Assembly: GCF_026210795.1 (NCBI RefSeq)
Contig: NC_089436.1
Location: 1,798,001-1,862,000, forward strand
DNA length: 64,000 bases
Direction of reading: 5' to 3'
Source: Rhizophagus irregularis
Lineage: Eukaryota; Glomeromycota; Glomeromycetes; Glomerales; Glomeraceae
Part shown: positions 1-64,000 of the stretch, piece after piece
Layout: each line of letters starts with the position of its first letter
How positions within the stretch are numbered: the first letter of the stretch is position 1
The notes under the pieces: generated by a model
Seen by the model: only the letters and a program-made list of their open reading frames with translations
Database searches by the model: none
What the model was told of the DNA's origin: nothing
Translations under genes and position numbers: made by a program

Positions 1-930
1 AGAAAAAGAATAGTATTAAAAAAATGTTAGTAAAAAATGGTTAGTAATAGAAAATGTTATTAGTATGTTTAGTAGTAAAATATATTAGTAAAAACAAACG
101 TTAGTAGGTTAGAAAAAAAGAAAATATAAATAAAAATTAGTAAAAAAATATACCTTTGTATTTATTTCACCTCTTTTTTTGAAGTTTGCTGTTTAAAGAG
201 AAAATAGATTTTGTTAATTATTTTTCTTTAATAAATAAAAAAAATAAATATTTAAATTACCTTGATGTGCGTTACTCTCATATTCTTCTGAAGATATATG
301 ATTAGATCTTCTTTTTCTTGAGTTTACTATATATAAACCAAATTAATTTTTGATTAAATTTTTTTAAAAAAAATGCTTAGATTACCTTGATATGTGTTGC
401 TTCCAAATTCTTTTGATTTAGAGTTTTTTTTCTTGAATTCGCAGATATAGGATTACCACCTTGACGCACAGTATCAAAAAATGTCCGCCCTTGATGTGGA
501 AGGTACTTAGGAACCACCTCATCTCCCGATTAATGAGACCCTAAGTCAGAGGAGGCTAGCCTATCGGGTACAAGTACCCTACAACTTCATCCCTAGGTAG
601 TCAAAAATCTCAGGTGGTTCCAGACCACAGCGTACTACGTGATTAGTCTTTGGATATGTTGGGATTTGATAAGTGAGAGAAAAAATACTCCAGCGCCAGC
701 GTTTTGTAAAGAATAATAAAATAATATTTTTAAGTTAGTTCTTTCTTTATTAAATTTTTGAAAAAGTTTTGTTTCTTAAAATCGTAAAAAAATGCTGGTT
801 GCTACAACTGACGGACAACGACAAATTGTCAGGCTACCCCCGGACAAAGTAATTGGAAGGCAGAAAATGTCATAAAATATCCAGCCCTATTTCATAACAT
901 TTTCCTCCAGGCTAAAGCAAATATTACAAA
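1..930. other. Intergenic: duplicated exon-like fragments and a GC-richer patch
   Basis: AT-rich sequence with no intact gene. On the minus strand two similar exon-like blocks (about 262-332 and 384-445) both read Asn-Ser-Arg-Lys-rich protein and both end in a GTAATT/GTAATC donor after CATCAAG/TATCAAG. A third short block (about 165-200, minus) could follow them with an AAACAG acceptor. They may be 3' exons of a decayed gene that was internally duplicated; the second copy is out of frame after a run of A. Positions 480-660 are clearly richer in G+C than the flanks and look like part of a dispersed repeat, but no coding frame was recognised. Confidence 0.35.
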
Positions 931-1091
931 AGAAATTGCAAATATATTTAACAAGCAATAGATACATGGCCGTTGAAAAATATATTCACACTTCATATTG
1001 TAATACCACAGTCTAACAAAGAAAGACAAGAAATTGCAAATATATTTAACAAGCAATAGATACATGGCCGTTGAAAAATATATTCACACTT
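931..1091. repeat. 63-bp perfect direct repeat
   Basis: The block at 931-993 recurs without mismatch at 1029-1091, a period of 98 bp. Each copy contains AGATACATGGCCGTTG and each is followed by a similar TACCACA...AAGAAAGAC tail, so the original duplication probably covered the whole 98-bp unit. Confidence 0.9.
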
Positions 1092-2880
1092 ATACCACAA
1101 AGAAAGACTCAAACCACTATTGTAAAGAAAAATATGAAAAATACGCGTATATCCTATTTTCATACCTTGCTTAACAGTTCCACTATTTATTTAAAAGAGA
1201 ATTTTCTGTATGCGGGTAGGGGTACATTTTTTCCTTTTTTTATTCTTTTCTTTTGTATATAGTAGATGAGTATGTCTTACTATATTAAATATATAAACTA
1301 AAGTGCCAAAGTATTGTTAATATTGTAAAAGATAAGTAAAGTATACTTGGATAAAAGAGAAAAGAAGAGACGAACCGTAAAGCGTTAATAAAAGATAAGT
1401 AAGAAGAGAAAAGTGTATTTTTGAAAATAAACAAAAAAAATCGCGCATTAATTTTAGATATCACATGTAATCAAAGCGATTTTAATTGGTTATTAATATA
1501 CATGCATAAATGTCATGTGATTTTAGTGACGAAACTGTAAACCTGCGTAATATTACGGTTAAAATATTTTGAAAATTTACGAGACTGTAAACCTGCGTAA
1601 TATTATTACTATTTGATCGTTAAAGCTGCGTATGCAGTAGAACGTATACAAGGGCATGCGATACTATTGAATAATCAAAAATAATATTAACACCTTTTCT
1701 TTTAAGTTTGGGAAAGCAGATTTTTTTATTATTTACAATTTTTATGTTAAAAATTAAAGTAAATTCTAATTTTTATTATAACTTAATAAAAAATACACAT
1801 TTGATACTTGTTCGCTACTATTTTACTATAAAATAGTATCCAGGCTGTACGGCATGAACGTCAGTATCAGTTACAGCCCAAAAAAACGTAAGTCTCCAGC
1901 CGATATTTGGTACGGACTGGGCCTAGCTATTCACTTAATAAATAAAAAAATAAAAATAATTATCTTCTTCTACGATACGTAGGTAAGTTTCTCCTTCTCC
2001 TACGATTGTCACGCGTAACTAAAATTGATCAAATTTATCAAATTTAAAATGTGAACGTAAAATAGAATGTAATATTAATTATAAAATTTTATTATAATAT
2101 AATTACCTGGCCTCTTCCAAAATCTTGTTCTAAATTCATAATAATATTTTTGGCCAGTACTCATTCACAGCTACTGCCAAATGTGGCAAAAAACTGGCTT
2201 TCTGTACAAGTTACAGCAACAGCTTTTGATCTGGTTTTGGTGAAGTGATGAATTTGAAAAAAAACCAATATTTTTTTGAATTCATTTATAAACATTTTTG
2301 GGAGTTTATACAAATCTTTACAAAAAATATTATATATACGTATTATTGTATTACGCTAATTTAAACCTTTACATGTAAAACATTGGAAGATATCAACACT
2401 ACTTAGATTTGTTGGTAAAATTGGAGTAGACAGTAAAATAATAGATATTATATGAGAAAAATTTCAAATAATAAAAAAAACCAAATAAGAAATATACACA
2501 AAATATTAAAGATAATTTCTTTTTTTTTAAATATAATTAAAAAAAAACTTACTAAATACTCGGCTTAATATTTAACCAAATGGTTTGTTTCTCTATAGGA
2601 GAAATAGGTTTTTTATAAGAAATTTTTATATCTTAATAATATATATATATTTATACAATAATATCATTTTGATATTTTTTTGTAAAAATATTATCAATAA
2701 TACCGGTTGAAGAATATTGTTAATATTGGTCATGAATCGTCACACTATTGACCAACGGTAACGAAGAATCGGCTGATCGGACTAGTCAATTATGGTTTGT
2801 GTGCCAAATGATAATCTTTTTTAACTTTTTTCTTTTTTACTTCTTTTTTTTTGTAGATATCGGCTTTTTGGATTGGTAAT
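1092..2880. other. Intergenic, no gene seen
   Basis: No convincing coding frame on either strand. A roughly 24-bp direct repeat (ACTGTAAACCTGCGTAATATTA) occurs near 1534 and 1582. A small palindrome of TACTATTTTA/TAAAATAGTA lies near 1817-1839. The rest is AT-rich low-complexity sequence. Confidence 0.5.
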
Positions 2881-2889
2881 TTGAACGAC

Positions 2890-3130
2890 CAGGCTTCTTA
2901 AACGAACGAACCAAAATAAAGTTCGTTCTTTTTCTTTCGTTTTTATTCCTTGCGAACGTAATTAACGTTCCCTTTTCTTTTTTTAGCGACCTGACGAACG
3001 AACAAGCCGAACACCCAGGAACTTGAACGAAACAAAGGTATGTTTCGTTCTTTTTTAGTTTTTACTTGAGGGAACGTAATTAACGTTCCCTTTTCTTTTT
3101 TTAGCGATCTGGACGAACGAACAAAAAAAT
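2890..3130. repeat. Two tandem hairpin-rich repeat units (about 118 bp)
   Basis: Two adjacent units each hold, in order: a GAACGAAC/GTTCGTTC-type (or GAACGAAAC/GTTTCGTTC) hairpin, a GAACGT-AATTA-ACGTTC hairpin, the string CCCTTTTCTTTTTTTAGCGA, and a GACGAACGAAC end. The second hairpin plus tail is near 2953-2992 in unit 1 and 3073-3109 in unit 2. The units could be a short tandem array or the remains of a hairpin-rich non-autonomous element; no coding capacity was seen. Confidence 0.75.
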
Positions 3131-3817
3131 TGGTGTATGGCAGTCTGCCAGATGATCAGTAATTGAAAGGGACCAATAAATTAATTAGCATAACGAAAAC
3201 AATTTTTAAGAGCATTGGATATCATTTAAGGATCTTATAGAAAAGGCTTTAATTTTTAGCGGCGCTGAAAATTTTGATGATAGTCATGTATCAATTATTA
3301 AGTATTATTTGATTCTTGCATCAAATCATACTAATTTTATATAATTACAGAGATTTGTTGGGAAGATTTTGAAGCTCCGGAATGGTGCGTACCTATTAAA
3401 GCTAATGTATTAACATTTGAATGGGACGTAAGTACCAAAATACAAGATATTCAAAATTTTAGAATTACCACAAATATTTTTTGCTTGTAATTCTTATCAA
3501 AGTTACAGTTGCTAATAGAGCTCAAATTATTAATAATTATACATTTTAAAAATATTCCGCATTAAGTTTAGCATTATTTGAAGACTTTTTATTTGGTAAT
3601 ACCCTCCCCTTAACTTTTCCTCGCCACTTTCATAAACGATAATAAACGATTGTGAACAATAATAAGTGATATGATAGATTGAGGGTTGATCGGGTGGTGT
3701 GTGTATTAGTGATATTATAATCAATGGTGTATAACAAAAAGCTAACAAATGATAATAAAATGATAATGATAATAAATGATAATAAACAATTGTGAAAAAA
3801 TGATAGAAAATAAAAAC
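3131..3817. other. Intergenic downstream of the SANT-like gene
   Basis: No gene recognised. Contains repeated ATGATAATAAA-type runs near 3750-3800, just beyond the stop codon of the minus-strand gene. Confidence 0.4.
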
Positions 3818-4730
3818 TCATTCATTATTATCATCATCGACTAAAAAAGGAAAAGAAATTAATAAATTTTGTATTTACGACTAAAAAAGAAAAAAAAATT
3901 AATAAATTTTGTACTTACCATTTCGATCTTCTGTATTTTGAGTATTCGTATTCGTATTTTGAGTATTCCGGCTCCCACGTGCTATAAAATATTAAGAAAA
4001 TCAATAAAAATTTATAATTTGATTAAACTTTTATACTTTACATACCATTCCTTCTATTGTTTCGTCTGTGTTGAGTTTTATTAACACCAATTGAAGCCTG
4101 TACAAACTGATCGTCTAGAAACATATTAAATCATATTAAATAAAACAATTTACCTCTTTAATATAATCATTTTGTTGATTATGTAATGTTGTTAGATTTA
4201 AAAGTTCTTACCTGGTTTTTCCCAAAACCGTGTATTCAGCGACTTCAAAATAAATGGCACCAGCACGGCTTCTTGCCCCTCTCGGATCGTTTGCAATCAC
4301 TAATAATTGATCCTAAAGTATTAAGTGTTAAATAAGTATTAAAATTACTATTACAACAAATTTTTATTAATATTTAACTCACGTGATAACTGGTCACTAA
4401 TCCATTGAATTTTGTTTGGCACTGTTTGCCCGAATAATTGCTTCCACACCTCTCATTTACTTTATTCGCAACGGAATTCCAGAATCTTTTTCTACTTCTT
4501 CCTGCAATTTGATAATGGTACTCGAAGTTTCTTGATCTCCGCTGCTCAATCAAAACTGCGATTTGGTCATCCGACCACTCCACCCGGCCGGAAGAATAAG
4601 TTATAGTGTCGAAAATGGAGGTAGTATTGACATTGATGGTATTGGTATCATTGACGGTGGTTGAATCGGTTGAAGATGAGGACATTGTTTGAAATTTTGT
4701 TAAAAAATTGTTTAGAATATTTGGAAACAT
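3818..4730 (-). CDS. SANT/Myb-like (trihelix-type) DNA-binding protein, probably damaged
   Basis: Minus-strand gene with about five exons. Exon 1 (4730-4383) starts with a Ser/Thr/Asn-rich leader (Met at 4730; a second Met at 4685 is equally possible), then a SANT-like helix set: VEWSDDQIAVLIEQR, then WNSVANKVNERCG and QCQTKFNGL, the W...L...R / W..IA / C..K spacing of trihelix domains. Exon 2 (4312-4212) joins cleanly in phase 0 through GTGAGT/TTTAG. Later exons give a polar Asn/Thr/Gln-rich tail (repeated NTQNTNT) ending VDDDNNE-stop at 3818. The join from exon 2 to exon 3 is one base out for that natural-looking frame, so either a different splice site is used or the copy carries an indel. 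Before the last exon lie two tandem copies of a 40-bp mini-intron. Such proteins are common in glomeromycete genomes, often as transposon-linked families; its targets are unknown. Confidence 0.55.
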
Positions 4731-5329
4731 ATTTGATAAAAAAAAATATGTATTGATTATAAAAAAAAATATGTATTGATTATTAATTAGTATTGATTAT
4801 CAAAAAAATGCGAGAAAGTTCTTGTAACAATTCTAATTATGCCATTCAATTATCATGATATTACATCATTTCATTTTTTAATTATTAGTACAATTTTTAA
4901 TGTAACACCATTTCAAAATGATTTTGTTGATTCATGATATTATATCATAAAATTCACAAAACAGAGAATTCGTAAAACTCCGTCTCTTGTCCATTAAAAG
5001 TGATTAAAATGTCGATCTTCCATTGTTTTCCATCGTACAAAAAAAAAAAATTAGCCATTAAAAGTGATTAAAAATTTTGTAAATTAGGTCCGGTATTATT
5101 CTTACGTAAAAATTAACATTTATTTATTACGACTTACTAATGCGAAAAAAAATTAATTAATTTTATTAATTTTACATCTTGGATTGATTTAATGTTAATT
5201 TTCAAAAGTTGAATTAATGTTGAGCGCGTTAAACGAATTCGTTGAGCAAAAATTATGCTTATGTAATACGCGATTAATAATTTTTCATTTGATGAAAGTC
5301 ACGAGACATACTATCTTCTTGCTTATATT
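4731..5329. other. Left flank and candidate end of the CACTA-like element
   Basis: Two copies of ATTAAAAGTGAT (4993-5004, 5057-5068) match an inverted copy, ATCACTTTTAAT, at 8817-8828 on the other side of the transposase. A longer imperfect inverted match pairs about 4815-4841 with about 8877-8905. These look like subterminal repeats. No gene seen. Confidence 0.45.
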
Positions 5330-8300
5330 ATACACGATTATCACTAAGCTTGAAATGGAAATCAAATGTGTCATCATTTTCTTTATTTGGTGTGGCATAC
5401 TACAAGTTAAATCTTCTATTCAAAGGTATAATCGACAAATATTTTTGTTTTCCTACCGTAATATTTCTAAATTTTGTAGCTCGACATAATATCCTACGAA
5501 CCGCTAACAGGGAATCACAACCTTCTTGAAAGTATTCAGCTTTCCATAATTCGGTATTTGATATTTCTGGCTCCATAAAACTATGTTTAAACCGAATACT
5601 AAAAGAAGGTGCAGGTTTATACCACTTGACATATGCTAGGAGGTGAGTTTTCGTTCCTTCTGGAAATCTAGGGCATGCTCGAAATAATATTGGACTTCAC
5701 CCGGATAAGTGTCAACTGAATCATCATTAGCTGCTTTCCATTTTGCAAATATATTCGCATTTTTTTCATTGGCGACCAGAAATCATAGATCCAAATATTT
5801 CGGCGCCAATTTGTAGTCTTGCATGCTGATTCATATGCAAATCCATAAATCCTAACACATCTTCTTTTTCCTTTTCATATAATATTGCATACCATTCACA
5901 TAGAAATCCTCGCAACTCCAAAGGCATAACGACATTGATATATGATGGGTTAAGCATTTGGCCAGGTAATGGTTCAGTGCCATATATTTTGGAAACCATA
6001 GACGTATTATGTCTCATGAATAGAAAATGCTGCAGTTCCTCCCTTTCTGCTGCGATTGCTAAACTTCCTACAGCTTTTTTTGGTACAAGAAGATGGAGAG
6101 ATTCATCTAGAAGGCCAGATGTCCATTTACATGATAAGTGATAATCCACCAAAGTGTTTTTAAGAACAATTTTCATTAATTCGGGTTCTATTTGTCGGTT
6201 ACTATTAGGATATGATCCTAAATAACAGGAATTTTTTTAATAAAGGTACTAAAGACAATTGAAAGACACTGAAGTAAATTTACCTATATATCCATTAAGT
6301 CTTTCAAACGGGAAAAGCCAAAAACTATATATAGGACCATAATCACGACAGCAATCAGGGATATGAAGTGCGAGATGTATATTGCTTGTTATAAATTCTG
6401 GTCCATATGTATATTCTATAAGGTAGGCCATATCTTTTAACCTCTCTTGCGCCTCCTTCAAATCATCATCTGTAATAAATCTTGCTACTAAAAGATTACA
6501 AGCTCGAACAAAATGCCCTAAGATCTTTCTATCATTATCATCTAGCATATCCCATAATATAGATGTAGAATAAATCATAATAAAGGTCTTCCATTGATCA
6601 GCAGTTAAGCTTAAAACCCATCATTTCCGATTGCAATCTTTGGAGGAATTCTACCAATGTCGAAGGTAAATCAATATTATCCATTCTGTTTTGTGCTACA
6701 CGGAACACTTCCATAGTTAATTTTTTTTGGTTTACAAAAATGGATTTGATTATCCATTTTGCAACACCGAGAAAAAGACAATGCATAGCATCCACTACAG
6801 CAAATCGTATGCATCCATTAGATATGAGGCAAGCACTTTCTTAAAATTCATCTGAAAATGTTTAATTTCAAAACGCTGCCTCTCGATGACTTCGAGCTAC
6901 ATTGCAACCATTCCGCGAGCATATTGTCTATGTAATAAAAGATCTGCAGGCTTTGCTTACCCATTCATTATAGTTTCGCATTCCTCCGTAATGAGTTTTT
7001 CTAAATTCCTCGCTATAAGTGGTACGTTTATCACACCTATAGCATTTCATTACTGCAGATCCACGACCAAATAACTTTCGTGTAGCTGGAGTATCAGATG
7101 ATCCAACAATTAACGCAACTTTTATTTCTAAACCATTGGAAAATTGGTGAGTTTTTGGTACTTTCCACCCCTTCCAAAGTTCTAATAACTCATCTACAAT
7201 AGGAGCTAGATAATGATTAATGCGTTCCGCCTCTCTTTTGGTCCTGGTAAGAAACCCAAATATATAATATTTTCGGGCTTATTCCTTTCTGACCTTGGAA
7301 GATTGCAAATAGACGCATAAATAGCGCCAGTACTATGCTGCGTGTAGGAGAATGGTTGGAACCAATCAAGATTAAGGAGAAGACCTGGATGGGTTGTGGC
7401 AGTCTCGTTGTAAAAAAGGTACTACCATCAAATGGAAAATTTTTCCATACCTTACCATCGTAAATATCTGAATAGATATTATTTTCGTTTCTTTTCGAGC
7501 CCTCGATAATTTTAACATGTTCTCAAAATCTGGTCGTTGATATAAAATGCTCAATTGCTGACGAATGTTTGAGCTTAGGATAAACCATGCGAGGTACGAC
7601 AATTGTTGCATCTTTATTTTTTTTGAGAATGGAAAGTGGATTATTGCATTGGTGATTACGACTTGATATTGGATTATTTGGATACTCTTTATACGGGCAA
7701 TTCATTATAGCAACTTTTCCTTCTTCCTTATATGCAATAATATCTTTAACATTATGCAATTTATGGCAATCGGTACATGCAGCTAATTGCATTTTCGGTT
7801 GAAAAATGTTTAACCATATTTTTGCCATATATAATGAGGTAGGAAAATTTTCAAATTGCAACTTATCAAAGCGCATAAGAATTATATGAAAAAATTTTAT
7901 TAAGGATTCAAGTGCAATATCAGGCAATCGAAATCTTTGTTGAAATTTAAATAGCCATATTATAATCTCAGTATTAATAGAATCACTTAAGCTTTCCACT
8001 ATAAATGCTTCTTCATTGTCATTGTCAATCTTAGGAGATGCGAAAAAATCTTCTACATCATCATTCTCCTCTCCTTCATCCACATCATCATTCTCTTCCT
8101 CATCCATATTATCTACATCATCATTCTCCTCTCCTTCATTCACATCATCATTCTCTTCCTCATCCATATTATTTACATCATCATTCTCCTCTCCCTCATC
8201 CACATCATCATTCTCTTCCTCATCCATATTATTTACATCATCATTCTCTTCCCCTCATTTATATTATCTACATTATAATTCTCACCAAAATAATTGATTT

Positions 8301-8781
8301 CATCATTATTTTCATCAATTGTAGGTGCTGGAATACGAAAACATGAAGGTTTTGATGAAAATAATGTTATATTTTCTTCAATATATTGGAAAGAAGGACC
8401 AGGATGGGAAGAGTCCTGATCTGGACTAGATGTACCGGAGTAATTATTTCTTTCTCGCTTTTTTGATATATTCAATTTTATTTCTGTATTTATATATGTA
8501 TTATTAACAGATGATGTTTTTTTCTTTCTTATCATGATGGTATTTTCCTGATTTTTTCTAGAATCTTTTGATCTCGATTCCCACAAACTATCATCATACG
8601 TATGTTTCTCTTGAGTGCGAGAATCAACTTCTGCACCTTTGCAACGAGCACAATTGCAAATATACAAATACTTTTTTTTGGGCTTTATTAAATCAGCCAC
8701 AAAGGTTTCAGAGGTTTCAACTTTACGTTTTTTATTACTCTTTATTAATCCAGATACAGAGTTACATTTTTTATTATTCAT
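5330..8781 (-). pseudogene. Decayed CACTA (En/Spm)-type TNP2-like transposase
   Basis: Minus-strand remains of a DNA-transposon transposase, in fragments in all three frames. In order from the N-terminus: a Lys-rich start with a Cys cluster (ICNCARCKG, about 8670); an acidic Glu/Asp/Asn repeat (60-bp units); a Cys cluster (CTDCHKLH ... CPYKEYP, about 7775-7690); the YQRPDFENML and YDGKVWKNF-type block (about 7540-7430); MDAMHCLFLGVAKW (about 6790), the strongly diagnostic DxMHNLFLG block of plant and fungal CACTA transposases; GPIYSFWLFPFERLNGY (about 6300), the DUF4218-like block; and a C-terminal VDTYPGEVQYYFEHA segment (about 5700). A one-base loss near 8253 separates the first two pieces, and many stops and frame changes follow between 7500 and 6600. 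It is therefore non-autonomous as it stands. Introns may explain one or two breaks but not all. Confidence 0.85.
8058..8240. repeat. 60-bp minisatellite coding for acidic 20-residue repeats
   Basis: About three 60-bp units in perfect register inside the transposase remnant. On the minus strand each unit encodes a Glu/Asp/Asn repeat built on DEEENDDVDEGEENDDV. On the plus strand it appears as TCATCATTCTC-type repeats that give false Ser/His-rich reading frames. Confidence 0.9.
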
Positions 8782-9096
8782 TTTTATTAAAATGTATAAA
8801 ATATATTTTTTATTCTATCACTTTTAATAGTTAGTAATCGAAGACGTTCAGAAACGAGCTTTTAATAATTCTTATCATACATAAGAATTGCACAAGAATT
8901 TTATGAGCGCGTTACTTTTACCTGGTGAGAATTGCGCAAACGCGTTGCTACCTCTGAGCCCTTGATCTGCATCCTGAAATCTCTGAAATCATTATAAATT
9001 TGCACACAAACAACTTTTCTCGCGTTCTGAAATCTCTACTTTATACGGGATTTTTTTATTTTACAAAATAACAAAAAGATTTTATACTTCGTAACA
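8782..9096. other. Right flank of CACTA-like element and spacer to a divergent gene
   Basis: Contains the inverted subterminal matches at 8817-8828 and about 8877-8905 described for the left flank. The remaining 190 bp would be the upstream region of the plus-strand gene beginning at 9097. No coding sequence seen. Confidence 0.4.
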
Positions 9097-10306
9097 ATGA
9101 ATAGTGATAATGTATCATCTAGTGATGAATCATCCTCCTCCTCCTCCTCCTCCTCCTCCTCCTCTTCTTCTTCTTCCTTTTCTAAAAGTTCTTATAACAC
9201 GATAAAAGCAAGTATTTGATTATTTTATATATTATTTCTGCTTTTATCCTATTTACATTTATCTATTATTTTACAGAAAGAAGTGTTTATTTGGAGCGAC
9301 TCCGAGCTAAAAGACGTATACAGTATTAACTATGAGATTTCACATGGGCTGAAAGAAAAGATAACATTCTACCAATTGCCTTCCACCACTTTACAAACTC
9401 GTAAATAAAAAATATAAAGTCTCAAATAGTGATTTATTAAAGATGTTATATGGACGTTGGCGATCTCGCCATCGCGTTAGTAATATTAGAAAGCAAGGGG
9501 AAGCCCAAATAAAACGTAACAAAAGAAGAGCAATGAAGAATTCAAGGATGCAGGATGTAAATTATTTAATTAACAGAAGCTATTAAATTTAGTTTTTTTT
9601 TAAATTAATTATATTGTGCTTTATAATTAACATTGTTAGAAAAAAAAAAGAAGAACAAACGCGGCCAATTACCTAATACAAAACAAAGATAAGTACATTT
9701 GCCGATATCCTGAAAAGGATCTAGTTCAAATTTTAAAAGATTCAGGCTACCATTCGAAGAATGGGAGGAAACCGACGAAGATGATGAAGATGATGAAAAT
9801 GATGAAGAAGAAGTAGTCACAAAAAAAAATTCGATATATATTTATGAAAGATGGTGGAGATCTCCTGCTGTATGTATATTTTATTATTTTTTATCAAAGT
9901 ATAAACACTAATTTATAGTTTAATTTCTTTATTTAAGCTTCAACGTTTATTACATAATCGTATTGATCTAACGGTAGAGTTATTAAGGAAAAAACCACCA
10001 AACTTAAAATGTAAAAGAGTTCTAGACAAAACAGAAACAGTTAGTGTGCCACCTGCCGGCGCACCAAGCTGGTGTTTGAATAGAGAAGCACTTGAAAAAT
10101 TCAACCGTTTAACCAAAAATATCCCGGTTTATGATTATGATACTGATGAAAGCATCATTCAAGACAACAATGGTGCCGATGATGATGTTGATAATAACGT
10201 CGTAAATAACAAAAATAACAACAAAAGGAAAAAAAGAAAAATAAATCTAAATCAAAAAATAAAAAATCAAAAAAATAAATTTTACAATTATTACACTTTT
10301 GCCTAA
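9097..10306 (+). pseudogene. Ser- and Asp-rich protein of unknown function, frame-damaged
   Basis: Plus-strand multi-exon gene. It starts MNSDNVSSSDES followed by a run of Ser encoded by a (TCC)n microsatellite (about 9131-9177). Later segments: EVFIWSDSELKDVY; MLYGRWRSRHRV with a basic region; an acidic WEETDEDDEDDEND stretch; YERWWRSPA spliced (GTATGT ... TTTAAG) to LQRLLHNRIDLTV; and a polar Asn/Lys-rich tail ending near 10306. At least two frame changes are not explained by introns: one near 9405-9425, where an intron would need to be only 19 nt, and one near 9715-9725 in a short A run. I do not recognise the family. It sits head to head with the CACTA-like transposase but probably outside its candidate ends, so it may be a separate repetitive gene family. 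Confidence 0.4.
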
Positions 10307-12299
10307 ATAGGTTTATCGTCAAAAATACTAATCAGACTTTAATAAAAATCAGAATTCAAACATTTTCATTTAATTTTTTTAAAAATTGATTGATTAAATT
10401 AAAAATATCATGGTTTGATAAAGCTATAGATTACAGTTTATTTTTATTAATAAACAAGTTACGGTATTGATTACTTTATTACAGTAACAATTTAATTACG
10501 GATAAGGTATTTAATAAGATATCAAAAACTGATTAATAAAATTTTCTATATTAACATACGATAAATTAGATTAATAAGCTAAATACGATAATATTATTTT
10601 TTCAAAAAAATTAAAATGAAAATATACACAAATTTTTGTTTTTGGTATGTAAGTCAAATTAAATTACTATATGCTTAAATCATAACTCATAACCCAAAGT
10701 TGAGGATTAACCGGATACCTTGCTTTAGATTCAGCGACACTTCCCAAGTCAGATGAGGTGCCACAGGTACGCTTTAAGAAAACTCGCTATGATAATAAGG
10801 ATAAGTATATTCGAAAATACCAGATATGAATAAACATAGGATACGATGAATAATCTCAAATAGAAAAATAAAAAATAAAAAAATAAAATAAAATAAAATA
10901 AAAATATAAAAAATAAAATAAAATAAAAAAAATATTTTCAATTAGACAAAGCATCCTCGTTCCTTCCTGGAATTCTCATTTGACTAAATTATTATTGTTT
11001 GTAATTTGATCCATTTGAATCCACCATAAATTGCCAGACAGGGCGAACCCTTATTAGACAATTATAGCTTCATCACCAAATGGCTGCGATGTGTTTAATG
11101 ATATGGCAACCTGTTTAATTCATTTTTAAATGAGCAAACGTGGCCATAAAACTCATTAAAAAGGTAGGCTACAGAGTGCAATGCAACCTACCTAACCTAA
11201 CAAGTAGGCTAAGCGTTAGGGAATAAAATACATCCTAAACCCATGCAGCTTGGTATGCAAACAAAAGTTTACAAACGGAAGTTTCAGACTGTGCCTGACG
11301 ACAAAATGGGTGAGGTGCAATCAGGACTTTTTCCTCTAATCCAGCCCGGAATTATAGAGGCAACATTGTTATCGTACAAAGCACATCGACGAAAACGTCT
11401 CTCAAAGAAATTAATCAATAAAGAGTATACTTGGGCAATAGCCGATCTTCATCGTCACCCTATAAACTCCAAAAGGACAGGGATCAGGCGCAGGCATTTT
11501 GGCTTACGTATCTCTTTAAAGATTAATTAAATTGAAAGATAGGATCCAAATTCAATATGACTGAATCGATCGCCTCCGGTTATCAAACTTCCATCAGAAG
11601 TGATCGCTAGAATCAAAGATACCAATAATCACCCTTATCAGTAACGATCGAACTAAAGATGTTAGAGAAATAAAATCCGTCATTTATATGGAATTAGTTT
11701 GTATTACAATTTTATTACGATTTGGGTAAAAAAAATATCTCCTTAAAATTTATTTTTTTTCAGGTATCCTGGCTATATGGAAAGATTCCTAATATGGTAA
11801 TAGTACAATACACCTTATACGCCATTTTGCAAATTCAGTGTAATAGTTTACAAAGAAAAAAAGGGGAACGTATTTATTTTTTTGCCATGAGAAATTTAAT
11901 TACAATAAGTGGATTTCAGAAAATCGCGGTAATTTGAATAATTTGTATATGCTTTTGATAACGGGTTTGAAGTTTAGGTATTCTCTGGCCGCACTCTTGT
12001 ATTACTATGATCACTGAGAGTTGGCTTATATAATAATCTTATCATTCAATATTTCCTAAAAAAGTAAATAAACATCATCTATTTATAAGTATTCATGATT
12101 TGGAAAAACTCCGTATGAAGTTGTGAAGATAAATGATACTTGGATCAAGCACTCCATAGCAATTATCTTTTTTCGTACACTGTATTACATTTTTACAAAG
12201 TACAAAGCGTACAAAGCCAATACCAAATAGACAGAAATCAGTAGCTGTTTTCTATACTACGATAATATTAAATAAACACACAAATTTTTTTAAAGATCG
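10307..12299. other. Intergenic with one short orphan frame
   Basis: No recognised gene. A 95-codon open frame at 11243-11530 (+) starts MQLGMQTKVYKRKF and is Lys/Arg-rich; it lies in a stretch richer in G+C than its surroundings and may be a fragment of a mobile element, but it has no recognisable motif. 10855-10940 is an AAAATA-type simple repeat. 11165-11215 has a GTAGGCTA ... GTAGGCTA direct repeat. Confidence 0.35.
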
Positions 12300-12530
12300 T
12301 ACAAATATCGGTGACCGATATATATTAGATAACGGATCGGTGACTAATAGTTTGGATATCGGACACTTGGTAATTTACATTTTTTTAACCATATTTGAAA
12401 TTTGCGCATTATGTGACAAATCGGGTACCCGATATGTTGTTAATATGTAAAAATGCCCGATATGTACCTAATTAGTCACCGATATATAGGTACCCGATAT
12501 GTGTGAGATAGATCGTTTTTTGACCTGTGA
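12300..12530. repeat. Repeat segment with CGATAT / GGTACCCGATATG motifs
   Basis: Contains many short CGATAT words and the perfect 14-bp palindrome ATCGGGTACCCGAT (12420-12433). The same palindrome and context occur in the foldback element at 14.1-14.3 kb. The right side ends TTTTTTGACCTGTG, close to the TTTTTGACCAGTG terminus there, so this is likely a diverged relative of the same element family. Confidence 0.6.
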
Positions 12531-13587
12531 TAATTTAAATATAATTTAAGTATTTGAGCAAAAATTATATATTAGAAATATATTTTAAGATAATTTTAAA
12601 TACATTTAAAGTATATTATAAATATTTTGCAATTTTTTATTTTAAATATATTTTAAATAGTTTTTAATTATATTTTAAATATAAATACTCTTTATAGGAT
12701 ATCTAATAAAAAACTTGAGAAAGTGGTATCACTACCTATTCCAATTTTAAGAACATCATCTGATATAACAATATCTCTAAAAATAGATGAAAATACTTTG
12801 CTAGTATTCAATTTCTAAATCATTTCCACATACTGATATCACTATTTCATCTACATCTAATTCTGAATGATCATCAAGTATAGTTCTTACTAAAATAAAA
12901 ACTAATGATGCTCAATTACCTTTATGAGAAAAAAAAAGAAGGTCAACTAGAATGAATAATATGCAAATTCAGAAAAAATAACTAAAACAATAAATATTAC
13001 ACAACACTTGTAAGAAAACTAGAAAAAATAATGGAGAATCTTATTAATATAGAGGATCCTATTAATGTATTAATATTATTAAAAACTATATAGTTCATAT
13101 TCATAAATACTTTCAGATAATATCCTGCAAATATAATTGAAGTGTATCTTGATTGCATTTAATAAAATTTACTGAATACTTTCAGATAATATCTGTGTAA
13201 ATCATCTAATAATATTCCATTTAAATTCATAAATTTACTGAATGTTTTTGGGTAATAACATAAAATATTATTCTGAAAAATAATTACTTTTTGGAATAGA
13301 ATTATAATAGTAAAAATTAGAACATTTTCAAAATACAAAAACCAGATAAAATTCAGAATATTTTCATAAAAAATTTTTTATAAGGCATTTATTTTACAAA
13401 AAAGTTAAGTAATTTCACAAATATTTAGAAAAATTATTAATACTAATAAATATTGGCATGTTTCTAATATTAGTAAAGCCATTGAATATTTTTCAAATTC
13501 TATTATTATATATATTTCCTATAAAAAACTATATGAACTTGCATTATTTACTTTAGATATTATTGTATTAAGAATTTCTTTTAGTAC
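12531..13587. other. AT-rich stretch, no gene seen
   Basis: Very AT-rich with few CpG. Several TATTTTAAATA-type near-repeats near 12560-12690. A sentence-like frame near 12715-12820 is interrupted by stops at once. No family recognised. Confidence 0.4.
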
Positions 13588-13789
13588 ACTGGTCAAAAAC
13601 CAGGCAAACGTGGCATAGTAGCCTTTATCTTTATTAAAATTATTCGAACTTATACAATTTACAAAAATAAAAAGAAAGATATAAAAATAAAACTAACTAA
13701 AAACAAAGCTATATAGTCTCCTAAGAAAAAATAAAGTAAAAAATTAATCTAAAAAAGAAAAATCACATTACACTAAATTTCCCCAGATC

Positions 13790-14061
13790 TTTGATATATT
13801 CCAACCAAAGTAGAAGCAACTATGCTAACAAAATAACAAATAGCGCGCCCACTATAAAAATCGACACTCCATCCTGCAAAAGCTGTTATTAAGTAGCACC
13901 GTTAGACGACCCATAAAACCCGAAAAGTGATTAAACCAAGGCAAACCATATTTCATCGAGTTCTTCAACCAATCGGTTCCGGAGTCATGTGAAACGTGTA
14001 GGGTCGGAGGTGGTAAAGATGAGTAAGGTATGTACGTCGACAATGGCTGGTCAAAAACCAA
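13790..14061 (-). pseudogene. Protein-like fragment inside the foldback element
   Basis: On the minus strand a 69-codon frame (14061-13852) reads TDWLKNSMKYGLPWFNHF and similar aromatic-rich sequence. A second frame, reached after a TTTTGCAG acceptor-like site, reads DFYSGRAICYFVSIVASTLVG, a hydrophobic stretch that could be a membrane tail, and stops near 13792. G+C is clearly higher than in the flanks. It may be a captured gene fragment or the element's own relic; no family was recognised. Confidence 0.3.
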
Positions 14062-14337
14062 TATATCGGGTAGCAGATATGTATCAGATATGTACCCAAT
14101 ATGTGTAGTATTAATGCAGAAAATCGGGTACCCGATATGTGTAAGATATGTGTAAATATATATATCGTCTACATATCATTTACATATCATATACATATCG
14201 GTACCCGATATGTATATGATATATATATTTACATATATCTTACACATATCGGGTACCCGATTTTCTGCATTAATACTACACATATCGGGTACATATCTGA
14301 TACATATCTGCTACCCGATATATTGATTTTTGACCAG
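14047..14337. repeat. About 290-bp near-perfect hairpin
   Basis: The two arms, centred at about 14192, are reverse complements over roughly 145 bp with few mismatches. Each arm holds the palindrome ATCGGGTACCCGAT and repeats of GATATGTA/TACATATC. Confidence 0.9.
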
Positions 14338-14340
14338 TGG

Positions 14341-16679
14341 TAGACTATTATAGTTATTAAAAAAGTTAAAAGTAATCTAAAAAGTAAAGGATTTATCTAT
14401 AAGAGCAATTAAAGTATCCACTTTTGAATATGTAAAAAATATTAAGTTTGTAATTACACTTACAGTATATATATTTTTAATATCATATATTGTTTCCAAT
14501 TAAAAGGAAATTGATAGATTTACTGATTAAAAATGTATAAAATTACTTTAACTATTGTCATTTATAATAGTATTTTAGAATAATAATAAGCAAAAGTTAT
14601 ACTTTTATATAATTCAAGAATATTTGTTTTTTACATATAATTAAATCACTTCCTATTAATAATATCAGTTAGATATTTATATAATGATTACCTATTGTTT
14701 TTATTTTAAGTTATCAACTTCCAATATTTATTAACAGTATTAGCAAATATATTATCTATGATAATCTCTTTTATAAGAATAACAATTAGATGAAACTGGC
14801 TATAAAAATGATTATAAATATATTTATATTCATTATTTTTAAGTTTTATCAAATTACTAATATAGTTTTTAATATGAAAAATATCTTCCTACTCACTAAA
14901 CTTTGAAAATTTATCTATCTGTTAATTGAACTTTAAAATTCTGGTATTAGCAAATACTTCATTAAGTAAAAGAAATTTAAGCTTAGTACCATATGGAATA
15001 ATATAATTATTGGAAAATAATAATATCAGCCTTTTTAATATCTGAAAATTGGTAATAAGAATAAGTATTTCTTATTTTTATCATATTGAAATAATCAAAA
15101 TTTTCCTATAAATATCATTTTAAGTAATTGGGCTTAATCAAAATAATAGAAAAGACATTACTAAAATTACAGAATTGAAGAATTTTTTATACATATTGTT
15201 AATAAGATCTATTACAAAAAACTGTATATTAAAAATAAATTGCAATATAAGTATACTAAATAAATCATTATTGTAACCATAGGATTTTTCAAAGATTATT
15301 TTTGATAGGTCTATAGTAAAAACTATTGCTATAGATTAAATACTGTTAATGATGATTTAATATAATAGTTTAAAATTAAAAATCATAAAAGTATAGTGAA
15401 TATTTTGTTTAAATTATTATAAATGTAATTTTCAATTAATTTAATATTATCTGAATTTTTATAATAACTTATAATATGTTCTTATTTTACTGCATTTAGA
15501 TATTTCCAAAAAACTAGAATATTATTTTTACTTTAACCATAATGAATTGAATTCTTGAAATTTGAGTAATTAAAAATATTTAATTAAAATAAAATAAATA
15601 ATATTTGATTTATGGTATTTAAATTAATTACTGTTTTACTATTTCTTAAAAATCTAATTTGTTTGTAAGTTCCTCTTTTGAGATTTTGAACTTAGCCAAT
15701 ATAATTTTTTTATTTTATTAGTACTAAAGAATATAACAAACTAACTTTCCATCTCTATCAAAAAAATATTTGTTCTCATTAATTTGGTAAAGCATTTTTT
15801 TGTCTTTTGTTTAAAATATTGATTTGAGGAGAATATCAGTTAGTATTAACTAAAATGTTTTGTACTGTTAATAAAAGAGTTGAAAGTTGTTAAAAAATCA
15901 TAATTTTAATATTCTTCTGTTTAAGTAAAGCTAATCTTAATTCCTCTTATATTTAGAATAATTTATTATTAAAAATTGCATTTTCTTATTTTCTTTAATA
16001 AAGAATATTAAGAAAAAACAGCAAAAGTGAAATAAATAAATTTTTTTCCAGATTTTTTTTTTTGTATCAATCATTCTCAAATTTTTCATGATAAAAATAT
16101 TATCAACTCAATGGATGGTTGTTCTCAAATATAAATGGAAATAAAAATTATTACTTACATTATAAAAGTATAAGTATAAAATCAATAAAAAAAAAAATTT
16201 GTGAGTTATAGGGAGGAAAGAAAGATAAAAGATTTTAGGCTTACCCTAAAATTATTAAAATAATAATATTCAATAATTAAAATTAAATATTATTTTACAT
16301 TTCTTTTTACCGTTAAATCAATATTTAATGTTATCATTAATTAATTTAAAAATTTTGGGTATGATACTTTTTTCTTTATTCCAAATTTATAAGTTTCTGA
16401 AAATTTGATAATATAATTAATGAGTGGTCTATTGTAAACTTTACTATTTATTCCATAAAAAAAATACTCATATTTTGAATAATATTAAAATGAATTATAT
16501 GTACCTGAAGCTATAGAGTTATATAAAATTACAAAAGATAATTAATAAATTTTAACAAGTCATATATATTATTTATAATTTGAAAAAAACTTTTATAATA
16601 TGTATAAACACATAAGGTTTAAGAAATAACTACTTTCCATATCTTTATAGTTTTTGCAACCTTAATATATAATTGTTAT
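14341..16679. other. AT-rich desert, no gene seen
   Basis: Long AT-rich stretch with dense stops in all frames and few CpG. No domain, repeat boundary or RNA gene recognised. Compositionally like 29.8-38 kb, so possibly old decayed repeats. Confidence 0.4.
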
Positions 16680-16825
16680 AAAGTAATAAGTAAGTGAAAA
16701 AATTAGTAAGTAAATAAGTGAATGAGTAAGTAAATGAACAAGTGAGCAAATGAGTAAGTGAATAAGCAAGTGAATGAGTAAATAAGTAAGTAAGCAAGTA
16801 AGCAAGTAAATGAGTAAGTGATAAC
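16680..16825. repeat. Degenerate AAGT/GAGT tetranucleotide microsatellite
   Basis: About 145 bp of AAGTAAGTGAATGAGTAAG-type units. It generates a false Leu/Thr/Ser/Tyr-rich frame on the minus strand. Confidence 0.9.
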
Positions 16826-17327
16826 TTTTCAATCTTTTTAAAATTATTATAAGGAAGGTTTATAGCTAATTCCTTCTTCAAAATAAGCAAATTTTATAAT
16901 AGGAGTTTTACTCCAAAAAGAGAAAAAGAGAGAAAAAAAAATAATAACTATTTCAAAATTCCAGATATCACATATAAAACTCACATTTGAGTTTTAGCAA
17001 ATTCAATCAAAATTAGATTAAACTCATAATTTTAGATAGAGCAAATTAATTGAAAATTAATTAATAGTTATAATTATAAGTTTTAGCAAATTGTGTTGAT
17101 TTTACAAAGTCATATTTTATATTTGAGCAAATTGGTACTTTTTTTTAAATTTAACTTATTCTTTTTTTTTAACTTTATAAATAATATTTTTAAAAATATT
17201 AGTTTCAGGATCTGGGTTATATTTTGGCTAAAATTAAGTATAATTCTGGCCAAAATTAAGCATAATGTAGGCCAAAACATTTGATTAGTTTTGTAACATT
17301 TTATTTTTTAATAATTATTTATATTTA
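16826..17327. other. AT-rich intergenic
   Basis: No gene seen. Several TTTTAGCAAATT-type words recur between 16990 and 17130 and again near 17790-17850, suggesting the flanks of the MITE lie in an older repeat. Confidence 0.4.
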
Positions 17328-17547
17328 GTGCTCCAAGACCGGTTTTCGGTCTTCGGTTTCAGACCGTTTTAACCAGAGACCGGTTTGAAAAAAATTCTCT
17401 GTAATAAGATTTTAAACCGGTTTGACATGTCAGACCGGTTTCAATCTACCTAAAAAGGAAAAATTAGTTAAACCGGTCTTGGTTTCTTTAGGCCAAACCG
17501 GTTTGAAACTGGTTTGAAGACCGGCTTCGGAGCACTATTTATATTTA
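17316..17547. mobile_element. 208-bp MITE with 12-bp target site duplication
   Basis: Element 17328-17535 begins GTGCTCCAAGACCGG and ends CCGGCTTCGGAGCAC, imperfect inverted termini. Its interior is full of AAACCGGTTT and AGACCGG words in both orientations. The same 12 bases, TATTTATATTTA, stand immediately left (17316-17327) and right (17536-17547). No coding capacity. The superfamily is uncertain; the real target duplication may be shorter (8-9 bp) and extended by chance. Confidence 0.85.
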
Positions 17548-19258
17548 ATTTATTGTTTTTAATAATTATTATTTTATCTATAATCTACATATTTTAATTA
17601 TAAAAATTGGCAGTTTAATTTATATTAATCATTTATTTTTTTATTGATAATAAAAAAAAAAGATTGTTAATTTTGGTAAATTAACAATTAAATTTACTGA
17701 TTTACAAATAATTTGAATAAACTGAAATTATATTTTATTAAGCAAATTTAAATCTATATTATTTAGAATTTTACTATAACTCATATTTTAAGTTTTAGCA
17801 AATTAGTATAGATTTAAAATGTGATAATTTGATTTTTAGCAAATTAGGTCTATTTTAGCAGGAGCAAAAAGTACTTAAATTCATGCAGATTAGTTATGAG
17901 TTATATATATGATATCCAGAATCCTGCTATTTCAATAATTTTCATACACTTTCAAAAAAAGCTACAACTTACCAGTTGAAATTAACATTTTAAAAATGCA
18001 AATTTTGAAAAATAAGTAGAGTATATAATATATATATTAAGATAGGTTTTAGAGAAAATGGTAAGGGATATAATATACTCTTTTATAAATATTTCAGAAA
18101 TTGATCATTTGATACACTCATAACTTTAAAACATAATGTATTTAATAATAAATAAAATTCTGAAATATATCATTAAATTATGATAAAAGGATATTTATTA
18201 AAAAAGAGCTATGTAATTTGCAAATTTAAGTAAAATTTTAAAATTTGAAATAATGAAATTATTTAGCCTATATGCTCTATAGTAAATTTTATTTGTTATT
18301 TAAGTAAAAAATAAATTGCTATAAATATAAAGTTTGAAACTAAAACTATCTAAAAGTATATAATTCATTATGATTTGCATTACATATTAAATTTTTAAAT
18401 AATAAATGATTTTAGTAAGCAAATATACCTGTAAAGTTCTACAAACCCAAAAGATAGAAAGGTAAACTATTACCATTTGATTTATTTAAATAAGATGATT
18501 TTAACAAATTGTATTTCATTTTTCTATTATTGTTACATCAGAAAATAACTAACCAATGATACAGTATTTAAGATTAAATTATAGAAGTCTTTACTTTGAT
18601 CCTTCTATACTACATATAATCCAAAACCACAGTCTATCTGGTAACTGATCAAAAAAGACCATATACTAGGAGTAAATAGAACTATTTAACATCTTTAATA
18701 TGTAACAAATTTGACATTATGGAATTAAATATAATATTTCTATGATAAATAATGGTATAGCAAATATGTGTTCATGCATTGCAAAAAAAGAATTTAAATG
18801 TGTCACATTACTCTTTTATTTTATGATTCCACACAAACTATTCGTCACCCCATTATTTGTCACTTGGGTGCAACTGACGCCAAATTGTCACGTAATAGTG
18901 AATTTTGCTGGAGTAGCTAATACGTCATCCATTATATAATTTAAATTTATAAAGTTACTTGTACCTTTTAAACCTCGATCTCACTGGGTAATATAATATT
19001 TGTCAGAAGACTAAGATTACTTAGATTTATAATGCTAAGAGTAAGATTTATGTAAATGCGATGAACGTAAAATCGAATTGTAATTATATAAAAATATATC
19101 CTATATCTTCTATTTATTTACTGTATTTGTATCAAGAGAAATACTTTAATGAACGATAAAAAAAAGTTGGAAAAATATATTCAAAATATAAAATACAAAG
19201 AAAGAAATACAAGCTTATCATCCTAAATTCTGTACATATAAATTTTATACAATGTATT
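17548..19258. other. AT-rich intergenic, no gene seen
   Basis: Nothing recognisable as a gene. A less AT-rich patch at 18830-18925 contains TTTGTCACTTGGGTGCAACTG and ACGCCAAATTGTCACG. It resembles the patch near 800-835 (CAACTGACGGACAACGACAAATTGTCA), so the two may derive from the same dispersed repeat. Confidence 0.4.
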
Positions 19259-21582
19259 TTATTGGAAAATAATCAAGAATTTCACAAGCGTTGCCTATTA
19301 AAATAAAAATATAGTTATTAATTATGCTTAACCGAGTTGATCAAATTAAATTAAAAATATTGATGTCTCACCGCTTCTTTATCAACAATAATAACATCTC
19401 CACCAGTTTGCGATATGATTTCTTGAACAAACATGGCTTTAATTGGATCGTTTCTACAATATCCTAAAGAAGTTGCAGAACTGCTTGCAAACCACATTCC
19501 TAAAATTACGATAAAAGAAAATGAATATACATTCTAACGATATTTACTCGATTAATAAATTAATTTTGATTTATTACACTTACTTCCGCCATATTTTGAT
19601 CTTGCGCAAATATTTCCATTTTGAGCAATGCCACATAAACCACAATCAGCCGCGTTACAATAATTCCAAGCGGAAGGTCCATAATATCGTTTAGCATCAC
19701 AAGCAACGTGAGAGCCGTGATACATACGATGAGTAACCTTGGCTACCGGATTATTACCGGCAAGTTGCTTCTGGTATGCTTCATGTGCTTTAATTATTCT
19801 CTCCGGCATAATTACTCTGAAAATTGCTAAAATGGTTGAATTTTGAACTCCGGTCTTGAAATGTTGCCTAAAAAAAAGTTTCTTTTGTCATTAAAATTAT
19901 TTTTTTATAATAGTAAGAATTATTCATACTTACTGTACAGTCATGTAATCGTGGTCATCCACCGGCAATTTAATTAATTTAGTTATGGGTCCTGGCATAT
20001 TTTCAACAAATTGTTGATATTGTTGTTGTTGCTGTTTGAGATTGCTACCTGGTAATTCGCCTCGACACATTTCACATTGTGCCATCGTGTGATGATTCAT
20101 AAATGTACAATTTGGGCATTGTGTCATATTAACATCATGTGAGAAGAAGGAAGGTAATGTAAAAATTGATTTACGGATAGTTTCCATAGGACGATAACAC
20201 ATTTCACATTGAACGCTGGTAGCATCATTATAATAAGAACAATTTGGACATGCTTTTTTCGCTCGCGTTTGTTCTATTCGATTAAAATTTGGATTTTTCT
20301 TATTATCCTGTTCAGGAGTTTTATTTAATTGGGTATAACAAATTTCACAATGAGTCATCGAAAGATGATTGTCGAAATTACACGCTGGACATGTAATTTG
20401 TTTCTCCTGTTTCTCCTTCAAAGGAGGTGTAGGTGGTTTTTGCACATTTCTATTTGGACGACTCTCCGTGTCTTTGAAAAAGGAAGGTGGGGTGTAAGGT
20501 TTAGGTGGAGCCCTTTGTCTTGTACTTCTGCGAGGTGGGATAGATTCAAAATAATTTTCATCTTCGTCAACCCAAAGTTCGTCACTTGGTGGCGTTGGAG
20601 ATTGATATAAAGAAGACCTATTATCACTCGACCTACGGTTACGCGAAGAAGATTGATTTCGCGATTGAGAATATTCATTATTATCGAAAATATAGTCATC
20701 ATAATCATCTGAATTACGCGATTTAGATGATGATGAATTTCTATAGTTATCCCGCGACGAATAAGAAGATCGATTATTTCGTCTTGGTGTTGGATCTGCA
20801 AATGGATCTTCATCTTCATCCTCTTCTTCTTCTTCGTCCTCATCTTCATCCTCTTCGTACAAATCGCGATAAGATGTTATAGTAGATTTTGGTTTTGACG
20901 AGCTCTTATTATGACTTCTTTTTGGTTCCTGTCTAGTTATGTTTGTACCACACATCTCACAGGATGTCTTATTTGGACGAATAAAGAATGTACATCGTGG
21001 GCAATGAATTTCTTCCTCATCCGAAGGACTATTTGATCGAGGAGTCGCGGGTGGTGAAAATTTTCTTGAAGTAGTATTCCTAGTTGAAGTATTCCTACTT
21101 GAAGTATTCCTATTTGGAGGAGTCCATAAGGGGTCGACTTGAGAATCCACCCAAAGTGGAAAATCATCTACCAGATTAGGGGAAGAAGAACGATGAGAAT
21201 TTCGAGAATTTCGAGAGTTTCGAGAATTTGAAGTATTTAAAGGAGGATCATCTTCAGCTTCCCAAAGCGGTGTAACTTGAACATTATCAATAGAACCAAA
21301 AAGATCGTTGTCGTTATTAAGAGTGGAATATGAAGGAGGTGAGTCTTCTTGATTAGGTGACCAAACTCCCCATTGATTTGAAGAAGTTGGAGTATGGGAC
21401 GGAGAATCCAAAAATTCATCATAAAATTCGCTTGAACCAGGGGAATAGTGGTTCATTTGACAACTTGAACTACAATAATTAAATTCGGTTCCATTTTTTT
21501 CTCTTTTAATTTGATTATTACAACCTGGTCTCGCGCAAACACTGTCTTTTTTTTGTTTAAATCTCATTAATGATTTAAACAT
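19259..21582 (-). CDS. NZF/RanBP2-type zinc-finger protein with C-terminal PARP-like ADP-ribosyltransferase domain
   Basis: Four exons (21582-19934, 19867-19584, 19499-19372, 19294-19259) join in consistent phase to a 698-residue protein. N-terminus: Cys cluster CARPGCNNQ ... YCSSSCQMNH (16-45). Four CPxC...CExC zinc ribbons lie at about 194-211, 398-415, 445-462 and 489-506, of the RanBP2/NZF kind that often bind ubiquitin or RNA. Between them the chain is disordered, Ser/Arg-rich, with an acidic run at 242-260. The C-terminal 140 residues look like a PARP fold: HRMYHGSH (His600), a CGLCGIAQNGN block, RMWFASSSATSLGYC (the GIYFA...YC block of PARPs) and GGDVIIVDKE before a final LVKFLIIF strand. 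The usual His-Tyr-Glu triad appears as His-Trp with no obvious Glu, so activity may be mono-ADP-ribosylation or lost. The start is the only Met before the first Cys cluster. Confidence 0.8.
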
Positions 21583-22562
21583 TTTTTATTCTGAATATTA
21601 ATTAATAAAAAAAAAAACCGTCCAAAATGCCAAATTACTTTCTCTTAAAGATAACGGAACATTATTTTGTGAATAAATATAGAATTTACTATCACGGATA
21701 GTCCTTTTCTCAATTCCACTGTCTATGAAAAAAAACCGGAAACTCTTATGTGTGTTCCGTGTTGCCCTTTTATATCCACTGATTTGGTAGTATCTGATGA
21801 CAAACAATAAGTGGCTACAAAAGAATGATTGATTGTGTTTCGATACACAAGAATTTTGATATGAACAAATTTGAATAGATTTTACTGACACTAAGGCGGA
21901 GAGTTGATAATCTTGCTAAAAATTACTGTAATTAGAAATAAAACAATTAAATAATTTTTTTTAACTAACAATTTATGATTTAGTTATGTAAAAAATTATG
22001 TTAAGGATTTCTAATTTGATAAACAACGTAACATTACACGACACCGTTTGGTATTACAATGAAACTGTAAAGAGCACGTCGCTTCTGATAATATGGATTT
22101 GAAATATTCAAAAGCGGGAAATCATTTGAACTTAAAGTAAAGGAAAAAATGCCTTTTCATATATTAGAATGAAAGTATATTTTAAAATAATCATAAGTAT
22201 TTTTGAGTTTGTATAACAAATTTAAAAGCAATGTAATAAAATGTATTTATTAATAGAAATTATAGAAATTGAAAAATTTTTGTACTCCGTTACAATAGGC
22301 ATCTTTTAATGGATTAGCGTTAAATAAACTGCATAACGGGAGCATTTTAATTTACACAGAATGTTTTAAACCGGTTTTATAAATATAAAAACAATCATTT
22401 TTTTTTAAAAGAAATTAAAGAAATTCCTCTTTTTTTAAATTAATTATCTTTTTCTTTTTAGTAAAGAACTTAATTATTAATCTTTAATATTATAATAAAC
22501 ATTCTTTATTACTGAATAAAGCACAAATTTTAATATCTTGATCCTGAAAAATATTTGATAGT
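21583..22562. promoter_or_regulatory. Divergent intergenic region (980 bp)
   Basis: Lies between the minus-strand NZF/PARP-like gene and the plus-strand amidohydrolase-like gene, so it must hold both 5' regions. Poly-T/A tracts flank each start codon (21588-21615 and 22398-22460). No specific factor site can be assigned. Confidence 0.5.
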
Positions 22563-23716
22563 ATGCCGCGACATCTAAAAAATCCTAGAATTTTAATTTT
22601 AATAACAGTATTCTTCTTAATCTTTATATTGTATATATCAACCTCAAATTTTCAATCAAAATCAATAATTACCACGAATAATTCTGATGATATATCTTAC
22701 TTATTGGCACCATCGTCATATGGTTACAAAAACTTTACTGAATTTATTCCAGGACATATTCCGTTAATACTTTCAATACCTCACGGAGGTCATTTGTTTC
22801 CGGATGAAATTCCTGATAGAAAACAAAACATTCCAGGAATAGTAAAATCTAATGATATAAATACACAGGAAATTGGTCACTCGTTATCTAAAAGAATTAT
22901 GCAAATATTGAATGGAAGAAGGCCATATATTGTAATTAATCATTTGGGAAGGAGTAAAATTGACGTTAATCGTCCTTTGAAAGAAGGTGTTGAAATTGAA
23001 ACAAGTAACGAAACACAAATTGTATGGAATGATTATCATTCCTTTATAAGAGATGCCATTGATGAGGTTGACTTGCGTTTTGGACGTGGTTTATTAATTG
23101 ACATTCACGGTTTGTAATAATTAATTGATTTTCTCCAAAAAAAAAAGAAAAAAAAATATTATAATAAAGTAGATATGTTCTCTTTATAGGTCACGGTCAT
23201 CCGGAAAATTATATTGAATTGGGATATGTATTATCATCAGAAATTTTATCACTTTCCACCACTGTATTAGATAACAATATTGAAATTGCTTCAGAATCAA
23301 GTATAAGAGCATTATACACTCGTATGAAAAACATGATTAGTTTTTCAGAATTATTAAGAGGGGAATATACTTCACTTGGCGGAAAATTACAAAGTCTTGG
23401 ATATGATACAATCCCTTCGCATACGCATAAATTTCCAATGCCGAATGAAAGATATTTTCATGGAGGTTATTCTGTACAAAGATATGGCTCAAGACATAAT
23501 GAACAAGTTGTAGATGCCATACAAATAGAGTAAGTGACAATTTAAGAAAGTAAAAGTAACTTTGTAATTTTATTTATACGATTTTTTTGCTCACTTTTTA
23601 GATTACCTAGATTTTTAAGACTTGGAAATAAGAGGTTACGAGAGAATTTCAGTAATAATCTTTCTCAAACTCTCGTTTGGTATATTCAAAAATATTATTT
23701 TTCAGAAAAATCTTAA
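22563..23716 (+). CDS. N-formylglutamate amidohydrolase-like protein, membrane-anchored or secreted
   Basis: Three exons (22563-23109, 23190-23529, 23602-23716) join through GTTTGT/TATAG and GTAAGT/TTTAG in matching phases to 333 residues. Residues 9-26 are a hydrophobic signal anchor or uncleaved signal peptide, preceded by basic residues. SIPHGGH (71-77) matches the SxPHxG metal-binding block of the FGase family, which hydrolyses N-formyl-glutamate or related amide bonds with a zinc ion. DIHGHGH spans the first splice site (His182, His184, His186) and HTHKFPMPNERYFHGGY gives a further His-rich block. Together these can provide the metal ligands. The substrate is not known; an extracytoplasmic location makes the bacterial histidine-degradation role unlikely. 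Related uncharacterised proteins exist in fungi and invertebrates. Confidence 0.8.
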
Positions 23717-25800
23717 TTAAATTTATTAGAAGTATAGATAATTATAAAATTAGAGCATTACAAAAAATACTTTATTTAATATAATAAAAATAATAAAATA
23801 ATATTATTACCAATAAATATTACGAATATTAGAAGAATTAAAATAATCTAATTCTGCATCATCATCGGCCGAACTTTGGAATACTTGGTGCATACGAAAT
23901 GATGAATACTAAATGGTGAATTGATATATTATTTGGGCTTATTTTTTTGATGCCAAATGTGGATATAATATTCTTAGATGAAAAAATTATATCAAACTAT
24001 GCATATTATGCATATTATGTTATCATCTATACAAATGTTGGAAGTTCAAGATTTTACTACAATCGAAGCCTTAAATATCATTCTCAATGACCGTTTTGTA
24101 TTTATTGAATGAATCTACAATTGTAATAAGTCGTGAAATCATGTGGCTCAGCACTTCTAACTCTTACTGTAACTATACCGGATTCTCGATATGGCGGATG
24201 TGAATAACAGCTATATAAATAAAACTGTATTATAAGAATTAAATCATGATTTCGTTCAGTCGATATACAGGAAATCCGAATAATCCGTTTCAGACCTCAA
24301 TTGTTGATTTGAAAATTTTCATGTAATAGATACAATTAGTGAATACTAACGAATTGTTATGTAATCATTGCAAATAAACTAATACGATTAATGCCATTGA
24401 AATTGAATGAACAATCATGAGATTGTTTAAACAAATCTTGTGAATCAGAAACTTTGCTTAATCATTTCATCATCGTGAAATCTGATGGGATTTTTTTGAA
24501 TAAAGTAAAAAAAAAAATAGGAAACTGCAGGTTATTTTTTTTTTTGAATTTTTGCAAATTTTATATAATTTAATGTATTTTCTAAAGCATTATTTATTAT
24601 TGACGGGACCGTTCATGCAATTTTTATAATAAACTCTTTACTTTATTATTATGCTAATACATAGAATATAACCGACCTAAATAACAATTATGTATGAACT
24701 TATGAAGATAACTGATAATTTTATTAATCCTATAATAAAAATTGTAAATTTTATCGCGTTCAGAAGATTAACCGCTATTAGACCAATCATCCAATAATAA
24801 AATTTAACTGTTGGTTACCTTTTTTTTCAAGTATATATAAATAGCTTCTTTATTTAACAATATTAATCATGTACATGATTATACGAAATAAAATTTAAAT
24901 ACCCTGTTTTACATATTATCTTTCGTCTTTGCAGAACGCAATCCGTCATTTTCTTTATGTAATAAATGTTAATCAGACAAATCTGCAATTGTAATATGTA
25001 ATTAATGATATAATCCCAAAAGGAAGATTTAAATTGATTTGACCAATTAGAATCATCATTTTATTGGTTTCGAGGTAATCAGTGGTGTTCCAAAAAAGTA
25101 CGATAATCAAGTACTGCGCATATATTGGTACGTAAAAAATTACAGCAGCTTTAGTGAAAAATAAATTTGGTAAAAGTGTGGGAAATAATATCAAAACGAT
25201 TATAAAAATACAACTAAAAATAGCATAAAGATACTTATTTAATAACATAATAATTTCAACGAAAAAATCAGCGAATTCTGCACTAATTAAAATTTTTTAT
25301 TAGGATACATACGTAAAGTATATTAGATTTTGACCGCTTCGCTCTTCTTTCTCATCGGTTCATCATATTAATATTTCTTCTTCTTATTTTTTGATCGAGA
25401 TTAAATTGGGTGAATATGTTAGCTATTTTAGTTGTAGTTGATAATTGAGGATGAATAGAGTTGATGAGAGTTGAGAGTTGAGATGATGAGTCTGGTGTAA
25501 ATACAATTATGATTGTAATAGAAGTTGTTATATTTGTACTGCGTGAATTAATATAGAGTAAACTTATCATGGATTATTTATTATTTACTTATTTTAATTG
25601 TGAAAATATATTTAACGAAAGATTCTGGTGTCAGTTAAACTAATAAAAACTTTAAAAAATATCGTAGCGGATGTCACCAGCAATACTGCGCCAAACTTTA
25701 TTTTGTGGCAGATATTAAAAAAATCATACGTGACAAATAACATTCAAATAAACTTATTTTTATTATTTCAAATGTATATAAATCTTTATTTATTCACTGA
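23717..25800. other. Intergenic, no gene seen
   Basis: No convincing gene. A 91-codon minus frame (25248-24973) is strongly hydrophobic and could be a small membrane protein, but it has no splice or family support. Other short frames look random. Confidence 0.35.
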
Positions 25801-26268
25801 TCATGAGTAAATTTCACGATTAATCCTCATTCCTTCTGGAATATGGGAAACCAGGATACCGAATCCCATAATTCTGCGTCCATTATGAACAATAAGAATA
25901 AGGCTATGACCATCTATAACCAGGATAGTATCCAGAGTAGTACTTGAGGTAATATCCAGGATAGTAAGGATAGTATCCATGAGATCTATGTATATGTGTA
26001 CGTATTTAAACATTAGTATAAATCGTTAAGAAATAATGATTTTGCCAACTTGATAGTAAATTAGTACCCGAATTGAGCTTCAGCGTCATCTTTATTATCG
26101 TCTTCAACAGGATTGGTGAGAGCGCAGATTTTGGAGCTTTAGATTCGAAATTTACAATGGAGCCAATAGAAGAATTTTCAGTCGTGGGAATAGCAATTGC
26201 GAAAGAAGAGAGAAAGAAAAGGATTAGGGAAACAACGATAGTAAAAAAAAAAGATATTTTGGTTTCAT
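25800..26268 (-). pseudogene. Gly-Tyr-Pro-rich short secreted protein, frame-damaged
   Basis: On the minus strand a start codon (26268) is followed within 20 bases by a ten-T run, after which a different frame reads a typical signal peptide core (VVSLILFLSSFAIAIP). A third frame then reads NPVEDDNKDDAEAQFG, which joins via a GTACTA donor (26067) and ACATAG acceptor (about 25993) to HGYYPYYPGYYLKYYSGYYPG. Two stops follow before QNYGIRYPGFPYSRR. The parts make sense as one secreted Gly/Tyr/Pro-repeat peptide, a type abundant in fungal secretomes, but at least two frame breaks make it a probable pseudogene. Confidence 0.4.
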
Positions 26269-27784
26269 TGTTGAAAAGATTTAATTATTTGGTTTTTTTT
26301 TCTGTTTATGCACGAAGTTGAAATTTTCTGGAAGATGGAATTTTATGTTCTTTTATAATTTATTTTTCGTAATTAAATAACCTCTGTTTTAAGCAGATTT
26401 CTTTTTTTTTTAATTTGATCTTTTTTAGACACTAAAATCATATTTTGATTAGTTAAATTAGTTTATTAAAGCTTTACCTGTTATCAATGTTACGCGATCC
26501 TGCACAAAAAAATTTAACTATCGTTTTTACAGATTTATTTTACAGATTTATTAAAAAATAAACTTCTTTTCAAAGAAATATGGAATTACAAGAAAAAATC
26601 ATCTCTTTTTTGGGATTAACATTGAAACCAATTCTTTATAATGATATCATTAAATTGAATCAAATAGTTAATATTATGCTGGAGTTCAGAGGAGGGGTTA
26701 CGCAGTACGCAGTTATGCTCCTATTACTAGCCAAAATTATAATCCTGCGTCGATTATCACGTGAGATTTCCCACAAACGTCTCGCGTAATTTTTTTTCCA
26801 CATTTCAAAGGTAATAATATAATTTATAATTCTATAAATTCCAACAGTTATACACGAGTTGCATCTCATAACTAGCGTTCTTTTGAAAATTTTTTTACGT
26901 ATGTAACTCAAAATCATTCAATTTCATAGCTTGAATTCTTAATTGATATGTTGATTATGTTGTTGGATAAATGACTTTATCTTTCTATTTAAACTAACGC
27001 ATTGATATCCGGCTAAAAATTGTATACCTTCCGATTGATTAATTAAAAATAGTTATCAAGAACAAAAGAAGAAATTTATTTTATACTTTTTTTTTCATTT
27101 GTTTGTTTAACGGTATAAGACTAAAAAAAAAAAGTGTGTAATAAATTTGAACCAATTGGCCCTTAACGCAGATTGTATCACTCTAATTAAAATCAACAAA
27201 ACTCAATCCTTATATAGTAAACATGGTAAATCTGAATAGCCTCATCCCAGGGTTGAAATCGGAAATATATCAAAATTTTCCGATTTTTAATGTTTGCATT
27301 TTAAACCCCACATCTAAACACATCTAAACAACCTTAAAAGATTTTTATTGCATAAATGTAAGTAATTTAAATAAAACGAGTAATAATTCTATGCGTGTTA
27401 CTATTTTGTCCAAACGCCTTTAATAAATTGCTCCATTTAGATCGCATCTACGTTCATTAAAATTCCAATGATATAACTGGGAAAGATTGTCGTGAAGTGA
27501 TTGGCGCATCTAAAAAAAAAAAAATATGTATATATATATGCACAATATTTTATATATTGATAATATTTTGACATAAAATTTTTATTTTATTATTCTAATA
27601 AATGATAATCTAACGAATACTTAAATACATTATACGTATTAAATTTATCATCTAATTATTTTACATTTATTCATTGTAAGTTTTACAATTATTGAAAAAA
27701 AAAATCCAATACATTATTAAAATAATACAAATTAAGCCAACAGATAGACCTCCAATAATGAATAAAGCAAATAATTAATTATTA
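26269..27784. other. Intergenic with a possible paralogous peptide remnant
   Basis: At about 26690-26765 the plus strand reads GYAVRSYAPITSQNYNPAS, reminiscent of the tail of the Gly-Tyr-Pro peptide just to the left; possibly a second damaged copy in opposite orientation. Otherwise AT-rich, with poly-A runs near 27500-27535. Nothing else is supported. Confidence 0.35.
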
Positions 27785-29395
27785 TCATGTATTAACGCGT
27801 AAGACTGTCGGCACAACGATTGCGGCAATTATTAATATTAGTAATATTAAACCAAGTAATTTCCACTTTTTCTGAAATGATGATTTTATTAAGTATCAGT
27901 AAATCTATTATTATTAAAGCAATACAAAAAAAACAATTCTAAGTACCATTTACCTTCTTTATTTTCCCTGCTATTTTTATTGTTGGCGTTGTATCTTGTT
28001 CTATTTGATTCGTATTGTCTTGTATGACATCTGTTGTATCTGATATCTTTTTTGCCTTAATATCATCTCCTAACACCAACGCTTTTACTTCGCCGAACAT
28101 TTTATTTATTTCCTTTTATGAAAATATCAATAATTAGGAAATGTAAAAAAAAAATGAGATACTAAATAATTTTTGTTTAATCATACATTAATTGATTTTT
28201 CAATTCTTAAAATATCTCTCTGTCGATCCTGAACTTCTGTAAGAATCGACCGCGACTGTTCTGATTGTGTTTTTGATAGAACCTGAATTTAATTGACTAA
28301 AATTCGTAAAAGAATTTCTACGAGATTCAAAAAAAAAAATGAATATCAAAATTAAAGAACAACTTGTGAGGTAAATATTTGCCCAGATTCTTCGCTCAAC
28401 AACTGATCAATTTCTTGTTGCGTGACATCAGGTTTTACTAAATTAAGCAAAAGTAAATAAAAATTATAATTACACATAAAGATATTTGTTAACGCACACA
28501 CCTATACGAAATTGCCTTACAATCCTCTCCTTGTATTTTTTCTCATTTTCCTTTTGCATCCGGAGATAATTTGTCATTGTGTCAATAAATGATTTAGCTA
28601 ACGTCGCGTGCTTTGTTTTTTTAAAAAACAAAATATTAGTAAATGATAAAGATTTATTTAATTTATTATAATAATTAAATACCTGTGTTAAACGCATTTG
28701 TGTCTGATCTTGTCCAGTTGTTAAAGTTTTATTATTTTGTTCCATCACTAAATTTAGACAGCATTAAATACACTCATCAATTTTACAAATCATTGAAAAA
28801 ATAATCGTATAAAATTTATCTTACCCGCTAACTTATTGCTTATTTGACCTGCTATACGGCTCGTCTCTGATATTAGCAAATCCAGTTGCCGAGACATTCC
28901 TATTATGAAATGGAAATAATAGTATTATGAGTAATAATATAAAAAGTGTTTAAGGCAAAAAACATGAAATTGGGAACGGTGCTCAACGAGAACTCTCATC
29001 ATCTGTTACCGTGACCATTCTTTTGTGTAATGCTTCGATTCCTGACATGTTCTCTTTAATATTTCGAATCATTTCTTGAATAGCATTTACCTAATAATTC
29101 GAATGCGATAAATTTATTTTGTCATTATATCTACATGAATAAGAGTTAGTCAAAATTAATTCGTCTCAACTAAATTATGAAAATTAATACTTACTTCTCT
29201 AAAAAACTCGCCAAGACTTTGACCTCCACCACCAGTGCTAGGGCCGGCTTGGCTTCCACTTCCAATTCCTTCCATTGGAATTTCCACCGCTACGTGTGGA
29301 GGCTGGAAATTTGGAGAAAAAAAATTAAAGTTCAGACTTTTAAATCAATGAATGATCAATTAAAATTTACCTACCGAAAATTCTGACGTACTCAT
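27785..29395 (-). CDS. Syntaxin (plasma-membrane-type Qa-SNARE, Sso/Psy1-like)
   Basis: Ten exons on the minus strand, all with consistent phases, give about 298 residues, the usual syntaxin size. Start MSTSEFS at 29395; a Gly/Ser/Pro-rich leader; a first helix FFREVNAIQEMIRNIKENM (Ha-like); further helices of an Habc bundle; the linker with VTQQEIDQLLSE; then the SNARE motif, including LTEVQDRQRDILRIEKSIN joined to EINKMFGEVKALV across an intron; and a C-terminal KKKW basic patch followed by one membrane span (LLGLILLILIIAAIVVPTVL). Syntaxins pair with SNAP-25-type and R-SNARE proteins to drive exocytosis. Odd point: the LVExQGE(M/L)I segment that carries the zero-layer Gln in syntaxins reads LVLGDDIKA here, with no Gln. 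The donor before exon 4 is GTTGAG, a weak but GT site. Confidence 0.85.
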
Positions 29396-31859
29396 TACGG
29401 TAATAAAAGCAAACAAAAGGAACAAAAAGATGAAAGTTTCGAAGAACCGTCAAAGATTTTTGGAATGAAATATGAAGACCAGCTGCAATTTCAAGAACAC
29501 ATCAACCAGCACATGCAATTTTACTTGTACTGGAGTACAGATTTTTATTTAGATTCCTATATCTATTTTTTGTTGACTACTAAATTTGATATTCACAGAT
29601 TCTTGCATGATATTGTATCACAGGAGATATACACAATGCACGAATATCTGAAGTTTTGAACTATCGAAAATAGATTGATAGACTCGTGATGTATACAAGT
29701 ACGAAGAAGGGAATTTCATCAAAGATTCGTTCATAATTACATATTTTTTCTTATCCGACTTTGCATTATCTAGTTAAAACCTTCAATTTTCTTATCGGAT
29801 AATAAAAGTTTAACTGTTAATTTGCTAAACATTAAGTAATTTTTTTTCCAAATTTCAGCTGACTATCTTACACCAAATTTAGTCAAATGATATCGTCGTA
29901 CAAAAGTAGTAAATTGAAACGTGAAACTCGGAACTCCGCGAAAACATATATCAAATAAAAAAAGAATGTCACTGCTCCTTTAAAAGAGCCTCTATAACAA
30001 AAGTACTGATAATCACTACGAAAAATTCTCATTGAAGAATTGCACTATTACTATATAGTATGCCTATTAACATAATGGAGAATCATATATGTATGTAATT
30101 TTTGATGATCCCACCAAAAAAAAACCGTTAACGTAAATATAATGAGCAAAGCTTTGATAAGTTAAAAGTCCTATTTAAAGTTGTGATCTTCGATTTTATT
30201 TATCCATCGCGTAATAAATCAATTTATTGAAACTGTTCTCATCACAAGATAAGGCTACTGGCTCTATAAATCGCAATTATCTTGCTATTGATTTCCACAT
30301 TTACCGATTTGTTTACTTTTTCTTTCTGATATGATCAATTGGATATTGATGATTGTAGAAAGAAATTTACAAATCATTTTTAAATACAATGTATCCCCGA
30401 TGGTGCAGGATCTGATTTTACAAATTATAGAATATCTGTTATGATGTAAAGTAAAATTAATATATTTTAAAAAAATTAAAAATTTGAATAAATACTAGTA
30501 TTTTCAATATATACAATATATACAATATAGATGCTTGGTACTACTCAATAAAGTTTGAATCAAGGTTAAAAACTTTTTTTTTAAAAAAAAACAATGTTAA
30601 ATAAAAATTTATCAAATATAATACCACATAGTATATTGCATATAATATCAGAATAGATCCTATAAGGTAAATATTTGAAAATTGCAGTTAAATAATGGTT
30701 TAATTTTACTTAAAAAAAGATATTATTGAATAAGATATTATATAATTTGTATAATAAAAAATATAAAAAGAAATATATATATATTATATATAATTTATAT
30801 AGAAGGTAATTAAACACTATTAAACACATTTAGAGTAAAAAAACTTACATATATATATATTATTAAAATAAAAAAATTAAGTTAAATACATTTATTACAA
30901 CTTAATCAGTATTGATTAAAATAAAAATTTATTAATGAATTCCATTTTTATTTGCTATAAGAATAATTTTAATTTTATTTATAAAATATATAGTTGATTA
31001 ATAATCTTATTAGTTATTACTGTAATATACTTTTCAAGTATTTTATTTTTGATAATATTAAATAATTTAATATTATTACATTAGATTATAAATTCAATAT
31101 AAGATTAACAAATATAATTTTATATGAATTAGCAAAATTTGTAAAGTACACTAATTTTTAAAATTTAAATAATAATTTAATTTTAAATTCATTAAATTTG
31201 TCTTATTAAGATAAATTTAATGATAATGATTTTATACTTTTAGAATTAATAGTTAATATAAAATATACTATAAGTTATATATAAAAATTATTGTAAAAAG
31301 TATACTGATTTTGCATTTTCATTAATTTTTGCAATTATTCATAGTTTGCAACTCATTAACATACCAAATGATAGTATTATTTGCATTAAATAAATTATTT
31401 ATATGAAGAGTAACTGGTGTAGTTTTACAATTAAATATATATGAATTATTTAATAATTTAATTTTAATAAAATTTTTCTTTTATAACCTTTGATAAAAGT
31501 TATAAAATTAAAAAAAATCATTTAAATTGAATTATTGAATAATAAAATAATTGTAAAAAATTAATAAAAATTCAAAATAAGTATTACTATCTTTTGTTAT
31601 AATAGTTTCTATATGCTATTCAAATTATTTTTAAACTGCTATAATTATAAATAAAATTCCAAATTTAATTATAACATTTCAAATTATTTTAGTATTTTAT
31701 ATAGTAAATTATATATAAATTAAATAAATTATAATATTTTAAATTACAGTGTGTAATAAAAAAAAACTAAAATTAAATTCATGATGATAATACCAAATTG
31801 TGTAAAATTTTTTATTTGAAAACTGAAAACCAGCTATTTTGATTGATATAAATAAACTA
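29396..31859. other. AT-rich intergenic
   Basis: First few hundred bases are the 5' flank of the syntaxin gene. A 64-codon plus frame at 29465-29659 has no support. From about 30,450 the sequence becomes extremely AT-rich and CpG-poor. No gene seen. Confidence 0.45.
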
Positions 31860-32700
31860 ATAAAAGATTTGTTTTCCTTTATTCTCAATAATCTCAATAA
31901 TAAGCTTTTCATTGAACTTGTGAAATTTTTAACATAGTATCTGGAATTGCTCTTTATTTTTTCACTATAAATCTTTCTAATTTATTGAGATTTTTTGGCA
32001 TTTAGCATTTCACATTTTCCTTAATAATTGCCTATAATTTATCTATTAGATTTAGATTAGAATTATTTAAAGATCAGTTTATGACATTTGGAGTATTATT
32101 TTGGAGAAATTCTCTAGTAAAATGGCTTGTATATTTTGGGTCATTATTCTGCTGAAGTTACCAATCATCATCAAGCATTATATCAATTTTTAAAATGTGA
32201 TTTTCAAGGATTTTAATATAAAATTCAGCATTTATTATTTAACAGAAGTAAACCAAATTTGTTTTGCTTATTTACACAAAATTTGTTCTATGCAAAAATC
32301 TTTACTCTATCTTTTAACATAGACGTATCAGCTTATATTAATGCTTCACAGTATTCTGAAAAAGTTAAAAGGTAATTTCATCTAAAAATAGGATTTTGTT
32401 CCAGTTATTATTAATATATTACTACATCTATTTAATACGTTTTTGCTTGTAAATAGCAATAAGCATTGAAGTTACCCTTGAAAGAGATTTTTTATATTCA
32501 TAAATAGCTAAATACTTTGAAACTATTATATAAAATACTTCAAAGCCCAATTGGCATAATTTTTTAACTAAATTTCTTGTTAAGATTAAAGTGTCTTTTC
32601 AAATACTACTTTGCTCAAGAGAATTTGAAAATTTACCAGTAATTTTTTTTAGCTGACTACTTTTTTTTTATGATTTATTGTTTTATCTTTATTTAACTTT
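31860..32700 (-). pseudogene. Tc1/mariner transposase relic with transition-type decay
   Basis: No long open frame, but one reading of the minus strand follows a Tc1-like transposase for about 250 codons with many stops. Diagnostic blocks: DDDWQLQQNNDPKYTS (about 32,170-32,125), where the family has QQDNDPKHTS; NNSNLNLIDKL-stop (about 32,075-32,040), where the family has NSPDLNPIENLW; then AIIKENV and MPKNLNKLERF and IPDT (32,035-31,940). Upstream, IYKQKRIK and TLILTRNLVKKL segments fit the N-terminal half. Nearly every difference is explained by C-to-T or G-to-A (His to Tyr, Asp to Asn, Pro to Ser or Leu, Trp to stop). Confidence 0.8.
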
Positions 32701-35700
32701 TTAATATTATCATATATTATGAAAAAAGGGATATTTATAACCTTATAAATTTTAGTACCTTTACATATTTCTTTATTTCACAGTTGTAAAATGATTTGTC
32801 ATTATTTTTTTTACTTTAATACTACTATTTTATGATGCAGTAAGACCCTGAACAATACAGTACTGATATAACTCACATTATTTGAGTTTGCATAGAGTTT
32901 TATATTAAAATTTTTCAAAAGTTGCATATTACAAAGTATTTTTAAAAGTTTATTATCATATATACCCCTGTTTTTAATACAACCAGTGATTCAATTTTAA
33001 TAAAATTTATATCATTAGATTTGTCTTGATGAGAGAATTCTAATGATAGTAAAATTGAATTCCTAACTTTAATATTGACAGAGTTATGTCATAAAATATA
33101 TTTTTACTTCAGTACTTAAAGTTTACTTGTAAATTATATTAGTATTATTCGGGATTCTGATGCAGTAACTCAAAAAAACAAATAAACATATACCTGATCA
33201 AAAGTCAGAATTTATTAGTATAATCATCACATCAATCTTCCACTTTTAGATTTTCAAATCAGACACAAATTGGTTGTGTAAGACTAATTTATGTTATATA
33301 TTTAAAATTCTAGTTTTTTGTTATATACTGTATATATATATATTTTTTATAGTTGCAGTATATTTGGAAGTTATATTTTACTTAATCAGCAAATATTTCT
33401 AATAAGTATTTAGAAGTTTATTAAAGTTGTAAAGAAAAAAAAAATACAAATTAATTAATTTAATAATCCAGTAATAAGTCTAATAATTAAATTACTTATT
33501 ATGTAAAAATACTTTATATATATACTATTAGATAAATTTAGGCTCAGTAAATAAGATTCAATTTGCTATTAATTCAGTTCTATCTTAAAATACTTGGCAC
33601 TCTATTTTTGCATCTGTTTGAAATCCTATCAGTCGATCTATTATATTGCTAAAAATAGAATAATATTTCTCACTATAGATGAAATTAAAATGAAAATAAT
33701 AAAATTAAAATAGTTAGCAAAAATTTTATAGGTCAAAATATAAAATTGAAATGAATTTTAATAGTTGTTTAATTATAAAAATTAAATAAATTATAGAATT
33801 GAAATAAATTACAAGAATCAAAATAAATTATAAAAGTTGAAATAAAATTTCAGTTTTTTTTATTATTAATTTATTATAATTTATAATATTGTAATTTTTT
33901 TTTTCACAAATTTATTAGTATAATATTAGTAATTATATAAAAATAAAAAAATTATAAATTATGTTATATTATTAATTTATTCTTTTATGGAATCTTATAT
34001 GTATACTATTAGGTGTTATAGTGATTAATCAGATAGATAACATATGAAATGCATTATCTTAATATATAGCCTTAACACTGCCTTAACATTTTTGTTTGGT
34101 AAACTATAAAATCTACTGCACTGCAATTATACAAAATTTTTTTTCAATTTTCATACTATTGATAAAAAGATTTATAAGAGAATTTTTACATTTGATTATT
34201 TGGTCAATAATATGTGAGTAGTAAAAACTTTATTATAATTAAAGTAGTTAGGTACAATTTGGTCAATTTGGTAATACTGAAAAATTTTTTGACTTAGATT
34301 ATTTTTTTACAACATGGTTTATTATAATATTATTTTATTATATTAAATTATTTTATTGTAATAGAATAATTTTTATTAATAAAGATATTAAATCTTTAAA
34401 TATAAAAAAAAACTTTTTTTTTACTTTTATTAAACTTATATATAGTTGACTTTCTTTATAGTCATACCTCTCGAAACTGAAAAAAAAGGTGTAATTATAA
34501 AAAAAAGCCATATATTGTGACTATAGAGAAGATTTTTCTAATATATTTATTAATATATTGAGTCAAAATATATATAATGTAATTATACAGAAGGTGACTG
34601 ACTATATAGGAGAGTTAACTGTATATTTTAAGTTCAAGTTTGTTTAAAAAGTTTAGTAATCTTTTTAAAAAAAAAGAAGAAACATTAATACATTAATTAT
34701 ATTTTTTCTATATATTAAAAAAACTTCACCTTTTATTAATTTACTGGAAATCTTGCATGTATTTTAAGTTTAGATTTGTCTAAAAAATCTGGCAATCTAA
34801 AGAAAAAAAAAAGTTAATATATTTTTTTTATGTATTAAAAAAATCTTTTCTTTAAAACCTTTAAAACTTTTATTTTTTATTTAAATATATACTTATACTT
34901 CAAATTAAACTTGATAAAAAAACTTAATGCAGTTATTAGTATAGTTTTATTTTATTTTTTTCATTCTTATTTTTTTTTGTAATTTTTTATCTTCTAGATT
35001 AAAAACAATCTGGAGAGATATTTTACCTAGAATAAGCAGTATAAACAAAATGTGAAATACCTTGCTTAAGTCAATAATAATAAGCAAAATACAAGTTCAA
35101 TAATATGAAAAGGTTTAAAATGATAATATTTTTATTAATAAACTTTTATTAACTACTTTAACAAAATATACTTTATATCAATGGATAAAATACTGCCCAA
35201 AACTTAGTAGTTTCCAAAACTATTAAAACTAAAACTTAGTAAAACTATTTTCTGAAATTTTTTTATTTTCCAAAACTACAAAACTGATAAAACTAATCCA
35301 AAATTGGTAAAACTAATTTGAAACTGGTAAATTAATCTAAAATTAGTAAAACTAATTAAATTAATAAAAAAAAATTTTAAATTAATATATCATATTATTA
35401 TAATAAATATTAATTTATAATTTTAAAATGAAGTATTAATAAGCTAATAAAATTTCTTTATTAATAACTTTATTTGTAAATTATAATAATTAATTAAAAT
35501 TTAAAAGATATATTAGTTATAATTTTATTTATATTAAATTCATTTTCATTTTCACTACTATTTATAATAATTAATTCTTTATTGATTTAGTTGTTTTATT
35601 TCCTTCAGTAATTAACTGATACTTAATAGTAAAAATGTTATACTAAACCTTATATATAAAAAGAGAGATAGAAATAGATTTACCATTCATGATTTTATGT

Positions 35701-35956
35701 TATCCTTGAATCCTTTCTTACGATTAATTTCCATTTTGCTTAATATTGCCATTTATTATATATCAAATATTAATAAAGACTTATCCATTTTATTCTGATT
35801 CTTTTCAAATTATTTAGTATGTTATGCTTTTTCGATAAAACATATCATATTTTAATGATATTATAAAGTGATTATTAAAACAAAACCATCCATTTAAAAT
35901 ATGCAGGCAACTTTAAGGATAAGGCACTAAAACTTCTAATATTGAAATAGTATGCA
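32701..35956. other. Extremely AT-rich desert
   Basis: No gene recognised. Dense stops in all frames, long A and T runs, CpG almost absent. Probably old transposon sequence decayed beyond recognition, continuing the region around the Tc1 relic. Confidence 0.45.
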
Positions 35957-36194
35957 GCTTAACTAGGATCCCGAAAAATACATAAAAAGGTCACATTTGA
36001 GTTTGCTTAAAAAGAACCTAAATTTTCATGAAAATCTTGTCTTTTTTAGATAATGCTGGCCTAAATTTTATTGTCTGTTTTGATACTGGCCAGCATTATC
36101 ATAATTCCGACCCTGAAAAGTTGCTTATTTTAGGCCAAAATCTTGCCGATTATTTATGACCTCCATATGTATTTTTTGGGGTTCTGCTTAACTA
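35957..36194. mobile_element. 220-bp MITE with 9-bp target site duplication
   Basis: Element 35966-36185 has inverted ends: left GGATCCCGAAAAATACATA, right (read inward) AGAACCCCAAAAAATACATA, both followed by AGGTCA-like sequence. GCTTAACTA flanks it on both sides (35957-35965 and 36186-36194). The interior contains an ATAATGCTGGCC/GGCCAGCATTAT hairpin (about 36,051-36,102). A 9-bp duplication is typical of Mutator-like elements; no coding capacity. Confidence 0.85.
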
Positions 36195-39075
36195 TACATA
36201 CTAATTCACTATGATGCAATTCAATTTATATTAATTCCTGTACTTTTACATTATTAGTATTAGTATCTGCAGTTATTCTAACAAATAGTTTTATTTAATT
36301 TTGCAAATAGTTATATGACTTTTATTTATACTTTAACTTTGAAAAATTTTGCAAGATTAAACAATATTATAAAATAAGAAAATAAAACAAAAAATAAAAT
36401 AAAGAGTAGCTTTACGATTCATACAAGTAAAGAAATTTAAACTAAAATAAAATTAAAGAAAAGAAAAACTAAATTATTACAGAATCACATACCCTAATTT
36501 TACCTAAAGGCCAGTATAAGTCAACTATCTAGTATATATATCACAAATCCACCTGTCAGAGAGAAATCTTAAGACAAAAAGGTTGAACTGTTAAGTGGTG
36601 CAGAATCCAAGTGCAAGATTTAAAATCCATCCTGAATTATAGAAGAGAAAACCTAAGAAACCCAGAAATCTGAGAAGACTGTTACCTAAGAAGAGTGATC
36701 AATTAAAGTAGAGAAGATTTGAAAAGATGGTAAAGAAGCAGGACAAGATTTTATGATAGTAGGAGTAATCCTTTGAGAAAGTTCTTAGTGATGAAAGAAA
36801 ATTGAACAGCAAATCCAAATATTCACATAAAGATGGAAATGGAATTTATGTAATAGAGAAGTCAGAGTTGTAAAGACCACTTGCTAAGAGAAAATTTGGC
36901 TAAGAAGGAATCAAAGTAGCAGGAATAAAACTGCAAGTCAACTAAAGATAAGGGTGAGAAGGCAAAGCACTATTTCAACAGTCAAGCACAAAATAGTTTT
37001 ATTTAATATTATATAGTAAAAAAAAAAGAATTATAATAAAATTTAAATATATAAAATTATATAACTAATAAAGTTAATTAACCAATAATATTTAATATAA
37101 AATATTTATTTAAATTCAATTTTTGGCAAAATGAAAGAGGATTGATGTTAAATAAAACTATTTATTAGAATGGCTTTATTATAAAATAAATTAAAATGAA
37201 TATTTGAATTTTAAATATAAATAAAAACTTAATTGAATCTTATTTTAAATATAATTTCTTAGTTTTAAATAAAGTTCTATTATATAATATATATAATATA
37301 AATTCTAGTTGTTTATTTTTTTATAAAGTAACTATTATTCAATTCATCTTATAAAACTATTCGAATAAGCTTTATTTTATTTTTCTATAACTACTGTTTA
37401 CCAAATTATTTAGCAAATCATTAAGTGGTGCAATTAAAATACCAAATTTTAACATTTTGTTGACTACCATTATTTTCATCTTGATAAGGTGATTCCAATG
37501 AGTAATTACTAAATCAAGAAATAACTGACAACATTACAGTTATACATAAATAATTATGTAATTTAATTATGAAATACGTTTTAGATTCGTTTTTGGCCAC
37601 AGATTTACCAGTTTTAATTTCAGCTAATCCGAATTGGTGATTTTTGGTCCACATTATAACATTAAGAAATTAATCGGCGACAAATAATTGCGTGACAGAT
37701 AAAATGGGCATATTATCACGTGGTTACTCCGTTTATACGTTTTCTAAACGAAAATTAATTTATATAAATAAGAAATCATGTTTTATGCAATAAATACTTG
37801 AGCAAACTTATAATGATTTGTAAGTAAATATTGTATAATTTGTTTAATTTTAATATTATTTACCGATAATATATATCAAAAATTTTTAGTTAAGAATGGA
37901 AAAATGAAACTTTTAAAATTGTTAAAATAAACTTGACTTTATATTAACTTTTTTTAAAAAAACTTATTGATTAAAGTACTTTTTAACTATTTAATAATCA
38001 AATATATTGCTAATTTTTAATGTTATTTATATAATTATAACCCTTTAACGATTTGTACATAGAATTTGTTAGCAGATCTATGAATTTACCAATAAGAAAT
38101 AAAGTTTGGTTATTGAAAATCAATGTGCTGAATATTTCAGTCATAGGGTACAAACGCAATTTATTATTTAAAAGAAATTGATCGTCGATCGTCACAAATT
38201 CATCTCTCTGCACGAGGTCATACAGTACAAGTAAATAAAAGGTGGTAGACCTCTTTTTCACCATTAAATATAAACGTTTTTTGTGTTTTGTTATAAGATC
38301 ATATGATTTACTGCAGAATATCGTAGAAACGTTATAAATTTTTTTCCAGAAGCGCTAGGAATTGCATTGTTCCTAAAAAAGGAATAGTGCAGGTTTAGAT
38401 TTTAGTCTGATTTACCCATCCTTTAAAGAAAATATTGAATTTAATGACATAAAATTAATATATGTATTATATGTATAAATTATAAAATAAGTTGAAACTT
38501 ATTAGAAGATCGTATATTAATAAATAACAAAAATTTTAAATGAAATAACGAACCGTTTTATAATGAGAAATAAACATTTTGTTCTAATCGTTCATAATGC
38601 AGCAGGATTTAAAATTAAAATATTAACTGTAACGAGAATGGACAAATTAAGAAAAAAAAAGAGTTGATCTTATTTAATATATTCGTAAAGTTTGTATAAC
38701 ATGGTCAGTCGTGATAAAATCATTTGTTGTATTATTTAAGAAGTTGGAATTAAAATCATTTGAAGATCGGATAAAAAGATAAATAAATAAAAAATAAATA
38801 AATTTAATTTAATATACTATTATCTCTGATTTCAGACTAAAAATGGCGGCGTGGAGAAAAATCTGAATTTAACTTATAATAGCAATTAATTTCTTCAAAA
38901 ACTTTTGTTCATAAATTTTGCCTTGATCGAATCCGTGACACAACAAATCGTGTACCATGTTACTGTAACTAAATATGCAAAAGATTTTTTTTGACATCAG
39001 CATGCATAAATGATTTCTATTTAAACGTGTATAAGCAGCACAAGCATAACTTTCACCTCCACATATTAAAAGATA
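36195..39075. other. Intergenic, partly purine-skewed, upstream of the RalGAP-like gene
   Basis: 36,560-36,980 is strikingly purine-rich on the plus strand (AGAAG/AAAG/GGA words) with scattered stops, looking like a one-sidedly decayed coding repeat; no family recognised. A minus-strand 84-codon frame at 38264-38010 is less AT-rich than its flanks and could be a gene fragment, but has no known motif. The last 200 bp before 39076 are the RalGAP-like gene's 5' flank. Confidence 0.35.
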
Positions 39076-42000
39076 ATGGACGCTGACGAGAATTCGTCAA
39101 CAAAAAGCAAAGATAGTTCAACGTCGATACTGCGTAGTGTATCCATTAGAAAACCTAGGAGAGGTACATTAAGTGGTGGCGATGGTACTTCAAGTACTAC
39201 CAAAAAAATTGCAACTGCTATCAACCAGATAGTAAAAAGACGTGCTTCAGTTTCAACTCCGAGTCAACCAAAAGATTTGGCTGGAATAAGTATACCCCGT
39301 CCTGAAATATTAACCCGAAACACACCACAAGCAAGCCCTAGTACTTCACAGCATTTACAAACACAAGTACACAAGTCACAACAAATACAGCAACAACAGG
39401 TTCAACAACAAGATCAAGAACAACGACAGTCACAAGGAATTATTAATATAATAAGAAATAAACCACCTCGCCCACTTAGTTCGCATAGTACCCATAATAT
39501 ATCAGTATCACCTACACATCCTTCTTTTCCGTTATCTGTTACTAATGAAGAAGACTCTTCTGTAGTTAAGTCTATTGATGTTATTAGTGAATCAACTAAT
39601 AATAGTGATAAGCCTCCTTCACAAAGGAAAATGAATTCATCGTTATTTACAAGAGATAATAAGAATGTACCTAAAGATGATCGAATGGAAAAATTGCTTA
39701 AGAAAGCAAAAAACTTTCTAGATCATAAACAAAGGTCAAAAGCAAGAATTACTTCTTTATGGAATTTTATCGGTGAGTACATCTTAAGATGGACTTTATT
39801 TTTATTTATTGTTTTAATATATACTAATTGTTAGACTTCTATTTCAACAGTTACTTTTATTTAATTCTAATTATTTAATAATTTTTTTTGTAACTTCTTT
39901 TTTAAATAATGTAAATTAAGATGTTACGAATGAATTGGATCAAGCTCAATTCTTTCAACAACATGCTGAAGATGTTTTCGATGTACTTTACAAGTCATTT
40001 ATGGGCCAAGTCGATAAAATAAAACGTGAGAAAAAATTTATTGTTTGAATTATAAAAAGGCTTTAAGAAATTTATTTTAGAAAATTGTATTTACAGAAAA
40101 ATCGGAACGTCCAATGTCATTTTCATCAAAAGAATTTTTAAATATAAATAAGACGCTACTTTTATTACGAAAAGTCTTCTTATTTTTACCAGATCGAATA
40201 AGGAGTGGATGGCAGCGTGGAAAAATAGGTATTTTAGCGATTTTATCAATTTTATAATTATCTGAAAGTTTGCAAAATATTAATTTATTTTAATGAATTT
40301 TAAAAGCTGAAATGTTAAAGCATCTTCTCGATCATGGAAACCATCATCGAGTTCGAATACAAGGATTTCAACTTTTGCTATTATGGATCAACGATCAAAC
40401 AATAGAACTTACAGAATGTGTGAATTTATATGCAAATGCTATTTCTTTGGATTTATTCCTTCATGATCAAATAAGAATTGGTAGTGATGATTATCAAGTG
40501 AAAGAAAGTACGTGGAGGAAATTTAATAGGCCTATTTCGTTTGGACAAATATCAATTAAAGGCAAGTATAATAGGAGAACGTTAATATATTATGTTTGCT
40601 TTCGTTCTAAGATTAAGTAACTAAACCTACTAACTTACAGCTGATGATAGAGGTCCTTTGTTCCCAAATCCTCATCCACCAACATTTCATGATATATTAC
40701 AATTGATTCAGATGGATCTTGGTAGTCTTGTTAAACTAGCTCATGTTGCAGCAGGTTCAACTCCTCCTCCAGAAAATTATGAATTTCCTGTTAATGAAAA
40801 TATTGAACCAGATAATGGAATAGCTATTGGAATGGGAATTGATGCCGCGTTCGCTGCAGCAAAATTTCATTTTGAACTTACAAAAAAACAATATTTAGTA
40901 AAATTATTTCCTCAATGTGCAAAGAAACTTTACTTAATACCTGAAAATCAAGGCAATATTATGAGTCTCTTTTAAAATGTTGAATTAATTATTTATTATT
41001 TATTTTTACTGACATGTTTATATTTCATAAAGAAATTGGATTTCAAAAATGTCCGCCCTCAATACTGCGTGCATTTATTACGTTCTTGATACATCATTGT
41101 CTTGATAACAATGAGGCTATTTCCGATGCAATATCCTCGCATCCCTCACCCGCTACACCGATATTAAAGTCGATTGTATTAGGTGCAGAAAATCGAGAAT
41201 TCGCTCATGAAATTGTAAGACAAGCTCTTATGCTACCAGCTGGCAGTCCGCTGTATAAAGATATAGTTAGAGGTGCTGTTCATATTGTGGGAATTTGGAT
41301 ATTAAGTGGGGTTAGTATTGTGACATTTTCGACTTAAAAAACATATTTTTCCAAATTTGCTCTTCGTAAATTTTAGAATTTGTGATTAGAATTCAGTTTT
41401 AGTTGTTATATTGTTTGTGAATTGATATCATAGGAAGAAGAGAGACCGGTTTTTCTTCGTAAATCACCGTCTTCTCCTCAACCGTCACATTCTGCATATT
41501 CTTCGTTCTCTTCTTCTATCTTTGCATCTTCATCTTACACGTCGTTGCCATCACCAGAATATCAAAGCGAGCCATCATTTTCACCAGCTACTACTCCGTC
41601 AACTGTTTCTTTCAACTCAACGTATGCTAATGCGAATGTTTACCTTCGCAGATATATTGTATTATTAACACTCGTTTTTGAAGATCATTCTTTATTAACA
41701 AATGATGGTGGAATGGTAAATGTTGAGGTAGAAGCACAAGTTTCTATTTACCGAGATGTGCTAGCATTGTATCGCTCAATAATGGCGGAGGGCCCTATCG
41801 AATTAGAACCAGCTACATGGTAAACTATAAGATTAATGATTCTTTCTCTCTCTCTTTTTAATATAATGTAAAAATATTTAGCTAATTTGATCTTAAAATT
41901 AAGGGAAACGTTGCTTTCTTCTCTTCTGGACATACAAGAGAGGATTATGAATCAATCTAACAAATATGTACTAATATCTTCAGTTACGTTGGCTGATGAT

Positions 42001-45000
42001 CTTGCAGATTATTTAGTTGAAGTATGTGATTTTAAGTGTTTTAGAATTCATATTAAGAATCCAAAATTTATGTCGGAACTATTTATTTTAATAGACAGTA
42101 TTATATGCATTTGCTCGATCAAAAGTTCAACAACCAGAATTATGGCGTTCATTAACAAACCGAATGAGCATTAGTTTGAGATGGTCGCAAACTGTTTCAC
42201 AATGGGCGGTTAGTTGCTGATAATTTCAATTATATTTATGTATGTGAATTTTATCGCTAAATCCTAAATTTTATTTTTCAGAAAATTATGTTAAGAATGA
42301 CAAAGGTACTATCCAAGAATATTTATCATGTAGACCTCGATGCTGTTGAATTAAATCGTCGTATTTCGACAACTCCAGAGAGACATTTCCATAGACGACG
42401 TCCTTCAAAAAATCGCACCCGACATTTGTCTTTACGCGGTGCATATCGACATAAATCCTCAGGCAGTAATTCATCGCGTGAGGAAATAATGGGAACTGAT
42501 TTCTCAGTTTCTATTAAGAATGTAAATGAGAGCCGAAAATCAGGTCGCAGACCAATGAGTATCCATCAAGACATTGGCTCATTTGAATCAAAATCGCAAA
42601 CACTATTATTAAATATTGGGACAACAGTGTTCAGTGGTGGATCATCCATACATTCTGAAAGCATTGCATCTGATGATGAAGACCAAGGCGACGATGATGA
42701 TTACTTTGATGCCAGTAGTGAGGTTGCTGCGGACGACGCAGCAGAAGTGAAGGTAATCATTCTAAATTGAATTTTTCATTGTTGAACTTTGATTAATCAA
42801 TGTATATTTTCTTACGTTAGTCGAATCGAACATCATCATCATCAGTGTTTTTTGCTCAACCTAATTTTAGCGGGGATAAGCTTTCAGTATCATTGGCTAA
42901 CTTTAGGTGCCCAGATTTTATTCACATTGAGGCGTTATCATGGAGTACAGAAAATGCTCTGTTAGTATGGAAGAATTTACTTACTGCATTAGGCAATTTA
43001 AATTACATTCAGGTAAAAAATGAAGTTATACATATTTATACATTTTAAGAAAAAAAAGATTAATTTAATTTTCATTAGATCTCACCTAATCACGCCGAAG
43101 CAATAAAATGTATTGTTGATATCGTGGATATGCTTAGTTTGGTAAGTCTTTTACTGTTAAAATTTGAATCTAAGTAAATTTAAAGATTAATTTATTTATA
43201 ATAGGTTCGGAATCACCAATATGGAAGATTTTCATCGCCTTTTCTCTTCGATTTTTCACCCTGGCTATTTGAAGCTTGCAATTTACCTTTGTAAGAGAAT
43301 TATAATTATTAATATGTTGTTACGAATTTACAAACAAGGCTATTAATTATTGTAACTATCTAACAGAGCATTCGCACCAGGACGTGCATTAGCATATGCT
43401 GGATTATGCAAAATAATGTCATGTCCTCATGAAAAATTTGATGAGGAATATTATCCTCATTTTTATCGTGCTCTGTTAAAAGGGCTATCAGATCAAGATT
43501 CTTCAATAATCCTTGCAATTATTAATAATTCAACAAAGCTCTTTTCTCAAAACCTTCCTGGTTGTAATATTCTTTATTATAGCTTTATTGAGACAATTCG
43601 GAATTTGTTATCCAAACATGATTATAATAGTAATACTTCGGAGATTACAATACATAATTCTATTACTATACTATGTTCATTAATTTGTATTGTGAATCAG
43701 TTGCCTTCTCTTCAGGTTCCAGACATACCTTATAAGAATTTAGCCCAGATGAATGTGGAAGATTTAAATGAATTAAAATTTAGTAAATTAGATAGTATAA
43801 AGTATTCAGAGGTAAGTTGATCTCTAAAGAGATGACAAACATAGATCCGAAACTTATAATTTCTTTATAGTTAAGGTTAATGTTGCAAGAAACTTTATTG
43901 AGTGCACTTTCAAATGAAGAGACGATTAGCAATTATGAAACACATAATATGCTGTTATATGGATTGTGTACTCTCGCATTTGATGAACTTACGGCAACTC
44001 CTTGGTAGGTATATAATAATGTATAAATTTATAGCATTTATGATGAAATTATTTATAACTTAACTTTTTTTATGAATACATGTATATAAGGCCAGACAAA
44101 ACAATTATTAAAAGTTGTCTCCAGGCTTTATTGGAACAGTTATATTGGAGTCATTTACCAGTTGTTACTGTTGCTGCAGATTGCTTAATAACTTTTGCTC
44201 ATAATTCTTCGTTATGGAGTGATAATGATAGTGTATGTCATTTATTTATAATAATACAATTAATTAAATACTTTGTATTAATAAATATTTTTTATTTGTT
44301 TTCAAGGTATTTTTCATGATTATACAAGATGTATTTGGACATTTAATTGGATCATTGAATGAACATCTTGCATTACAAAAAGCATCACATAAAAACGGAA
44401 GAGGTGAGGAAATTTAATTTTTGGTTTGTATCTTTTTTTTTTTTAAAAAAAAATTATATTAACTTTCGATTCTTACTTGACTTAGGATTTATAATAGCCA
44501 AAATATTTTATTGTCTACTCGATTGGCTTATGATAATTCCTTCGAATCTCTTTACAGACACAGAATTATGCCAACTAGTATTTGATGCGATCGAGATGGC
44601 TTTTGAACTTTCAAATGTAAGTAACTATAACATTATTTGTTTATAAACATAAGTACTGATAGTATTAATTTAATACAATAGCTAGAATTAAATAAAATTC
44701 CGAAAAAAAAATATCCAATGTCGTTTTATAAGAATAAGGGAAAACATTTAAATAATGAATTTCCGGTAAAATTTAAAAAAGCAGAGAGAAAGGTATCATT
44801 GGATAATGTATTTGAACATGATCATAGTATTAATGTTGGATTTGATAACTCTGCTGAAGATGTAAATTTCGTCAAGGTAACTACTATTCATATCTCTTAA
44901 ACACATGTAACGTTTGAAGTTTCAATTTATGATTATAACACGGAAACACTCCACTTATTAAATTTCTTTTAATAGGAAATTGCAGAATTTGTTTTATTAC

Positions 45001-47040
45001 ATTTAACGCATCACTTAGACAATTTTTCACCAATTCATGGGCCTGCTATGATGCATAGGTATATTAAACAAAATGTTATAGTATTCTTACCGTAAGTCTA
45101 AATTTATTTATCCTTTAATTTAGCACATTGGTGGGACCTATGGGAGCTGATACAAAAGATGATGAGGCTTCAAATAATTATCATTATTTTTCATTTAACG
45201 ATACAACAATAATAACATTAGTTGAAATGCCAGGAAAAGATTCATCAGGTAATAAAATAATAAAAATTTTCTCTTAATTAATTAATAATTATTAAATAAT
45301 AAATAAAAATTTTATTGTTTTAGTATCACGAATGATAATTCGAGATTTTACAGGAAAATATTCTTGGGATTCTAAATTATTTTATGAAAATATGCACTCC
45401 ACCGAAAATAATTTAATAAAATCTAATAACATGATATGTGAAAATATGATGTTTAGATCAGACATTAAAGTGGAATCTAATTCTTCCTTGTAAGTATATT
45501 AAAACTTATATTTAATCTTCTTTATCATGTCGAATTGATAAATAATTGTTTCGAAAAAAATCTAGTGATTCGTTCGAAGATGAAAACGGATTGCCCCAAA
45601 ATTGTCGATCTGACCAAGTTAATATGTTGGATAATTTACTTCAACAGTAAGAAAACTCTTATTTATATTTGCCCCCTTTTTTTTTAAAAAAAAAGTATTA
45701 ATTTCTGGTTCTGTTATGAAAAAGTATTGATGAACAAACGTCATCTGCAACATTGAATCAAACATACCCGCCAAGTTCAACATCAGGTGATTTATTGTTG
45801 CTTGAAAAAGAATTAGATCGTCATGTTCAAGAAGAAATTCTTTATGATAAGGCTATAAACACTCAAGCGTAAGTTCAGCCAAACAATATTTCTTCAATTG
45901 CTTTAAAATTCTAATAACTTTCATTTTTATCTAGACAATCTTGGTACGACACTGTTGTTTCAGTAAGAAATAATACATTACGAGACGATAACAAAAGTTT
46001 TAATAGTCTATCGAGAAGTCCATTATATTCGCGATCAACATCACATTCATCACTTGGGGCAGATTTTTCATTATCAAAGTCATTTTTACCAGTTTTACCA
46101 CCAGTAGCTGAAAAACCTTCAGAAACATATCAACAATGTAGATTATTTTTAAGTCATTTTGGGTGGTTAACACCAGAATCATTAAATGATGGTACAATAT
46201 GTGTATTAAATAAAGGAAGTACATTATTTAGAGATATAAGATTATTAGACAAAAAACATGCAAGAGAAGTATTTAAATTTGCTTTATTATATGTTGCGCC
46301 TGGACAAGATGATGAACAAAGTATTTTACACAATACAAGTGGAAGTGAAAAATATAATGAGTTTGTACAGAGTCTTGGGTGGGAAATTGATTTAACTACA
46401 CATCCTGGATATCTTGGCGGATTAGAAAGAAATTGTTCAAATGGGTTAACTGCCGTTTATTATTGCACTTCAACCATCGAAGTAATATTTCATGATGCAA
46501 CCAAAATGCCAACTGATCCAAATGATCCAAAACAATTAAGAAAAGTAAGTATTTCAATTCCTTTATTATAAAAGTAGCTAGTTCTTTAATTTAATATGTT
46601 TCCTTTCTCATTTCTTTTAGAAACGACATATTGGAAATGATCATGTACATATCGTATGGAATGAAAATCGTAGAGATTATCGTAAAAGTACAATAGGAGG
46701 AGATTTTGGTAATGTACAAATAGTAATATCACCATTACCCAATGAATTATATAGCGTGGATATATATAGAGATTCAAAAATACCACCGTTTGGACCTTTA
46801 TTGCATGGTATGGTAATATCACGTAATGTATTAGGGCCATTGGTTAGAATGACAGCAATACAAGCATTTAGAAACAGTTTGCATAATATTAATAGTATTA
46901 ATTCAACTATTTATCAACATTCTTATATGGAAAGGGCTGCTGATATTCAAATGATTATGAGTAAATATAAAAATAATAATTGTAGCACCTTTGAAGCTTT
47001 TATGTCAAAAATTTTTTTTAGTGAAGATTTAACTGTATAA
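39076..47040 (+). CDS. RalGAP alpha-subunit-like GTPase-activating protein
   Basis: A single gene of about 26 exons, roughly 1,950 residues in total, close to the size of animal RalGAP-alpha. Exon 1 (39076-39772) encodes a Ser/Gln-rich leader; exons 2-4 encode DVLYKSFMGQVDKIK, LLLLRKVFLFLPDRI and MLKHLLDHGNHHRVRIQGFQL, conserved N-terminal alpha-helical blocks of the family. Long helical central parts follow, with Ser-rich and acidic inserts (about 42,300-42,750). The last two exons (about 45,936-46,543 and 46,621-47,040) form the Rap-GAP domain: QCRLFLSHFGWLTPE, FKFALLYVAPGQDDE, and RHIGNDHVHIVWNE, in which the Asn after Gly is the catalytic Asn thumb of RapGAP, tuberin and RalGAP proteins. 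It should stimulate GTP hydrolysis on Ral/Rheb-like small GTPases, with effects on exocytosis and TOR signalling. Its beta partner is not in this window. First Met chosen because no upstream in-frame exon was evident. Confidence 0.85.
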
Positions 47041-47491
47041 TAATAATTTTCTTAATTTTCTTTGAGATTTTAATTTACATTATATGAAAATTTGAAAAAG
47101 TGATATTTTTTAAATTACATTTACTATATATAATAAATAATTTTTTAGCTTATTTTTAGCTTATTTACTTTTTAATTCTGATTTTTCCAAAAAAAAAATG
47201 CAATAAAACAATAATGAATTATTAATTATAATAAAAGCATTTTATACCTATATTTTTTTTCAATTTATTAGATGTTTAATTAGTAACTAAAAACTAATTA
47301 AAAATATTTAATATAATTTAATATATACTTTATTGGATCAGAATTATTAAACTAATTATTACAAATTAAAATAAAAAATATTTTTATTTTATTTTATTTA
47401 AACTTCTACTACTTTAATTTTTAATTCTATTTTTTTTTTGATTATTATTTTTATATTATTATTATTATTTTCATTATTACCACCCAAATAT
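47041..47491. other. Convergent 3' intergenic spacer
   Basis: AT-rich spacer between the 3' ends of the RalGAP-like (+) and COG2 (-) genes. A possible alternative COG2 C-terminal tail in another frame (VYLIYKYLGGNNEN, stop near 47,403, minus) lies here. Confidence 0.45.
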
Positions 47492-50400
47492 TTATAAATT
47501 AAATATACCTAATAAAAAAAAAATAAAAAGATTAATAAAACAATAATTATAACTATAAATTATTTATAATGTTTTGAATTTGATTCTATATTTTTAAATT
47601 AAAAATTATAAATTAATATGAATTAAAAAAACAAAATTTTTTTTACCAATATTAAAAACGTACTTACAGTTTAACAACTTTATACAAATCACTTTATAAT
47701 AAATAATAATTATATATCTATGAAAATGGTTATGATTTTTGAATTGATTCTGTAACAAAGTTATAGTTTTAATTAATATAAATCAAAAAGAAAAAAAATT
47801 TCTTACAATATTTAGAAAAACAAGCTTACCATATGGTTCAACAACTTTATACAAGTCAATATATCCTTTTAGCTCTTTAATATCAATTCCAATATTAGTT
47901 AACTAGAAAAAAATAATAACTACGTTAATTAAATCAACTTAACAATATATTGTCAAAATTTTATTATTGTATAAACCTCTTTTCCAAATTTCTTTACATC
48001 CAATAAGTATTGTAATCGAATTTTATCTTCATCACTCATAACAGTAGAATCTTCTACTCCATTATCGCCTGAATCAGAAAACAAAGAAACAAGACCTCCT
48101 CTCGTTGTTTGTCCTTTTTTTAATCTTTTCATTTTCATAATTTTTGAACTCTCCTCAGTTTTTTTCAAATTTGTAAGATACTCATATAATATTGTATAAT
48201 ATCTAATGTACAATAATTTATTAGTTTATAAAGTAAAATATTGTGTAAAAGAAAAAAATCAAATTATTTACCTTACTGCAACAGCATCCCCCACTATAGA
48301 GCTCCACTCTTTTCGTCTTTTATCACTTAAGTATAGTTTATTAGAATCATAAAATGCAGCTAATGGTTTCATAATATGCGGAACAAAGTAAGAAGATTCC
48401 GTAGGTGGTTTTGTATTAGGTTGTCGATATTGTGTTATAATACTACGAACATGTCGTAATGCTTCTGTACACCTCTTTGTAAGAATTGTTGAGATCTTTT
48501 GACTTAAATCCGGTAAATCAGATTGCAAAGAAGAAAGTGAATTTGAAATACTCTCTATTATAAAAAAATACTATTTAGTTTTGTTGTAATAGATAAGAAA
48601 GGGAATCAAATTATAATTTACCTTCAATTATGGGTTGATTTATCATGGACTCGGGCAATTTGATTATAATATGTTCACGATATATCTCTTTAATCTTTAC
48701 CATAAAATAATTATTAATAATTTCAAACTTCTAATTTCTAAATACATTTAACTCTTCATAAGACCATGTTTACCTTAGTAGTTATATTCTCAACATCATG
48801 TGACACTATAACCAAATTTCTTAATACTTGTTCATCTGATGCATCATTATTTGGTGAGCTTTGCACTGGGCTCCCAGATCTTCTATTTCCAGATCCGCTA
48901 GATGGTCTTAATGCTGGTGAATTCATCTATATTTGATAAATAATGAATTAAAATAAAAAAGTCATAATATTAGAAATAAGTTAAATACTTACTAATTTAT
49001 CATGAACATGATTATTTGTTTCAACTAACTCCGTTAACGTTGATGTAAGCCACTTCTTATATCTTTCTATTAACTGTGCAAAAAATGAGTATTATATATT
49101 ATAATAGTAAATTCCTTAAATCATTCTAAATACAATGTTTACCTGTAAGGTTAATTTCCAGAACCTATGTGAAAGTCCATATATGAATACTTCTTCAGAC
49201 CAACATCTTTCTATTGCCAATATAGTGGATTTACTAGCCGGTAATTTTAAGGACGTTGGATCTAATATTATCATCATAATTTATTAAATATATTATAAAA
49301 TTTAAAAATATAAATGAAAAGTAATATATTGCTTATTTACATTGTGTGTCATTATTGCTGTTATCTATTGACAATACATTTAGTGCTAGAGTTCCCTCGA
49401 TTTGATTTGAAATCTCCTTGAACCTTTGGATTAAAGGAGATAACTATTTAGTAAACTCAAATTAGGGGGAAAAAAATGAAACATCAAAATAAACCAAATT
49501 TTTCATCCACAAACCTCAAAAAACTCACCGTAATTGAAAATATACTGATAACTGCCATCTTTTCATAAATTCCATGTACGTAGAATGATTTCTCAAATAT
49601 AATAAAGATTTCTTAGAATAACATATATTTTCAATACTTGAAACAAAATTCATTGATATTGAATAATTCTATATTTGAATAATGAATAAATTTAGTATTA
49701 TAAGAAAATAAATTTTTTTGCTAGAAAAATTACCTTATGAAACATATTTGGATTTCCAAGATTAAATATAAATGATATCCTTTTATTCACTGCATCTACA
49801 ACTTCAGTCCATATAGAATTCACCAAAATTTCAAAACTAGTTCCCCTTAAAACCTTTCTTGTGATTTCAAGCAGAATGTTACAATCATTATTAATAAATT
49901 GCAATATCTTAGTATACATAAGAGCTAAAGAATCTTTTGAATAAGATGCCATCATACGAGGTTTCATTGATTTTCCAGCAGATGAACGTGATGCAATTAC
50001 AATAGAGGGTGCAATTTGTTGTGGATTTTCAAGTACAGACTGCTTAACTGTCTAAGTCGATAAAAAGAATAAATAATAATATTATAGCTTATAGTAAAAA
50101 AAAGGAATTAAAAATAATATATACCTCTTGAATAAAAGGGGCAACCAACTCTTCTCTAATCACTTCCTCTGCGGACATTGTTTGGTCAATCAAAGCATAA
50201 GTTCTAAGAATTTGAGTTAATGTCTCCTTGGACGCATTTGATTGATCCTTTATAGTCTGCAAAGCTGATCGAAGCGCTGAAGAAAGATTTGTACGAAGAG
50301 TATTTTTGATCCTTGTAATCCTCTAAAATAATTTTTTTTTTTTAATAAAATTTAAAAAAAAAATGATAAATATAAATTCCTTACATACCCAATCAATATT

Positions 50401-51265
50401 TTCTACAAAGGGTAAACCTTTTCCTTTATTAACCAAATATTGCATCTGATTATATTCGATGGCAACACGTTCAATTTGTTTCGCGTTATTTCCACTAATA
50501 AATCAAATAAACAGAAAAATAACTGTTATCGATAAGAATGAATTAAAAAATTAAATACAATACATGTGAAATAATGAATTAGAAAAAAATACCTATCATC
50601 TTTTGATACTAGTGAAGAACTAGTCTCACTACTAATTAACAATAAACTTTCAACTTTTCGCACAGATTCATGAATATTAATAAGAAGTTGCAAAGAAGCC
50701 TTCTTTTCACGTATAGATGTTCGATGAGCCAGTTGATTTTCCAATGAATCGACAACCCCTTGAAATGTTATTCGAACCCCCTACAAATAAAGTTAATAAA
50801 TTGTGAATCATCTTCGAATCCTTCACAATTTCCAATTTCGTATCATACCTCAACTTCTTCTCTCATTTTACCCAAAGGCCTAGCAACTTCTTCAATGACT
50901 TTATCAACCCCCTTTAAATTTGTTGATAAATCAACAAAACTACTATAATCCCTATTAATCATTTCTACTAAGTCGCTCTTCAAACTTTTCAAATGTATAA
51001 TCAACTCTTTCTTCAATTCATCTAAAGGTAAATGACGTCTTCTAGCTAAAAAGTTATCAGCATTAAATTCGGGTGTGGAGAACATTTCTCTATTTAATGG
51101 CAAAGGAAATGGTAAAGGAGTTTTCGTGTTTTCTGTAGGTGAAGAAAAATTCGGCCATGATTTTTGTTCTGATGTTGTGTATATGGTTAGTACTGGTGTG
51201 CGTGAAGTATGGATCGCAGGTTTTTCTTCAGTTTCTGAGGAGGTTGTCGATTCCGGAGTAACCAT
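47492..51265 (-). CDS. COG2: Conserved oligomeric Golgi complex subunit 2
   Basis: Minus-strand gene of about 13 exons. Exon 1 (51265-50849) carries the COG2 signature: FNADNFLARRRHLPLDELKK, then LVEMINRDYSSFVDLSTNLKG and VARPLGKMREEVE. Exon 2 continues VRITFQGVVDSLENQLAHR. Later exons give a helical rod (NTLRTNLSSALRSALQ, LEITRKVLRGTSFEILV) and the C-terminal domain with RFKEISNQIEGTLALN, RCWSEEVFIYGLSHRFWKLT and LIERYKKWL, as in COG2 homologues, down to KWLT...FVPHIMKPLA and FGKEVLTNIGIDIKELKGY. COG2 belongs to lobe A of the COG complex, which tethers vesicles for retrograde traffic within the Golgi. The C-terminus is tentative: the best-phased join after VVEPYG ends IFNL-stop at 47492. An apparently decayed copy of that penultimate exon lies between (see findings). 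The start lies 254 bp from the divergent LYS12 start. Confidence 0.88.
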
Positions 51266-51519
51266 TTTTTTTTTAAAAAAAAAAGGAAGAATCTTTCGTT
51301 TCGAAAACGTGGTAAATTTATACTAGTGATAATTTCAAGCATTATATTGATTCATTATTGAATTTTTTGACCAATTAACAATCAAAATACTGTAATAGCA
51401 GTCACATGATTTTTAAGATATTGATAATTTGCGATAATTTTTTTATTTTTTTGGCTTTTTGTTTATGTTTTGGTTTTTTTTTTCTTTTTTTTTTTTTGAG
51501 AAAAATAAATTCTTGAAAA
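51266..51519. promoter_or_regulatory. Compact COG2/LYS12 bidirectional promoter region
   Basis: Only 254 bp separate the two start codons. The region has a poly-T/A tract directly at the COG2 start (51266-51282) and a 30-bp T-rich tract (51,472-51,497) shortly before the LYS12 ATG, typical nucleosome-depleting elements. A TCACATGAT-type site is at about 51,403. No TATA box is clear. Confidence 0.5.
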
Positions 51520-53085
<1,566 letters not shown>

Positions 53086-53574
53086 TATGTATATATATTA
53101 TATTTCAAAAAATAGTGTATAGAATTATTATTTATTAGGCCAATTTTATGTTTATTATAAAAGATCGAAAAAGTTTTTACCTGGGTTTACATCCCAAGTA
53201 TGTAAATATGTAAACCATTTTATACCTGACAGTTAAATCCTTTTAAGACAGTAGTAGTTAAGTAGTAAAGTAGTAAATAAAGGAACTTTAAAATTCTAAC
53301 TTATTGCAATTGTTCAGATCTGAAGTAAAAAAAACCACTTATTACCATTATAAAATGTATTTATATTTCATTTATTAAAAGCAATAGTATTAATATTACC
53401 TAATGTTTCAGTAACTTTATTCGAAAATAGTTCATATTTCATTTTATAATTTGCTACAATGAGAATTATTTAGCATATTATTTAATTAACTAATGGCAAA
53501 ATGTTATAAAAGTGATTAATTCTACTGTAAATATTAAGATAATTTATTGACGAAAAATAGGAGATATGATGATT
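53086..53574. other. Convergent 3' intergenic spacer
   Basis: AT-rich spacer between LYS12 and the next minus-strand gene. No gene seen. Confidence 0.5.
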
Positions 53575-53859
53575 TTATGAAGTATTAGATCTACGTGGTT
53601 TAGGATTAAGGTCCGTTACATGTGAGATATTAACTTGTGCTCTACCAGCAGATCCACCTACGTTAAAATTCTTAATGTAAGTAAAAGATAATTTCTAAAT
53701 ATATTAGTTACAAACATACAAACCTTCTTTAGGTTTCCCCTCTTCATTTTTATTTTTTAATCGTTCCTCTTCTCTTTTTTCAACTTTTTCAAGTGATGGT
53801 TTTTCATATTTTGTATCATGTGGAATTATTTTATTATCTTTGGTAATAGTACGATCCAT
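53575..53859 (-). CDS. Small charged protein of unknown function (72 aa)
   Basis: Two exons (53859-53724 and 53657-53575) separated by a GTTTGT/CGTAG intron give 72 residues. The N-terminal two thirds are strongly charged and probably helical (LEKVEKREEERLKNKNEE), and the C-terminus reads GGSAGRAQVNISHVTDLNPKP before RRSNTS-stop. Clean phase across the intron and absence of stops support a real gene. No family recognised; no signal peptide or membrane span. The intact GRAQVNISHV segment looks conserved rather than random, but I cannot name it. Confidence 0.6.
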
Positions 53860-54234
53860 GTTTTAAATTGTATTATAATTTTTTTACTGAATAAATAAGT
53901 TTTTTTTTCTCGTTTTTTCAGAATTTTTCAAATGAATTTTTTTTTGGAGACGAAGTTGTCGCTTATTTATTAATTTCTTAGGATCATTATGATCTAATAT
54001 TGACGTTATTATTAATATGATCATTGTGACGTTTTTGACATTTTTTAAAAAAATCGATCTAATCCATAAATAGCAGTACATCTGTACATGTTTTCCTTTT
54101 TGGAATAATAAATAAATATAAAATATCTTTTTTATTTATAAATAATTGATAAATATAATACATTGTAATATTACATAATTATATGAATAAAATAAGAGAT
54201 GTCGATGCTATTGATAATTTAATTAAAATTTAAT
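53860..54234. other. Intergenic spacer
   Basis: Short AT-rich spacer between two minus-strand genes; must hold the promoter of the 72-residue gene and the 3' end of the next. No gene supported. Confidence 0.45.
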
Positions 54235-54676
54235 TTAGTGTAAAAGAGAACGAAGTTTAGACTTAATGGTACGATGATGATGATTATTATTACCATGATT
54301 ATTACGATTATTATTATTATTATTATTATTGTAGTTGCGATTAGGATCTTTTCTTAGGGTATATCCGAAAAAACGACGAGTTTTTGTGTTATGAGCAGGT
54401 TGGGTTTGTTTGGTACGACCTCGTTTAAATCCACCGAATAACTAAAAAATATAATATTATTAGATTAATAATTTTTATTAAAAATATTGATTATTTTGAA
54501 TGACGAACCTTTGGATGTTTGCGAGTATTCGTAGGGCCTGTAGCGGTAGTACCAGTAGTATGATGACCTTTAGCTTTTCTTACAGGTTTCATAATAACGC
54601 GTTTTGTCTTATAATATAAGCGACGTGGTAAGGAAGTCATTCTATAAGTCTTATAAGAAGTTCTGGCATTAACCAT
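54235..54676 (-). CDS. Small very basic protein of unknown function (124 aa)
   Basis: Two exons (54676-54509, 54441-54235) join in phase 0 through GTTCGT/TTTAG. The product is rich in Arg, Lys, Thr and His: MVNARTSYKTYRMTSLPRRLY start, KTKRVIMKPVRKAKGHH, then LFGGFKRGRTKQTQ and FFGYTLRKDPNRNY, followed by an Asn run from an (AAT)n microsatellite, HHH and TIKSKLRSLLH-stop. The composition suggests nucleic-acid or chromatin binding, which is inference only. The G-F/R-F-F-G patches recall small mating- or stress-type fungal orphans, but no family is recognised. Confidence 0.55.
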
Positions 54677-55147
54677 TTTTAATTTTTAATTTAAGATTAT
54701 TTAAGAGTTCAGAAGGGATTTTTTAAGTTAAATGATGCAATTGAAGATTATTTAAGAGTTCAGAAAGAATTTTTTAAGTTAAATGATACAGAATTTTTTG
54801 TTCCAATTTATAGATTTTTTTCCTTGGATTTCCCGTTAGATGATGATGCAACAATTTCAACTATTTTGTCATGATGATGATTTTTTGAGACTGATCATAT
54901 TTTTGATGTCATAAAGTAACCACGTGCACAGTAGATCAAGATTTGTGTACTGTGGCGAAATCATAATGTCAGTACACACTTGTATTCTCATTACGTATAA
55001 TTGGGCTAATCTATGGTGGCTGCTACTTTGATTTCTTTATCGAACTCCTCGTTTCCCGGATATCTATTTTGCTGAATTGCTCTTTTAGATATTCTCTTAC
55101 ATAATTTCACAAGCATTAACCGTTGGACCTTTGTAATAAGAGTGAAT
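54677..55147. other. Intergenic 5' flank
   Basis: Upstream of the basic-protein gene. A direct repeat TTAAGATTATTTAAGAGTTCAGAA(G/A) occurs at about 54,689 and again at about 54,743, with TTTTTTAAGTTAAATGAT following both copies, a local tandem duplication of about 54 bp. Confidence 0.6.
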
Positions 55148-55310
55148 ATATGGGAGGCGGTCAGTAGAAAAGGGGGAAATTTAAAAATTTTAAGATTTTT
55201 GGTTATTAAGCTAATTTTGTTCCCATGACCATGATTGGCAAAGTAAACTGATAAAAAAAATTTTGACCAAAATTTGGATTTCCCCCTTTTCTACTGACCA
55301 CCTCCCATAT
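55148..55310. mobile_element. 163-bp MITE with about 33-bp inverted termini
   Basis: Left end ATATGGGAGGCGGTCAGTAG and right end CTACTGACCACCTCCCATAT are reverse complements with one mismatch; the match continues through AAAAGGGGGAAAT/ATTTCCCCCTTTT. The 95-bp interior is AT-rich and non-coding. The flanks allow a TA or ATAT target duplication, but the palindromic ends make its length ambiguous. Confidence 0.85.
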
Positions 55311-58300
55311 GTGATCCGAAATTACTTCTCCTCGAAAATTTGTTAAAATCTTTAATGCTGTCTGCATGTTTTGAAATTTAATAGCATAGAAAAGGTAGAG
55401 TATGAATTATTGGTTATTTTACTTAATTGTGGTACTCGCATTTAATGGCCTAGAATAAAGCATCCAATAATATTTTTTATAATAAAGAAAAAGTTTTGCT
55501 TAAATTATCTATATGTTTATGCCGTAATAGTATTGATTATTCATCTAAAAATAAAATGATCGAAAATATAGTACATAGCGCAATATTATTTTTATTCCAT
55601 TTTTGTACTTCAAAGAAAGACTAAAAGACTATACATTGTAAGTTCGTTTGTTTGCGTTTACATAAAAAAGTAATCATTCCAGCCAAGGTATGCGGTCTTG
55701 TCCTTTTCTGTAGAATTCTTACTTACTATTGTTTTCATATGAAACCTTTCTGTTTATGGATTAATTAGATGACGCAAAGATTTGTGCATTTTAGAACATA
55801 ATATATATATGAACCGTTTTTCAAAGTAAATTTATCTTAGTTTGTTAATCACGTGAAAATAAAATACCTTAATTTAAATAATTTAAATTTTTAGTTCGTT
55901 TATTAATTTACATTTTAACGTTTAATAATCAGTTCAAATTATGCTTAAAATAAGATTTTAATAAAAAACAGAGTGAAATATTATTATACAGTAGTCTTAT
56001 TGATAAAGCTATAATTTAAAAATAATTTATATTATTTATATGTATTATATATAAGTTCTCTAAGAAAATCACCCAATAACCCGATCAGCCGCATCCTTGA
56101 CAATCTGACGCATAAATTTTGTTAATTTTGCGTTCAGTCCATACTAATCACCCAGAGAACTCAATTTTTCCAAAATTAAAAATTCTAGTTTCACGAAAGA
56201 CATATTATGTATGTAGACAGACACCTTATTATCAGATGTGAACCCATATTTTTTACCATTGCTATCTATATCCTTTATGACGCAAGTGCATAATGTCATT
56301 TGAATCTTCTTCAGCAATAGCTAATGAATACAGAATCTCATATCGTAAGAAAAGCTCCAAAGTTTCCTTGCATCTTTGATATAATTGTTATGAAGGGAAT
56401 CATTAGATATGGATAACAAGAACATTGAAGAGGAGAAAGTTAAATTAGTAAACTATGAATTATTTTTTTATTATGATACTATGATTCTTCTAATAATATG
56501 CTCATATTCACCATGAAATAAATCGCTCAGAATCAGTTTTCTTTGCCATATATCGAAAAATTCTCTTGCTTGTTAAGCCCTTTCACTGCTTTGGTCTTTT
56601 AGATTACGCCTGGATTCTGTAAAGCGCATATTCGGTTATCTCATTGGCAGGACATCGTGCGCGTAGAATCTTTATCCATTGATGATATGGTTTCCTAGAA
56701 CCAACTACCGAATGATTAAGCTTTACGAGTGATGTCAAAAATATCATCTCATAAGTTTTTATAATCCGATAAGGTGGATTCACTTTTCAGCTATTCGATT
56801 ATAACATAATTAATTATATTTAACTAATTTAAGAGATCATTTCTTCACCTTTTGCTATTCACTCTTTCATAAACTGTTCTATTCCCTATTCCATAACTGC
56901 ATCCTTTTCTGTTTAAAAAACTAATATTTTGAATATCACTGAATAATAACGAGTGCTGACTTCTAGTAAAATCTGATGCCTGAATTATTTTGGCTGAATT
57001 TAATGGTGATGGTGGGATATAATGTGATATTCTTTATGTTTAGTTTGTGAGTTACATTTTCAAGTACAGTGACTGCCAGCATAAATAAATAGAGTATAAA
57101 CAAATAAACAAATAGAACATAAATATTTACAACTTTGCAAATAATTATCAGCCAAATTCATTGATTAAATTCATAATCTGCACCTTTCCATATTCCCTCT
57201 TGATTTCACGATTTAATTCATATTAATTATTACATGAATTCAAAGAAAGATGATCGTTCAACTCATAAAGGAATCCCATCGTTAACATTTGAAAAAGTAA
57301 TTACTACTACTATCACGCAAATGATGTAAGATTGATGTTTTAATGTTCACAAATTTCGCTAAAACATATGAGCTTTTCACATGACGTGAAGACATCACTA
57401 TTAAACATTCATTAAGTCTAAACACATGGTGCTACGATTTTTAATGTCAGTTATAAGCTTTGTCTTCAAGGCTTTGCCAAATATACATATTAGTTATTCC
57501 TTTAAGTTGCTCTTTAAGAAGGAGAAGTTTCTTAAAATTTCAACACTAGGTATTTTTTAATTAGGGCGATTGATAATGATAAAGATTCGTGCATTTTTCT
57601 CACGGTTAATTTTTGGATTTTTTTGCTGTGAAAGAGAATAGCTTTTTTTTTTAGTTTTTGAGCTTCACAAAAACTAAAAAAGCTCAGAAAGTTTAAAAGA
57701 ATGAGAGATATATATATATATATACTTTAAAGGTCTTTCTGTCTTGATCGGTGGATTATAGAATTGAAAAAAATATGGAAAAAAAAACAAAAAAACAAAA
57801 GATTATCATAATAACTGTTACGCAACTTAGAGTGACGTTCGTTTTTGAGGTTTTCTTTCACGTGTTAAAATAGTTAAAAATAGAAGCCAGTATATAAGTA
57901 CAATGTACTACTATACACCACTCATTTAGACTTGAACCTTCTTTTCGAGTTAATTTTGTAGGTTTCCACTTTTGTCTAGTTTCAATAAATATATTCAAGA
58001 ATGGAGGTTTGTGTGATTTCAACATCGTAAAACCACGCAGTTCATGATTCCTTATAATAATTCAAATATGTTTAAAAAAGGAAAATTAATTAAAAAAAAA
58101 TATCCGAGAATACAATGGACTTTCAAACCATTATCTTACCATGCAGGTGAATGTTCACTGCTTATTTACTGTATGTATGATTGAGTTCTATTCGTATTTA
58201 AAAAGAGAGAACCTCCTTACATCTCAAATTTTGCATAAATGAATAACAAATATTGCGAGAAATATAAACTGCGAAAGTTTTAAATTATATGAGACGTAAC

Positions 58301-59178
58301 TCGTAAGAGAAGTAAATTATGATACGGATTGGTAATAAATAATAACTAAATATAAGTACATAATATTTGGTTTTATTTGGGAAAATATTTAACCACTAAA
58401 CGCAGCAATGCTGAATGACGCGAATGTTAATGTTATAATGAATGAAATTATCATAAATCAATGGAACTATATAAATAAAACACAAAACCATTATATGTTT
58501 TTGTAAAACAAAAGTAAACCATATAAAAGTAATGATTTCATGAGTTACAACTAAATACGCATCTAATAAGTTAAAAAGAATAATTGAAAATTTTATTTCT
58601 TTACATTGTTCTCTTTTTTCCATCAACAAATAAAAAGGAAATATTGCTCTGTGTAACAACTAAAGATCTTCAATCAACTTGGAACAATATGGGATAAACA
58701 TTATAATTTTAATAATTTTTATTAGTTTATCTGTATAAAAAAAGCATTAATCGGCAGTTTAAATGAGAACAATACTATTAACAATACCCGTAGGTATTAT
58801 TTTATCTACTTACTTGGATAGATTATTATTTATAAAAGAATAATATTATGGAATTTATTTCTTCCACATTGTTTTTATTAATAAAAAAATATTGTTCACT
58901 TATAAATATATAAAAATGTGATTTACTTTTTTACCTAAATACTCTTTTTTTTTTTAATTTACGAAAAAAGAGAAGAACAAAAATTAAAAAATTATTTTTA
59001 AAAAAAAAACAAACAGATAAACTCACTATCTTTTAACTTTTTTTTTATTTTATTTTATCTTTCGTTTCTGTTTAGTTTTTTTTTTTAAAAAAAAAAAAAA
59101 GAAAGAAATATTTTAATATTTTAATATTTTAAATATTATTCTAAAAAATTTATTTTACGCACTGCACATTTTAATATT
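55311..59178. other. 3.9-kb intergenic region, no gene seen
   Basis: No supported gene. 56,050-56,780 is less AT-rich than the rest and may hold a decayed gene, but stops occur in all frames and no motif was recognised. An 87-codon minus frame (58659-58396) is hydrophobic and unsupported. (TA)n near 57,708-57,724 and a small inverted repeat TAGTTTTTGAGCTT/AAGCTCAGAAA near 57,650-57,695. The last 100 bp before 59179 are T/A tracts, the probable core promoter of the next gene. Confidence 0.4.
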
Positions 59179-59724
59179 ATGTCAACTACTATTACAATTA
59201 ATTCAATAAATAATCCTGAAGATCAAATCCAACAAATTTCTCTTAATAATCAATCAACTAATTCAACTAGAGGTGAACCTCCAGTTTATTCTGAAGATAA
59301 TAATAATAATAATCCTACAGCCTCAGTAAACATTTCTTTACCAACATCGGCATACCTTTCCCCAAATTCTCCTCCGCTTCCAAATCTATCAGCTAATATA
59401 TCATCAGAATCTCTTCCATCTTACGATAAAGTAAACATTGATATGCCTCCTTCATATCCAATTGATAATTTAAAATTAGATACTTTTGACTCTCCTTATG
59501 ATTTGGTTCCAATTGAACCTCAAAATCCTTGGCCTATCTCTAAAAAACTTTATATTATTGGTTTTTTAATATGGCCTTTATGGTATATTGGTATTCCTTT
59601 TTGTTTCTTTGGGAAAGATCGGGAAACTAGACGATGGGGACAAAGATGCATTTATAATGCGATCATTATTAGTTTTGTATTTTGTTATCTCATCATTTCT
59701 TACAGAAATAGTGTTATAAATTAA
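59179..59724 (+). CDS. PPxY-rich protein with C-terminal membrane region (181 aa)
   Basis: Single exon. The first 115 residues are polar, Asn/Ser/Pro-rich and disordered, with EPPVYSED, LPSYDKV and MPPSYP; the PPxY and related motifs are typical ligands of WW domains such as those of Rsp5/Nedd4 ubiquitin ligases. The C-terminal third has two hydrophobic segments (KLYIIGFLIWPLWYIGIPFCF and YNAIIISFVFCYLII) separated by the conserved-looking basic loop GKDRETRRWGQR, so the tail is probably a membrane hairpin. Fungal relatives combining a Pro-rich head and this W-P-L/W-G-R tail are known as uncharacterised proteins; an adaptor for ubiquitin-ligase sorting is inference. Confidence 0.7.
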   Translation: MSTTITINSINNPEDQIQQISLNNQSTNSTRGEPPVYSEDNNNNNPTASVNISLPTSAYLSPNSPPLPNLSANISSESLPSYDKVNIDMPPSYPIDNLKLDTFDSPYDLVPIEPQNPWPISKKLYIIGFLIWPLWYIGIPFCFFGKDRETRRWGQRCIYNAIIISFVFCYLIISYRNSVIN

Positions 59725-60417
59725 TTGAAATGGAGTGCAAGAATATTCGTTAATTTTGGGGTTTCTGGTACACACACACACATATATATATATACAGCGT
59801 ATATATATATATTATATATATTTATTAAAAAAGAACACTATTTTTTTTTTTATCCCTATTTTTCTTTACTAGAAGCCCAATTTATCATCCACATGCTGTA
59901 TTTTTTTCAAATCAAAAAATTTTAAATTTCAAATTTTTTATCCTCAAAAATGTAAATATTTTAATCACAAATTTTTTTTTTCTTATTTTATACATAGTAG
60001 TCATAACTCATAATATATTATATTATTATATTTTTGATTTGTTTTACAATTGTATTTACTTTCATAAGATACTTTACTTACTTATTGACTTGTATTGTAA
60101 TAATATTTATATAATAAAATGATCAAATATGAATCTTTTTAATATTCAAATTCTTCGAATCCTCTCATTCATCTAGTAAATGAACTAAACTATTATATGA
60201 TTAATTGAAGATCTTTATTTTGGTTTTGCCACGTTGCCCCATGTATAATATCGAATTTTCCTAATTTGGGATGATATTAAAAAAATTTTCTTATTACGCA
60301 ATTTTGTACAATTATCTGTAAATCTTTTTTTGAAACCTTTTTTTTTCTTTTCTTTTCAACAAGTTGGTTTCGAATAATCTAATTTCTCACAATATAAAAA
60401 CCATATCTTTATTATTT
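59725..60417. other. Intergenic with CA/TA microsatellite
   Basis: (CA)n(TA)n repeat at 59,771-59,822; otherwise the 3' flank of the PPxY gene and the T-rich 5' flank of the GUP1-like gene. No gene seen. Confidence 0.6.
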
Positions 60418-63007
60418 ATGTACGCGTTAAATAATCTAAAAGGAAAAGGAAAGGAAGATGATGGTGACCATATTTATACAGCATTAGGAACTTCAGAACA
60501 ATCTTCGTCTTCTGATATATTAACGACGAAAGTTAAGGAGCCTACAAAATTAAAACCTCCATTATGGAATACATTGGAATTTTATATTTATTATGTAATT
60601 ATATCATTTTCTCTTGCATACGCTTTTTACATGGCATATGATATTAGTAAAGGTATGTATTTGTGAAAAGTTTATGCTAAGTGGAAATCATGATCTAATT
60701 GATCTAATTTTTTAGAAACAAACCCAAATTATATGAGATATTCTAGAAGATTGGAGCCAGGTTGGTTATTTGGACGTAAAGTGGTAAGTTAATTTTTATA
60801 CTTTATTTAATAAACGATCTCTCTAATGAAATGTTTCTTTAATTTATTTCGTAGGATAACAGTGATGCACAATTCGCTTCTTTTCGAGATCATTACGGAG
60901 CCTTGTTTATGGCTTCAATAGCTTATTTAATCCTTTCACATTTATATCGAATTTTTCTTGTACCAAATCCTCCGGCAAAATTACCATCCCAACCACTTCG
61001 TAGAACTTATTTTTTCTTAACATTTTCATTAATATTCCTTTATGTTCTTTTTGGAAATGGATTAATTAAAATATTGATTATTTTAAGTTTCAATTTTTTA
61101 ATTCCAATAACATTAAAAGGATCAAAATTGAATCCTATTGTTACTTGGCTGTTTAATTTGGCAGTTTTATTTATTAATGAAAATTATGATGGATATAAAT
61201 TTGAATGGTTTAACGAAAACCTTGCATTTTTAGTAAGTTAATTTTTGGAGATTTGATTATATTATTAAGAAAAAAATTCTCTTACTCATTATTCTCTTTG
61301 TTATAATTTTAGGATTCAAATGTAGGATTATTAACTCGATGGACTATTACATTCAACATATGTACGTTACGAATAATATCGTTTAATATGGATTATTATT
61401 GGTTATTTCACCCTTCACCAGATTCGACTGAGGTAATCTTGGGAGAATCATATGTAATAATGTTTAAAAAATTTTATTATTTATTTTATTTTATTTTATT
61501 TATTTCTTTCTTTTCGAGGAGACATTGCAACTCCTTTCGGTTTATTACAAAATTATAAATATTGAATATATATATATATATTTCTTCATTTAGAAAAATG
61601 ATAGAGATCAAGCACCATTAACAGAAAAAGATAGAATCATAACTCCGTGTTTTAAAGAAGATTATAATTATATTAATTATTTAAGTTATGTGTTATATAC
61701 ACCGTTATATCTTGCAGGACCAATCATTACTTTTAATAATTTTATCTCTCAGGTAAATACTCAATCAGATATTTTTACTATTGATAATTCCACCATTTGA
61801 GGTCAACAAAAAAAACCATACATCATAAACAAATTTTATTAACAATATTTATTTTCATATTGAAGTTAAGGTATCCGAAGGAATTTGATATAAAGTCAAC
61901 ATTTATTTATGGAGTTAGATTATTAGGAGTAATGCTTTTAATGGAAGTAATGTTACATTTTATTTATGTTGTAGCTATGAGTAAATCAAGAGCATGGGAT
62001 GATTTGTCACCTTTGGAATTAGGGATGATTGGAGTTTTCAATCTAGAATATATCTGGTTAAAAGTAAGGCAAAATAAATATTAAGTATTGAAATTAATAA
62101 TAAACCAAATATTAAATTATTATTTTTTTCTTTCTAGTTGTTAATTATATGGAGATTTTTTAGATTTTGGGCAATGGCTGATGGATTTGAAGTACAAGAA
62201 AATATGTTAAGATGTATGTTAAATAATTACTCCACAACAGGATTTTGGAGAAGTTGGCACAGAAGTTTTTATAGATGGATTATTAGGTAAGTTTACATTA
62301 CTTAATTCATCTTTTGTTTAAAATTTATTTTAAATACCTTTTTCAATTTTTATAGATATATTTATATTCCACTTGGAGGATCAAAATATTTAATATATAA
62401 TATGTTAATAGTATTTACATTTGTTGCATTATGGCATGATATATCATTAAAATTATTAGCATGGGGCTGGTTAATTTGGATATTTATTTTACCCGAAACT
62501 ATAGCTACTAAAATATTTACTGAAAAGAAAGTAAGTATAAAAATTTCTTTTTATATTTATTTATTTTCAAAAAGATTCTTTTATTAATATATATATATTT
62601 TTGATATAAAAACAGTTTGGAGATAGACCATATTATAGGCATGTATGTGCAATTGGTGGCGCATTAAATTTAGTTTTTATGTGGGCTGCAAATTTAGTTG
62701 GATTTGCTATCGGATTAGATGGTATGAAAGTAGTATTAAGTAATTTATTTGGAACATTACATGGTTAGTATAAATAAATATTTATATATACATATATATA
62801 TATATTTATTTATAAATAAATTTTTTTATATATATGTATATTTTTTTATTTTTATTTTTTTTTTGCTAATATTTTATTTTTCTTATACTTTAAGGTCTTA
62901 TCCAATTTTCCTTAAGTTTTATCAGTATATATTGTGCTGTACAAGTAATGTTTGAAATTAGAGAGGAAGAAAAAAGAAGAAATATTAATCAAGAAATTAG
63001 ATATTAA
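60418..63007 (+). CDS. GUP1: GUP1-like membrane-bound O-acyltransferase
   Basis: Ten exons (60418-60652, 60716-60783, 60855-61232, 61313-61432, 61594-61752, 61866-62063, 62138-62286, 62356-62530, 62616-62763, 62895-63007) all join in phase to 580 residues. GUP1 is an ER MBOAT enzyme that acts in lipid remodelling of GPI anchors and affects glycerol transport and sterol-rich domains. Family blocks: [20 protein letters not shown] after the first span; [35 protein letters not shown], the MBOAT signature; [39 protein letters not shown]; and [19 protein letters not shown] with the presumed catalytic His at about residue 463 (WHD). Many membrane spans. ATG at 60418 is preferred over an in-frame TTG at 60364 because fungal genes start with ATG. 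Confidence 0.92.
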
Positions 63008-63404
63008 TATTTATTTATTTATTTATTTATTTATTTTATTTATTTATTTATTTTATTTATTTATTTTATTTATTTATTTATTTTTTAAAAAATTTCTGAT
63101 AAACATTTAAATAAAAGCTTAATAGATTCTTTTTTTCTTACTAAAGGAATATTTATAATTTAATAGACAAGTAGTATTACAAATTCTGATACTAGATAGT
63201 AATAATTTAGACTAAATTATAATATTTATTTTCTTTATATATTAGTTTTAGCTTTTTGAATAAAAGAGTTAATTTCTAAATTTGCGAATTTGTGATAAAT
63301 ATTATTTTATTTATAAGTTACTTTTTTGTTTTAACTTATATATATATATTTTTTTTATAATAAATGTAATGCTTTAAAATTAACTGCATAAAATCTCTTT
63401 GAAA
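63008..63404. repeat. Convergent spacer with ATTT tetranucleotide repeat
   Basis: TATT/ATTT repeats run from about 63,008 to 63,082 directly after the GUP1-like stop; the rest is AT-rich spacer toward the convergent PDCD2-like gene. Confidence 0.8.
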
Positions 63405-64000
63405 TTATTGTTCATTTTGAACCAAAACAACTTCTTCATAATAAGAAACTTCATTAAATCCAACATCATTCATCTCACAATCATTCTTACAAGTAAATAC
63501 CATAATAGTTCCCCATTCCATACCAAGATTAAATATTGAATTATCATTTTTCTTATTTTTCTTATTTTTCTTATCAGAATTAATTTCATTTTCTTCAATA
63601 AAAGAACTAGTAGATAATGTAGTTAACATACTCGGCATTAATTGTAACTCAAAAACTCGACTTGACTTACACCAATGACAAACTGGTAATTTTGATGATG
63701 TGATTTCATCATTACAATTATCAAGTAGGAGTTTTGCAGTTACATCATTATGTGTATATAATAACGGTTGTCCATCAAATTGATACCTAAATAATATTGA
63801 TATAGGGAGTAATGAGATTCGAGAGTAAAAATAGATTAAAAAAAAAAGTCACCAAATTTTTTACCTCACACACTGATCAGGCCATTCTGCTACACGATCA
63901 GAAAATTTTTTAAAGGTTTTGTCATAACCTTTTGGTAAGATTGGCTTTTCATATTTCTCTCCAATCCAATCAAAATTGTCTTCGACTTCTTCATATGACA
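63405..64000 (-). CDS. PDCD2/Tsr4-like protein, C-terminal part (5' end beyond the window)
   Basis: Two exons are visible (from the right edge to 63865, then 63786-63405), joined by GTAAAA/TTTAG so that AG+G restores Arg in the block CVRYQFDGQPLLY. This is the PDCD2_C domain: YDKTFKKFSDRVAEWPDQC, then RY.F.G.PLLY, LPVCHWCKSSRVFELQLMP with a CxxC pair, WGTIMVFTCKNDC with a second Cys pair, and YYEEVVLVQ near the C-terminus, all standard for PDCD2 and yeast Tsr4. These proteins are dedicated chaperones of ribosomal protein uS5 (Rps2) in 40S assembly. A Lys/Asn-rich insert (NKKNKKNDN) interrupts the domain, as low-complexity inserts often do in AT-rich genomes. PDCD2 and PDCD2L types cannot be separated without the N-terminal part. 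Confidence 0.88.

Follow-up and report, generated by a model that had tools for sequence, protein, structure and literature searches.

C-to-T change dominates the decay of a dead Tc1/mariner transposon in the genome of Rhizophagus irregularis. C:G>T:A changes lead the spectrum after the death of the element, in all sequence contexts, with CG highest and CpG nearly erased, and they are the near-only change in a MITE that inserted later. Some of the broken copies examined show this C>T excess and others do not. The decay probably reflects loss of methylated cytosines by deamination in silenced repeats, chiefly at CpG and extending to all cytosines, as judged from comparisons among sequences.

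Results

The relic element and its family

The window (the whole stretch of 64,000 nucleotides that was analysed) is part of contig C8 in a genome of 146.7 Mb and 32 contigs. The preliminary description had recognised a Tc1 relic here. The relic is present and includes the stretch described, but the element is larger, lies on the minus strand and contains a nested MITE (Table 1). Its relatives of family F are seven elements of 1284 bp that are about 99% identical and end in TIRs of 28–32 bp; 13 places in the genome match the relic stretch, the relic itself included. Membership in Tc1/mariner follows from the transposase domains of intact relatives, with one family protein (L003) matching PF13358 (2.3e-13) and PF01498 (1.3e-14), i.e., DDE_3 and the Tc-type HTH, and from the termini of the relic, whose TIRs are still recognisable though degraded and which has a TA at either end. 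The domains in the relatives, the TIRs and the TA duplication are those of Tc1/mariner transposons, and no difference was seen save that this copy is dead. The DDE_3 matches that rank highest genome-wide are L039–L047, which have 1–4 stops inside the matched stretch; some pairs among them are 97–98% identical over long stretches.

Table 1. Features of the relic and its surroundings (window coordinates)
Feature	Position	Strand	Basis
Tc1/mariner relic, full length, split by nested MITE	31747-33330	minus	End-to-end alignment with seven ~99%-identical 1284-bp copies
TA target-site duplication, relic 3' end	31745-31746		TACAGTGTGTAAT... begins at 31745
TA target-site duplication, relic 5' end	33331-33332		ACTG at 33327-33330, then TA
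Transposase frame remains (ends approximate)	31858-32830	minus	Aligned to 326-aa frame of family F
317-bp MITE nested in relic	32842-33158		Repeat matches across genome
MITE 8-bp target-site duplication GATGCAGT, left copy	32834-32841		Sequence inspection
MITE 8-bp target-site duplication GATGCAGT, right copy	33159-33166		Sequence inspection
AT-rich, CpG-depleted repeat island around relic	30001-38000		2-kb bin composition

Spectrum of changes in the relic

Compared with its seven relatives, the relic shows 378 differences over 1255 aligned bases: 246 C>T or G>A (123 of each), 38 in the reverse direction and 94 transversions. Five pairwise alignment settings gave 231–238 C>T among 327–338 differences, and a second multiple alignment gave 248 among 388, with a Ts:Tv of 287:101. 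Alignment of family F with the shuffled letters of the relic gave a C>T share of 0.28 and a Ts/Tv of 0.52; the relic itself, aligned in a comparable way, gave about 0.70 and 4.0. An alignment artefact was rejected as the source of C>T, since the result stands under the five settings, the shuffled null and gap margins.

Polarisation by three outgroup groups, which stand for two families only, assigned C>T to 131 of 182 relic changes (90 of 121 under a strict rule). L025 and L032 both belong to family H, L032 being a broken copy, so the polarity was repeated with one sequence each of families G and H. At the sites with one and the same base in F and the two outgroup families, C>T makes up 100 of 140 relic changes, with per-site rates of 100/201 for C>T, 14/419 for T>C, 16/419 for T>A and 5/201 for C>A. 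A rule that drops C>T wherever any outgroup has T gave 127 of 198.

C>T changes are spread evenly over the codon positions of the relic frame (69/62/74; P 0.5), indicating that they arose after selection ended. The remaining changes crowd position 3 (17/11/43, or 43 of 71), so part of them predate death. When F is compared with outgroup copies from families G and H, C>T is concentrated at position 3 (G20, 26/14/54; G25, 20/22/52; G32, the broken H copy, 23/18/50). Codon positions thus argue against the C>T having come from pre-death divergence. The decay had been described as nearly pure C>T, which overstates the raw comparison with its 94 transversions; of the changes after death, about 82% are C>T as judged from codon positions 1 and 2 (131/159), and 85% as judged from position 2 alone (62/73). 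The individual codon changes read earlier were confirmed: QQDNDPKHTS now reads QQNNDPKYTS (GAC>AAT, CAT>TAT), and NSPDLNPIENLW reads NNSNLNLIDKL* (CCT>TCT, CCG>CTA, TGG>TAG). The frame has 17 aligned-frame stops, 16 of which need C>T or G>A alone, in keeping with the Trp-to-stop type of change noted before, and six indels, five of them not a multiple of three.

Sequence context and young copies

The C>T fraction in the relic is.62 at CG,.49 at CA,.45 at CC and.42 at CT. Only 2 of 54 CpGs are kept, and the CpG o/e is 0.13, compared to 1.09 in the family and 0.97 in the window; 180 of 393 non-CpG cytosines (about 46%) are now T. Five CpG-poor relics pooled, this one among them, give.545 (195/358) at CG,.431 at CA,.327 at CC and.337 at CT, contexts that are near saturation. 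CA exceeds CC+CT in this pool (odds 1.53, P 0.00035), and CHG does not differ from CHH (.346 vs.377, P.38).

Young copies were examined in five families. Of the 79 private changes in their 26 members, 62 are C>T, 12 are T>C, 4 are T>A and 1 is C>A; the Ts:Tv of 74:5 differs from that of the broken C13 copies described below (P 1.8e-9). C>T affected 39 of 1994 CpG and 23 of 11036 other cytosines, a difference of about nine-fold, and the latter comprise CpA 12/4843, CpC 6/2835 and CpT 5/3358. If family M is left out, whose three copies have poor polarity, 54 C>T remain, 33 of them at CpG, along with 7 T>C, 4 T>A and 1 C>A. Assembly errors at methylated CpG could inflate the young singletons, yet could not create the relic. 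The fastest change at CpG in young copies and the CpG depletion of the relic are those expected of 5-methylcytosine deamination.

Repeat-induced point mutation (RIP) and deamination of methyl-C had been the two sources proposed at the outset. The CpG lead favours methyl-C, while the strong CpA bias of RIP is absent, and the loss of non-CpG cytosines exceeds a CpG-only expectation. The relic does carry the C:G>T:A change of RIP in repeats. A strong Neurospora-type CpA preference was seen neither in the relic nor in young copies, with a mild CpA excess in the pooled relics. RIP is indicated by TpA/ApT above.89, (CpA+TpG)/(ApC+GpT) below 1.03 and a positive composite index; the values of the relic are.94, 1.33 and -.39. 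Only TpA/ApT passes, and this pass is uninformative because the AT-rich flank reaches 1.02 and the window.89, so the suggested check by RIP indices and CpA bias did not bring out RIP. RIP would also mutate long near-identical duplicates heavily, whereas the seven 1.28-kb copies of about 99% identity carry 0–13 changes, as do the young copies at large, in a gradual spread. CpA-type RIP was therefore rejected, as neither the context nor the indices support it and the young copies persist.

A mutator of relaxed context, i.e., a RIP-like or DIM-2-like enzyme system that recognises repeats and directly converts C to T, is a broader proposal that we regard as unlikely. It would accommodate the finding that certain copies, unlike others, show C>T in every context, and the order CG>CA>CC~CT with CA above CC+CT. 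The near-intact state of the young 1.28-kb copies argues against it, as do the strand patterns: runs of C>T on one strand were absent from the five relics tested (this relic, L016, L017, L029 and L030), with 121 runs in this relic against 121.9 expected.

The nested MITE

A first look found 332 candidates for the MITE in the genome, and all 40 that were scored match, this copy included. Relative to the majority of nine relatives, the copy in the relic has 14 C>T, 1 C>A and no T>C, and the nine others have 8–14 C>T and 2–7 T>C; the ten together show C>T in 110 of 153 changes. Some of these may be common to a subfamily and so predate the insertion. The decay of this copy indicates that C>T change reached DNA that arrived after the relic. 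Classical RIP acts on repeats above a threshold of several hundred bp, which a 317-bp copy with 14 C>T among 15 changes does not fit, and its decay also weighs against a mutator. The MITE may be of hAT-like origin. Among the nine other copies, the 8-bp duplication beside the inverted repeats is exact in two and has one mismatch in two, and the assignment is tentative because none was resolved for the other five.

Broken copies that keep CpG

A cluster on C13 decayed differently. Six F/H-related Tc1-type matches lie there within about 53 kb (about 2.114–2.168 Mb), some in longer shared segments. Three H-family copies of this duplicated cluster were counted (L032, L035 and L038); L033, L036 and L037 were aligned and left out of the counts because they lie.32–.36 from F, G and H. 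The counted copies have 5, 5 and 3 stops and 12, 11 and 16 frame indels, of which 12, 9 and 13 shift the frame, and they keep 22/30, 24/32 and 26/33 CpGs. Their 71 private changes comprise 23 C>T, 13 T>C and 35 transversions, and no CpG excess was found in their C>T (CpG 3/171 vs non-CpG 20/870). Ts:Tv is 22:20 and 18:17 away from gaps. The C>T share differs between the relic and C13 at P 1.4e-6 (P 0.0012–0.0016 away from gaps). The preliminary description had linked balanced substitution types with neutral decay and proposed the transition/transversion ratio as a check. The ratio of the relic is led by C>T, and balance (36:35 in C13) is instead found among other broken elements of this genome, which points to an agent specific to some copies.

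That the relic simply decayed neutrally in an AT-biased genome is very improbable in this light. In favour of such decay, the window has a GC of only.266, and even the C13 copies have C>T as their most frequent single change (23/71). All dead copies should then show the C>T bias, yet the C13 copies do not: their ratio is balanced, where the relic has 287:101 and the young copies 74:5. Non-CpG C>T and T>C per site are.0230 and.0071 in C13 and 97/215 and 9/369 in the relic, from which we infer a contrast between ratios of about 3 and 19. Six other DDE_3 pairs show no directed decay, with C>T:T>C near even at 160:157 (L041/L044) and at the extreme 63:44 (L053/L061); since the two directions are near balanced, these pairs were not used as controls.

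Other CpG-poor relics keep 6/56 (L016), 4/34 (L017), 0/15 (L027) and 1/19 (L030) CpGs, and two CpG-keeping loci 11/42 (L029) and 8/25 (L034). In L029, C>T makes up 32 of 71 polarised changes, and T>C at A/T sites of codon positions 1 and 2 is.088, against.024 in the relic. L034 has an excess at codon position 3, so part of its changes predate death, and L016 has the lowest C>T share among the CpG-poor relics (47/80). Six F relics are heterogeneous at positions 1 and 2 (P 3.7e-6), and the five CpG-poor ones are still so among themselves (P 0.033). Across eight loci (the relic, L016, L017, L027, L030, L029, L034 and C13, with zero counts of L027 set to 0.5), the CpG fraction kept correlates with non-CpG C>T/Tv at rho -0.98 and with C>T/T>C at -0.83; these CpG-keeping controls are few, being one duplicated cluster, L029 and the partly pre-death L034. 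Age was rejected as the cause of CpG loss, as transversions, the age proxy, do not follow it (+0.55, P 0.16). Frame indels number 11–16 in C13 and L029, 7 in L034 and 1–6 in the CpG-poor relics, including this one, so the CpG-keeping copies are not younger if indels mark age.

Surroundings of the relic

In the island around the relic, GC is.173,.200,.184 and.235 and CpG o/e.60,.20,.24 and.54 in successive 2-kb bins, whereas 23 of the 32 such bins of the window have a CpG o/e of at least.80. Short high-copy repeats of about 120–185 bp lie in both flanks of the relic (31610-31732, 34431-34572 and 35185-35369). Elsewhere in the window, 62001-64000 is a second AT-rich, CpG-poor stretch (GC.219, CpG o/e.42), and 16961-17322 and 17536-17925 are two repeat units of about 360–390 bp with dozens of genome copies, mostly at 90–94%.

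Such surroundings raise the prospect of a regional effect, in which AT-rich silenced chromatin has poorer repair of deaminated cytosine or less GC-biased conversion regardless of methylation. The flanks of the CpG-poor relics are GC-poor (.160,.171,.225,.226 and.207) compared to those of CpG-keeping L029, L032 and L034 (.265–.266), and the two sets also differ in indels (1–6 vs 7–16). We nevertheless consider a regional cause improbable, because L017 and L027 are CpG-depleted (o/e.35 and.00) within flanks of.74 and 1.05, and because young copies show the CpG excess with flank GC of.21–.39 (15 of the 26 copies measured).

Discussion

The CpG part of the C>T excess is directly accounted for by methyl-C deamination, and the non-CpG part would need non-CG methylation, poorer repair or a mutator. 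Under this reading, an old Tc1 copy would lose its function and then decay as silenced, cytosine-methylated repeat DNA. Gradual deamination of 5-methylcytosine would proceed fastest at CpG and, we infer, more slowly at CpA, CpC and CpT, with non-CpG loss perhaps arising because non-CG sites are methylated at a low level or because silenced chromatin is repaired less well. The process would be slow over long times rather than a single RIP burst, and unmethylated copies would escape it and change in a balanced way. Published data give methylation a place in this genome: transposable elements of R. irregularis are described as generally highly CG-methylated, with mCG at 13.8% of cytosines where only CpG context was called (PMC8647823). 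LC-MS put 32.5–49.5% of cytosine as methylated (PMC8298701), and this higher value would leave room for non-CG methylation. In the arbuscular mycorrhizal (AM) fungus Gigaspora margarita, the account given in PMC8647823 is of no RIP signatures and of a defence that is likely methylation plus RNAi. The open-licence literature, in the portions covered here, yielded no mutation-spectrum measurement for R. irregularis repeats.

The enzymes bear on the mutator as well. An exon-level PF00145 profile search of the genome gave six matches at five loci, with nine candidates scored. The C20 piece matches DNMT1, and the C30 and C17 pieces have a PPCQP motif, presumably typical of DNMT2. On C12, a BAH-like exon (24.8 bits, under the Pfam cut-off) lies near a catalytic methyltransferase exon whose best PDB match is 9baq/9bap, which we take to be DIM-2, with DNMT1 close behind. 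This pairing would suit a mutator, whereas RID/Masc1 was not identified by the exon-by-exon PF00145 search, a weak test. As a separate observation, five clustered pieces of 58–129 bp on C6 near 5052530 (L083) match one C20 DNMT1-like exon region, and 37 of their 41 differences are transitions. DNMT1, DNMT2, DNMT5, DIM-2 and RID are stated to be present in AM fungi (PMC8298701), and DIM-2-dependent mitotic C>T is reported in Zymoseptoria repeats (PMC8016269); both statements favour a mutator. However, over 98% of the DIM-2-dependent changes in Zymoseptoria tritici are at CpA according to the same report (PMC8016269), whereas CpA is mildly favoured here and CpG leads. It is unlikely that a fungus of glomeromycete type, for long regarded as asexual, possesses a gradual, all-context, repeat-directed cytosine mutator of RIP-like or DIM-2-like kind, which would spare some copies and so give two decay modes.

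The decay resembles known systems in part. Neurospora-type RIP also produces C:G>T:A on both strands of repeats, with stop codons as a result, but here the CpA preference is weak, the composite index is negative, the change is gradual, young duplicates are spared and a short repeat is affected. The C>T changes of Zymoseptoria tritici are likewise non-meiotic and repeat-linked, and its methylation order CG>CA>CC>CT, as given in PMC8016269, resembles the decay order here; its mutations spare CpG, whereas CpG is fastest in our data. In Microbotryum violaceum, which has a Masc2-like enzyme, repeats show Ti/Tv > 2 and CpG-led C>T ascribed to methylation plus deamination (PMC4352252), as in R. irregularis, where by contrast old copies lose non-CpG cytosines almost equally. 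The ten genomes of that study are described as ascomycetes and basidiomycetes (PMC4352252), and ours is a glomeromycete.

Two decay modes split by CpG retention would let sequence alone reveal methylation history, and they could account for AT-rich, CpG-poor islands. They would also render the question of RIP in AM fungi directly testable. If the non-CpG part is confirmed, it follows that a lineage traditionally regarded as asexual has either non-CG methylation or a mutator.
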